Positions 1-42,690 of a stretch of DNA of 42,690 nucleotides are shown here, one piece after another. The DNA comes from Clostridia bacterium (GTDB taxonomy: Bacteria > Bacillota > Clostridia > Oscillospirales > SIG627). The notes beneath the pieces are model-generated. The model was not told the DNA's origin. It did no database searches and saw nothing but the letters and a program-made list of their open reading frames with translations. The DNA lies in the NCBI GenBank assembly GCA_017439965.1, contig JAFSID010000006.1, positions 1 to 42,690 of the forward strand, read 5' to 3'. How positions within the stretch are numbered: the first letter of the stretch is position 1; each line of letters begins with the position of its first letter. The position numbers and the translations under genes were made by a program.

Positions 1-267
1 ACCTCCATCGGTCAGGGTGCGTTCAGAAACTGCCAGAGACTTACTAAGATAACTCTCCCCGAGGCAGTAACAAGAATTGAAAAGACCGCATTCGTATCCT
101 GCTCAGGTCTTACCGAGATATACATCCCCAAGGGTGTAGTTGAGGTAGGCACGGGAATCTTCGAAAGATGCAAGCCCGCTAATATCACAGTTAAGACTAA
201 GAGCCGTGTTGCAATTTCCGTTATCTCCGCTGAGTATCCTGAAGTAACTATCGTTACTGATTTTTAA
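1..267 (+). CDS. BspA-type leucine-rich-repeat protein, C-terminal fragment
   Basis: The first 267 bases form an open frame that enters from outside the window and ends at TAA (265-267), giving 88 residues. The pattern is that of LRR_5/BspA repeats: 'IGQGAFRNCQRLTKITLPEAV' type units (aromatic-x-x-C-x-x-L-x-x-I-x-x-P) repeat about every 23 residues, here as AFRNC..LTKITLP and AFVSC..LTEIYIP. Proteins of this family are usually secreted or surface-exposed and bind host or polymeric ligands; that role is inferred because the N-terminus, with any signal peptide, is missing. The repeats stop about 35 residues before the end and no cell-wall anchor is visible in the visible part. A strong terminator follows. 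Confidence 0.8.
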   Translation, partial: TSIGQGAFRNCQRLTKITLPEAVTRIEKTAFVSCSGLTEIYIPKGVVEVGTGIFERCKPANITVKTKSRVAISVISAEYPEVTIVTDF

Positions 268-277
268 TCAAACAAAT

Positions 278-312
278 AAAAGTGCATCGCAGAAATGCGG
301 TGCACTTTTTTG
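278..312 (+). terminator. Rho-independent terminator of the LRR gene
   Basis: AAGTGCATCGC pairs with GCGGTGCACTT (one mismatch) around a short loop, followed by TTTTTT. It sits 10 bases after the stop codon. An A-run on the left side also allows weak activity for transcripts arriving from the right. Confidence 0.8.
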
Positions 313-774
313 TTTGATTCTATCGCAGGTCGTCAATGCCTACGGCAGTGAAATTCGCTCATACGAGCGAGTGAAATGCACTTGCGTGCGTGAAATGTGC
401 TAAAGCACGTGAAATGTTTCACTTTGTGAAACGTTAAGGAAGAAAACCGCAAGCGGTTTTCAAAAATTAATCAGATAATAATCAAATAATAATCAAATAA
501 AATGGAGAAAGCGAAGCTTTAAACCACACCTCTTCACTATTACAGCTTACTTATTACTTTAATATTTTAATATTTTAGGTCTATATATAACCCTAAGTTA
601 TTTTTTAGATTAGGTCTATATATAGACCTGTTTTTTATCTGTACGGACTATATACGGTCCGAATTATATATAACCTAAAAATGAATTGCTCAGGGCAATT
701 CATTTTTTAAGCCATAAAAGTTTTTGCGGGTAAAGGGGGCTTTTCCCAAAAAGCCTCCTTTCACTGATAAAAAG

Positions 775-806
775 AAGAAAGCGGACTCCGTTGAGTCCGC
801 TTTCTT
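775..806 (-). terminator. Terminator of ftrC-trxA and head of element A
   Basis: AAGAAAGCGGACTC pairs perfectly with GAGTCCGCTTTCTT across a four-base loop; on the minus strand it is followed by CTTTTTATC. It starts 9 bases after the trxA stop. The same stem, with other loops, follows the ABC importer at 27048 and addB at 33570. Confidence 0.85.
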
Positions 807-815
807 CCTCTTATC

Positions 816-1121
816 TCAAAACAATTTCTTTTCAAGCTCTTCCTTCGTGTGATAGCCGACGATGGTTTCGATAAGCTTACCCTTTTCAAAATAGAGAAGG
901 GTAGGGATGCTGACTATATTGAACTTGATTGCAAGCTCGGGATAATCGTCAACGTTTACCTTGCCGACGGTAATTTCGGGATGCTTTTCGGCAATTGCCT
1001 CAACGTGAGGTGCGATAAGACGACAGGGACCGCACCAGGTTGCCCAGAAGTCAACAAGCACTCTGTCATTTGTCTTGACGGTCTCTTCAAAATTTTCTTT
1101 AGTTAAAACTATCTCAGCCAT
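816..1121 (-). CDS. trxA: Thioredoxin
   Basis: A 101-residue thioredoxin-fold protein. The active site WCGPC is at about residues 29-33 (FWATWCGPC) and the cis-proline motif is in IVSIPTLLYF. It reduces disulfides in cytosolic proteins such as ribonucleotide reductase and peroxiredoxins. The gene lies 11 bases behind ftrC, so the two are one transcript: the reductant is then expected to be ferredoxin through the iron-sulfur reductase rather than NADPH through TrxB. The ribosome binding site AAGGAG is in the short gap before the ATG. Confidence 0.95.
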   Translation of the reverse strand: MAEIVLTKENFEETVKTNDRVLVDFWATWCGPCRLIAPHVEAIAEKHPEITVGKVNVDDYPELAIKFNIVSIPTLLYFEKGKLIETIVGYHTKEELEKKLF

Positions 1122-1132
1122 AATAAACTCCT

Positions 1133-1330
1133 TTATTTTTCCTTATAGTAAAGCATACAGTGGCAGTAGCCCTCATAATCGGGGTCGGCAATCTGTGCCT
1201 TGAACTCCTCGCACATACACTTATATTCTTCCTTTATTTCGCGTCGGCAGGGACAGTAGCCTCCTCTTTCACGAAGCCCCTCCTTGACGACCTTTACGAT
1301 TTCGGCGTCCTCGTTAAGACGTATTTTCAC
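1133..1330 (-). CDS. Ferredoxin-thioredoxin reductase catalytic chain-like protein
   Basis: A 65-residue cysteine-rich protein with CPC at 26-28, CMC at 38-40 and CHC at 56-58, the three-pair layout of the ferredoxin:thioredoxin reductase catalytic subunit, which holds a 4Fe-4S cluster next to a redox disulfide. The spacing (9 and 15 residues between pairs) differs from the plant enzyme's 16 and 8, and the middle pair is CMC, not CPC. Plant FTR needs a variable subunit; none is visible here, as is usual for bacterial forms. The start is GTG (1330), 9 bases after AAGGAG. It is immediately upstream of trxA, which supports electron flow from ferredoxin to thioredoxin. Confidence 0.85.
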   Translation of the reverse strand: MKIRLNEDAEIVKVVKEGLRERGGYCPCRREIKEEYKCMCEEFKAQIADPDYEGYCHCMLYYKEK

Positions 1331-1379
1331 GGCACGGCACTCCTTTCAATATGAATATTCTATCCAACTTCTTGAAAAA

Positions 1380-1408
1380 ATTATACTTTGATTTATATAT
1401 TTTGTCAA
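1380..1408 (-). promoter_or_regulatory. Sigma-A promoter of ftrC-trxA
   Basis: On the minus strand TTGACA (1408-1403) and TATAAT (1385-1380) are both perfect consensus with a 17-base spacer. The start of transcription would fall about 45 bases before the ftrC GTG. Confidence 0.85.
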
Positions 1409-1481
1409 TGGGATATTTGTTAACATTTAATGGGTTTACTTTTTTTAAAAACGGTGATAGAATTGTTGCGAGGTGAAAATA

Positions 1482-2192
1482 ATGGGAATTGAAAAAACAT
1501 TGACGGTCACGAGCTTTGACGTTATGCCCGACCGTGAAATAAAGCCGTCGGCACTCTTCCGCTATTATCAGCAGGTTGCCCGTGAGCATCTTGACTCACT
1601 CGGACTCGTGCTTGACGTAATGCTTGAAAAACGCTGCGTTTTCGTTATCACACGAATGAAGCAGGTCTTTTATTCCTCCATCCGTGATTACGATGAAATA
1701 TCTATAAAAACCTCGTCAAGAGTAATCAAGGGCGCGGTATTCACCCGTGACTATTGTGTCACACGTGACGGTGAGACGGTTGCCGAGGCATCGACTCAGT
1801 GGGCGCTTATCGACCTTGACTCAAGACGCATATGCCGTCCGTCAGTTTATGCCGACTATTTTGACGTTCAAGAGGAGCTTTGTTCCTTTACGGATATCAA
1901 AAAGAGCGTTATGCCAGAGAGCTTTGACGGTAAATCTACCTACCGCGTAGTATTTTCGGATATTGATGAGAATTATCATATGAACAATACCCGTTATACC
2001 GATATATGCCTTGACGTGATAGGCGGTATTGATGGCGGTATCGGTGAGATATCGGTTGATTTTCTCTCGGAGGCAAGGCTTGACGACGAGCTTGTCATTC
2101 ATTGGAGCGAGGATGACGGCACGTATTTCTTCTCTGCCGAGAATCTGACGAGCACAAAAAATTGCTTTAACGCAGTCATAAAAAAGAGATGA
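1482..2192 (+). CDS. Acyl-ACP thioesterase
   Basis: A 236-residue protein of the FatA/FatB-like acyl-ACP thioesterase family: two hot-dog halves that release fatty acids from acyl carrier protein in the cytosol. The N-terminal half has the family start (DVMPDREIKPSALFRYYQQVA) and the C-terminal half carries the catalytic segment DENYHMNNTRYTD, equivalent to the D-x-N-x-H-x-N-N motif of plant FatB. An in-frame GTG at 1473 lies inside the Shine-Dalgarno sequence GAGGTG; the ATG at 1482, six bases later, is the better start. It converges on the NUDIX gene and shares a terminator with it. Many gut Clostridia carry such a single gene outside the fas cluster. Confidence 0.88.
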   Translation: MGIEKTLTVTSFDVMPDREIKPSALFRYYQQVAREHLDSLGLVLDVMLEKRCVFVITRMKQVFYSSIRDYDEISIKTSSRVIKGAVFTRDYCVTRDGETVAEASTQWALIDLDSRRICRPSVYADYFDVQEELCSFTDIKKSVMPESFDGKSTYRVVFSDIDENYHMNNTRYTDICLDVIGGIDGGIGEISVDFLSEARLDDELVIHWSEDDGTYFFSAENLTSTKNCFNAVIKKR

Positions 2193-2217
2193 GCAGGAAT
2201 TATCCTGCTCATTTTTT
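2184..2217. terminator. Bidirectional terminator between the thioesterase and NUDIX genes
   Basis: GAGCAGGA pairs with TCCTGCTC around ATTA, with AAAAAAGAGAT on the left and ATTTTTTA on the right, so it can end transcripts from both convergent genes. It overlaps the area of both stop codons. Confidence 0.85.
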
Positions 2218-2758
2218 ATACGCTCTGCTCAAGATATTTTGCTACCTTCAGAATCAAAAGCTGTGTTTTGCCGTCGGTAATTTCTCCGTTCATTACCATT
2301 TCGACAGCCCTTTCAAGCGGAATTGCCACAACGTCGAGGAACTCGTCCTCATCGGGATGGGCAACGCCGTTTTTCAGCCCTCGCGCAAGGTAGGTTTCAA
2401 TAACCTCGTCGCAAAAGCCGGGAGAGGCAACGTACGAGCCGAGGTGTACGATATCCTCGGAGAGCATACCCGTCTCCTCCTCAAGCTCACGGTGACAGCA
2501 GTCGAGCGGATCCTCGTCGAGCGAATCGCGCTTTCCTGCGGGAAGCTCCAAAAGCTCACTGCCGATAGGATAGCGGAACTGCCTTACAAAGAGAAGCTCG
2601 CCCTTATCGTTGAGAGGCGCAACGCATATTGCACCCTTGTGACGAACGACGTCACGGTGAGCACTCGCTCCGTTTTCAAGCTCGACGGTATCGCTGTAAA
2701 CGTTGATTATATGACCTCCGTATTTAAGCTCGGAGGAAAGCTTCTTTTCAGTATGCAT
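2216..2758 (-). CDS. NUDIX hydrolase, ADP-ribose pyrophosphatase type
   Basis: A 180-residue NUDIX protein. The Nudix box runs from GKRDSL through HRELEEETGM (about residues 75-97), with the catalytic RExxEE core intact; compared with the usual G-x5-E spacing there is one extra residue. The N-terminal VYSDTVELENG and the downstream SPGFCDE segment are typical of ADP-ribose pyrophosphatases, which hydrolyse ADP-ribose to AMP and ribose 5-phosphate. It lies 8 bases after the dGTPase stop, in the same direction, and has no clear Shine-Dalgarno sequence, which suggests translation coupled to the upstream gene. The exact substrate cannot be told from sequence. Confidence 0.88.
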   Translation of the reverse strand: MHTEKKLSSELKYGGHIINVYSDTVELENGASAHRDVVRHKGAICVAPLNDKGELLFVRQFRYPIGSELLELPAGKRDSLDEDPLDCCHRELEEETGMLSEDIVHLGSYVASPGFCDEVIETYLARGLKNGVAHPDEDEFLDVVAIPLERAVEMVMNGEITDGKTQLLILKVAKYLEQSV

Positions 2759-2766
2759 AGTGTTTA

Positions 2767-3969
2767 TTAAAAGCTGATTATCTCGTTATAGGTGTCAATT
2801 GCAAACTTATCGGTCATACCCGACATATAAGTGATAACGGCTTTTTTGTAATCCCTTTCGTCAGTAATGTCAAAAACGACTCTGTTTTTGTTGATATCGG
2901 TATTTTTCATATCCGTGTAAACGAGAAGCCATTCTATAAACCTCTCGATCATCATGGGATAGAATTTACCTATTTTCTTAAGCTCGGTAAAGGTTTCCCA
3001 GCCCTTGTAGGCACCTGCAAGGAGTGAGAATATCTGCTCCAGCACAAGCTTGAAGAAGCGGTCGGAATACTCGACTCTCTCACAACGGTAAATGTGCTTG
3101 AGGTTGAATTTGTTCATAAGGTCCATTGCCTCCTTGATTTCGGGAGACATTGCAATTCCGCGCTCGCCGTCGCTGTTTTCACAGACGTTGGAGATAAAGC
3201 GGTTGATGAGCACCGTGTTATTTATCTTTTCACCCAAAACCTCTGAGAGCGTGTCCTGAAGCTCCTCGATAAGCCATGGGTCAAGTATGCCGAGGTGCAT
3301 TGCATCCTCCATATCACGTCCGATGTAGGATATCTTGTCGGCAATTTTTACAACGCACGCCTCATAGGTGAAGGGCGCGTATTGACTCGGGCGCTGAAAA
3401 TCGGCAAGGTCAATAGCCTCCTCGCGCGGACGGATGCCGTCCTCGGAAACCTCACCGCAGTGGGAAATGATACCGTCACGCACGGCGTAGGTCAGGTCAA
3501 GATTGCGTCGGCACTTGTTGTAGTCCTCAAGAAGCTCGATGTTATCTACCGCCCATATGCCGTTTTTTTCGTGCCAGAAATCCTCGCCGATATGCTCCTT
3601 TGATATAGCCGAGAGAAATTTTTCACCCTTGTGACCGAAGGGCGGATGACCGAGGTCGTGCGCCACCGATATGGCGCGGGTCAGCTCGGTGTTGAGTCCG
3701 AGATATTTTGCAATGGTGTAGCTTATTGACTCAACGTGATTGACGTGCTCGATTCGTGTGCATATGTGGTCACTCTGCGGAGAGAAGAAGACCTGCGTTT
3801 TGTTTCTCAGACGGCGGTAAGCCGACGAGTGAATTATTCTCGTGTAGTCTCTTAAAAACGGACTTCGCATATCACCGTCCTGACGGTAAAGCTCGTCCGC
3901 TCTTGCAACGATGCTCTCCCATTTGGGATTTTCGGGAGTGGCTGCATATTTTTCAAGAACGTTTTCCAA
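2767..3969 (-). CDS. dGTPase-like HD-domain triphosphohydrolase
   Basis: A 400-residue HD-domain protein of the deoxyguanosinetriphosphate triphosphohydrolase family. The signatures are RDYTRIIHSSAYRRLRNKTQVF near the N-terminus, H in RIEHVNHV and the HD pair in AHDLGHPPFGHKGE. These enzymes cut dNTPs to nucleoside plus triphosphate and help set dNTP pools. An in-frame GTG at 3978 sits inside the Shine-Dalgarno AGGAGGTG and is too close; the TTG at 3969, eight bases after AGGAGG, is the likelier start. In many Clostridia this gene precedes dnaG-rpoD; here it is followed by NUDIX and preceded by the sporulation genes. Confidence 0.9.
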   Translation of the reverse strand: MENVLEKYAATPENPKWESIVARADELYRQDGDMRSPFLRDYTRIIHSSAYRRLRNKTQVFFSPQSDHICTRIEHVNHVESISYTIAKYLGLNTELTRAISVAHDLGHPPFGHKGEKFLSAISKEHIGEDFWHEKNGIWAVDNIELLEDYNKCRRNLDLTYAVRDGIISHCGEVSEDGIRPREEAIDLADFQRPSQYAPFTYEACVVKIADKISYIGRDMEDAMHLGILDPWLIEELQDTLSEVLGEKINNTVLINRFISNVCENSDGERGIAMSPEIKEAMDLMNKFNLKHIYRCERVEYSDRFFKLVLEQIFSLLAGAYKGWETFTELKKIGKFYPMMIERFIEWLLVYTDMKNTDINKNRVVFDITDERDYKKAVITYMSGMTDKFAIDTYNEIISF

Positions 3970-4057
3970 AGCGTACACCTCCTGTTTACCTGCTCATTTT
4001 AACATAAAAAGCGCTTATTTACAACACTTTTTTTGCAAAATAAGGGCAAAGAGGCGT

Positions 4058-4360
4058 TCAATTTGCCCCTTTGCCCAATATTTTTTTCTTTTTGACCCCT
4101 CTCACACAAGGGTATGCACGGGAGATGAGAATGATATCGTCTCCGATTTTTTCTATATCCGAAAAGGCAAACTTGCGCCATTCCTGAGCCTTCATACAAA
4201 ACGGGTCGCGCTGAATGGGGACTATAAAATACCTTATCTCACCGCAGGACATATCAAGCTCGGCGTCACTTATAAATCCGAGCCTTTCACCCGTCGAGGT
4301 GTTTACCACCTCCTTTTTCTCAAGACATCTGAAATTGGTAAAGCCAACCGTCTCCTCCAT
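4058..4360 (-). CDS. YlmC/YmxH family sporulation protein (PRC-barrel)
   Basis: A 100-residue PRC-barrel protein. The N-terminal FRCLEKKEVVNTSTGERLGFISD is the typical YlmC/YmxH opening, and the rest alternates beta strands with GDDIILI at about 75-81. The family is confined to spore formers and has no firm biochemical role. It begins 13 bases after sigE (Shine-Dalgarno GGAGG), so it belongs to the spoIIGA-sigE transcription unit. The C-terminus is very basic (GVKKKKILGKG). Confidence 0.88.
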   Translation of the reverse strand: MEETVGFTNFRCLEKKEVVNTSTGERLGFISDAELDMSCGEIRYFIVPIQRDPFCMKAQEWRKFAFSDIEKIGDDIILISRAYPCVRGVKKKKILGKGAN

Positions 4361-4373
4361 AAAAAAGCCTCCG

Positions 4374-5090
4374 TTAAAAAATACTTGATTGCTTTGTTAT
4401 ATCCTTTTTTAACTGCTTTATTATTTTCTTTTCAAGCCGCGAGATGTAGGATTGAGAAATGCCCATTTCATCGGCAAGCTCCTTCTGTGTCATTTCCTTC
4501 TTGCCCGACAGACCGAAGCGCCTTTCGATTATCTCCCGCTCGCGTCCCTTGAGCCGTGATACCGCAAGGTGTATCATCCGCCTTTCCTCTTCCTCCTCCA
4601 GCCTTTCGTGTACCTCGGTACCGTCACCTAAAACGTCGGACAAAAGAAGCTCGTTGCCGTCACCGTCGCAGGAGAGAGGCTCGTCAATGGACACCTCCAG
4701 CCTCTGTGAGCCTGTCCGCCTTATGTACATAAGTATCTCGTTTTCAATGCACTTTGAGGCGTAGGTGGCTATTTTGATGTTTTTGTCGGGACGAAAGGTG
4801 TTGAGAGCCTTTACGAGTCCGATGGTGCCGATGGACACGAGGTCCTCGCTTCCGACTCCCGTGTTTTCAAACTTCTTGGCAATGTACACGACCAGCCTTA
4901 AATTGTGTTCGATGAGCTTGTCCCGACATTCTCTTTGCACAGAAGCGTCGGGGGATATAAGACCCTCGATAGCCTCACGCTCCTCACACTCCTCAAGTGG
5001 AGGAGGAAGGGTCTGCGCCCCGTTAATATAGTATATTTCTCCTTTATCGACAATATGAAAAAGCCTTTTAAAAAATTCGATAATTTTCAT
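4374..5090 (-). CDS. sigE: RNA polymerase sporulation sigma factor SigE, precursor
   Basis: A 238-residue sigma-70 family protein. It has an amphipathic pro-peptide of about 18 residues (MKIIEFFKRLFHIVDKGE) before IYYINGAQTLPPPL, which matches the pro-sigma-E cleavage region of Bacillus. Region 2 is NLRLVVYIAKKFENTGVGSED and region 4 holds the helix-turn-helix MTQKELADEMGISQSYISRLEK. SigE drives mother-cell transcription after asymmetric division. GTG at 5099 is possible, but GAGGTG followed six bases later by ATG at 5090 fits better. SpoIIGA, its presumed protease, is directly upstream with its stop inside the sigE ribosome binding site. sigG, which follows sigE in Bacillus and many Clostridia, is not here. 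Confidence 0.95.
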   Translation of the reverse strand: MKIIEFFKRLFHIVDKGEIYYINGAQTLPPPLEECEEREAIEGLISPDASVQRECRDKLIEHNLRLVVYIAKKFENTGVGSEDLVSIGTIGLVKALNTFRPDKNIKIATYASKCIENEILMYIRRTGSQRLEVSIDEPLSCDGDGNELLLSDVLGDGTEVHERLEEEEERRMIHLAVSRLKGREREIIERRFGLSGKKEMTQKELADEMGISQSYISRLEKKIIKQLKKDITKQSSIF

Positions 5091-5095
5091 TTTTT

Positions 5096-5836
5096 TCACC
5101 TCAACGGAGCCAGCCCGTCACAGCCTGCAAAGTCCTCGCAGGAGCTGTCGGGAAGCACCATAAATTTTTCGCCCGATTCCGTATCTCCCTCAAAGAGCAC
5201 CTCGTCCGCCTCGTAAACGGTCGCCTCCTTAACGCCCGTCGCACCCTTGATAAGAAGCGTGCGACTCGTCAAGCCCTCGGGGATACGGAGCTTTTGCAGT
5301 GCCGCGCGGCTTAAAAAAATAATCCTTCTGTCACTTACGGGGTCACGGGCAAGGTTGCCGCTGTCAATAAGAAGCGTCAGCCTCGCCTGACTCTCGCCAA
5401 GCCTGACGGTTGCCGTGACCGTCGGCGTTTTTATTGATTTCAAAAGCCTTTTTTGTACCCATCTGAATAAGAGAGAGGCAAGAGCCGACACGAGTATGAC
5501 GGGGATAAGGATGAGGGAGGAGCGTATAAGACCGCTTATCACCGACACGCCTCCGCCGATAAAAATTTCAACGCACCATAGCATAAGAGACGGTATCACA
5601 ACATTGCCCGAAAATGCAAGCTTGCAGATAAGAGGCGTGAGTGCGATAAGAAGCAGAAGGTCAAGGGGCGTGTCAATAAAGCATAACGCAACCGATAAAA
5701 GCGCGGATAATACCGAGGCGGTAACCAGCCTTAAGGCGCTTGATGACCTGTGACATACGGCAGAGACCGAATAGATGGCTATGTAATCAATACAGAGATT
5801 TACAAAAAAATATACGTCAAGATAGATTTTAATCAC
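5096..5836 (-). CDS. spoIIGA: Sigma-E processing peptidase SpoIIGA
   Basis: About 243-246 residues. The N-terminal half has five hydrophobic segments (KIYLDVYFFVNLCIDYIAIY and following), and the C-terminal half is a retropepsin-like domain with the catalytic motif LLIDSGNLARDP (Asp at about residue 159). It cleaves the pro-peptide of SigE at the septum after receiving the forespore signal. The family length is about 290-310 in Bacillus, so this is a short form. The start is uncertain: the GTG at 5836 overlaps the only Shine-Dalgarno (GAGGTG), while the codon six bases after it is ATC (5827). Its TGA overlaps the sigE ribosome binding site, so the two are translationally linked. Confidence 0.92.
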   Translation of the reverse strand: MIKIYLDVYFFVNLCIDYIAIYSVSAVCHRSSSALRLVTASVLSALLSVALCFIDTPLDLLLLIALTPLICKLAFSGNVVIPSLMLWCVEIFIGGGVSVISGLIRSSLILIPVILVSALASLLFRWVQKRLLKSIKTPTVTATVRLGESQARLTLLIDSGNLARDPVSDRRIIFLSRAALQKLRIPEGLTSRTLLIKGATGVKEATVYEADEVLFEGDTESGEKFMVLPDSSCEDFAGCDGLAPLR

Positions 5837-5846
5837 CTCGACGTAT

Positions 5847-5880
5847 ATTATATAACGCTGTGTTTGAATTTTTTGTCAAA
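5847..5880 (-). promoter_or_regulatory. spoIIGA promoter with long spacer and Spo0A-box match
   Basis: Minus-strand TTGACA (5879-5874) and TATAAT (5852-5847) are separated by 21 bases, too far for an ordinary sigma-A promoter. TTTGTCAAA (5872-5880, plus strand) matches the 0A-box consensus TTTGTCRAA and covers the -35 element. B. subtilis spoIIG is a known sigma-A promoter with a 22-bp spacer that needs Spo0A~P, so direct Spo0A control is inferred. The promoter overlaps the stop codon of the upstream gene and leaves a leader of only about 15 bases. Confidence 0.65.
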
Positions 5881-6835
5881 TCTCGTCCTTGAAGAAAACC
5901 GAGTCCACCTCAAACTCACGTCCCTTGAGATAGGCAAGAGGTGAGTCGGGGCTTTTGGGCTGAAAGGTCAGCTTGTAGGAGTAGAGAGCCTGGAATTTGT
6001 AGCCGAGTCTCTTGTCGTCTCGGTTGACTCCGTACTTTCCGTCACCCACCAAGGCGTGACCCATATCGGCAAATTGCGCTCTTATCTGATGTGTGCGGCC
6101 CGTTAAAAGCTCAACCTCCACAAGTGACATATCACGCTCGCGTGAGCTTTTGAGCACTCTGTAAAGGCTGTGTGCCTCAAGAGCGTTTTTGTGTGGCTTG
6201 TGATAGACCGTGACGGTGTTTGTGTCGGGATTTTTCAAAAGCCAGTTTGAAATCTTACCGCTCTTTTTCTCGGGTATTCCGTGAACGAGCGCAAGATATT
6301 TCTTGTCAAGCTCACGGTTTTTGATAAGCTCGTTTATGCACCTGAGCGCCTCGGCGGTCTTGGCGCAAATGACTATACCGCCCGTGTTTCTGTCAATTCT
6401 GTTACAAAGCGCGGGAATGAAGGAGTTTTCGTTTTTCGGGTCCCACTCGCCCTTTTGATAGAGGTAGGCAAGCACTCGGTTTATGAGCGTGTCTGTCTCG
6501 TTTTTTTCGTCCGAGTGAACGATCAGCCCCGGAACCTTGTCAACGAGCAATACCTTATCGTCCTCGAAAACTATATGCAAATTCGGAACGAGCTTTAAAA
6601 TACTCTCACGGCTTTCCTTCTCGAAAAACTCGTCCTTTATGTAAAGCTCTATTTTGTCACCCTCGGAAAGACGGGTGTTGAGAGGCTCTTTTTTGCCGTT
6701 GAGCTTGATGCGCTTTTCTCGCAGGTAACGGTGCAGAAGGCTTTCGGGAATTGACGGCATAAGCTTTAAAAGAAATTTGTCAAGCCTCTGTCCCGAATCG
6801 TTTTTATTAACTGTGAACTGTCTTATCCTTATCAC
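5876..6835 (-). CDS. RluC/RluD-family pseudouridine synthase
   Basis: About 319 residues. An S4 domain is at the N-terminus (DSGQRLDKFLLKLMPSIPESLLHRYLREKRIKLNGKK), followed by the catalytic domain with the RluA-family motif ALCNRIDRNTGGIVICAKT, whose Asp is the nucleophile, and RTHQIRAQFADMGH. It isomerises uridines in 23S rRNA. The gene overlaps the end of trmB; GTG at 6835 overlaps the trmB stop as GTGA. The usual family N-terminus (M-x-QFTV) would instead correspond to an ATA codon at 6826, so the start is uncertain. Confidence 0.88.
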   Translation of the reverse strand: MIRIRQFTVNKNDSGQRLDKFLLKLMPSIPESLLHRYLREKRIKLNGKKEPLNTRLSEGDKIELYIKDEFFEKESRESILKLVPNLHIVFEDDKVLLVDKVPGLIVHSDEKNETDTLINRVLAYLYQKGEWDPKNENSFIPALCNRIDRNTGGIVICAKTAEALRCINELIKNRELDKKYLALVHGIPEKKSGKISNWLLKNPDTNTVTVYHKPHKNALEAHSLYRVLKSSRERDMSLVEVELLTGRTHQIRAQFADMGHALVGDGKYGVNRDDKRLGYKFQALYSYKLTFQPKSPDSPLAYLKGREFEVDSVFFKDEI

Positions 6836-7464
6836 TCCCGTTTCAAAAATGCTTCGGTGCGGTGTATGGTAAAGCCCTTTGCCGAGAAGTTTCTTTCGTA
6901 CTCGGTCATAACGTTGCCCTCTGCCCATTCACTGTTGTGAAGGTCGTCGGTGGTATTTTTTAGCTCAAAGCCGTTTTCGGTGAAGGACTCAAGAGAGTAT
7001 TCAAAAAGCCCTGCGTTGTCGGTCTTGAAATGAATTTCACCCGTTTTTGAAAGTATTCTCTTGTATATATCGAGAAAGACCTCGCTTGTCAGCCTTCTCT
7101 TAGCGTGGCGTTTTTTGGGCCACGGGTCGCTGAAGTTGAGGTAGATCCTCTCAAACTTGTAATCACCGACAGCCTCGGGAAGCTCAAAGGCATCCATACA
7201 GGTAAAGCGAACGTTTTCAAGACCTTCGGCACGCACCTTTTCAAGTGCTATTACGGCGACGTCGGGTATCTTTTCTATTGCCAGAAACTTGAGCTCGGGA
7301 TGCTTTTTTGCCATTCCGACCACAAAGTCACCCTTTCCGCAGCCTATTTCAAGGTGTACGGGAATATCTCCCTTGAAGAAGTCCCCGAAGGACTCACGGT
7401 CAATATAAAGCTCTCCGCACGCCTGAATACGCTCGGGAGTGTTTTTTCTCTTTCTTGCTCTCAT
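6832..7464 (-). CDS. trmB: tRNA (guanine-N7-)-methyltransferase
   Basis: A 210-residue SAM-dependent methyltransferase that makes m7G46 in tRNA variable loops. The SAM-binding segment is HLEIGCGKGDFVVGMA (about 37-52) and the TrmB signature is IYLNFSDPWPKKRHAKRRLTS. The C-terminal TEYE motif is also present. The start ATG follows GGAG. It is the first gene of a minus-strand unit with the pseudouridine synthase. Confidence 0.95.
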   Translation of the reverse strand: MRARKRKNTPERIQACGELYIDRESFGDFFKGDIPVHLEIGCGKGDFVVGMAKKHPELKFLAIEKIPDVAVIALEKVRAEGLENVRFTCMDAFELPEAVGDYKFERIYLNFSDPWPKKRHAKRRLTSEVFLDIYKRILSKTGEIHFKTDNAGLFEYSLESFTENGFELKNTTDDLHNSEWAEGNVMTEYERNFSAKGFTIHRTEAFLKRE

Positions 7465-7493
7465 TTTAACTCCGTAAATTTATGTTTTTAAAT

Positions 7494-7522
7494 ATTATAA
7501 TACCAAACACAATTTTTGACAA
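7494..7522 (-). promoter_or_regulatory. Promoter of trmB
   Basis: Minus strand: TTGTCA (7522-7517), 17-base spacer, TATAAT (7499-7494). It lies 30 bases before the trmB ATG. Confidence 0.7.
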
Positions 7523-7583
7523 GAGGAAAACGAATATTTGGTAAATTTGAGGGCAAAAATCAGAGGAGAATGGAGGGATATTT

Positions 7584-9812
7584 TTGAATAATTTTACACC
7601 GTCTGCCGCCGCAGTGCTTGAGTTTGCCCGTCTTATAGCCTCGGAGCTTGGTCATACCTATATCGGAAGTGAGCATTTGCTTTTAGCTCTTCTCTCCGAG
7701 AGCGACGGAGAGGAGTGCCGTAGAATTTTCGGGCATTTCGGGATTACCTACGCCGATATTCTGTCCCGTGTCGTGTCGCTCTTCGGCAAGGGGGAGCCTA
7801 CCGTACTCGGCTCAGAGGCAATGACCCCGACTCTTCGGGGGATAATAGAGCGCTCGGCAGGTATTTCGAAGAAGCAATCGGAAAGGCTGGACAGTCGGCA
7901 CATGGCAATAGCAATGCTGGAGACTCCCGACAGCGTCGGCGTGAGACTCGTCGAGCTTGCGGGGGCTAAAAGAGGAAGGGTGCTCGGACTTTTTATGTCA
8001 AGCGTTGAAAACGAGAAAAGGCTTACCCTTGACACCGAGGTCAAGACAGACCGCCGTCAGAGTCTCGAAGCGTCGAAGAAGCTTACTCCTCAGCTTAACC
8101 GCTACGGTCACGACCTTGTGGAAATGGCTTTTCAAGGGAAGTATTCCGAGCTTATCGGAAGAGAAAGGGAGTGCGAGAGGGTAATACGCATCCTTTTGAG
8201 AAGGGGAAAGAATAACCCGTGTCTTATCGGTGAGCCCGGGGTGGGCAAGACAGCCGTTGCCGAGGGGATTGCCAAGCGCATTGCCGACGGTTGCGTGCCC
8301 AAGGCCTTGCTCGGATACCGAATAGTATCCCTTGACGTTTCAACGGTGGTTGCAGGCGCCAAGTACCGTGGAGATTTTGAGGAGAGAATACGCGCCATAA
8401 CGGACGAGGTTACCAAGGCGGGTAACGTGATTTTGTTTATTGACGAGGTGCATAATATCGTCGGCGCAGGCTCGGCTGAGGGTGCGGTTGACGCCGCTAA
8501 TATTTTAAAGCCCGCACTCGCACGTGACGAGGTTAAGATTATCGGTGCTACAACACTGAGAGAGTATAAGAAATATATCGAGAAGGACTCGGCACTCGAA
8601 CGTCGCTTTCAGCCCGTTATAGTGCGTGAGCCAAGCAAGCGCGAGACCCTTGAAATACTAAAGGGTATCAGAAAAAGCTACGAGGAATATCACGGGGTTG
8701 AGATTGACGATTCGGCGCTCGTCTCCGCCGTTGAGCTTTCCGAGAGGTATATCACCGACCGATTCCTTCCCGATAAGGCGATAGATTTGATGGATGAGAG
8801 TGCCTCACGCAAAAAGATATGCGGAGGCGGAAGGGTGACGGGAGAGGATATTGCCGAGAGCCTTTCGGAGACGCTGGATATTCCTCTCGGAAAAATCAGC
8901 GAGGACGAGCAGACGGAAATGAAAGGTCTTTCAGCCCGTCTGTCAGGGAGAGTTCTGGGGCAGGAGAGGGCAGTTGAGAGCCTCGTTTCATCTCATATGC
9001 GCTCACGCCTTGATATAGGGGATAGGGATAAGCCGAGAGGCGCGTATCTCTTCGTAGGGGAGACGGGAGTCGGTAAGACCGAGCTTGCCCGTGCCTTTGC
9101 CGAGGAGGTTTTTGGTCAGGGCTCTCTTATCCGCCTTGATATGTCGGAGTTTTCAGAGGCTCATTCGGTGTCCAAGCTTATCGGCTCGCCTGCGGGGTAC
9201 GTCGGCTTTGACGAGTCGGGCAGACTTGAGCCACTCCGTCGCAATCCCTATTCGGTGGTGCTCTTTGATGAGATAGAGCGTGCTCATCACGACGTTGTAA
9301 GCCTGCTTTTGCAGATACTTGACAACGGCACGCTGACCGACTCGAGAGGCACCGTGTACAGCTTTAAGAATGCCGTCGTTATCCTTACCTCAAATATCGG
9401 CTCGCGTGACAGAGTGACGAAGAGAGTCGGCTTTGAGACGGTGACGGATGAGGAAAATACGCTTGAGGAGGTCAAGCGTGAGCTGTCACCCGAGCTTGTC
9501 TCACGCCTTGACGGTGTTATACGCTTTTTGCCTCTTTCACGCGAAACGCTTGTGTTAATTGCGCGCAGGCGTATTTTAAGCTTTATTGAGAAGTGTATTG
9601 AGAGAGGGTATGAGGTTGAAATGGCCGAGGGGGTTGCCGAGTGGGTGGCTGACAGAAGCGACGTCTCTCTTGGCGCAAGGGGAATCATAAACACCGTAAA
9701 GCGTGAGGTGGAGGGGAGAGTTTCCGACGCTCTCGTCTTTAACGACGGCGTTGAGGTACTTCTGAATGACGAAGGGCTTTGTGTAAAAAGCCGGTCAACT
9801 GCCAATAACTGA
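7584..9812 (+). CDS. Clp-family AAA+ unfoldase (ClpC/ClpA type) lacking the M domain
   Basis: A 742-residue double AAA+ protein. Residues 1-140 are a Clp-N double repeat (FTPSAAAVLEFARLIASELGHTYIGSEHLLLALL). The first AAA module has Walker A GEPGVGKT (217-224) and FIDEVH; the second has Walker A GETGVGKT near residue 500, VLFDEIE and TSNIGS. A VGF tripeptide after TSNIGSRDRVTKR fits the ClpP-docking loop, so it should feed ClpP. In ClpC a coiled-coil M domain with UVR motif is inserted between the end of AAA-1 and GEDIAESLSE; here that stretch is only SRKKICGGGRV, so MecA-type adaptor binding is unlikely. The start is TTG, seven bases after GGAGGG. It stands alone between divergent trmB and convergent genes. 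Confidence 0.9.
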   Translation: MNNFTPSAAAVLEFARLIASELGHTYIGSEHLLLALLSESDGEECRRIFGHFGITYADILSRVVSLFGKGEPTVLGSEAMTPTLRGIIERSAGISKKQSERLDSRHMAIAMLETPDSVGVRLVELAGAKRGRVLGLFMSSVENEKRLTLDTEVKTDRRQSLEASKKLTPQLNRYGHDLVEMAFQGKYSELIGRERECERVIRILLRRGKNNPCLIGEPGVGKTAVAEGIAKRIADGCVPKALLGYRIVSLDVSTVVAGAKYRGDFEERIRAITDEVTKAGNVILFIDEVHNIVGAGSAEGAVDAANILKPALARDEVKIIGATTLREYKKYIEKDSALERRFQPVIVREPSKRETLEILKGIRKSYEEYHGVEIDDSALVSAVELSERYITDRFLPDKAIDLMDESASRKKICGGGRVTGEDIAESLSETLDIPLGKISEDEQTEMKGLSARLSGRVLGQERAVESLVSSHMRSRLDIGDRDKPRGAYLFVGETGVGKTELARAFAEEVFGQGSLIRLDMSEFSEAHSVSKLIGSPAGYVGFDESGRLEPLRRNPYSVVLFDEIERAHHDVVSLLLQILDNGTLTDSRGTVYSFKNAVVILTSNIGSRDRVTKRVGFETVTDEENTLEEVKRELSPELVSRLDGVIRFLPLSRETLVLIARRRILSFIEKCIERGYEVEMAEGVAEWVADRSDVSLGARGIINTVKREVEGRVSDALVFNDGVEVLLNDEGLCVKSRSTANN

Positions 9813-9862
9813 AAAAGGGGCTGTAAAAAAACTTAGTTAGAGTTTTTTTACAGCCTCTTTTC
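9811..9862. terminator. Long bidirectional terminator after the Clp gene
   Basis: GAAAAAGGGGCTGTAAAAAAACT pairs almost fully with AGTTTTTTTACAGCCTCTTTTC, a stem of about 20 pairs directly after the Clp stop. The internal A and T runs let it work on both strands. Confidence 0.75.
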
Positions 9863-10058
9863 AGGAGATAGGAAAAAATGCTCCAGAATGGACAAACCGA
9901 AGCCCGTCAGCGTACGAGTGTACGGTAGTGGCGAGGTTTGTTCAGAGCCAAAAACATATGATTTATTCGAGAAAACTCATTTTTGAGTTTTTACCTTTTC
10001 TTATGCTTTCTTGTTTTTGGCGGTCTGGACTTTTTTTACATCTCCTTTAAGTCAGGCT
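9863..10058. other. Gene-free interval rich in inverted repeats
   Basis: No gene is seen. The plus strand can fold as GCTC/GAGC (9880-9883, 9945-9948) enclosing GGACAAACC/GGTTTGTTC (9890-9898, 9935-9943) and an inner CGTAC-GAGT-GTACG hairpin (9911-9924). A second perfect inverted repeat, GCCAAAAAC (9947-9955) with GTTTTTGGC (10013-10021), encloses an AAAACTCA/TGAGTTTT hairpin (9972-9991). On the minus strand an isolated Shine-Dalgarno AAAGGAGA (10048-10041) is followed by ATG TAA and GTAAAAAAAGTCCAGACC, so no open frame follows it. Confidence 0.45.
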
Positions 10059-10190
10059 TTAGTTTTTCTTTTTTGTTGCCGCAGAGAGTATCTTGACGGC
10101 GATAACTATTGCAACGGTTACGGCAAAAACTCCGCCGTAGCCCTTGACGAGAATGGGAAGAATTTCAACAAATAAATCTAATCCGCTCAT
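10059..10190 (-). CDS. Small membrane protein paired with OadB-like pump (OadG-like)
   Basis: A 43-residue protein starting MSGLDLFVEILPILVKGYGG and ending in AATKKKN: one transmembrane helix (GVFAVTVAIVIAVKILS) with a lysine tail. It starts 13 bases after the OadB-like stop with a full GGAGG ribosome binding site seven bases before ATG. In sodium-pumping decarboxylases a small one-helix gamma subunit (OadG) anchors the complex and is encoded next to OadB; size, topology and position fit that role, but there is no long enough motif to prove it. Confidence 0.65.
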   Translation of the reverse strand: MSGLDLFVEILPILVKGYGGVFAVTVAIVIAVKILSAATKKKN

Positions 10191-10203
10191 ATTAGCCTCC
10201 TAA

Positions 10204-11385
10204 TCAAAGATACTGTGATACCATCGAGAGAATGAGACCGCCTGCGATAACCGAGGCAATCTGACCCGATACGTTGATACCGATTGCGTGCATAAGAAGG
10301 AAGTTCTGGGGATCCTCCTTAAGACCCATCTTGTGAATAACACGGGCTGACATAGGGAATGCGGAAATACCTGCCGCGCCAATCATGGGGTTTATCTTCT
10401 CCTTTGCAAAGAGGTTGTAAAGCTTTGCGAACATTACACCGCCGACGGTGTCGAAGATGAATGCAACGAGACCGAGACCCATAATAACGAGGGTATTTAC
10501 GGTAAGGAAGTCTGCCGCCTGCATCTTGGAGGCAATGGTGATACCGAGGAGAAGGGTTACGAGGTTTGCGAGTACCTTCTGCGCGGTTTCGGAAAGGGAG
10601 TCGAGAACTCCGCACTCACGGATGAGGTTGCCGAACATAAGAAATCCGATAAGAGCAACCGATTCGGGAGATACGACGCCTGCGATAACGGTTATAACGA
10701 TAGGGAAGAGGATGCGGGTTGCCTTGGAGACCTCCTTCTGTACGAAGGGCATACGTATAAGTCTTTCCTTTTTGGTGGTGATAAGACGGATTACGGGGGG
10801 CTGAATGATGGGCACGAGAGCCATATAGGAGTATGCCGCAACGATTATACCGCCGAGTACCTTCTGCTGCTCGGGAGTCTTGAGAAGCTCACTTCCGACG
10901 AAGATGGAGGTAGGACCGTCAGCCGCGCCGATAATTGAAATGGACGCCGCCTCAAAGATATCGAAACGACCCGAGAGAGCCGCCGCACCGAAGGTGAAGA
11001 AGATACCGAACTGCGCAGCCGCACCGAATATCATAAGCTTGGGGTTTGCAAGGAGAGGACCGAAGTCTATCATTGCGCCGATACCGATAAAGAGCAGGAG
11101 TGGGAAAAGCTCCGTTGCAATACCGAAGTTTGAAAGAATGGTGATTGCGCCCTCGGGACCGATAACGCCCGAGCCGGGAATGTTTACGAGAATTGCACCG
11201 AAGCCCATGGGAAGAAGAAGCGTGGGCTCCATATCCTTTTTGATTGCGAGGTAGATGAGAAGTCCGCCGATTGCCCACATTACAATTTGCTTGTAAAGAA
11301 GGATGGCTTCGGGAGATACTGCCCACTCAGCAAGCTGTCTGAATGCTTCTGCGGGATTATCAAATAGTAAGAGAAGTGCGTCCAT
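10204..11385 (-). CDS. Sodium ion-translocating decarboxylase beta subunit-like protein
   Basis: A 393-residue polytopic protein of the OadB/GcdB/MmdB family, which moves Na+ across the membrane when a carboxyl group bound to biotin is released. Conserved elements are IPGSGVIGPEGAITIL, the essential aspartate in IGAADGPTSIFVGSELL, and the C-terminal HAIGINVSGQIASVIAGG. The ATG at 11385 follows AAAGGA; an in-frame extension to 11496 would run through the riboswitch and is rejected. The other catalytic partners (carboxyltransferase alpha subunit and biotin carrier) are not in the window. Upstream lies a manganese-type riboswitch with terminator, so expression is likely metal-controlled. Confidence 0.88.
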   Translation of the reverse strand: MDALLLLFDNPAEAFRQLAEWAVSPEAILLYKQIVMWAIGGLLIYLAIKKDMEPTLLLPMGFGAILVNIPGSGVIGPEGAITILSNFGIATELFPLLLFIGIGAMIDFGPLLANPKLMIFGAAAQFGIFFTFGAAALSGRFDIFEAASISIIGAADGPTSIFVGSELLKTPEQQKVLGGIIVAAYSYMALVPIIQPPVIRLITTKKERLIRMPFVQKEVSKATRILFPIVITVIAGVVSPESVALIGFLMFGNLIRECGVLDSLSETAQKVLANLVTLLLGITIASKMQAADFLTVNTLVIMGLGLVAFIFDTVGGVMFAKLYNLFAKEKINPMIGAAGISAFPMSARVIHKMGLKEDPQNFLLMHAIGINVSGQIASVIAGGLILSMVSQYL

Positions 11386-11413
11386 GATGAAAAATCCTTT
11401 CTGTTTTTTGGCA

Positions 11414-11548
11414 AAAGAAAAAGACCTTTGCCTTATTTTATTATAAGGCAAAAGTCTTGCTGTCAATAATGAGAGCGTACCCGATGGCAAAGCCACGTGA
11501 TGACGAATACGTTCAACAGAAATATCTGTCCGCTACTCCCTTTTGCAG
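11414..11548 (-). promoter_or_regulatory. yybP-ykoY (manganese) riboswitch with transcription terminator
   Basis: The minus strand from 11548 contains GGGAGTAGC, then TCGTCATCACG with a GTGGC-TTT-GCCAT hairpin and CGGG, then GCAAGAC, the order and sequence of the yybP-ykoY aptamer. GCAAAAG at the 5' end pairs with CTTTTGC after GCAAGA to form P1. The same CTTTTGC lies in the left arm of a terminator, AAGACTTTTGCCTT with AAGGCAAAGGTCTT (11421-11458) followed by TTTCTTTT (11420-11413). P1 and terminator are therefore mutually exclusive, which predicts that ligand binding turns the gene on. Family membership is read from memory of the consensus; a covariance-model search would settle it. Confidence 0.8.
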
Positions 11549-11553
11549 TGAGT

Positions 11554-11582
11554 ATTTTAACAGATTATTCCCGTTTTGTCAA
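11554..11582 (-). promoter_or_regulatory. Promoter of the riboswitch-oadB unit
   Basis: Minus strand TTGACA (11582-11577), 17-base spacer, TAAAAT (11559-11554). It overlaps the stop codon of copA and starts transcription right at the 5' edge of the riboswitch. Confidence 0.8.
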
Positions 11583-14038
11583 TCTTTAATTTTCAAAACG
11601 CGGTAGCTCGCCTTCTCTATTGCAGACCTTATGAGAGCTTTGTCGGGATTACCCCAAAGCCTTGCCGAGCCATCCTTGAGAGATACCTCGAAGCGCTCGA
11701 TTCCGTCGAGACTGCTCAGTGCCTCCTCAACGTGCGCGACGCATCTCTCACACATCATTCCCTTGATTTTTACGGTTATATAGGAGCCCGTCACGGTCAC
11801 CTTAAAGCGACGAAGCCTGAGCGCGTTTGACACGACGAAGAGGCTTGAAAGACTCATTGCGAGAGAGGCGAACATAGGGCTGAGAGTCCAGCCCGTGAGA
11901 TTTACGAATACTCCTGCTGCAAGCGGTATGCCGAGACAGTTGTAGAAGAATGCCCAGAAGAGATTCTGCTTCACGTTCTTTATGGTTGCCGAGCTTAAGC
12001 GGAGAGCGTCGTGTACGCCGAGAAGTGAGTCTCGCATAAGCACCGCATCCGCCGACTCACGAGCAATATCCGTGCCCGAGCCGATGGCAAAGCCGACGTC
12101 GGCGCGAGTGAGAGCAGGCGCGTCGTTTATGCCGTCACCCACCATTGCGACCTTATGTCCCTTCTCCTGAAGCTCGCGTATTACCTTTTCCTTGTCGGAC
12201 GGAAGCACGTCGGAGATTATCTCGGTAAGCTCAAGTCCCCGTCCGATTCCCTCGGCGGTGCGACGGTTGTCTCCCGTCAGCATAATGACCTCCTTACCGC
12301 TTTTTCTCAAAAGGCTGATAGCCTCGGCGGAATCCCTCTTCAGAGTGTCGGCTACCGCAATAATACCGATAAGAGTCTTACCTGACGCAAAGTAGAGCGG
12401 TGTTTTGCCTAGGTCGGAAAGACCTGACGCAAGCACGTCGGCAGAGGAAACATCGACTCCCTCCTCCCGCATAAGCCTTGCGTTGCCCGCAAGATGTCTA
12501 ACGCCGTTTATAACGCCCTCAACACCTCTTCCCGAAAGGGTCTTGTAGTCACTGCATTCAAGCGGTGTGACTCCCTCGGACAGTGCGCCGTCAAGCACCG
12601 CGCGGGATAGAGGATGCTCGCTTTTTGCCTCAAGACCCGAGGCGATTTCAAGAAGCCTCTTGCGGTCGAGAGAAATTGGATGCACGTCGGTCATGACGGG
12701 CTTGCCCTCGGTTACCGTGCCGGTCTTGTCAAGCACCACCGTGTCAACCGAGTGAAGCGTTTCGAGAATTTCTGCCGATTTTATGAGTATTCCGTTTTCT
12801 GCGCCCTTGCCCGTGCCGACGGTTATGGCAACGGGAGTTGCAAGACCGAGCGCACACGGACAGCTTATGACGAGCACCGATATTGCATGTGTCAGCGCCG
12901 TGCCGAAATCCTCGCCGAGTATGAGCCATACGGCAAGCGTGATAATCGAAATGCCTATTACGATGGGTACGAATACCCCTGCAATCTTGTCGGCAAGCCT
13001 TGCGATAGGCGCTTTACCGCTCTGCGCGTTGTCTACAAGCTCAATTATTTTTGCGAAAATTGTGTCCGAGCCGACACGGGTTACTTTAAAGCGAATATAT
13101 CCGCTCTTCAAAACGGTTGAGCCGATAATCTCGTCTCCGACGGTTTTGGAGACGGGTAGGCTTTCTCCCGTGATTGAGGACTCGTCAGCCTCGCCCTCGC
13201 CCTCTATAACCTCACCGTCAAGAGCAAAGGATTCTCCTGCGCGGGTCTCGATTATATCTCCGCGTATTGCCTCCTCGACGGCAATCTCAATAAGCTCACC
13301 GTCACGCAATACCCTTGCGGTCTTGGGGGTCATATCCATAAGATGAGATAGTGCCTCACCCGTCTTGCGACGGCTCTTTGCCTCAAGCATTTTGCCGACG
13401 GTTATGAGAGTGACTATCATTGCCGCTCCCTCAAAATACAGATTGTGCTCAAGATGGGAAAGGGCTTCAAAATCACCCTTCGCAAGTGACGAGCTCATCT
13501 GAAACAGAGTCGCAATTCCGTAGATTACCGATGCGGATGCACCGAGCGCAATGAGGGAGTCCATATTCGGACTTCTCTTTACGAGAGCGGAAAAGCCCTT
13601 TTCAAAATATACTCGGTTGACGTAAAGCACGGGCAGAGTCAAGAATAACTGAATAAGCGCCCTTGTCAGAGTGTTTTTTTCTCCGCTTATAAAGGATGGA
13701 AGAGGATAGCCGAAAAGCATCGGTCCCATTGACAACGCCATTAAAACGACGAGAAATACAAGGGAGACGGTAATTCTTGCCTTCATTGACTCCTCGGGCT
13801 TCTTGTCGGGAGTCGGAAGGGGAGCGCTACCCTTAAGACTTGCGCCGTAGCCTGCGCCTTTAACTGCCGATATTATTTTGTCGGGAGCCGTCACCGTGTC
13901 GTCGTATTCCGCAAGCATACTGTTCGACAGAAGGTTTACCGAAACGTTCTTGACTCCGTCAAGCTCTCGGACTGCTTTTTCAACTCTTGAAACGCAAGCG
14001 GCACAGCTCATTCCCGTTACGTTGAATTTTTCCTTCAT
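11579..14038 (-). CDS. copA: Copper-exporting P1B-type ATPase
   Basis: An 819-residue P-type ATPase that pumps Cu(I) out of the cell. An N-terminal heavy-metal-binding domain has GMSCAAC (Cys 12 and 15) and a second one is at the C-terminus, GMMCERC (about 755-761). Between them are eight membrane helices, the actuator motif SSITGES, the copper-site VISCPCALGLATP, the phosphorylation loop VVLDKTGT, SEHPLSRAV, TGDN and MVGDGINDAPA. Having one metal-binding domain at each end, rather than one or two at the N-terminus, is unusual but known; the C-terminal one may be a fused CopZ-like chaperone. No CsoR/CopY regulator is adjacent. It is expressed from its own promoter. Confidence 0.95.
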   Translation of the reverse strand: MKEKFNVTGMSCAACVSRVEKAVRELDGVKNVSVNLLSNSMLAEYDDTVTAPDKIISAVKGAGYGASLKGSAPLPTPDKKPEESMKARITVSLVFLVVLMALSMGPMLFGYPLPSFISGEKNTLTRALIQLFLTLPVLYVNRVYFEKGFSALVKRSPNMDSLIALGASASVIYGIATLFQMSSSLAKGDFEALSHLEHNLYFEGAAMIVTLITVGKMLEAKSRRKTGEALSHLMDMTPKTARVLRDGELIEIAVEEAIRGDIIETRAGESFALDGEVIEGEGEADESSITGESLPVSKTVGDEIIGSTVLKSGYIRFKVTRVGSDTIFAKIIELVDNAQSGKAPIARLADKIAGVFVPIVIGISIITLAVWLILGEDFGTALTHAISVLVISCPCALGLATPVAITVGTGKGAENGILIKSAEILETLHSVDTVVLDKTGTVTEGKPVMTDVHPISLDRKRLLEIASGLEAKSEHPLSRAVLDGALSEGVTPLECSDYKTLSGRGVEGVINGVRHLAGNARLMREEGVDVSSADVLASGLSDLGKTPLYFASGKTLIGIIAVADTLKRDSAEAISLLRKSGKEVIMLTGDNRRTAEGIGRGLELTEIISDVLPSDKEKVIRELQEKGHKVAMVGDGINDAPALTRADVGFAIGSGTDIARESADAVLMRDSLLGVHDALRLSSATIKNVKQNLFWAFFYNCLGIPLAAGVFVNLTGWTLSPMFASLAMSLSSLFVVSNALRLRRFKVTVTGSYITVKIKGMMCERCVAHVEEALSSLDGIERFEVSLKDGSARLWGNPDKALIRSAIEKASYRVLKIKD

Positions 14039-14068
14039 TTGTATCTCCTTTATTTTTTTGCTGTTTTT

Positions 14069-14097
14069 AGTATAGCACAGTTTTTTGAATTTGTCAC
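14069..14097 (-). promoter_or_regulatory. Promoter of copA
   Basis: Minus strand GTGACA (14097-14092), 17-base spacer, TATACT (14074-14069), about 30 bases before the ATG. No clear copper-regulator operator is seen. Confidence 0.65.
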
Positions 14098-14171
14098 GCT
14101 GATTATTGATTTTTTATTCCAAATATGTTATATTTATATATTATAGTATAATTGTAAAGGAATAAAACGAA

Positions 14172-14615
14172 ATGAAGGAAAAGGTGCTTTTTAAAAAACT
14201 TGACGACAGGGCGATTATGCCTACCTACGCAACTTCCTCCTCGGCAGGCGCTGACCTTTACGCTCTGTCCGACGGTGATATAGTGATAGAAAGTGGCAAG
14301 ACCGTGCTTGTTCATACGGGTATCGCAATGGCAATTCCCGAGGGCTTTGTAGGTCTTGTCTTTGCCCGTAGCGGTCTTGCAACGAAAAGGGGACTTGCTC
14401 CTGCAAATAAGGTGGGAGTTATTGACTCGGACTACCGAGGTGAAATAATGGTGCCCATATACAATCAGTCGGATAAGGATGCCGTTATCGAAGCGGGCGA
14501 GCGTATTGCTCAGCTTGCACTGATTCCGTATCTTACGGCAGATTTTGAGGAGACTGATACGCTTGACGAGACCGACAGAGGAGAGTCAGGCTTCGGCTCA
14601 ACGGGTAGAAAATAA
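14172..14615 (+). CDS. dut: dUTP diphosphatase
   Basis: A 147-residue trimeric dUTPase with the five ordered motifs: SSAGADLYA, the GLVFARSGLATKRG loop, NKVGVIDSDYRGEI, GERIAQLAL and the C-terminal RGESGFGSTGR arm. It converts dUTP to dUMP and pyrophosphate, keeping uracil out of DNA and feeding thymidylate synthesis. The start ATG follows AAAGGA. Its TAA overlaps the ATG of the following PHP gene (TAATG). Confidence 0.96.
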   Translation: MKEKVLFKKLDDRAIMPTYATSSSAGADLYALSDGDIVIESGKTVLVHTGIAMAIPEGFVGLVFARSGLATKRGLAPANKVGVIDSDYRGEIMVPIYNQSDKDAVIEAGERIAQLALIPYLTADFEETDTLDETDRGESGFGSTGRK

Positions 14616-15412
14616 TGCTTTTGTCAAATCTGCATACTCACACGACCTTCTCGGACGGAAAAAACACCGTTGAGGAGAATATTCTCACTGCAATCGACAA
14701 GGGCTTTGTGTCTCTCGGAATTTCCGACCACAGCTATACCGACTTTGACTTGACCTACTGTATGACTCGTGAGGCGGAATATCTTGCCGAGGTCAAGGCG
14801 ATGGCAGAAAAATACCGAGACAGACTTGAGGTCTACCGAGGAATCGAGCTTGACGGATACAGTGAAATGCCCGAGAGGGAAGCTTACGATTATATAATAG
14901 GAAGCTGTCATTATATCAGGACTCCCGACGGCTATTTCAGCATCGACCATTGCAGAGAGGGTCATATGGAGCTTTTCGAGAGGTATTTTGACCTTGACCC
15001 GTACAGCTTTGCAAGGGCGTATTTTGACACCTACGTCGAGCGCACTCTTGCTCACCGTCCCGATATACTCGGTCATTTTGACTTAGTGGCTAAATTCGGT
15101 ATGATGCCCGAGACGGATGAAAAATACTTAAGCCTTGCCCGTGAGGCGTTGGAGGTCTGCCTTAAGGCTGTGCCGATTATCGAGATAAACGTGGGCACGA
15201 TGGCTCGCGGAATAAGAAGCTGTCCTTATCCTGCGCCCTATTTTATGAAGGATATAAAGGCCTTTGGCGGAAGGGTTACCTTTTCCACCGACTGTCATCA
15301 AAGGGATAACCTTGACTACGCCGTAAAGGAAATCGAGGAGCTTTTCCGTGAAAACGGCTTTAAGAGTGCCGTGATACTTAAAAACGGCAAATTTGAGGAA
15401 ACGGAGATTTAA
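14615..15412 (+). CDS. PHP-domain phosphatase, histidinol-phosphatase type
   Basis: A 265-residue PHP-domain protein. Metal ligands are visible in NLHTHTTFSDGKNT (residues 5-18), GISDHSYTD, RGIELDG, GSCHYI, GHFDLV and STDCHQRDNL. The family includes HisK-type histidinol phosphate phosphatase, the ninth step of histidine synthesis, and other phosphoesterases. No other histidine gene is nearby, so the substrate is not certain. It is translationally coupled to dut and followed one base later by the PLP enzyme gene. Confidence 0.82.
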   Translation: MLLSNLHTHTTFSDGKNTVEENILTAIDKGFVSLGISDHSYTDFDLTYCMTREAEYLAEVKAMAEKYRDRLEVYRGIELDGYSEMPEREAYDYIIGSCHYIRTPDGYFSIDHCREGHMELFERYFDLDPYSFARAYFDTYVERTLAHRPDILGHFDLVAKFGMMPETDEKYLSLAREALEVCLKAVPIIEINVGTMARGIRSCPYPAPYFMKDIKAFGGRVTFSTDCHQRDNLDYAVKEIEELFRENGFKSAVILKNGKFEETEI

Positions 15413-15413
15413 T

Positions 15414-16475
15414 ATGATACTTGAGAAAATTACGACTCCCGCACTCGTTGTTGACGAGGAGATATACGAAAAAAATAAAAGGACTATGGCTTCTCTTCTT
15501 GAGGGCAAGAAAATCAGGCTCCGTCCTCATTATAAGTCCCATAAATGCTCGGATATTGCCCTTGAGCAGATTAAAAACGGCGCGGTCGGTATGACCTGCG
15601 CCAAGCTTTCCGAGGCTCTTGACCTTGCCGATGCAGGCGTTGAAAATATACTTATTGCAAATCAGGTAGTGGACGAGGAGAAGCTTTCCCGTCTTGCCTG
15701 GCTTGCAGGCGTCTGCCGTCTTACCGTTTGCGTTGACAACGAGAAGAATATCCGTGATATTTCACGCTATGCTGTCCTTTCGGGGAATACCGTGCATTGC
15801 CTTATCGAGTACGATATCGGTATGGAGAGATGCGGTGTCACCACTCACGCCGAGGTGCTGACCCTTGCCCGTCTTATAGGCTCTCTTGAGGGAGTTGAGC
15901 TTGACGGCATTCAGGCCTACGCAGGTCATATGTCTCACGAAATAAGCGTTGAGGCGCGTGAGAGAATTACGAATGAAAGGATGGCAGATTTAAAGGCGCT
16001 TATTTCACTTCTTGAGGAGAACGGTATTCCCGTTCATACCCTTTCGGGAGGCAGTACGGGTACGGCTCTTCAAAAGACCCGTCACGATTTTTATACCGAG
16101 CTTCAGGCAGGTAGCTATCTCTTTATGGATTCAACCTACCGTCTGCCCGATACTCCCTTTGAAAGCTCACTCTTCGTGCTTGCAACCGTAGTCAGCGTCC
16201 GTGACGGACTTGCGGTCGTGGATGCAGGTGTCAAGAGCTGCGGAGTAGACCAAGGGATGCCCGTGCCCGTTGGCTTTGACGTGGAGAAGATCGTCGCAAG
16301 TGAGGAGCATTTTCAGCTTCATAAGCCCTCGCGCAAGCTTCGTCTCGGTGATAAGGTCCTGCTTGTTCCCGGGCATTGCTGTTCTACCGTAAATCTTCAC
16401 GATAGGCTCTATTTCTTCCGTGACGGTAAGGTCACCCGACGCGTACCCGTTACGGCTCGCGGCTGCTTTAAATAA
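15414..16475 (+). CDS. D-threonine aldolase / D-serine dehydratase-like PLP enzyme
   Basis: A 353-residue fold-type III PLP enzyme (alanine racemase-like barrel). The PLP lysine is in LRPHYKSHKCSDIA (about residue 38), followed by MTCAKLSEALDLADAGVENILIANQV and SGGSTGT, the phosphate-binding region. The C-terminal metal-binding segment PGHCCSTVNLHD matches the His/Cys pair of D-threonine aldolase and D-serine dehydratase. These enzymes act on D-amino acids with a divalent metal. The ATG at 15414 (GGAG upstream) is preferred over an in-frame upstream start that would overlap the PHP gene. It ends the dut-php-PLP unit. Confidence 0.85.
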   Translation: MILEKITTPALVVDEEIYEKNKRTMASLLEGKKIRLRPHYKSHKCSDIALEQIKNGAVGMTCAKLSEALDLADAGVENILIANQVVDEEKLSRLAWLAGVCRLTVCVDNEKNIRDISRYAVLSGNTVHCLIEYDIGMERCGVTTHAEVLTLARLIGSLEGVELDGIQAYAGHMSHEISVEARERITNERMADLKALISLLEENGIPVHTLSGGSTGTALQKTRHDFYTELQAGSYLFMDSTYRLPDTPFESSLFVLATVVSVRDGLAVVDAGVKSCGVDQGMPVPVGFDVEKIVASEEHFQLHKPSRKLRLGDKVLLVPGHCCSTVNLHDRLYFFRDGKVTRRVPVTARGCFK

Positions 16476-16482
16476 AAATAAC

Positions 16483-16516
16483 AGGTCTTATTCTTGATGG
16501 ATAAGACCTTCTTTTT
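16483..16516 (+). terminator. Terminator of the dut-php-PLP unit
   Basis: AGGTCTTAT pairs with ATAAGACCT around a nine-base loop, followed by TCTTTTT. Confidence 0.85.
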
Positions 16517-16528
16517 ATAACAAAAGAA

Positions 16529-16556
16529 GAAAACAGACCTTGAGGGGTCTGTTTTC
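16529..16556 (-). terminator. Terminator of the zinc-ribbon membrane protein gene
   Basis: GAAAACAGACC pairs with GGTCTGTTTTC; on the minus strand it is followed by TTCTTTTG. It lies 15 bases after the stop at 16572. Confidence 0.75.
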
Positions 16557-16571
16557 AACCATAATTATCAA

Positions 16572-16976
16572 CTACCTTACCTTGACCTTTATTGCCTTAT
16601 GGCACTTCGGACAAACGGCGTCGTGCACTCCCTTTTTTCTGGGAAAACGGAGAGTGGCGTGACACTCGGGACAGGTACGGTAAACGTGCTCCTTATCGGA
16701 GAAGCGCTTTTTCAAAACGCCGTACTTGTTCTTGACCTGATTCTTTAAAATCAGGTATTTTGCATTCTCACGCTGACGGGCGGCAATATTCTTTGAGAAG
16801 AATCTGAAGAAGGTCCACACCACCAGCAAAACGAGAAGAGACGAAATGATTCTTGAGTTGAGAAAGATATTGAGCGCGAGCAGTATGAGATAGAGTATAA
16901 GACAGCCCTTATACAAATCGTCCTGACCGTAGCGTCCCTGCATAAACATTGCAAGCTTGAATTTTAACTTATCCAT
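16572..16976 (-). CDS. Two-helix membrane protein with C-terminal zinc ribbon
   Basis: A 134-residue protein of unknown function. Two hydrophobic helices (about 24-38 and 43-59) form a hairpin, followed by a basic stretch and a zinc ribbon with CPEC (about 103-106) and CPKC (about 123-126), so the ribbon faces the cytosol. Bacterial proteins of this shape are common in Clostridia but not characterised; DNA, RNA or protein binding by the ribbon are all possible. It has its own AGAGG ribosome binding site and stands alone. Confidence 0.75.
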   Translation of the reverse strand: MDKLKFKLAMFMQGRYGQDDLYKGCLILYLILLALNIFLNSRIISSLLVLLVVWTFFRFFSKNIAARQRENAKYLILKNQVKNKYGVLKKRFSDKEHVYRTCPECHATLRFPRKKGVHDAVCPKCHKAIKVKVR

Positions 16977-17050
16977 TTTTACCTCTTAAAAAATTTGATA
17001 AGGCAATGATATCCGAAAAATGTTAAGCGTATTTTAAGATAACGGTTTGT

Positions 17051-18154
17051 TTACAAAAAGATTTCAAAAAGTACAAGAATTAAGAGCATTGAGAAGTTAT
17101 AAAGAGAGAAAAGTCCGAGATAGTAAAGAGACTTGCCCTTGTTGTGAGAGGTGTATTCGCGGAAGGTGATAAGGCTGGCAAGAGAGGAGATGAGCGTACC
17201 GAGACCGCCTACGTTTACGCCGATGAGAAGCTCCTGCCAGTTTTCCGTAAAGCCCGACAGAAGAATAGCGCTCGGAACGTTGCTTATAAGCTGACAGGAC
17301 AACACGCTGACAAGAAGAGTCGAGCGGTCGAGAATAGCCTCGAAAAAGCCTCTCACCGCATCAAGCCTTGCAAGGTTTCCCGAAAAGATGAAGAAGCATA
17401 CGAAGGTGAAAAGGAGTCCCCAATCCACCTCGCGCAGAGCCTTGCGGTCGATGATAAAAATAGACACGGCAACGATTACCGTCACGATTCCCCAATGTAT
17501 CAAACGGAAAACCGAGAACACCGCAAGGAAAAAGAGTATTCCTAAAAGCGCGGCGCGGTGAGGGTTGAATTTATGATGACGCGAGGTAATGGTCAACGAG
17601 CGAGAGGGAATAATGATAAGACAGCAGGCAACTATCATAACGATTGAAATTATAAAGGGACGGAGCATAACCCCCATAAACTCACCCGTCGGAATTGAAA
17701 AACGGGTGTACAGATAGAGGTTTTGCGGATTGCCGAAGGGCGTGAGCATTCCTCCGAGGTTTGCCGCAATGTTCTGTAAAATGAACACGTGCGCCATAAA
17801 GCGTTGCTGTCCCGTGCTTTCGAGCACGAAATATCCGAGCGGTAAAAAAGTGAGAAGTGCCATATCGTTGGCAATGAGCATTGAGCCAAAAAGCGTAATG
17901 AGACAGAGTGTTAGCACCGCCGTCTTGAGATTGCCCGTGATTCTTACTGTGTTTTCGGCAAGAATTGCAAAAAAGTGAATGTTTTTAAGGGCGCATACCA
18001 CCGCAAGCACCGAGAAAAGACAGGAGAGGGTCTTGAAGTCAAAATACCCCAGCCACTCACGGTCGGGCGGAATTATAAAGGCGGTTATAAGCGCCACCGT
18101 AAAGGCGATAAGCGCTACCGCGTTGGTTTTGATGAATTGAACGGTCTTATTCAT
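17051..18154 (-). CDS. Ion transporter superfamily permease (ArsB/CitMHS/SLC13-like)
   Basis: A 367-residue protein with about ten membrane helices, of the ion transporter superfamily that includes ArsB, NhaD and CitMHS. The signature loop is LIANDMALLTFLPLGYF followed by NIAANLGGMLTPFGNPQNLYLY, and the second repeat has SNVPSAILLSGFTENWQELLIGVNVGGLGT, the two re-entrant loops that bind substrate. At 367 residues it is shorter than the usual 420-450. Substrate (dicarboxylate, arsenite or Na+/H+) is not decided by sequence. It has a structured leader upstream. Confidence 0.82.
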   Translation of the reverse strand: MNKTVQFIKTNAVALIAFTVALITAFIIPPDREWLGYFDFKTLSCLFSVLAVVCALKNIHFFAILAENTVRITGNLKTAVLTLCLITLFGSMLIANDMALLTFLPLGYFVLESTGQQRFMAHVFILQNIAANLGGMLTPFGNPQNLYLYTRFSIPTGEFMGVMLRPFIISIVMIVACCLIIIPSRSLTITSRHHKFNPHRAALLGILFFLAVFSVFRLIHWGIVTVIVAVSIFIIDRKALREVDWGLLFTFVCFFIFSGNLARLDAVRGFFEAILDRSTLLVSVLSCQLISNVPSAILLSGFTENWQELLIGVNVGGLGTLISSLASLITFREYTSHNKGKSLYYLGLFSLYNFSMLLILVLFEIFL

Positions 18155-18268
18155 ATTACCTCACAAGGTGGCTGGCAGCCACCGGTAATTCTCGCCTATC
18201 TTAACCCATGCATACACTCAAGCAAAGTAAAACGGCGAGGTCTTATTAAATGCAATTTCTCGGTGTAC
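18155..18268 (-). promoter_or_regulatory. Structured 5' leader of the permease gene
   Basis: The minus-strand leader has CTCGCC (18239-18234) complementary to GGCGAG (18196-18191), enclosing about 37 bases, then a perfect GGTGGCTG-CC-AGCCACC hairpin that ends six bases before the ribosome binding site TGAGGT. It does not match a riboswitch class I recognise. A regulatory role is inferred from the folding and position only. Confidence 0.35.
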
Positions 18269-18303
18269 AAAAAAGTGTATCATAGCACAACTGCTATGAT
18301 ACA
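18269..18303 (-). terminator. Terminator of the isomerase pair
   Basis: TGTATCATAGCA pairs with TGCTATGATACA; on the minus strand CTTTTTTG follows. Confidence 0.88.
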
Positions 18304-18327
18304 CCAAAAGAAAATATTTTTCAAGAG

Positions 18328-19161
18328 TTATTTGATGATTTTCTTCATTGCGTCTGCAATCTCGCCGAGAAATTCCTCGGGAGTCTGACTGCCGTCGTTG
18401 AAAAGCTCAGCGGAAACGGGTCCGTCGTAGCCCACAGCCTTAAGTGCAGGAATGAGAGACTCGAAGTCTGCGTCGCCCTTGAAGAGTGCGCACCATTCAC
18501 CGCCGAGGTGATAGGAGGAGCCCTTCTTGAAGTCCTTGATGTGAACCTTCTTGATGTACTTGCCGATAACCTCTATCCACCACTCAGGCTTGCCGAACTC
18601 AAGCATATTGCCTGCGTCGAAGTAGATGCCGACGAGAGGATTGTTGATAGCGTCGAGAACGTAAAGAGCATCGTGAGGGGAGAGGAAGAACTGATTCCAT
18701 ACGTTTTCGATACCGATGTTGATACCGCCCTCCTTGATTTCGTTCTCAAGGCTCTTGAAGAGTGCAATCGTATTTTCAAAGCTCTGCTTGTAGCCCGTTT
18801 CTGCGTCAAGGCTGGTTACGATAAGGATGGTGTCCGCACCGATTCCGCGTGCGACCTCAATCTGCTTTCTCATAACCTTGAGAGCCTCTGCGGACTTTGC
18901 GGGATCGTTTGAGCCGAAGGCACCCGTGGACCAGTACTGACCCGTGGAAACGCTCTCAACTCCTACGTTGTATTTCTTGATAAGCTCACGCACCTTGGCG
19001 TACACGGTCTCGTCGGATTCGTAGCCAAAGCTGTGAAGAGCCTCGGGATTGCAGTCGAGGTTGAGCTCGATACACTCAAAGCCAAGCTCGGAGGCTGTCT
19101 TGAAAACCTTTTCAAAATCCCAGCTGTCAGGGAATGCCCATGCGTTAATTGATCTTTTCAT
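18328..19161 (-). CDS. Sugar phosphate isomerase/epimerase, TIM barrel (paralogue 1)
   Basis: A 277-residue xylose isomerase-like TIM barrel (AP endonuclease family 2). Active-site positions are Glu in INIGIENVWN (about 152), Asp in VGIYFDAGNM, His in KKVHIKDFK and Glu in VSAELFND (about 254), the set that binds the metal and shuttles the proton in hydroxypyruvate isomerase and D-tagatose 3-epimerase. It is a close paralogue of the next gene, 63 bases upstream, and both lie divergent from an AraC regulator, so a role in using a particular sugar or polyol is likely. Substrate not determinable. Confidence 0.88.
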   Translation of the reverse strand: MKRSINAWAFPDSWDFEKVFKTASELGFECIELNLDCNPEALHSFGYESDETVYAKVRELIKKYNVGVESVSTGQYWSTGAFGSNDPAKSAEALKVMRKQIEVARGIGADTILIVTSLDAETGYKQSFENTIALFKSLENEIKEGGINIGIENVWNQFFLSPHDALYVLDAINNPLVGIYFDAGNMLEFGKPEWWIEVIGKYIKKVHIKDFKKGSSYHLGGEWCALFKGDADFESLIPALKAVGYDGPVSAELFNDGSQTPEEFLGEIADAMKKIIK

Positions 19162-19224
19162 AATCGTATCTCCTTTGAAATATCTTACTTATATAATACA
19201 ACGAAAAAACGAAAATGTCTATAC

Positions 19225-20070
19225 TTATTTTGCCATATTTGCAATTTTTCTCATAGCCTTGTAAAGCTTTTCAACGTGCTCCTCCTGAGTGATATCGGGA
19301 TCGGTCTTGCCTACCTCTGCCGTAATAACCCCGTCATAGCCTGCCTTCTTGAGAAGAGGCATACACTTTTCGAAGTCAACGTCACCCTCAAAAAGTCCGC
19401 AGAAGGTACCTCCGCTGTTGTAGCCGCTCGTTCTCTTGAAATCCTTTATGTGAACCTTCTTGATGTATTTTCCGAGTGTGGTTATCCAGTATTCAGGCTC
19501 GGAGAATGCCACCATATTTCCTATATCGAAATAGAGTCCGACGAGAGGATTATCAATCTTTTCAAGCACGTAGATGACGTCGAGGGGAGACATAAAGAAG
19601 CGGTTCCATACGTTTTCAAGACCGATGCTGACGCCCGTTCCCTCAATTTCCTCACGCATATCGCGGAAAAGCTTTATAGTAAGCTCTATGCTGTCCATAT
19701 ATTCGGTGTCGGGGTCAAGGTTGGTTACGACGAGAATCGTATCGGCACCGATAGCCTTAGCTGCCTCAAGCTGCTTTCTGAGTATTTTCACAGCCTCGGC
19801 GGATTTTGCAGGGTCGCTTGAGCCGAAGGCACCTGCTGACCAATATGCACCTGACGCAATGCTTTCAACTCCTATGCCGTATTCCTTAATAAGCGAGCGG
19901 ATTTTTGCATAATCCTCCTCGGTCGAGTCAAGAGTGAGAGTGCCGTTTGTGTCACCGTTTGCCCAAAGCCAAAGCTCAACACAGTCGAAGCCCACCTCTC
20001 GCGCCTTTGCAAACTGCTCCTCAAACGTACCTCCCGGGATAAGACCTGCCGCACCTGTTGCTATCTTCAT
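19225..20070 (-). CDS. Sugar phosphate isomerase/epimerase, TIM barrel (paralogue 2)
   Basis: A 281-residue TIM barrel with the same layout as its neighbour: SIGLENVWNRFFMSP, VGLYFDIGNM, KKVHIKDFKRTSGY and VITAEVGKTD carry the four active-site residues. Long identical stretches (GVESI.SG.YWS.GAFGS.DPAKSAEA) show a recent tandem duplication, but the residues after the last catalytic Glu differ (EVGKTD versus ELFNDG), which suggests different substrates or successive steps. It is the first gene of the pair, with a strong AAGGAG ribosome binding site. Confidence 0.88.
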   Translation of the reverse strand: MKIATGAAGLIPGGTFEEQFAKAREVGFDCVELWLWANGDTNGTLTLDSTEEDYAKIRSLIKEYGIGVESIASGAYWSAGAFGSSDPAKSAEAVKILRKQLEAAKAIGADTILVVTNLDPDTEYMDSIELTIKLFRDMREEIEGTGVSIGLENVWNRFFMSPLDVIYVLEKIDNPLVGLYFDIGNMVAFSEPEYWITTLGKYIKKVHIKDFKRTSGYNSGGTFCGLFEGDVDFEKCMPLLKKAGYDGVITAEVGKTDPDITQEEHVEKLYKAMRKIANMAK

Positions 20071-20129
20071 TTTAAAATCTCCTTTTTAAATGGATTTTTC
20101 ATTTGACGAATTATTTTCGAAAAGAGTAA

Positions 20130-20135
20130 ATTATA
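20130..20135 (-). promoter_or_regulatory. -10 element for the isomerase pair, no -35
   Basis: A perfect minus-strand TATAAT ends directly against the -35 of the araC promoter. The place 17 bases upstream reads ACACTA, not TTGACA, so an activator is probably needed; the divergent AraC protein is the obvious candidate. Confidence 0.5.
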
Positions 20136-20163
20136 TTGACACTTTTCGGTTTTAGTGTATAAT
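20136..20163 (+). promoter_or_regulatory. Promoter of the AraC regulator gene
   Basis: TTGACA (20136-20141), 16-base spacer, TATAAT (20158-20163): both hexamers are perfect consensus. Confidence 0.85.
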
Positions 20164-20176
20164 AAACAGTGTTGAA

Positions 20177-20209
20177 TGTCCATAGTTAAATATTCTGTTT
20201 TGATGGACA
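20177..20209. promoter_or_regulatory. Inverted repeat TGTCCAT/ATGGACA, likely operator
   Basis: TGTCCAT (20177-20183) and ATGGACA (20203-20209) are perfect inverted repeats with centres 26 bases apart, in the araC leader between promoter and start codon. This position suits autoregulation or bridging to the divergent promoter. It could also fold as an RNA stem. Confidence 0.45.
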
Positions 20210-20233
20210 AATCCTTTGCGTTGAGGTGTTATT

Positions 20234-21070
20234 ATGAAAACGGTGATGTATTATCGCAACGTTCGTTCGACGGGAGCGGCTAACGTTTCCGACCAGACCT
20301 GCTTTCTCCTTCCGAACTGTGCGGGTCATCTCGTCTGGAACGCAAAAAATACGAGGATTACTCCGACTCACCGTCACGATTGTTATCTTTTGTACGTTGC
20401 AAAGGGAGGACTCAGGGTGCTTTCAAGCAGTGAGCCTCAGATAATGCTTTCGGGACAGTTCGTCTGCTTTTATCCCGAGAGTGAGTATTGCTACGAAACG
20501 CTTGACGAGGGGGTCTCCTATTACTTCGTGCATTTCACGGGGCACTCGGTTCACGAGCTTCTCAAGAGATGCGGCATTGAAAATCAAAGAGTGTATACCG
20601 CAGGTATTCTTCCCGAGCTGTACGATATATGGATGTCCTTGCTTGCGGATTTTTCCGAGCAGGACAGACTCTTTTCGGTCAGAGCCTCTGCAAAGCTCGT
20701 TGATATTTTCTCCCGTCTGTCCGAGCGTCTTGACAGGGAGGACGGTATAGTGACGAAAAAGCTCCGCCGCAGTATCGACTATATCCACGAAAATTTCAAT
20801 AAGGATATAAGCGTTCCTGAGCTGGCGGAGCTTGAGCATCTGTCGGGTAGCAGGTATTATACGCTGTTCAAAGAAAAGACGGGATATTCGCCATCGGAAT
20901 ATATAATCGTGCTCAGAATGAACCGCGCCTGCACGCTTATGCTTCAGGAGGATATGACCGTCAAGGAGACGGCAATTCAGGTGGGCTATCACGACCCGTT
21001 TTATTTCAGCCGTATTTTTAAAAAGTATATGGGAATATCTCCCGCTGAATATAAGAAACAGAAGAATTAA
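20234..21070 (+). CDS. AraC-family transcriptional regulator
   Basis: A 278-residue protein: an N-terminal cupin-like sensor (THRHDCYLLYVAKGGLRVL, with conserved His) and a C-terminal pair of helix-turn-helix motifs (ISVPELAELEHLSGSRYYTLFKEKTGYSPSEYI and TVKETAIQVGYHDPFYFSRIFKKYMGISPAEYKK). Regulators of this type bind a sugar and activate transport or catabolic genes. Divergent placement from the isomerases makes them the likely targets. Its end overlaps the convergent phosphatase gene by four bases. Confidence 0.92.
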   Translation: MKTVMYYRNVRSTGAANVSDQTCFLLPNCAGHLVWNAKNTRITPTHRHDCYLLYVAKGGLRVLSSSEPQIMLSGQFVCFYPESEYCYETLDEGVSYYFVHFTGHSVHELLKRCGIENQRVYTAGILPELYDIWMSLLADFSEQDRLFSVRASAKLVDIFSRLSERLDREDGIVTKKLRRSIDYIHENFNKDISVPELAELEHLSGSRYYTLFKEKTGYSPSEYIIVLRMNRACTLMLQEDMTVKETAIQVGYHDPFYFSRIFKKYMGISPAEYKKQKN

Positions 21071-21687
21071 TAGCCGTTGTCAAAGTAAGTCTTAAGGTCT
21101 CCGAGGTATTCGTCGTCGGCGTAGGTTTCAATCCTTCCGACTCCGTTATCGTATACGACGGTGGTTATGGATACGTTGGAGGCGATGGGAGTTTTGACGA
21201 TAAGCTCAAGGTCGTTTGCGTAGTAGGAGGGGAGAAGTCTTATACAGCCTCCGTGACTTGCAACGAGCACCGTCCTGCCCTCGTTTTCCGAGGCTATGCG
21301 GTCGAGTGCACGGCCAAAGCGGTCACACACCTCACGGGTGGACTCACCCTGCGGAGGACGGTAGTTAAAGTCTGTTTTCCATTTTATATATTCCTCTCGC
21401 ATACTGTCAAGAGCCTTACCCTCCCACTCACCGAGGGAGGTCTCGCAAAGGTCAGGGTCGGTGATTATTTCCATTCCGCGCTCTCTTGCAATGGGAAGCG
21501 CGGTATCGTACGCGCGGGAGAGGGTGCTTGAATAAATGACGTCAAAATGACGGTTCTTTAAATATTCGGCGGCAATTTCCGCCTGACGTCTGCCGAGTGC
21601 GGTAAGCGGAATATCGCTCTGTCCCGCAAAGTATTTATAAAGGTTTGCCTCACTTTCGCCGTGACGCAGAATGATGATGGTAGTCAT
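21067..21687 (-). CDS. Histidine phosphatase family protein
   Basis: A 206-residue phosphoglycerate mutase-like phosphatase: the phospho-accepting histidine is in ILRHGESEANLYK (residues 6-18), with Arg in STLSRAYDTA, the acid in CETSLGEWEGKA and the second His in VASHGGCIR. Members act as phosphoglycerate mutases, alpha-ribazole phosphatases (CobC) or general phosphatases. No cobalamin or glycolysis gene is adjacent, so a general label is used. Confidence 0.88.
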   Translation of the reverse strand: MTTIIILRHGESEANLYKYFAGQSDIPLTALGRRQAEIAAEYLKNRHFDVIYSSTLSRAYDTALPIARERGMEIITDPDLCETSLGEWEGKALDSMREEYIKWKTDFNYRPPQGESTREVCDRFGRALDRIASENEGRTVLVASHGGCIRLLPSYYANDLELIVKTPIASNVSITTVVYDNGVGRIETYADDEYLGDLKTYFDNGY

Positions 21688-21774
21688 AGCAAGTCTCTTT
21701 CATAATTATTTGTTGAATTATTATATTATTTATAGAAGATTTTGTCAAGAGTGATGAAAAGATTGAATAAGGTC

Positions 21775-21803
21775 TTGACAATTTGTGTCGAATCCGTTAA
21801 AAT
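21775..21803 (+). promoter_or_regulatory. Promoter of the nucleoside ABC importer operon
   Basis: TTGACA (21775-21780), 17-base spacer, TAAAAT (21798-21803). Two small hairpins (GAGC/GCTC and GCCC/GGGC) occupy the leader before AGGAGG. I do not see a purine riboswitch. Confidence 0.85.
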
Positions 21804-21874
21804 ACAATATGTATAAATCTGAGCGCAAAGCTCGGAAAAAACAAAATTTGCCCAAAAGGGCATAGGAGGACAAA

Positions 21875-23161
21875 ATGAAAAAGATTTTAGCACTTCTTCT
21901 CGCATGTGCGATGCTCCTTACCTGTGGCGTTCTTTTCGCTGCATGTACCGAGGATGCTCCCGAGGAAAACAACGAGGTTGTAGAGAACAACGATCCCGCT
22001 GAAACTCCCGAAGAGCCCGAAGCTCCCGCACTCAAGGTTGGTGTTATCCTCATCGGTGACGAAAACGAGGGTTATACCTACGCACACATCGACGGTATCA
22101 AGACCGCCGCTGAGACTCTCGGCATCCCTGCTGAGAACATCATCTGGAAGTACACCGTTCCCGAGGACCAGACCTGCTACGACGCAGCAGTTGACCTCAT
22201 CGCTAACGGTTGTACCTACATCTTCTCCAACTCATACGGACATCAGACCTTTATGCAGACCGCAGCAGGCGAGTATCCCGCAATCAACTTCATTTCGATG
22301 ACCGGTGATACCGCAAGAGCATCAGGTCTTGAGAACTTCTCTAACGCATTTACCAAGGTATACGAGTCCCGTTACGTTTCCGGTGTTGTTGCAGGTATGA
22401 AGCTCGCTGAGCTTGCTGCTGAGGATAAGATCCCCGCAGAGAGCATTGACGAGAACGGCAACTACAAGATTGGTTACGTTGGTGCACATCCCTACGCAGA
22501 GGTTGTTTCGGGTTACACCGCATTCTTCCTCGGTATCCAGTCTATCGTTCCCAACGTAGTAATGGACGTTACCTACACAGGCTCTTGGTTTGATATCACC
22601 GCTGAAGGCTCCACCGCTGAGGCTCTTATGGCTGACGGCTGTATCATCATCGGTCAGCACGCAGACTCCACAGGCGCTCCCGCAGCAGTTCAGGCAGCTT
22701 ATGACAACGGCAAGACCGTATTCTCCGTTGGTTACAACATCTCCATGCTTGAGGTTGCTCCCGACGCAGCTCTTACCTCCGCTTCTAATAACTGGAGCCG
22801 TTACTACGAGTACGCACTCGGCGCAGCTCTTAAGGGCGAGAGAATTGCTACCAACTGGGCAGCAGGCTATGAGGATGATGCAGTTCGTATCACCGACCTT
22901 GGTCCTAACGTAGCAGCAGGCACCGCAGAGAAGGTTGCTGAGGTTGTTGCAGCTATCAAGGATGGCACTCTCCACGTATTTGACACCAGTAAGTTTACCG
23001 TTGGCGGCGAGACAGTTACCTCTGCATTCGCTACCGATACCAATGGCGACTTTGCACCCGATGCAGACGAGGCTATTATCGACGGTTACTATCACGAGTC
23101 TTACTTCCAGAGCGCACCTTCCTTCCAGCTCAGAATAGACGGTATTACCGAGACCAACTAA
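21875..23161 (+). CDS. BMP-family substrate-binding lipoprotein
   Basis: A 428-residue lipoprotein of the BmpA/PnrA (Med) family that captures nucleosides outside the membrane for an ABC importer. A signal peptide ends at a lipobox with Cys 24 (LFAAC), followed by an acidic linker rich in E, N and P (about 25-52) and the periplasmic-binding fold beginning LKVGVILIGDENEGYTYAHIDG. Codon choice is strikingly biased (many GCT/GCA, ATC, TAC, AAG codons) compared with neighbours, a sign of very high expression. It leads an operon with an ATPase and two permeases. Substrate is expected to be purine nucleosides. Confidence 0.92.
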   Translation: MKKILALLLACAMLLTCGVLFAACTEDAPEENNEVVENNDPAETPEEPEAPALKVGVILIGDENEGYTYAHIDGIKTAAETLGIPAENIIWKYTVPEDQTCYDAAVDLIANGCTYIFSNSYGHQTFMQTAAGEYPAINFISMTGDTARASGLENFSNAFTKVYESRYVSGVVAGMKLAELAAEDKIPAESIDENGNYKIGYVGAHPYAEVVSGYTAFFLGIQSIVPNVVMDVTYTGSWFDITAEGSTAEALMADGCIIIGQHADSTGAPAAVQAAYDNGKTVFSVGYNISMLEVAPDAALTSASNNWSRYYEYALGAALKGERIATNWAAGYEDDAVRITDLGPNVAAGTAEKVAEVVAAIKDGTLHVFDTSKFTVGGETVTSAFATDTNGDFAPDADEAIIDGYYHESYFQSAPSFQLRIDGITETN

Positions 23162-23180
23162 TCCCAAAGGATTTTGAGAC

Positions 23181-23206
23181 AAAGGGAAGCAAATTTGCTT
23201 CCCTTT
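23181..23206 (+). promoter_or_regulatory. Intercistronic stem-loop between binding protein and ATPase genes
   Basis: AAAGGGAAGCAAA followed directly by TTTGCTTCCCTTT is a perfect 26-base palindrome with no long U-tract. Such elements stabilise the upstream mRNA or reduce read-through, giving more binding protein than transporter. Confidence 0.65.
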
Positions 23207-23230
23207 GCTCCTTTAATAACGGAGGAATTT

Positions 23231-24760
23231 ATGCAGCAATCGGCATGTACGTTAAAAAACGTTAAAAAGGTTTTTGGCAGCATCGTTGCCAACAACAACG
23301 TCAATCTTGATATAAGACGCGGAGAGATCCTTTCACTTCTCGGAGAAAACGGAAGCGGAAAGACCACTCTTATGAATATCCTTTCGGGTATCTATTTTCC
23401 CGACGAGGGTGAAATTTTTGTCAACGGTGAGCAGGTTACCATCCGTTCACCCAAGGATGCCTTCGACCTTGGCATCGGTATGATTCACCAGCACTTTAAG
23501 CTGGTTGACGTTTTCACTGCGGCTGAAAACGTAGTTTTGGGTCTTGAGGAAAAAACACGCTTCGATCTTAAGAAGGTTGCCGCTAAAATCGGTGAAATCT
23601 GTGATAAATACGGCTTTCACGTTGACCCATATCAGAAAGTATATAATATGTCTGTTTCCGAAAAACAGACGTTGGAAATAGTTAAGGTGCTTTATCGCGG
23701 TGCGGATATCCTCATTCTTGACGAGCCTACTGCGGTACTCACACCACAGGAGACCGAAAAGCTCTTCTCGGTCATCCGTAATATGAAAAAGCACGGCAAG
23801 GCTGTCGTAATTATAACCCATAAGCTTCACGAGGTGCTCTCGGTTTCCGACCGCGTTGCAATTCTCCGCAAGGGTGAATACATAGGCACGGTCAACACGG
23901 CTGAGGCTACCGAGCTTTCTCTTACCGAAATGATGGTAGGTAAGAAGGTTGAGCTTAACATTGACAGACCCCTTCCCGTAAATCCTCAGAAGCGTATAAG
24001 CGTTTCGGGACTCAACTGCAAGAACTCGGAGGGACTTCCCGTTCTGACCGACGTCAGTTTTGATGCCTTTGGCGGAGAAATACTCGGTATCGCGGGTATT
24101 TCAGGCTGTGGACAGAAGGAGCTTCTTGAGGCTATCGCAGGACTTCAGCCCTGCGAGGAGGGATCGAAGATCGAGTTCATCGCTCCCGAGGACGAAACTC
24201 CCGTGTCACTTCTGGGACTTTCTCCCAAGCGTATCAGTCAGCTTGGCGTATCTCTCTCCTTCGTGCCCGAGGACAGACTCGGTATGGGTCTTGTCGGCTC
24301 AATGGGTATGACCGAGAATATGATGCTCAAGGATTACAGCGTGGGACATTCAATCTTTACTCACACCAAGGAGCCTCACGACCTTGCCGAGAGAATCCGC
24401 GAGGAGCTCGGTGTCGTAACCCCCGGTCTTTCCACCCCCGTCCGCAAGCTTTCGGGCGGTAACGTACAGAAGGTACTCGTCGGACGTGAGATTGCCGCCG
24501 CACCCAAGGTGCTTATGACCGCGTATGCCGTAAGAGGTCTTGACATCAATACCTCCTACACGATATATCATCTTTTGAACGAGCAGAAGGCAAAGGGCGT
24601 TGCCGTAATTTACGTCGGTGAGGACCTTGACGTGCTTCTCGCTCTCTGTGACCGAATTTTAGTTCTTGCTCAGGGCAAGGTCACGGGCATCGTTGATGCA
24701 AGAAAGACCACCAAGGAAGAGGTCGGTCTGCTTATGACAGGAAAGGGAGGGGATAAATAA
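23231..24760 (+). CDS. Nucleoside ABC transporter, duplicated ATP-binding protein
   Basis: A 509-residue protein with two ABC domains. The first has Walker A GENGSGKTT (about 40), C-loop VSEKQ and Walker B ILILDEPTAVLTPQE. The second is degenerate at Walker A (GISGCGQKE) and Walker B (VLMTAYAVRGLD) but keeps LSGGNVQK; degeneracy of the second domain is usual in this sugar/nucleoside importer subfamily. The ATG at 23231 after GGAGG is chosen over an upstream in-frame start. It powers the two permeases that follow; its TAA overlaps the next ATG (TAATG). Confidence 0.92.
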   Translation: MQQSACTLKNVKKVFGSIVANNNVNLDIRRGEILSLLGENGSGKTTLMNILSGIYFPDEGEIFVNGEQVTIRSPKDAFDLGIGMIHQHFKLVDVFTAAENVVLGLEEKTRFDLKKVAAKIGEICDKYGFHVDPYQKVYNMSVSEKQTLEIVKVLYRGADILILDEPTAVLTPQETEKLFSVIRNMKKHGKAVVIITHKLHEVLSVSDRVAILRKGEYIGTVNTAEATELSLTEMMVGKKVELNIDRPLPVNPQKRISVSGLNCKNSEGLPVLTDVSFDAFGGEILGIAGISGCGQKELLEAIAGLQPCEEGSKIEFIAPEDETPVSLLGLSPKRISQLGVSLSFVPEDRLGMGLVGSMGMTENMMLKDYSVGHSIFTHTKEPHDLAERIREELGVVTPGLSTPVRKLSGGNVQKVLVGREIAAAPKVLMTAYAVRGLDINTSYTIYHLLNEQKAKGVAVIYVGEDLDVLLALCDRILVLAQGKVTGIVDARKTTKEEVGLLMTGKGGDK

Positions 24761-25860
24761 TGGCTTCACCTAACAGAGAACCGCTCGTGCGTCTCGTTAA
24801 ACGCTCGTCAATTCCGCTTTGGCAATCAATTCTCGTCAGAGTTGCTGCAATTATTCTTTCGCTTCTTTTCAGCGCAGTAATAATTACCCTTATTACAAAA
24901 CTCGATCCCGTTAAGGTGTTCACCTCTATGTACAACGGTGCGTTCGGACTTGAGCTTCGTACCTGGAACACCATTCGTGATATGATGCTTCTTCTCTGTA
25001 TCGCGGTAGGTCTCGCACCTGCCTTCAAAATGAAATTCTGGAACATCGGCGCAGAGGGTCAGATTCTTGTGGGCGGTATCGTTTCCGCCGCTTGTATGAT
25101 TTCTATCGGCGATAAGCTTCCAACGGCGCTTCTTCTTATCGTTATGGCGCTCATTTCCGCCGTTGCAGGCGCTATCTGGGGTCTTATCCCTGCAATCTTC
25201 AAGGCCAAGTGGAACACCAACGAAACACTCTTTACCCTTATGATGAACTACGTTGCGATTCAGCTTACCTCGTTTATGGTAGACGTTTGGGATAAAAAAG
25301 GCTCTCACTCGGTAGGCGTTATCAATCAGACCACCAGAACGGGCTGGTTTCCGCCCATTGCCGAAAAGCAGTATCTCTTGAACGTTATCATCGTTTTGGC
25401 GCTCACCGTTATAATGTTTATCTATCTTAAAAAGACCAAGCAGGGCTATGAGATAGCCGTTGTCGGTGAATCCGAGAATACCGCAAGATACGCGGGCATC
25501 AGCGTTAAGAAGGTCATCCTCCGCACGATGCTTATCTCGGGTGCTATCTGCGGTATCGCAGGCTTTATCGAGGTTGCAGGCGTTTCTCATACCATCTCGG
25601 TCAACACCGCAGGAGGTAGAGGCTTTACGGCGATTATCGTTGCCTGGCTTGCAAAGTTCAATACCTTTACGATGATTTTAATTTCACTCCTTCTCGTATT
25701 TCTCGATAAGGGCGCCGTACAGATTGCAACCGACTTCGGTCTCAACGAGTATGCCTCCGAAATGGTTACGGGTATCATACTCTTCTTCATTCTCGGAAGT
25801 GAATTTTTCATCAATTACAAGCTTATTTTCAGACATTCTAATAAGGGGGGTAAAGCATGA
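24760..25860 (+). CDS. Nucleoside ABC transporter permease 1
   Basis: A 366-residue inner-membrane permease of the BPD_transp_2 family (RbsC/NupP-like) with about nine helices. The typical coupling region reads NIGAEGQILVGGIVSA and NTNETLFTLMMNYVAIQL, then GESENTARYAGISVKK, which contacts the ATPase. It starts inside the ATPase stop codon and its own TGA overlaps the next ATG, so stoichiometry is likely set by coupled translation. Confidence 0.93.
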   Translation: MASPNREPLVRLVKRSSIPLWQSILVRVAAIILSLLFSAVIITLITKLDPVKVFTSMYNGAFGLELRTWNTIRDMMLLLCIAVGLAPAFKMKFWNIGAEGQILVGGIVSAACMISIGDKLPTALLLIVMALISAVAGAIWGLIPAIFKAKWNTNETLFTLMMNYVAIQLTSFMVDVWDKKGSHSVGVINQTTRTGWFPPIAEKQYLLNVIIVLALTVIMFIYLKKTKQGYEIAVVGESENTARYAGISVKKVILRTMLISGAICGIAGFIEVAGVSHTISVNTAGGRGFTAIIVAWLAKFNTFTMILISLLLVFLDKGAVQIATDFGLNEYASEMVTGIILFFILGSEFFINYKLIFRHSNKGGKA

Positions 25861-27041
25861 CGCTTGCATCGTTTATTTCGTGGTTTACGGGTGCGTTCGT
25901 TTTCGGTATAGTAATTATGCTCGGATGTGTCGGTGAGACCCTCACTGAAAAATCGGGAAACCTTAACCTCGGTGTACCTGGTATTATGTACCTCGGCGGT
26001 ATATCCTCTCTGTCAGCTGTCTTTATGACTCAGCTCCGTGTCCGTGAAATGATTGCGGAGGCTGCGGCTGTGTTCGTTGAGGCAGGTAATCGTGCTCAGG
26101 AATGGGTGCCCGAAACGGGACTTTTGAAGTTTTTGACTCAGCCCGTTACCTCGGCTATAACCGTCAAGGGCGCTGAAGCCTCCTACCGTGTTTTCTTTGA
26201 TTTCAACGGATGGATAGGCGTTGTAATTGCTATCGTTGCCGCTCTTATAGGTGCTGCCTTCGGCGGTCTCATTTACAGCTTTTTGACCGTAACTCTACGC
26301 GCGAATCAGAACGTTACGGGTCTTACTCTTACGATTTTCGGCTCAGGCGTTGCTAACTTCTTCGGAGGCTCTCTCAACAAGCTTGCAGGCGGTGTCGGAC
26401 AGATTTCCGTTGCCACCACCAGTACCGCCTTCCGTACCTCGTTCCCCTGGATTTCCACCGCCTTCGGTAAGGTGAGTGAGCTTCTCTTCAATTACGGCTT
26501 CTTCTCTTATATCGCAATAGTAATTGCGATTATTGCTCATATCTATCTTAACAAGACCCGTCACGGTCTTAATCTCCGTGCGGTAGGTGAGAATCCCGCA
26601 ACGGCTGACGCCGCAGGTATCAACGTTACAAAATATAAGTACCTTGCAACCTGCATCGGTGCGGCAATCTCGGGTCTCGGCGGTCTCTACTTCGTTATGG
26701 ACTATATCAAGGGTACCTGGGCAAACGACGGCAGTATCGAGTCTCTCGGCTGGCTTGCGGTCGCGCTCGTTATCTTTACCAAGTGGAAGCCCATCAACGC
26801 TATCTGGGGTGCCTTCGTATTCGGTCTCTGCTATTGGGTCTATCTCTATATGCCTCAAGGCGTTTCGGAAATACTCGCAGAGCTTTTTGGAGTGCAGAAG
26901 ATATCTCACCTTCAGAGCCTTTATAAGATGCTTCCTTATATCGTTACTATCATCGTTCTTATTATTACAAGCCTCCGCAAGAAGCGTGAAAACCAGCCTC
27001 CTCAGAGCCTCGGTCTTTCTTACTTCCGCGAGGACAGATGA
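25857..27041 (+). CDS. Nucleoside ABC transporter permease 2
   Basis: A 394-residue permease, partner of the previous gene. It opens with a helix, then LTEKSGNLNLGVPGIMYLGGISS, the hallmark of the second permease (NupQ type), and later RANQNVTGLTLTIFGSG and RAVGENPATADAAGINVTKYKY, the ATPase-coupling loop. The segment at about 60-100 (MIAEAAAVFVEAGNRAQEWVPETG...) looks like an extra external loop relative to shorter homologues. It ends the operon. Confidence 0.93.
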   Translation: MTLASFISWFTGAFVFGIVIMLGCVGETLTEKSGNLNLGVPGIMYLGGISSLSAVFMTQLRVREMIAEAAAVFVEAGNRAQEWVPETGLLKFLTQPVTSAITVKGAEASYRVFFDFNGWIGVVIAIVAALIGAAFGGLIYSFLTVTLRANQNVTGLTLTIFGSGVANFFGGSLNKLAGGVGQISVATTSTAFRTSFPWISTAFGKVSELLFNYGFFSYIAIVIAIIAHIYLNKTRHGLNLRAVGENPATADAAGINVTKYKYLATCIGAAISGLGGLYFVMDYIKGTWANDGSIESLGWLAVALVIFTKWKPINAIWGAFVFGLCYWVYLYMPQGVSEILAELFGVQKISHLQSLYKMLPYIVTIIVLIITSLRKKRENQPPQSLGLSYFREDR

Positions 27042-27047
27042 ATGGTC

Positions 27048-27077
27048 GAAAGCGGACTCCTGCGAGTCCGCTTTCTT
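27048..27077 (+). terminator. Terminator of the ABC importer operon and head of element B
   Basis: GAAAGCGGACTC pairs with GAGTCCGCTTTC around CTGC, then TTTGTTTT. A second hairpin, AAAGGGGGCTTTTT with AAAAAGCCCCCTTT (27091-27120), follows directly. Confidence 0.88.
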
Positions 27078-27204
27078 TGTTTTATCAGTAAAAGGGGGCT
27101 TTTTGAAAAAAGCCCCCTTTACCCGCAAAAACTTTTGTGGCTAAAAAACAATTTAGGGTTATATATAGACCTAACACAAAAAACAATTTAGGGTTAATTG
27201 AACG

Positions 27205-27408
27205 TAAACAAATCAACGGCGTAGCCGTTGTATATCATCTAGCCACAGGTAAATACACGCTGATGCGTGATGAGATACAAAGGCGGCTTGCCGCCTTTGA
27301 TGATATACACCGCACTTCGCACGGTGATGATATACCAAGCCTGCGGCTTGGATAAAAAATTCCAAGTCCGCAGACTTGGAATTTTTTTGGCCCACCCTAC
27401 AGGGCTCG
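27205..27408 (+). repeat. Direct repeat copy 1 (hairpin array plus tRNA-Arg tail)
   Basis: 204 bases that recur at 27437-27688. The repeat covers hairpin modules, a long tRNA-type terminator stem and the 3' 21 bases of tRNA-Arg. Only three substitutions are seen against copy 2 in the aligned parts. Confidence 0.9.
27388..27408 (-). pseudogene. Truncated tRNA-Arg 3' end (acceptor, CCA and part of T arm)
   Basis: TGGCCCACCCTACAGGGCTCG is identical to the 3' end of the intact tRNA-Arg at 27668-27688, including the encoded CCA. The match stops inside the T loop and unrelated sequence follows, so this is a fragment, not a gene. Confidence 0.9.
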
Positions 27409-27436
27409 CTCGCCTGCGTTTTACTTTCCGCTTCGT

Positions 27437-27688
27437 TAAACAAATCAACGGCGTAGCCGTTGTATATCATCAATTCTGAAAGAATTGCATATCATCAACA
27501 CTTGGTGTTGTATATCATCAAGCCACAGGTAGATACACGCTGATGCGTGATGAGATACAAAGGCGGCTTGCCGCCTTTGATGATATACACCGCACTTCGC
27601 ACGGTGATGATATACCAAGCCTGCGGCTTGGATAAAAAATTCCAAGTCCGTAGACTTGGAATTTTTTTGGCCCACCCTACAGGGCTCG
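27437..27688 (+). repeat. Direct repeat copy 2, with two extra hairpin modules
   Basis: Same as 27205-27408 except for 48 additional bases (27472-27519), exactly two modules of hairpin plus linker: AATTCT-GAA-AGAATT and AACAC-TTG-GTGTT, each followed by (TG/GC)ATATCATC. The right end lies inside the functional tRNA-Arg gene. Confidence 0.9.
27634..27667 (-). terminator. Terminator of tRNA-Arg
   Basis: AAAAAATTCCAAGTC pairs with GACTTGGAATTTTTT, a perfect 15-pair stem that starts directly after the encoded CCA. An identical stem except for one loop base is in copy 1 (27354-27387). Confidence 0.8.
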
Positions 27689-27744
27689 AACCTGTCACCT
27701 TCAGAATCGGAATCTGACGCTCTATCCAGATGGGCTAAGGGTGG
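27668..27744 (-). tRNA. tRNA-Arg (anticodon CCG)
   Basis: Read on the minus strand: acceptor CCACCCT (27744-27738) pairs with AGGGTGG, D arm TA-GCCC..GAGC, anticodon stem TCAGA/TCTGA with loop TTCCGAT giving anticodon CCG (codon CGG), variable AGGTG, T arm ACAGG-TTCGAGC-CCTGT, discriminator G and an encoded CCA. 77 bases in total. Confidence 0.95.
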
Positions 27745-27779
27745 AGATATGTGCCGAGTGAATCGGCACGAGTATTAAC

Positions 27780-29048
27780 TTAAGGCTTGAGCCGTCTCTT
27801 TTTCTTGCGGAAGAATACAAGACAAAATACGACGAGCACAAGAAGAGATATCAAGAATATTGCAAGCGAGGAGAAGTTGAGGACGGTTACGAATTTGCTA
27901 TCGTTTACAAGTGATGAACGGGGAAGAGGCTCAACGCCCGACAGAGCGTAAAGAGGCTTCGTTTGTTCAAATTCACCGACCTTCACCGTAACGCTTCCAA
28001 GCTCGTCACCCTCATTTACGGGAGCTGTAACCGAATCGGGAAGAGTATAAGTAATCTCGACGCTCTCGTCAACGGCTCGCAGATAGGAAATATCCTCACG
28101 GCAGACCACCTCGACCCTTTCGGTCTTTCCGTTTTCAACGGTAACCTTATTCAGCGGTATATCCTTCTCGACGAGCACCTCCTCGTCAAAGCGCGCGAAG
28201 GCGTATTCGTGAAGGTTTATCGCATCGGTGAACGCCATATTGTCAAGATAATATCTATCGCGGTTTGCGCCGAGAGTAACGAGCAGATAGGACTCAGAGT
28301 CCTTTTCAGCCTTGGTTATAAGGCATCTGCCTGCTTCATCCGTAAATCCTGACTTGATACCCGTGAGTGCGGGATAATAATTGTTGCTGTCGGGGATTTC
28401 GGGAGACATAGTGCTTTCAAAATAGCGCTCGTCGGATACCTCCGTTGCGGGAATTGTATAGCACCACTTTGATATGATATCACAAAAGACGGGATTTTGC
28501 AAGGCGTATTTTGCGATAAGTGACATATCTTTTGCAGTTGTATAATGATTATCGTCGTGCAGACCGTGAGCGTTTACAAAATGCGAATTGAGGGCACCAA
28601 TCTCACGCGCCTTTTCGTTCATTACCTCGGCAAAGGCTTCAACGCTGCCCGAAACGTAGCAGGCAAGCGCCGTCGCGCTGTCACAAGCCGATCGGATCAT
28701 AGTTGCGTGAAGGAGGTCTCCCACAGTCAGCCTCTCACCGTATTTTATGGAAAGATGTGCGCCGCCCTGAGCGTAAATATCGTCAAAAATTCCTCTCGGA
28801 ATTTCGTATATCTCGCTTAAATCCTGACATTTCTCAATTGCAATAATGCAGGTGAGAATTTTCGTGAGCGATGCGGGATATACATGCTCGTCAGCATCAA
28901 GCTCAAGCACCACTCTGCCTGTCTCAAGGTTTTCCATATACACGTTGTCGGAATATATTCCATCACCGTTTTCATACAGAGCAAGTGCCGAAAAAGTCAG
29001 CACCGTTGAGAGAATAACGGCAGTGATAATTAGTTTCAGTATCTTCAT
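27780..29048 (-). CDS. dacF: D-alanyl-D-alanine carboxypeptidase (DacF-type penicillin-binding protein)
   Basis: A 422-residue class C-type low-mass PBP that trims pentapeptide side chains of peptidoglycan. An N-terminal signal sequence (KILKLIITAVILSTVLTFSALAL) precedes the peptidase S11 domain with S-x-x-K in YPASLTKI, the second motif RSACDSATALA and K-S-G in LTGIKSGFTDEAG; a C-terminal helix (ATIFLISLLVLVVFCLVFF type) with a KKKRRL tail anchors it. The second motif is S-A-C where S-x-N is usual. ATG 29048 follows GGAGAG and overlaps the upstream TGA (TGATG), so it is coupled to the prenyl synthetase. An alternative start 33 bases upstream is less likely. Confidence 0.9.
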   Translation of the reverse strand: MKILKLIITAVILSTVLTFSALALYENGDGIYSDNVYMENLETGRVVLELDADEHVYPASLTKILTCIIAIEKCQDLSEIYEIPRGIFDDIYAQGGAHLSIKYGERLTVGDLLHATMIRSACDSATALACYVSGSVEAFAEVMNEKAREIGALNSHFVNAHGLHDDNHYTTAKDMSLIAKYALQNPVFCDIISKWCYTIPATEVSDERYFESTMSPEIPDSNNYYPALTGIKSGFTDEAGRCLITKAEKDSESYLLVTLGANRDRYYLDNMAFTDAINLHEYAFARFDEEVLVEKDIPLNKVTVENGKTERVEVVCREDISYLRAVDESVEITYTLPDSVTAPVNEGDELGSVTVKVGEFEQTKPLYALSGVEPLPRSSLVNDSKFVTVLNFSSLAIFLISLLVLVVFCLVFFRKKKRRLKP

Positions 29049-30130
29049 CAAAGCTCTCTCCTTGCCATAAAGTCTGCCCATTCTCCGAGAATCTCGGTAT
29101 ATGCGGAGGCAGGTATTTTTTTTAGGTGAGTGAGTGCTGTGTCTATGTACTCAAGCGCCAGCCTGCGCGTATACTCGACCGCACCGGTTGAAACAAAGAG
29201 GTCACGCACCGCAAGTATATCCTTGTCGGTTGCATATTTGCTTCCGACCACACGCTCAATAAGAGCCTTGCCGTCACTGTCGGCTTTTTCGTATGCGTTA
29301 TTCAGAATGAGCGTTCTCTTGCCCTCGCGGATATCCGAGCCGATGGGCTTCCCGAGCTTTATCTCGTCACCCGTAACGCCCAAAATATCGTCCTGAAGCT
29401 GAAAGGCAATTCCACAGCTTGATGCAAATTCTCCCAAGGCAACGACGTGCGGATGCATATCGTCGGAGGTGTCAAGACCGAGCATTGCTCCGATTTTTGC
29501 GGATGCAGAGAAAAGCACGCCCGTCTTTTTTTGCATCATATAGATAATTTCGTCACGTGTACCCGTCGAAAAGGGAAGGGTCGGGTCTGTGATAAGACCT
29601 GCTCTCGTGTCAATGGCTTCTCCCTCCAGAACTCCCGTGAGACATTCGCTTTCAAGTATATCAACCGCGGACATTACCGTCGTGGGTGATATACCGCTCT
29701 TAGCCGTGTCGAGCATAAATCTGACCGACAGAGCGTGAAGCATATCTCCTGCAAGAATTGCGGTATCTCTGCCGTACTCGTCACGCTTTTCACGTTCAGC
29801 CGTCGGGAACATATCCGACACCAGCACGTGTACGCTTTTACCGCCTCGGCGGGTCGGGTCGTTGTCGATTATATCGTCGTGCACCAGCGTGAAGGTGTGA
29901 AAAAGCTCCACGGCACAAGCGGCAGAGGTGACCGATTCCTCGGCAGTCTTACCACCCGTTGCGCCTGCGGAAAGCATAAGTATTGCGGGACGGAGTCTTT
30001 TACCGCCTCGGTTAAAATATTCAACTGTTCCCCGATAAAGCTCTCTCGGACGGATTGTGTCAAGAGGAAATTCCTCAAAGCACCTCCGACAGCGCTCCTC
30101 GGCAGTTTTAAGATAATCGTAAAGTATCAT
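29048..30130 (-). CDS. Polyprenyl synthetase (trans-isoprenyl diphosphate synthase)
   Basis: A 360-residue all-helical prenyltransferase. GGKRLRPA is at about 39-46, the first aspartate-rich motif is HTFTLVHDDIIDNDPTRRG and the second is QLQDDILGVTGDEIKLGKP. It condenses isopentenyl diphosphate with allylic diphosphates; a Phe five residues before the first motif suggests a short to medium product, but chain length cannot be fixed. The family is usually about 290-330 residues. It shares a transcript with dacF, linking isoprenoid carrier supply and wall maturation. Confidence 0.88.
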   Translation of the reverse strand: MILYDYLKTAEERCRRCFEEFPLDTIRPRELYRGTVEYFNRGGKRLRPAILMLSAGATGGKTAEESVTSAACAVELFHTFTLVHDDIIDNDPTRRGGKSVHVLVSDMFPTAEREKRDEYGRDTAILAGDMLHALSVRFMLDTAKSGISPTTVMSAVDILESECLTGVLEGEAIDTRAGLITDPTLPFSTGTRDEIIYMMQKKTGVLFSASAKIGAMLGLDTSDDMHPHVVALGEFASSCGIAFQLQDDILGVTGDEIKLGKPIGSDIREGKRTLILNNAYEKADSDGKALIERVVGSKYATDKDILAVRDLFVSTGAVEYTRRLALEYIDTALTHLKKIPASAYTEILGEWADFMARREL

Positions 30131-30141
30131 AGCCTCACCTG

Positions 30142-30170
30142 TTGCACTTTTTTCTTTTTTGTGTTAGAAT
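30142..30170 (+). promoter_or_regulatory. Promoter of addB
   Basis: TTGCAC (30142-30147), 17-base spacer, TAGAAT (30165-30170). It overlaps the divergent promoter zone. Confidence 0.6.
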
Positions 30171-30171
30171 T

Positions 30172-30200
30172 ATTGTATCATAGATTTTGATTAAATTCAA
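30172..30200 (-). promoter_or_regulatory. Promoter of the prenyl synthetase-dacF operon
   Basis: Minus strand TTGAAT (30200-30195), 17-base spacer, TACAAT (30177-30172), about 40 bases before the ATG. Confidence 0.65.
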
Positions 30201-30231
30201 GTGTGTTAATATATCTTTAAGGAGTGTTTTT

Positions 30232-33200
30232 ATGCTTACGCTTATTTGTGCGCCGACGGGCTACGGAAAGACCCGTTATCTGTATGACAGAATTGCGGAA
30301 AAGCTTAATTCGGACTGTGATTCCCGAATGTACGTTATCGTTCCCGAGCAGGAGAGCGTAAAGAGTGAAAAGGCACTTCTTGAGCATTTCGGAAACTCTC
30401 TCAACGAGAGAGTTGAGATACTCAATTTTTCCCGTCTTGCCAACCGAGTCTTCCGAGAGGCAGGCGGTATTACCTATTCCTACGTTGACAACGGAGGCAA
30501 GGACCTTATCGCTGCTACGGTGCTCGAGGATGCAGGGGAGGAGCTTCCCGATTTCTTTAAGGGAGTGGACGACGAGAGCTTTATCACCTCTCTTCGCTCG
30601 GAGGCAGACCTTTTAAGGCTGGGCGGTATTACTGCCGATGACCTTGTTGAATTATCCCGAAGCGTTGATGAGAAGGAGGAGGACTCAGCCCGACTCGTCG
30701 GTAAAATGAAACAGCTTGCCACCTTCACGACTCTCTACGAGGGCGCTATAAAGGAAAGCGGTATTGACGCTCTCGACGACCTCGACCGTCTTTCCGATAC
30801 ACTCGACGATTACGATTTCTTTGATAACACCTACGTGTTCATTGACGGCTTTTACGATTTTACCTACCCCGAATACAGAATAATCGAACGGATGGTGCAT
30901 TATTCTAAAGGGGTATGGCTGACACTTCCGCTGGTTGAAAACGACCGTGAGAACGTATTCGTCCGTGGCAGTGATGCAAGAGCGAGACTTTACGAGCTTT
31001 GCGAGAGAATTGAAGAAGGCTGTGAAACGGTGTATCTTACCGAGCGTGTGAAAAAACAGTCGGAGCCTTTGTCACACCTTGCGACTTCTCTTATTTACGG
31101 TGTCGGAGGCAGGCTTGAGGCAGGGGAGTCGGTAACCCTTACCGCTTGCAAAACACCCTTTGACGAGTGCGTGCACGTTGCCCGTGAGATCGTAAGGCTT
31201 GTAAAGAACGGAGTACGCTTCCGTGACATTTCGGTCTGCTCGGGCAGTATTGCCGATTACGGCACAATGCTTGAGGACGTTTTTGAAAAGTACGGTATAC
31301 GTTATCTCAAGACCAATCACGATACTCTTATCTCAAAGCCTCTCGTTGACTTTCTCTTTTCGGCTCTTGATGCCGTGCAGTCGGGCTTTTATCTGCCGAG
31401 GGTCAGGAGATTTCTCGAAAGCTCTCTTATTCCTCTTCCGAGGGACAGACGCTTTCTGCTCTTGAATTACGTCACTGCGTGGAATATAAATTCTTCTCTT
31501 TGGCACTCGGAGTCAGATTGGGTTATGAATCCCCGTGGCTACGTCGGTGCTCTTAACGGCAATGACGCGCGCGAGCTGGATGAGGTCAATCGTGCAAGGC
31601 GTGTGCTTGCGCCTATTCTTCTGCGCCTTGAACAAGGACTTAAGGCTAAAACCGTTACCGAAAAGGTTTCTGCAATATGGAGCTTTTTTGAGGATTGCAA
31701 GGTTAAAGAGACTCTCGTCAAGCGCTCCGACAATCTTATGAACGAGTCGGAATTTACAAGAGCGAGAGACGAGGCAGCCGTATGGAATCTGACGGTGGGG
31801 GCACTCGATAAGCTGACCGCCTCCATTGGTGACAGAGCCGTCGGGCTTGACCGCTTTATAAAGTATATGCGGATAGTATTCCGTGATTCCGCCTTCGGAC
31901 GAATCCCGTCAAGTCTTGACGAGGTTGAGGTTGGAGACGTTGGCTTTTTAAGAAACGGTGAGGTTAAGCACACCTTTCTTATGGGCTTTAACGAGGGCTC
32001 CTTTCCTTCAAGCAAGGTGAGAAACGGAGTCTTTACCGAGAATGAGAGGCGAGTGCTTGAGCGCTTTAACGATTATTTCAAATCGGATTCTCAGGAGATG
32101 AAGCTGTATAACGAGGTTTTCGACCTTCTCGTTGCCGTATCCTCTCCGAGTGATGCCCTGCACCTCGTTTATCACACCTCTTCTCAAGGCTCGTCCGATG
32201 ACAGAATATCCTTCTTTTTGCCGATGATTACCTCGGCACTTGAGATATATTCGGATACCTATGACCCGTCAAGCGCCTTTCCCGTTTGCCGTGAGGAGCT
32301 TTGTGAATGGGTTATTGCAAACCGTGATGCCGATAATATAGGTGAGGTCTTGGACAGTATAAGAACAAACGACTCAGAGCTTGCCGATACGCTTGAGGGT
32401 CGTATTGCTCAAAAAGGCTTTTCCTCTGACGCCCTCGTTTTTCAAAAGCCCGAGGAGGTCTTTTCAAACAGGCTTTCAATGTCACAGTCAAGGCTTGATA
32501 CCTATTCACGCTGTCCCTTTTCGTTCTATTCAAATTACCTGCTTGAGCTTCGCACACATCGTAGAGCGGAGTTTAAGGCTGCCGAAAGCGGTTCACTCGT
32601 TCATAAGGTGCTTGAGGAGGTCATCGCCCGTATTATGAGCAACGGACGAGGCTTTAAGGGGACTGACTCAGAGGAGGTTAAGGCTTTGGCGCTTGAGTCT
32701 GCCGAAAACCACCTGAAGCTTACGGCTCCCGAAATTTCCGACAAGTCGAAGCGCTTTGCTTATCTTATAAAGAGGCTTACCTCCTTCGTGCTTTACGTTA
32801 TAGAGAATATGCGCGAGGAGTTTGAAAATTCCGATTTTGAGCCTAAGCTTTTCGAGGAAAAAATGGAGGAGGGCGGAAAAATACCTCCTTACAGCGTGAC
32901 TCTTCCCGATGGCTCAAGCCTTGTTTTCGGAGGCTGTGTTGACCGAGTTGATTGCTATGAGGAAAACGGACATACCTATCTGCGAGTCGTTGATTATAAG
33001 ACGAAGATAGGCGGTAAGAAGTTCGACCTCAACGATGTTATAAACGGTATTAATCTCCAGCTTCTCGTTTATCTCTTTGCCGTATGGCAGAAGGGGGGAG
33101 AGCTTGAAACATCTCCTGCGGGAATTATGTATATGCCTGCCTCAAGACCGATGGTCAAGCTTGCAACGGCTGACGGTGTTGAGGAGGAAAAGGAGCTTCG

Positions 33201-33558
33201 TGACGATAATATGAAGCGCTCGGGTCTCTTTCTTCTCGATGAGGAGGTGCTTGAGGCAATGGAGCACGGTCTTGAGGGGCGAGTTATTCCGATCAAGCGT
33301 AAAAAGGACGGCGAGCTTTCCGCTCAGGCTACCCTTGCTACTCTCGAACAATTCGGAGCTCTTAAGAGATATACCGATAAGGTCTTTATCCGTCTTGCCG
33401 AAAAGCTTAAGGGCGGTCACGTTGAGGCTGAGCCTCTTTGCTCAAGCTCGATTGATAGCTGTAAATGGTGCGACTTCAAGGCGTTTTGTCGCTATGAGGG
33501 CGAGGGGCGTGAGTATATCAAGCACAAATCTCCTTGGACAGAAATTGAGGAAAATTGA
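30232..33558 (+). CDS. addB: ATP-dependent helicase/nuclease AddB-type subunit
   Basis: A 1108-residue AddB. Walker A is CAPTGYGKT near the N-terminus; the nuclease domain has GCVDRVDCYEENG...LRVVDYKT with the catalytic Asp and Lys, and the iron-sulfur staple is formed by Cys in YSRCPFSFY and three Cys in SCKWCDFKAFC, the AddB hallmark. With AddA it resects double-strand ends and loads RecA at Chi sites. ATG 30232 follows AAGGAG; an in-frame start 45 bases upstream is less likely. addA normally follows addB directly, but here a repeat element and a convergent gene follow. Confidence 0.93.
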   Translation: MLTLICAPTGYGKTRYLYDRIAEKLNSDCDSRMYVIVPEQESVKSEKALLEHFGNSLNERVEILNFSRLANRVFREAGGITYSYVDNGGKDLIAATVLEDAGEELPDFFKGVDDESFITSLRSEADLLRLGGITADDLVELSRSVDEKEEDSARLVGKMKQLATFTTLYEGAIKESGIDALDDLDRLSDTLDDYDFFDNTYVFIDGFYDFTYPEYRIIERMVHYSKGVWLTLPLVENDRENVFVRGSDARARLYELCERIEEGCETVYLTERVKKQSEPLSHLATSLIYGVGGRLEAGESVTLTACKTPFDECVHVAREIVRLVKNGVRFRDISVCSGSIADYGTMLEDVFEKYGIRYLKTNHDTLISKPLVDFLFSALDAVQSGFYLPRVRRFLESSLIPLPRDRRFLLLNYVTAWNINSSLWHSESDWVMNPRGYVGALNGNDARELDEVNRARRVLAPILLRLEQGLKAKTVTEKVSAIWSFFEDCKVKETLVKRSDNLMNESEFTRARDEAAVWNLTVGALDKLTASIGDRAVGLDRFIKYMRIVFRDSAFGRIPSSLDEVEVGDVGFLRNGEVKHTFLMGFNEGSFPSSKVRNGVFTENERRVLERFNDYFKSDSQEMKLYNEVFDLLVAVSSPSDALHLVYHTSSQGSSDDRISFFLPMITSALEIYSDTYDPSSAFPVCREELCEWVIANRDADNIGEVLDSIRTNDSELADTLEGRIAQKGFSSDALVFQKPEEVFSNRLSMSQSRLDTYSRCPFSFYSNYLLELRTHRRAEFKAAESGSLVHKVLEEVIARIMSNGRGFKGTDSEEVKALALESAENHLKLTAPEISDKSKRFAYLIKRLTSFVLYVIENMREEFENSDFEPKLFEEKMEEGGKIPPYSVTLPDGSSLVFGGCVDRVDCYEENGHTYLRVVDYKTKIGGKKFDLNDVINGINLQLLVYLFAVWQKGGELETSPAGIMYMPASRPMVKLATADGVEEEKELRDDNMKRSGLFLLDEEVLEAMEHGLEGRVIPIKRKKDGELSAQATLATLEQFGALKRYTDKVFIRLAEKLKGGHVEAEPLCSSSIDSCKWCDFKAFCRYEGEGREYIKHKSPWTEIEEN

Positions 33559-33966
33559 AAATTATGGATGAAAGCGGACTGGAGTCCGCTTTCTTGATTT
33601 TAGTGGATTTCTTCTTTGTATATATTTGCGTTGCGTGAAAAACAAATATGGACTATATATAGTCCATACAGATAAAAAACAATTTAGGGTTATATATAGA
33701 CCTAATCCAAAAAATAATTTAGGGCTATATATAGACCCAACCTAAAAAACAGTTCAGGTTCATATATAGCCCTAATCTATGTATTTATAATTTTTTGAAA
33801 ACCGCTCGCGGTTTTCTTCCTTAACGTTTCCCATTTGGGGAACACATCATTTGACAGTAGGTCAAACATCATTCATCATTTGCGAAGCAAACATCATTTT
33901 CTTTGCGTTTCACAAAGTGAAACGCAAAGAAAATTTCACTGCCTTCGGCACAAGCAGAAGACAAAG
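33559..33966 (+). repeat. Mosaic intergenic element C
   Basis: About 400 bases without a gene. After the head hairpin come a perfect palindrome GGACTATATATAGTCC (33650-33665) and three related ones (33686-33703, 33721-33738, 33755-33772) spaced by about 35 bases, then GAAAACCG-CTCG-CGGTTTTC (33797-33816), the phrase TTCCTTAACGTTTC, and hairpins joined by CATCATT: TTTGC-GAA-GCAAA and TTCTTTGCGTTTCAC-AAA-GTGAAACGCAAAGAA among them. The second half matches element A read on the opposite strand. Confidence 0.75.
33570..33598 (+). terminator. Terminator of addB and head of element C
   Basis: GAAAGCGGACT-GG-AGTCCGCTTTC followed by TTGATTTT, 12 bases after the stop. Confidence 0.85.
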
Positions 33967-33994
33967 AAAGGCAGAGCCTTCCGACTCTGCCTTT
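33967..33994 (-). terminator. Terminator after the P-type-ATPase-like gene
   Basis: AAAGGCAGAG pairs with CTCTGCCTTT; on the minus strand it is followed by CTTTGTCTTC, a weak U-rich tail. It lies six bases after the stop. Confidence 0.6.
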
Positions 33995-33999
33995 GAGTA

Positions 34000-36261
34000 T
34001 TATTGGAATAAAGACGTTCCGAGAATTGGTAATGACCAGATAAGCTGATAGATAAGCACCGTAATCGGCGTTATCTTCTCGTGTGCGTTTGCGTTGAGCA
34101 TACAAGCGATAAGTATGATTACCGAGAGCACGATCGTTGCAAAGCGCGCAAGGTTATTAAGGTTGATAATGTGACGGCACTTGTCACACCAAGCAAACGT
34201 GCGGAGAAGCGATGGTACCGACTTGTTTGAAACGATGGGAGAAGATGCCTCAACCGACGTTTCACAAGCGGTGATGTATTCAGCCTGATTGAGCTTGCTT
34301 ACGACGATGGGGTAGTTATCGTCTCGGAGCATTCTCGTCATATAGCCCGTGTCGAGATTGGGGTCACAGCTCTTGATGACCATAAAAATACCTGCGTCGT
34401 AGAACTTATCCAAAATTGCCTTGAAGTTTCTTCCGAGAGAATATTTTATGTAGAACTTTGCCGAAAGCTCGTTCTCGGTGAGCATATACATTATTCTTCC
34501 ACCCGATGCCTCGAACATTGTATCGACGGGATCCTCGGGACAAACAACGCCGAGTGACCTCACTGCCGATTTCGTTCCGAAAAGCACGTTTTTGTCGTCG
34601 ATTACTGCGGCAATTGATGCGGGGAGTATTTCAAGTATTTCATCGTCCTCCGAAAGACCCGATGAGCCCGAGTCAATTATTGCTCGGTTAAACACGTCCT
34701 TGAGAGGTCCTCCGACAAGGCTGAAGACTCTTGATGCCGTGAGAATTGCCGTGTCCATACGCTCCTCTCCGAAGGGGACTACCGTGGAAAGCAGGATGCC
34801 CTTTGCGTTAAACGCATCGGTGTCCTTGAAGGAGATAACGCTTGCCGATGAGCAAGTGTCGAGCGAGGACTCTCCGATTACCGTGCTTCCTGAGTGTGAA
34901 AGTCTTAGAATGCCCTTGAGAAAGGGGAGAGATACAGATAGCACGGAAAAAACGGGAGTGGATATCACAAGTGCAAGAACGAGGTTGTCAAGCGTTCTAC
35001 CAAAGGTGGGATTGCCCGACATTATATTTGCGATAACGGCAAATATTACCGAGGTAAAAACGATAAGCGGAAGGATTACCTTATACACGTCGCCAAAGCT
35101 TGACTCCTCGCGACTTTTTGCGATGAAGCCCTTTACGAAGCTCGTCTTACCGAGTGAGTAGAGGTAAGGCTCCTCGGGGAGATACTGCTCAAACGCGGTG
35201 TATTCCTCGGCGGACTCGTCAAGTGTGTTTGCAACGAACTTCTGAGTATCGGCTGACGTAACGCGGAAGGAAACGCCCTCGCGTCTTATATCAAGGTAGC
35301 TTGCAACAGCGCAGATAAAGGCGGAAAGCGCCGCAACCGATGAGAAAAGCACCGTGCTGTCACTTGCCATATCGAAGATGAGGTGCAAAAGTATCTGCGT
35401 TGCGCAAACGCATTCGAGAAGGAATGCCACGCTGTACTTGTTGGGCTTTCGGGTGAAGAGCGCCTTTGCGCCGTTTAAAAATACCTTGTAGGTACAAGCG
35501 CCTGCAAAAACGAGGCACTGAAGGTCAAAAAGTAAATATAGGATTCCGTATTTGCCCTGAGTCAGCCATTCGGGATGAAGGACTCCGGGAGACTCGTGAA
35601 GGAATAAAAGCACCGTGAAAATGAGTCCTAAAAAGGCTGAGGCAAGAGCGTTTCTTGAGCGTCTCTTGTAGTTTGCAATAAACTCCTCTCTCTGCTCGGG
35701 AGAGGTGTATTCCTCCTCAACGGTTTTTTTCTTGACCTCGTCGTCGTAATCCTCGTCATCGTCATCGTCGTCATCGACGTCAATGCTTGTGAAGATTTTA
35801 TCCAGCGAGGGAGACTCGGTATCGTATTCGTCGTCTTCTCCGTCAAGCTCTACGGGCTTCTTTTTTTTCTTGGATTTTTTCTTTGCAAGGTCGAGATAAG
35901 GCTTGAGACTTTCGTCCTCGTCCTTCTCAATTTCGGGAGAAGGCTCCTCAAGAGGAATCTCCTTCAGCTTTTCGGAAAAGGATTTTTCTTTTTCCGTCTT
36001 CTTTTCTTTTTTCTTATCCTTGTCCTTTTTCTTGTCCTTCTTTTTTGTATATCCGTCTCCGAAAAGCTCGGAAAGACCGTCCTCCATATCAACGTCACTG
36101 GACTTGAATACCTTGGTTGAGTCCTCTCCGGTAAAGAAGGCACCTTGAGACTCTTCATCGGGAATCTCGTTTTCAAGCTCTACGTCTTCAAGCATAGGCG
36201 CCTTGTCCTCAATGGGAGCAGGTTTTCGGAGAGTGCCGTTTTTTATCCGATATTTTGACAT
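34000..36261 (-). CDS. Degenerate P-type-ATPase-like membrane protein with acidic/lysine-rich N-terminal region
   Basis: 753 residues. Residues 1 to about 200 are low-complexity: KKKDKKKDKDKKKEKK, EKDEDESL, KKKSKKKKK and a run of seven Asp. Then come four helices, a soluble stretch of about 70 residues, two helices (VILPLIVFTSVIFAVIANI and LVLALVISTPVFSVLSVSLPF), a soluble region of about 260 residues and two final helices, the 4+2+2 layout of P1B ATPases. Landmarks are recognisable but broken: VISTP for the SCP motif, SVISFKDTD where VVLDKTGT is expected, and DAGIFMVIKSCDPN where SGKEVIMLTGDN lies in CopA; GDGINDAP and TGES are absent. It cannot form the phospho-aspartate. It follows rlmB by 13 bases. 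Role unknown. Confidence 0.7.
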   Translation of the reverse strand: MSKYRIKNGTLRKPAPIEDKAPMLEDVELENEIPDEESQGAFFTGEDSTKVFKSSDVDMEDGLSELFGDGYTKKKDKKKDKDKKKEKKTEKEKSFSEKLKEIPLEEPSPEIEKDEDESLKPYLDLAKKKSKKKKKPVELDGEDDEYDTESPSLDKIFTSIDVDDDDDDDEDYDDEVKKKTVEEEYTSPEQREEFIANYKRRSRNALASAFLGLIFTVLLFLHESPGVLHPEWLTQGKYGILYLLFDLQCLVFAGACTYKVFLNGAKALFTRKPNKYSVAFLLECVCATQILLHLIFDMASDSTVLFSSVAALSAFICAVASYLDIRREGVSFRVTSADTQKFVANTLDESAEEYTAFEQYLPEEPYLYSLGKTSFVKGFIAKSREESSFGDVYKVILPLIVFTSVIFAVIANIMSGNPTFGRTLDNLVLALVISTPVFSVLSVSLPFLKGILRLSHSGSTVIGESSLDTCSSASVISFKDTDAFNAKGILLSTVVPFGEERMDTAILTASRVFSLVGGPLKDVFNRAIIDSGSSGLSEDDEILEILPASIAAVIDDKNVLFGTKSAVRSLGVVCPEDPVDTMFEASGGRIMYMLTENELSAKFYIKYSLGRNFKAILDKFYDAGIFMVIKSCDPNLDTGYMTRMLRDDNYPIVVSKLNQAEYITACETSVEASSPIVSNKSVPSLLRTFAWCDKCRHIINLNNLARFATIVLSVIILIACMLNANAHEKITPITVLIYQLIWSLPILGTSLFQ

Positions 36262-36274
36262 TTCAAATATCCTT

Positions 36275-37078
36275 TCACTTCTTTATTCTTCTTGAACGTG
36301 CCGCCTCAAAAAGTATGATTGCCGCGGCGCAGGAAACGTTGAGAGAATTGACTCTGCCGAGCATCGGTATGGACGCTATAAAATCACAGTTGCGTCTCAC
36401 GAGGTCGGATATACCTTCGCCCTCACTTCCGAGCACCACCGCAAGCGGCATATCGAAGTCTATCTCGTCGTAAAGCTGACCGTCAGCCTCACATCCGACG
36501 ACCCATAAGCCCTCCTCCTTAAGCTCCTTGATAGCGGCGGTGAGATTCGTCACCTTTGCTATCGGCATATGCTCGACTGCGCCTGCCGAGGACCTTGAAA
36601 CAACGGGGGATAGGGGAGCGGAATGACGCTTGGGGAGAATAACTCCGTGAACGCCCGCACCGTCGGCGCATCGAATGAGCGCTCCGAGATTGTGAGGGTC
36701 GTTGATTCCGTCCGCAATTACGATGAAGGGCTTTTCGCCCTTCTCTCGCGCGATGGCGAGAATGTCGGCAATTTCCACGTAATCCTTTTCGGCTGCAAGC
36801 GCTACGACGCCCTGATGCATAATACCGCAGGAGAGCTCGTCAAGCTTTTCGTGCTTGACCTCGATTATGGGCACACCTCTTGAGCGTGCCTCACCCTGAA
36901 TTACAAGGAGTGCGCCCTCAAGCTCTTTTTTTACGAATATTTTATCCACGCTTCTTCCCGAGCGTAAAAGCTCGAGCACGGCGTTGCGTCCGCAAACGAC
37001 GTTAGCGGAGATTTCCGTTTCGGCGTTGAACTGCTTTTCTTTATTGAATGATTTGTTTTTATACGTTTTTTCGTTCAT
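36275..37078 (-). CDS. rlmB: 23S rRNA/tRNA 2'-O-methyltransferase, RlmB (TrmH) family
   Basis: A 267-residue SPOUT methyltransferase. A substrate-binding domain starts VVCGRNAVLELL and the knotted SAM domain has ADGINDPHNLGALIRCADGAG, AVVLGSEGEGIS and the C-terminal IPMLGRVNSLNVSCAAAIILFE. RlmB methylates G2251 of 23S rRNA in E. coli. The ATG at 37078 follows AGAGGT; the in-frame extension to 37213 runs through promoter sequence and is rejected. Its placement near sigH recalls the yacO-yacP-sigH order of Bacillus. Confidence 0.92.
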   Translation of the reverse strand: MNEKTYKNKSFNKEKQFNAETEISANVVCGRNAVLELLRSGRSVDKIFVKKELEGALLVIQGEARSRGVPIIEVKHEKLDELSCGIMHQGVVALAAEKDYVEIADILAIAREKGEKPFIVIADGINDPHNLGALIRCADGAGVHGVILPKRHSAPLSPVVSRSSAGAVEHMPIAKVTNLTAAIKELKEEGLWVVGCEADGQLYDEIDFDMPLAVVLGSEGEGISDLVRRNCDFIASIPMLGRVNSLNVSCAAAIILFEAARSRRIKK

Positions 37079-37097
37079 GTTAATACCTCTTTTGAAC

Positions 37098-37126
37098 AGT
37101 ATAACATAAAAAGAAAAATTTGTACA
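37098..37126 (-). promoter_or_regulatory. Promoter of rlmB and the P-type-ATPase-like gene
   Basis: Minus strand TGTACA (37126-37121), 17-base spacer, TATACT (37103-37098), 20 bases before the ATG. Confidence 0.55.
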
Positions 37127-37171
37127 GATTTTTATCGAATTTTCCAAAAAAATTATATATTTTTGCAAGTA

Positions 37172-37201
37172 AAAAGGTATGGCGATAAAGCCATACCTTT
37201 T
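37172..37201 (-). terminator. Terminator of the zinc-ribbon gene
   Basis: AAAAGGTATGGC pairs with GCCATACCTTTT around GATAAA; on the minus strand the stem ends in a T-run. Confidence 0.85.
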
Positions 37202-37233
37202 ATAATTACTCACTGAAAGAATAATGTATAGGA

Positions 37234-37518
37234 TTATTCACCCTGCTGTTCCTTCATCTCAGCGTAGCACTTGCTGCAATAAACAGGGCGATCGTTGCTG
37301 GGCTCAAAGGGAAGCTTAGCCTCTCCACCGCAATTAGCGCAAACTGCTGTGAATAATTCTCTGTTAGCTCTTCCGTTAGCCTTCTTAGCGTCACGGCAAG
37401 CCTTACAGGTCTTGGGCTCGTTTACGAGTCCTTTTTCAGCGTAGAATTCCTGCTCACCTGCGGTGAAAGTGAATTCCTGGTTGCAAACCTTGCAAACCAA
37501 TGTCTTGTCTTCGTACAT
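37234..37518 (-). CDS. Zinc-ribbon protein with four CxxC motifs
   Basis: A 94-residue protein with CKVC (about 9-12), CKAC (about 36-39), CANC (about 57-60) and CSKC (about 77-80), forming two zinc ribbons; the second is of the type annotated as CxxC-x(n)-CxxC zinc-binding in Clostridia. Function unknown; nucleic-acid binding is likely. The ATG at 37518 follows GAGAGG; the in-frame extension upstream lies in the structured leader. It sits between sigH and rlmB. Confidence 0.8.
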   Translation of the reverse strand: MYEDKTLVCKVCNQEFTFTAGEQEFYAEKGLVNEPKTCKACRDAKKANGRANRELFTAVCANCGGEAKLPFEPSNDRPVYCSKCYAEMKEQQGE

Positions 37519-37648
37519 CTTTTTACCTCTCCGGTTAAATAAATTTATGCGCCTCACGGCAAGTCCGCGATCGGATTTTCACCGACATCACAAACGTGCT
37601 TTGCTTAAGCTACGCGGACATATTGGCTGACAGTTAAAACTGCATCAA
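37519..37648 (-). promoter_or_regulatory. Structured leader of the zinc-ribbon gene
   Basis: On the minus strand GTCCGCG pairs with CGCGGAC and encloses a GTCGG-TGAAAA-TCCGAT hairpin and a GCTTAAGC segment; then a GCC-GTGA-GGC hairpin precedes the GAGAGG ribosome binding site. The fold is compact and reminiscent of a riboswitch aptamer, but I cannot assign a class; the GGTGAAAATCC string recalls FMN and cobalamin aptamers, whose other conserved parts are missing. Confidence 0.4.
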
Positions 37649-38224
37649 TTACTTGATGAATTTTTTCAGCTTGCCTCTGATACGCTGAATGGCGTTATCG
37701 ACAGATTTCGGAGTCGTCGAAAGAAGTCTTGCTATGACCTCGTAGGACGTACCCTTGAGAAAGAGCTTGAACACGTCTCTTTCGTAAGAGGAAAGGGAGG
37801 TGTCGATTTCTTCCATGATCAAGCGGAGATTTTCCTTTTCTAAAAGGAGCTTCTCAGGTTCTGTACGTGAATCAGGACACTGCTCTGCCACTGCCTCTTC
37901 AAAGGAGAAGGAGGAGCGGACAGGTTCGTTTTTTTTGCTGAAATAATCTCTGAGTGACGAGTAGATGCTATGTCTTATGCAAACCGTTGCATATGTTGGA
38001 AAGGATGCGCCCTTGGTAGCGTCAAAGGTGAGTGCCGCACGGTACAGACCGATAAGCCCCTCCTGATACAGATCCTCACGCTGACTTGCATCAACGTCGG
38101 ACACCGAGGCGATATCCCGTATTATTCCGTCAAACCTTGCTGAAAGCTCGAAAAAGGCTTTTTGGTTACCACCTGCAATTTCCCTCACAAGTGAGTCGTT
38201 ATCGTAGCTGGTATATGACGGCAT
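37649..38224 (-). CDS. sigH: Sigma-70 family factor, SigH (Spo0H)-like
   Basis: A 191-residue sigma factor with region 2 (REDLYQEGLIGLYRAALTFDATKGASFPTYATVCIRHSI) and a region 4 helix-turn-helix (TSYEVIARLLSTTPKSVDNAIQRIRGKLKK). The shape and the nearby rlmB fit SigH, which in Bacillus drives the start of sporulation; in Bacillus it lies downstream of yacO (rlmB) and yacP. The ATG at 38224, six bases after GGAG, is preferred to the upstream one at 38236. Confidence 0.85.
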   Translation of the reverse strand: MPSYTSYDNDSLVREIAGGNQKAFFELSARFDGIIRDIASVSDVDASQREDLYQEGLIGLYRAALTFDATKGASFPTYATVCIRHSIYSSLRDYFSKKNEPVRSSFSFEEAVAEQCPDSRTEPEKLLLEKENLRLIMEEIDTSLSSYERDVFKLFLKGTSYEVIARLLSTTPKSVDNAIQRIRGKLKKFIK

Positions 38225-38256
38225 AAAATACTCCAAAAATACAATTCGTTAACGAC

Positions 38257-38284
38257 AGTATAACATATTTTTGTAACTTGTCAA
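38257..38284 (-). promoter_or_regulatory. Promoter of sigH
   Basis: Minus strand TTGACA (38284-38279), 16-base spacer, TATACT (38262-38257), 32 bases before the ATG. Confidence 0.75.
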
Positions 38285-38363
38285 TAGTTTTTGAACAAAA
38301 AATTTAAGTTTTTTTAACATTTCTGTAAAAAATAAAATATTATGTCGATTTTTTTTGTACATA

Positions 38364-38392
38364 TTGCATTAATCTACAATTTGTGATACAAT
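38364..38392 (+). promoter_or_regulatory. Promoter of the DUF4364 gene
   Basis: TTGCAT (38364-38369), 17-base spacer, TACAAT (38387-38392), followed by AAAGGAGG and the ATG. Confidence 0.7.
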
Positions 38393-38420
38393 AATAACAG
38401 TATAAAAGGAGGTACACGCT

Positions 38421-38987
38421 ATGCCTTATAAATCCGTCATCGTCGATAAGACTGACATTAAAGTATACATTTTATATATCTTCCGCCTCTTGAAGAATCT
38501 CGGACAGAGTGTGACCTTCGAGCTTATTTCCGAGGTCGTATCCTGGGAGGGCGCGGTCAACTATTTTGACTTCACCGAGAACTTTTCCTACCTCGTTGAA
38601 AACGGCTCTATCTTTGAGGACCTTGAGAGCGGTAAGGACGTTTACGATATATCCGACAAGGGTATGATGATTATTGATACTATGGAAAAGAGTCTTATCG
38701 CAAGCGTGCGTGACAGTGCTATGCGCTCGATTATGCGTTACTTCTCCTTTAAGAAGGATTCAAGCCTTTACCTTAACGAAATCGTTGAGGAGGATAACGG
38801 CTGGAGAATAAAATGCTTCTTGAAGAGCGGAGGCCGCGTTATCGTTGACTCCAGCATCTTTTCCGAAAACCGCGCGTATATTGATAAGATTGCCTTTAAT
38901 TTTGAGCAGAATGCCGAGAAGATTATTGACGGTATCGTCGGATTTATGACGGGAGATATCGACTTCTTCTTCAAGGATTCAAAATAA
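38421..38987 (+). CDS. DUF4364 family protein
   Basis: A 188-residue cytosolic protein of the DUF4364 family, found across Clostridia. The N-terminal half (DIKVYILYIFRLLKNLGQSVTFELISEVV...FTENFSYLVENGSI) looks like a winged helix, and the rest alternates strands and helices (GWRIKCFLKSGGRVIVDSSIF). No catalytic motif is seen; a transcriptional or regulatory role is inferred. Its 3' end overlaps the convergent spoIIP by 17 bases. Confidence 0.82.
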   Translation: MPYKSVIVDKTDIKVYILYIFRLLKNLGQSVTFELISEVVSWEGAVNYFDFTENFSYLVENGSIFEDLESGKDVYDISDKGMMIIDTMEKSLIASVRDSAMRSIMRYFSFKKDSSLYLNEIVEEDNGWRIKCFLKSGGRVIVDSSIFSENRAYIDKIAFNFEQNAEKIIDGIVGFMTGDIDFFFKDSK

Positions 38988-39972
38988 CCTCGGCAACGCA
39001 TTCGGCACAAAGAACCGCAGCGGTCTTTGCTTCGTCAAGCGTGTTCGCGCAGGTGCCCACCTCCAACAAGAACGAGGAGTAGGCAAGGTGCTGATTGTAC
39101 CTTGCGCCTCTGAGCAATATAGGTCTTGACAGTGATGGATAGCTTTTGTCCATCACTTCTTTTATTTTTATATCGAGCGCAAGATTTCGCTTCCAGCTTT
39201 TGTAAACGCTTCCTCCCGCATCACTTCCCGCGACTATCATAACCTGTGCGCTTCGGCTGTCAAGGTCTCCTGCGACTGTCTTTATCTTTGTAAGGTCACC
39301 TGATATCAGCGAGTCTCGGTGAAGGTCTATCACAAGCCTTATTGACGGATACGCTTCGAGGTATTCTTCTATTGCTCTTGCCGATTTTGAGTAGGAGGTG
39401 TTGTAATCCTCAAGGTCGAACATTTCCGTACAGTGTATAACGGGCACGCCTCTGTTTTCCAGTACCTCGCAGAAAGCCTTGCCTACCGCAACGACGTTTC
39501 TCTCGGTGTCCTCCGTTCTCGTTTTGGTATTCTCGGGGTCGTAATATGCCTCGACGGTCGTTGACGAGTCGGAGTAATACGCCCTGACCTCACCCTCAAG
39601 ATAGGACTCGGTGCCGTGAGTGTGTATAACGAGCACCAACGGTTCATCGGTGATTTTATACCTCGGCAGATATCCGAGAATCTCATCTTTGTCAATTGCG
39701 TATGAGGTCTCGTTGAATATCTCCTCGCCCTTGACAGTCCTTGCAATTATCGGTCGGTAATTATCGGGCATAAACAAAAGCTCGTCGAGTGCTTCAACGG
39801 GGAATAATCCATCCTCAAAGCTCAGTCTCGTATCCTCGGGTATTTCTTCCTTTATTATGTATGCGGAGGCATCCACCCTCCGTATAAGCACTGTGCCGAT
39901 AATTCCTATCAGTATAACCAGCATAGGCATAGTCAGATAAAAGCGCACGAAAAGTAATATCTGTTTTTTCAT
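38971..39972 (-). CDS. spoIIP: Stage II sporulation protein P, peptidoglycan amidase/endopeptidase
   Basis: A 333-residue SpoIIP. An N-terminal membrane helix (FYLTMPMLVILIGIIGTVLI) is followed by an amidase-3-like domain with HTHGTESY (His ligand and Glu), RNVVAVGKAF, IDLHRDS and LLEVGTCANT. With SpoIID and SpoIIM it thins septal wall and drives engulfment. It lies 9 bases after gpr, the same order as in Bacillus. Confidence 0.95.
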   Translation of the reverse strand: MKKQILLFVRFYLTMPMLVILIGIIGTVLIRRVDASAYIIKEEIPEDTRLSFEDGLFPVEALDELLFMPDNYRPIIARTVKGEEIFNETSYAIDKDEILGYLPRYKITDEPLVLVIHTHGTESYLEGEVRAYYSDSSTTVEAYYDPENTKTRTEDTERNVVAVGKAFCEVLENRGVPVIHCTEMFDLEDYNTSYSKSARAIEEYLEAYPSIRLVIDLHRDSLISGDLTKIKTVAGDLDSRSAQVMIVAGSDAGGSVYKSWKRNLALDIKIKEVMDKSYPSLSRPILLRGARYNQHLAYSSFLLEVGTCANTLDEAKTAAVLCAECVAEVILNP

Positions 39973-39981
39973 TGTTCCTCC

Positions 39982-40911
39982 TTAATTTGCTATTGATACC
40001 ATTTCCTCGTATTCAAGGCTTTTGTGAAATGCAAGATTGATTCCGTAGCCTATAACCTTTGCAAGACAGGAGATTATAAGGTCGGTATCCTTGGGCGTGA
40101 CGAAGTATTGCAGGCTTTCGTCGGACGAGGAGAGTATCTCGTCGATATATTCGGGACGGCTCGTTCTTGCACAGTATTTTTCCAGCAGGTCGAAGGCGAG
40201 TGCTCCCGCATCGACCACCGTCGGTATTCCGATTGATATGACGGGTACGCCGAGCGTTGACTCGTTTAAAAGGCTTCGTCTGTTTCCCATTCCCGAGCCG
40301 GGAGCTATTCCCGTGTCGGATAGCTGTACCGTGGTCACGAGCCTGTCGAGGCTCTTCGAGGCAAGTGAGTCTATGGCAATGACGAGTGACGGCTTTATTC
40401 TGTCAACGAGGCTTTTTATTATTTCGGTCGTTTCTACTCCCGTCTGACTCAAAACTCCAGGAGACAGAGCCGCAACGTCAAAAAGCCCAAGGTCTGTAAA
40501 GAGAGAAGGGGAGTCGGTCTTTATGTGACGGGTGACGATGACGTGCTCAAGCGCTCTCGGACCTATTGCGTCCGCCGTTATCGTGACGTTGCCGAGTCCT
40601 GCGACGAGTATCGGCTTGTCGGTCGTGATTCTGTTATCCGTCAGCTCTCCGATAAGCACCGACAGCGCTTTTGAGGCTCGGATGAGAGAGTCGGAGCTTT
40701 CGTTCCACGGTGTTCCCGTGTGTAGCGTGAGATATTTACCGCAGGGCTTGCCCGTAAGCTCGGATGCCTTGTCGGTCAGAATCTCTACCCTCGTCATTGA
40801 AAATCCGTTGAGGTTTTCTTCCTTATATATAATGCCGTCAATCGCACCGTCTCGTCCCTTTGTGGCAAGTTCGTGCGCTTCAACGGCTAAATCGGTTCTT
40901 GGTTGGTACAT
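39982..40911 (-). CDS. gpr: Spore germination protease GPR
   Basis: A 309-residue germination protease that degrades small acid-soluble spore proteins during outgrowth. The N-terminal TDLAVEAHE matches the self-processing site consensus; conserved blocks include VAGLGNVTITADAIGP, the SLVIAIDSLASKSLDRLVTTVQLSDTGIAPGSGMGNRR segment and VPVISIGIPTVVDA. The ATG at 40911 follows a GAGAG sequence; an in-frame start at 40974 is too far upstream. It is divergent from rpsT, a conserved arrangement. Confidence 0.95.
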   Translation of the reverse strand: MYQPRTDLAVEAHELATKGRDGAIDGIIYKEENLNGFSMTRVEILTDKASELTGKPCGKYLTLHTGTPWNESSDSLIRASKALSVLIGELTDNRITTDKPILVAGLGNVTITADAIGPRALEHVIVTRHIKTDSPSLFTDLGLFDVAALSPGVLSQTGVETTEIIKSLVDRIKPSLVIAIDSLASKSLDRLVTTVQLSDTGIAPGSGMGNRRSLLNESTLGVPVISIGIPTVVDAGALAFDLLEKYCARTSRPEYIDEILSSSDESLQYFVTPKDTDLIISCLAKVIGYGINLAFHKSLEYEEMVSIAN

Positions 40912-41011
40912 ATTGCTCTCTTTCCTTTTTGCTTCGTATATATAATACACCGTCGTATAGGTCGAATTTTTCAAATTTTAGTAAAAAAATAAAAAAAGTT
41001 CAAAAATAGTC

Positions 41012-41040
41012 TTGATATTTTTGAAGTTTCGTGGTATGAT
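41012..41040 (+). promoter_or_regulatory. Promoter of rpsT
   Basis: TTGATA (41012-41017), 17-base spacer, TATGAT (41035-41040). The leader contains TGCAAAGG paired with CCTTTGCA (about 41058-41084), next to the AAGGAGGT ribosome binding site; a second GCAAAAG lies between the binding site and ATG. This may serve S20 autoregulation. Confidence 0.75.
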
Positions 41041-41107
41041 ACATAATTGAATAGGTTACTATGCAAAGGAGTTAGTCAACCTTTGCAATTTAAGGAGGTG
41101 CAAAAGA

Positions 41108-41371
41108 ATGCCTAATATCAAATCTGCGAAGAAGCGTGTTTTGGTTACCGAGAAGAAGACTCTCCAGAATCAGATGTTCGTTTCTTCTATGAAGACTGCT
41201 ATCAAGAAGTATGAGAAGGCTGTTGCTGAAGGCGATAAGGAAACCGCTATCAGCACCTATAAGGCTGCGGTAAAGAAGATTGACATGGCTGTTGCTAAGG
41301 GTCATATTCATAAGAATGCCGCTGCTCGTAAGAAGAGCCAGTTCACAAAGAAGCTTAACGCACTCGCGTAA
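41108..41371 (+). CDS. rpsT: 30S ribosomal protein S20
   Basis: An 87-residue, lysine-rich, all-helical protein starting MPNIKSAKKRVLVTEKKTLQN and ending HKNAAARKKSQFTKKLNAL, which is standard for S20. It binds 16S rRNA in the small subunit. Its codon use (GCT, AAG, GTT) is that of a highly expressed gene. Confidence 0.97.
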   Translation: MPNIKSAKKRVLVTEKKTLQNQMFVSSMKTAIKKYEKAVAEGDKETAISTYKAAVKKIDMAVAKGHIHKNAAARKKSQFTKKLNALA

Positions 41372-41385
41372 GTTAAGAATTTCTT

Positions 41386-41416
41386 ATCCCACACGAAAGT
41401 GTGGGATCTTCTTTTT
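41386..41416 (+). terminator. Terminator of rpsT
   Basis: ATCCCACAC-GAAA-GTGTGGGAT followed by CTTCTTTTTT. Confidence 0.92.
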
Positions 41417-41418
41417 TA

Positions 41419-41778
41419 TCACATAATATTGTCAAGCGTCGTGTCGCTGTAACCGAGTATTGAGGAAAGGTAGATAAGACAGTATTCCTTTTCCGCCTTG
41501 AAGTGCTCTGCATTTCCCGAACTCAGAAAAACAGATGTACGCTTGAGGCTTGAGAGAACTCTGTCGTATTCGTCGTTCGGTACTCCAAGCTCAATTAAAA
41601 ACGAGCTGTCCTCGAACGTCTTTATGCTTTGCTCAAGTGCTTGAGGACTTCCGTTTTCATCAAGCTCCTTGAGACTATAATAAATAGGAACGAGAACCGA
41701 TTCCTGCTTTACCGAAATAATATACGCTCCCGTTACGAGCGTGAGGAGTATAAGAACCGAAATTACCACTGACCTCAT
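41419..41778 (-). CDS. DUF4363 family protein
   Basis: A 119-residue protein with one N-terminal helix (SVVISVLILLTLVTGAYII) and an extracytoplasmic, helical domain. DUF4363 proteins are regularly encoded next to DUF421 in Clostridia, as here, where ATGA overlaps the DUF421 stop. Function unknown. Confidence 0.78.
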   Translation of the reverse strand: MRSVVISVLILLTLVTGAYIISVKQESVLVPIYYSLKELDENGSPQALEQSIKTFEDSSFLIELGVPNDEYDRVLSSLKRTSVFLSSGNAEHFKAEKEYCLIYLSSILGYSDTTLDNIM

Positions 41779-42404
41779 TCTTCCTTTTTTACACTGTACA
41801 CCTGACCGCTATCGCTTAAGGTGAGCAGAAATACCTCCGAGATATTTTTAAAGCCTTGCTTTTTTACCGTGTGCTCAAGCCAGGCTTGAGTTTTGCCTGC
41901 GATCGACAGGGCGTTGACGTTCACACGGCCGTCAATAATAAGCGCTCTGTCCATATCTGCGCAGTCCCTTTTGAGTACGCTTATCTTGCCGTTCGGCTCA
42001 AGAAGTGCGTATTCCACCTCGTGAGGTCCTCCGACGCCCTGCTGACGAAGCTCGGACAAAAGCTCCTCCACCGTTATGCGTGCGTTGGACAGCGCTTTTG
42101 GTTTGAGCATCCCCTTTACGATTAAAAAGTCAGGAGTCTGGTCAAACGCTCGCTTTACCGTTCTCCATTTCGTTGTAGCGTAGGATATGATGACCTCGAC
42201 TGACACAAGAAACAGAATAGGCGTTATACCGTAAAGAAGGGGAGTTGACTTGTCACCAACGGGAAAGGTGGCAAGCTCTGATATGAATATAGCGCAGACA
42301 AGCTCGGACAGTTGAAGCTCTCCAACCTGACGCTTTCCCATTAGCTTGAAGGAGAAAACGGTCAGAAAATATATAATAAAAAGCCTTATCAGAATAGTAG
42401 ACAT
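41775..42404 (-). CDS. DUF421 (YetF-like) membrane protein
   Basis: A 209-residue protein with three N-terminal helices (LIRLFIIYFLTVFSFKLMGKRQVGELQLSELVCAIFISELATFP) and two C-terminal beta-rich repeats (ARITVEELLSELRQQGV, AWLEHTVKKQGF). YetF-like proteins in Bacillus affect spore membrane properties. The ATG at 42404 lies six bases after GGAGG; the upstream ATG at 42419 lacks a ribosome binding site. It forms an operon with the DUF4363 gene. Confidence 0.88.
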   Translation of the reverse strand: MSTILIRLFIIYFLTVFSFKLMGKRQVGELQLSELVCAIFISELATFPVGDKSTPLLYGITPILFLVSVEVIISYATTKWRTVKRAFDQTPDFLIVKGMLKPKALSNARITVEELLSELRQQGVGGPHEVEYALLEPNGKISVLKRDCADMDRALIIDGRVNVNALSIAGKTQAWLEHTVKKQGFKNISEVFLLTLSDSGQVYSVKKEE

Positions 42405-42478
42405 ACTCGACCTCCGCATTTAGTATGGCGTAAAATCGTCTTTTTATTAAAAATCACAAATTTTCTTTTGAAAAACTA

Positions 42479-42507
42479 TTGACAAGTGACAAAAAAAGTG
42501 ATAAAAT
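42479..42507 (+). promoter_or_regulatory. Tandem promoter P1, probable rRNA operon
   Basis: TTGACA (42479-42484), 17-base spacer, TAAAAT (42502-42507), preceded by an A/T-rich UP-like region. Confidence 0.8.
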
Positions 42508-42569
42508 ACCAACACTTCACCAAATGTGAGGTTCACACAAAAAACTTTTAAAAAAGTTTAAAAAAGGTA

Positions 42570-42598
42570 TTGACAAAAAGCCTTGTGTGTGATATGAT
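42570..42598 (+). promoter_or_regulatory. Tandem promoter P2, probable rRNA operon
   Basis: TTGACA (42570-42575), 17-base spacer, TATGAT (42593-42598), 91 bases after P1, with an A-rich upstream tract. Confidence 0.82.
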
Positions 42599-42690
42599 AG
42601 ACAAGCTGTCAACGAGACAGTGAATTGGACATTGAAAATTAAACAACGAGACAAATGTACAAAGTGTGAGAGGTAAAACTCGAAGCAAGT
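42599..42690 (+). other. Probable 16S rRNA precursor leader
   Basis: No open frame. The phrase GGACATTGAAAATTAAACAA is the type of sequence found in leaders of Bacillota rRNA operons, and two strong tandem promoters precede it. The 16S gene itself would begin beyond the window, so this is an inference. Confidence 0.6.

What the first reader, a model, noticed from the sequence alone, without database searches (positions are those of the whole stretch)
268..815. A mosaic intergenic element family occupies three convergent gene junctions
Elements at 268-815 (reading leftwards), 27042-27667 and 33559-33966 share an ordered set of parts: GAAAGCGGACT hairpin right after a stop codon; GGGGGC hairpin and CCCGCAAAAACTTTT phrase (A and B); TATATATA palindromes (all); AAAACCGC hairpin with TTCCTTAACGTTTC (A and C); then a hairpin array. 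Each is oriented away from the gene it follows and ends facing a gene or tRNA on the other strand. Parts are swapped in and out like BIMEs, but the components and linkers are not a family I recognise. Possible roles: transcription insulation between convergent units, mRNA 3' end protection, or a non-autonomous mobile element.
Basis: partly seen in the sequence, partly recalled or inferred. Interest (0 to 1): 0.8.

Follow-up and report, generated by a model that had tools for sequence, protein, structure and literature searches.

The report
Hairpin arrays parked behind transcription terminators
In uncultured, mostly gut-dwelling Clostridia, arrays of short inverted repeats predicted to fold into hairpins, among them the host-less "Gut-1 RNA" of the Rfam database, sit directly behind the predicted transcription terminators of tRNA, tmRNA and facing protein genes, where they likely spread as tiny mobile units whose mover is still unknown.

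Summary
A, C and the left part of B belong to a BOX-like modular repeat family: 41 module clusters found in this genome and one other carrier in its genus. Modules lie in 18 convergent junctions of 28, against 14 of 150 other junctions. The right part of B (27211-27667) is different: two tandem hairpin arrays behind tRNA-Arg, separated by a 21-nt copy of the tRNA's own 3' end that breaks in the T-loop. That array type lies behind tRNA and tmRNA genes in many gut Clostridia (94 distinct cases, 33 gene kinds). The array in A is Rfam Gut-1 (61.5 bits), until now without a host; it exceeds the cut-off in 102 of 295 genomes of the order, and 16 of 20 fetched strong copies directly follow a tRNA or tmRNA gene. 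All array types share one polar unit: constant linker plus hairpin, whose triloops are 79 GNA, 3 TNC, 41 other. Best reading: non-autonomous DNA hairpin units that accumulate behind terminators, BIME-like in logic, mover unknown. Mobility and function are inferred.

The parts
278..309 (+). predicted terminator of the left gene (1-267 +) beside element A
   Evidence: inverted repeat followed by T run
346..420 (+). hairpin array of A = Rfam Gut-1 RF01706, linkers GTGAAAT (ATTTCAC on the other strand)
   Evidence: 61.5 bits, gathering score 50
428..461 (-). M5 module: AAAACCGC hairpin with TTCCTTAACGTTTC
   Evidence: consensus scan, 0 mismatches; repeat search
575..672 (-). TATATATA palindrome units of A
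677..707 (-). M3-like AATGAATTGC hairpin of A
   Evidence: 13-bp perfect arms
712..766 (-). M2 module of A: GGGGGC hairpin and CCCGCAAAAACTTTT
   Evidence: 1 mismatch to consensus; repeat search
777..804 (-). M1 predicted terminator hairpin of the right gene (816-1121 -)
27048..27075 (+). M1 predicted terminator hairpin of B
   Evidence: 12-bp perfect arms
27091..27174 (+). M2 module and one palindrome unit of B
   Evidence: 0 mismatches each
27211..27353 (-). tRNA-type array, outer and shorter copy (143 nt)
27354..27387 (-). predicted terminator hairpin of the outer copy
   Evidence: 15-bp perfect arms
27388..27408 (-). 21-nt copy of the 3' end of tRNA-Arg, broken in the T-loop
   Evidence: as L160
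27443..27633 (-). tRNA-type array, inner and full copy (191 nt)
   Evidence: linkers found by pattern
27634..27667 (-). predicted terminator hairpin of tRNA-Arg
   Evidence: 15-bp perfect arms
27668..27744 (-). tRNA-Arg(ccg)
   Evidence: ARAGORN; Rfam
33570..33593 (+). M1 predicted terminator hairpin of C
   Evidence: 11-bp perfect arms
33647..33779 (+). palindrome units of C and the closing CAGTTCAGGTTCATATATAGCCC unit
33797..33830 (+). M5 module of C
   Evidence: 1 mismatch
33831..33960 (+). hairpin array of C with ACATCATT linkers
   Evidence: loop counts
33967..33994 (-). predicted terminator of the right gene (34000-36261 -)
   Evidence: 10-bp perfect arms

Best explanation
The elements are arrays and mosaics of short, predicted hairpin units that lie between a predicted intrinsic terminator and the next gene, and they likely spread there as non-autonomous DNA units that would be moved by an enzyme recognising the folded single strand. 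Each array unit is a constant linker (TATATCATC, ATTTCAC, ACATCATT or TATATCG) followed by an inverted repeat with a variable stem and most often a GNA triloop (shown by sequence). Full arrays hold two opposed runs of units with complementary linkers and an outer closing helix that changes on both sides together (shown by sequence; folding predicted). They sit behind tRNA and tmRNA genes and, in the A/C family, mostly between convergent genes (placement shown), where insertion would do least harm (inferred). At tRNA genes further small units likely insert in the T-loop and restore the 3' end while the old terminator and array are displaced (the tRNA copies are shown; enzyme and order of events are inferred).
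For: Dispersed copies. Placement: 18 of 28 convergent against 14 of 150; 94 distinct tRNA/tmRNA-linked arrays of 33 kinds; own genome 10 of 15 tRNA unit ends with an array, 3 with a T-loop insertion module, 2 with neither (read by eye). One polar unit in four linker types: 79 GNA, 3 TNC, 41 other triloops, against 12 triloops among 84 distinct terminators of the named loci. Same terminator and array type behind different tRNAs: 7 identical terminators behind two or more kinds, 24 of 94 arrays. T-loop copies: 14 downstream, 0 upstream among 141 tRNAs (lengths 18-23 nt). Module gain, loss and exchange at the same junctions of a sister species.
Against: No mover found: Y1 transposases are absent from the own genome and do not track arrays, and no integrase is among the families listed for 90 nearby ORFs (list cut at 25 of 141 families). 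No copies in viral contigs (two exact patterns), plasmids or phages. No clean present/absent pair of one array at one tRNA was proven: the tRNA-Arg of G008 and G010 lacks an array but differs otherwise too. G-T against A-C pair counts conflict between sets (28 to 73, 10 to 14, 20 to 10), so which strand folds, or whether RNA does, is open. Four divergent and six co-directional junctions break the convergent rule.
Confidence: 0.5

Rival explanations
1. The arrays are functional RNA: Gut-1 and its relatives are small RNAs, or tails made by read-through of tRNA and mRNA terminators, and are kept by selection on RNA structure.
For: Rfam lists Gut-1 as sRNA and PMC2864571 as most likely a noncoding RNA (passages). 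The closing helix has several unrelated versions with both sides changed. Wide spread in the order.
Against: Arrays start behind a predicted terminator and end at the -35 box of the next promoter in 22 of 41 TTGATT-ended arrays, so ordinary transcription would pass them by. Pair counts give no clear RNA strand. The unit runs in both directions within one array.
Confidence: 0.22
2. The elements are host devices at gene borders: stacked terminators, insulators or supercoil buffers between strong tRNA or convergent units and the next gene.
For: M1, M2, M3 and M5 are hairpins with A and T tracts; placement between facing terminators or between a tRNA terminator and the next promoter; 10 of 15 tRNA unit ends in the own genome.
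Against: Ordinary terminators already stand beside the arrays. The palindrome units are in 2 of 22 family genomes only, odd for a needed function. Avoidance of harm predicts the same placement, as for pneumococcal repeats and IS elements (PMC3049150, Table 1 as a passage).
Confidence: 0.13
3. No mobility: the arrays grow and change in place by slippage, template switching and gene conversion, which also keep the palindromes perfect.
For: Tandem units and block duplications; stems replaced as wholes with linkers kept.
Against: Near-identical terminator plus array behind different tRNAs and tmRNA in different genomes; about 41 dispersed module clusters in one genome.
Confidence: 0.1

Closest known systems
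Gut-1 RNA (Rfam RF01706)
   Same: The array of element A and many tRNA-linked arrays score above its cut-off.
   Different: Described as human-gut-only, most likely a noncoding RNA (PMC2864571, passages). Here it is one half of a larger two-sided array behind tRNA and tmRNA genes, multi-copy in known genomes.
BOX elements (and RUP, SPRITE) of pneumococcus
   Same: Composite repeats of interchangeable modules with a tandem middle part, predicted stem-loops, excess between convergent genes (PMC3049150, passages).
   Different: No sequence relation was tested; modules, palindrome units and hairpin arrays differ in kind. Link to an IS, proposed for BOX, is not known here.
REP/BIME with RAYT (Y1) transposase
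   Same: Polar unit of conserved foot and hairpin, units in direct and inverted order (REP features recalled).
   Different: Different foot sequence, very variable stems, GNA triloops, tRNA anchoring; no Y1 gene in the own genome.
Additive genomic islands and tycheposons at tRNA genes
   Same: Units stacked at tRNA genes and ended by direct repeats of part of the tRNA (PMC7771536, PMC10872708, passages).
   Different: Tycheposons are 4-200 kb with a tyrosine recombinase (PMC10872708). Here the tRNA copies lie 136-425 bp behind the tRNA as a rule, twice about 1.1 kb, and no recombinase was found.

Membership tests
Gut-1 RNA (RF01706) | covariance-model score at or above 50 bits | tested here: met
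   window 346-420 scores 61.5; 8 places over the cut-off in the genome
Gut-1 RNA (RF01706) | expressed as a small RNA | not testable with these tools
   no expression data; placement behind terminators speaks against it
BOX-type composite repeat | ordered modules with variable tandem middle units | tested here: met
   module orders in 41 clusters, up to ten palindrome units
BOX-type composite repeat | excess between convergent genes | tested here: met
   18 of 28 against 14 of 150
BOX-type composite repeat | terminal inverted repeats like those of a resident IS | not tested
   IS elements of this genome were not surveyed
REP/BIME | polar foot-plus-hairpin unit in both orders | tested here: met
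REP/BIME | RAYT (Y1) transposase in the genome | tested here: not met
   0 matches in the own genome; of the 6 array-bearing genomes that were examined, 2 have one
tRNA-integrating cassettes (additive islands) | direct repeat of the tRNA 3' part bounding the insert | tested here: met
   14 orphan copies downstream, 0 upstream, 141 tRNAs
tRNA-integrating cassettes (additive islands) | integrase carried or nearby | tested here: inconclusive
   90 of 202 ORFs near arrays scanned; no integrase among the 25 families listed of 141

The most novel reading that the evidence does not exclude
A new class of mobile DNA: hairpin-ladder units, mostly gene-less and sometimes with one gene, that colonise the space behind tRNA, tmRNA and convergent-gene terminators across a whole order of gut bacteria, enter through tRNA T-loops, donate the -35 box of the next gene, and include Rfam Gut-1, which is then the folded single-stranded DNA of a mobile unit and not a small RNA.
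Probability: 0.3. Interest if true: 0.9.

Novelty: new variant of a known kind. Interest (0 to 1): 0.72.

Why it matters
It gives an orphan Rfam family its hosts (over the cut-off in 102 of 295 sampled genomes of the order) and a context that points away from a free-standing small RNA. It shows that much of the spacer behind tRNA genes in these bacteria is one kind of repeat, whose end doubles as the -35 box of many next genes. Insertions bounded by tRNA T-loop copies make a mini-cassette system directly testable, and its mover is an open target.

Tried and rejected
One family for A, B and C: rejected; B's right part holds none of the A/C modules and has its own tRNA context.

REP-type mobility by a Y1 transposase: not supported.

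Strand of folding from G-T against A-C pair counts: conflicting, not decisive.

Phage or plasmid carriage: two exact patterns in viral contigs and one 280-nt query in plasmids and phages gave no match.

Cargo that explains the arrays: Pfam of 49 first ORFs behind arrays gave mixed families, the commonest 23S_rRNA_IVP and HTH_26 with 4 each. A wider scan used 90 of 202 ORFs.

First parse of Gut-1 closing helices read several loci on the wrong strand; redone by strand: 17 of 18 readable loci give 7-10 bp, L347 was misread, L342 gave no linkers, L341 was left out.

Literature: seven searches of an open-licence library. The search for Gut-1 RNA, Gut-1 motif or RF01706 found only PMC2864571; the search for T-loop cassettes in Clostridia found none. 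Five papers were seen as passages only.

Full report
What is there. The window is one contig (C35) of an unnamed 2.44-Mb genome in 106 contigs, 90.6% complete. Modules, read from the upstream gene: M1 terminator-like hairpin; M2 GGGGGC hairpin with CCCGCAAAAACTTTTGTGG; M3 AATGAATTGC hairpin; palindrome units TTAGGGYTATATATAGACCTAA spaced about 35 bp; M5 AAAACCGC hairpin with TTCCTTAACGTTTC; then an array of hairpins. In A and C the modules lie between predicted terminators of both facing genes.

Copies and placement. The palindrome half-site occurs 80 times in the genome against 0 for the reversed control. A consensus scan of the window and 37 fetched stretches gave 41 module clusters. Of these, modules fell in 28 gene junctions with scored genes on both sides: 18 convergent, 6 co-directional, 4 divergent; clusters at contig ends or without a scored gene on one side dropped out. 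The other 150 junctions in the same stretches were 14 convergent, 113 co-directional and 23 divergent (p=1.2e-9; p=3.3e-7 with background spacers of at least 100 bp). The gene caller was home-made and the stretches were chosen for elements, so the background is local. With up to two mismatches the palindrome unit is in 2 of 22 genomes of the family: the own genome and G011 of the same genus. G011 is 88-90% identical around elements B and C. At junction B, G011 has the M3 hairpin that the window lacks. At junction C, 42 nt of the window's array are missing in G011, the modules before M5 differ, and one hairpin reads TTTCAC-GTGAAA in place of TTTCCC-GGGGAA. Modules are thus gained, lost and exchanged at fixed places.

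Element B is composite. Only 27048 to about 27210 belongs to the A/C family. Behind it lie two tandem copies of another array, 27211-27353 and 27443-27633, each with its terminator-like hairpin, and between them a 21-nt copy of the 3' end of tRNA-Arg (27388-27408) that breaks in the T-loop. The full array reads, on the tRNA strand: terminator; first hairpin CCAAGCCGCAGGCTTGG; hairpins after TATATCATC-type linkers; CTGYGGCTT; hairpins after GATGATATA-type linkers; TTGATT. In many of the folded arrays (by eye) linkers of the two halves pair and the hairpins branch off; energies are similar on both strands. The first arm also pairs with the middle sequence over 9-12 bp in 16 of 19 linker-defined arrays (L161, L177 and L182 fall short). 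That helix has unrelated versions: AAGCCGCAG, AAGCCGACAG and ATTGCGAAAG there, AAATCCACC and AATAAATCC in Gut-1 arrays, and by eye AAATCCGTCC and GTTTGCCC in two own tRNA loci.

Distribution of the tRNA type. The pair TATATCATC-N10-30-TATATCATC is in 7 of 22 family genomes, 0 in the reversed control. They hold 118 arrays, 63 with an intact tRNA within 150 nt upstream. Of 113 with enough upstream sequence, another 35 have CCAA before the terminator without an intact tRNA and 15 have neither; CCAA alone is weak evidence. Over the loci given to, 94 distinct tRNA- or tmRNA-linked arrays of 33 kinds were found. In the own genome, 18 tRNA genes form 15 unit ends: 10 carry an array, 3 a T-loop insertion module (one of them with an array behind it), 2 neither (read by eye).

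Gut-1. The array of element A is Rfam RF01706 at 61.5 bits; the genome has 8 places over the cut-off. In 295 genomes sampled from the order, 102 have a match over the cut-off and 125 at E<=0.001; of 14 control genomes only E. coli has a match, below the cut-off. Of 20 fetched strong loci, 14 have a tRNA and 2 a tmRNA directly upstream; of the other four, L329 and L345 look by eye like displaced 3' ends, L341 seems to follow a protein gene, L348 is cut short. PMC2864571 (passages) lists Gut-1 as 'Human gut only' and most likely a noncoding RNA.

One unit. On the strand where the linker reads TATATCATC, ATTTCAC, ACATCATT or TATATCG, the distinct hairpins between two like linkers have 123 triloops: 79 GNA, 3 TNC, 41 other. 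Terminators of the named loci have 12 triloops among 84. That GNA triloops closed by C-G are unusually stable in DNA is recalled, not tested. G-T against A-C pairs were 20 to 10 on this strand, but 28 to 73 over whole A/C-family elements, where a few inherited variants dominate, and 10 to 14 in the pattern-found tRNA arrays. No folding strand is settled.

Insertion at T-loops. Among 141 distinct tRNAs, orphan exact copies of the last 18 nt were found 14 times downstream and 0 times upstream within 3 kb; orphan copies of the 5' end were 3 on either side. The matches extend to 18-23 nt, so they end inside the T-loop; they start 136-425 bp behind the tRNA, twice about 1.1 kb. By eye the inserted units carry a terminator and, in many, an inverted T-arm and an AAAAC-GTTTT hairpin; an inverted T-arm at 12 of 13 identity was found automatically for only 4 tRNAs. 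In G008 the tRNA-Arg of the same kind as in the window is followed by three further copies of its 3' end, one exact and two with one change, at a period of about 175 bp. L284 holds array, promoter and a 185-aa ORF before a copy 1142 bp away.

Promoters. Of arrays that end in TTGATT with at least 40 nt following, 22 of 41 have a TATAAT-like hexamer 16-18 bp on, 19 of them at 17, against 3 hits at the 17 other offsets tried; arrays ending in GTGATT have 0 of 35 there, but 17 of 36 have a promoter-like pair within reach, 14 of them with TTGAAT or TTGAAA (no shuffle control). The array thus reaches the -35 box of the next gene.

Reading. Placement behind terminators, one polar unit, exchange between loci and dispersal fit a non-autonomous DNA element better than a free small RNA. 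Seven identical terminators stand behind two or more kinds of tRNA or tmRNA, covering 24 of 94 arrays, so terminator and array travel apart from the tRNA; how this relates to the T-loop insertions is not resolved. Y1 transposases do not track arrays. Host function is open. The A/C family alone would be a new BOX-like repeat (PMC3049150, passages); the tRNA-anchored ladder arrays and the recasting of Gut-1 are the new part.

Noticed in passing
L207, L233, L238, L303, L312, L315: Genes that resemble 23S rRNA intervening-sequence proteins lie right behind arrays (PF05635 in 4 of 49 first ORFs), and look-alikes by eye stand at the tRNA-Arg of G007 and G011.
   Followed up: partly
L349, L352, L365 (own genome C80, C70, C72): Three tRNAs (Thr, His, Leu) are followed by a shared module with GTTAAGAAAACNNTTCGGGGAANNGTTTTTA and a T-loop-like sequence, a likely separate T-loop insertion unit.
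   Followed up: partly
L169:1380-1435: A tRNA-like sequence is interrupted in its T-loop by about 30 nt just before an array, so ARAGORN finds no tRNA there.
   Followed up: no
L147 (C89:12034-12354): Seven tandem 50-bp repeats of GGACTATATATAGTCC in a divergent spacer, without other A/C modules.
   Followed up: no
contig ends C36/C62 and C57/C58: Pairs of contig ends share long identical stretches inside elements, so the assembly breaks in them and copy numbers are lower bounds.
   Followed up: no
L165, L171, L209, L330, L338 and others: A recurring tail behind arrays, GAGTTCGAATTCATACGC...GTAGCCCATAGAC or a variant, looks like a degenerate T-arm and in some loci precedes a further terminator and array.
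   Followed up: partly
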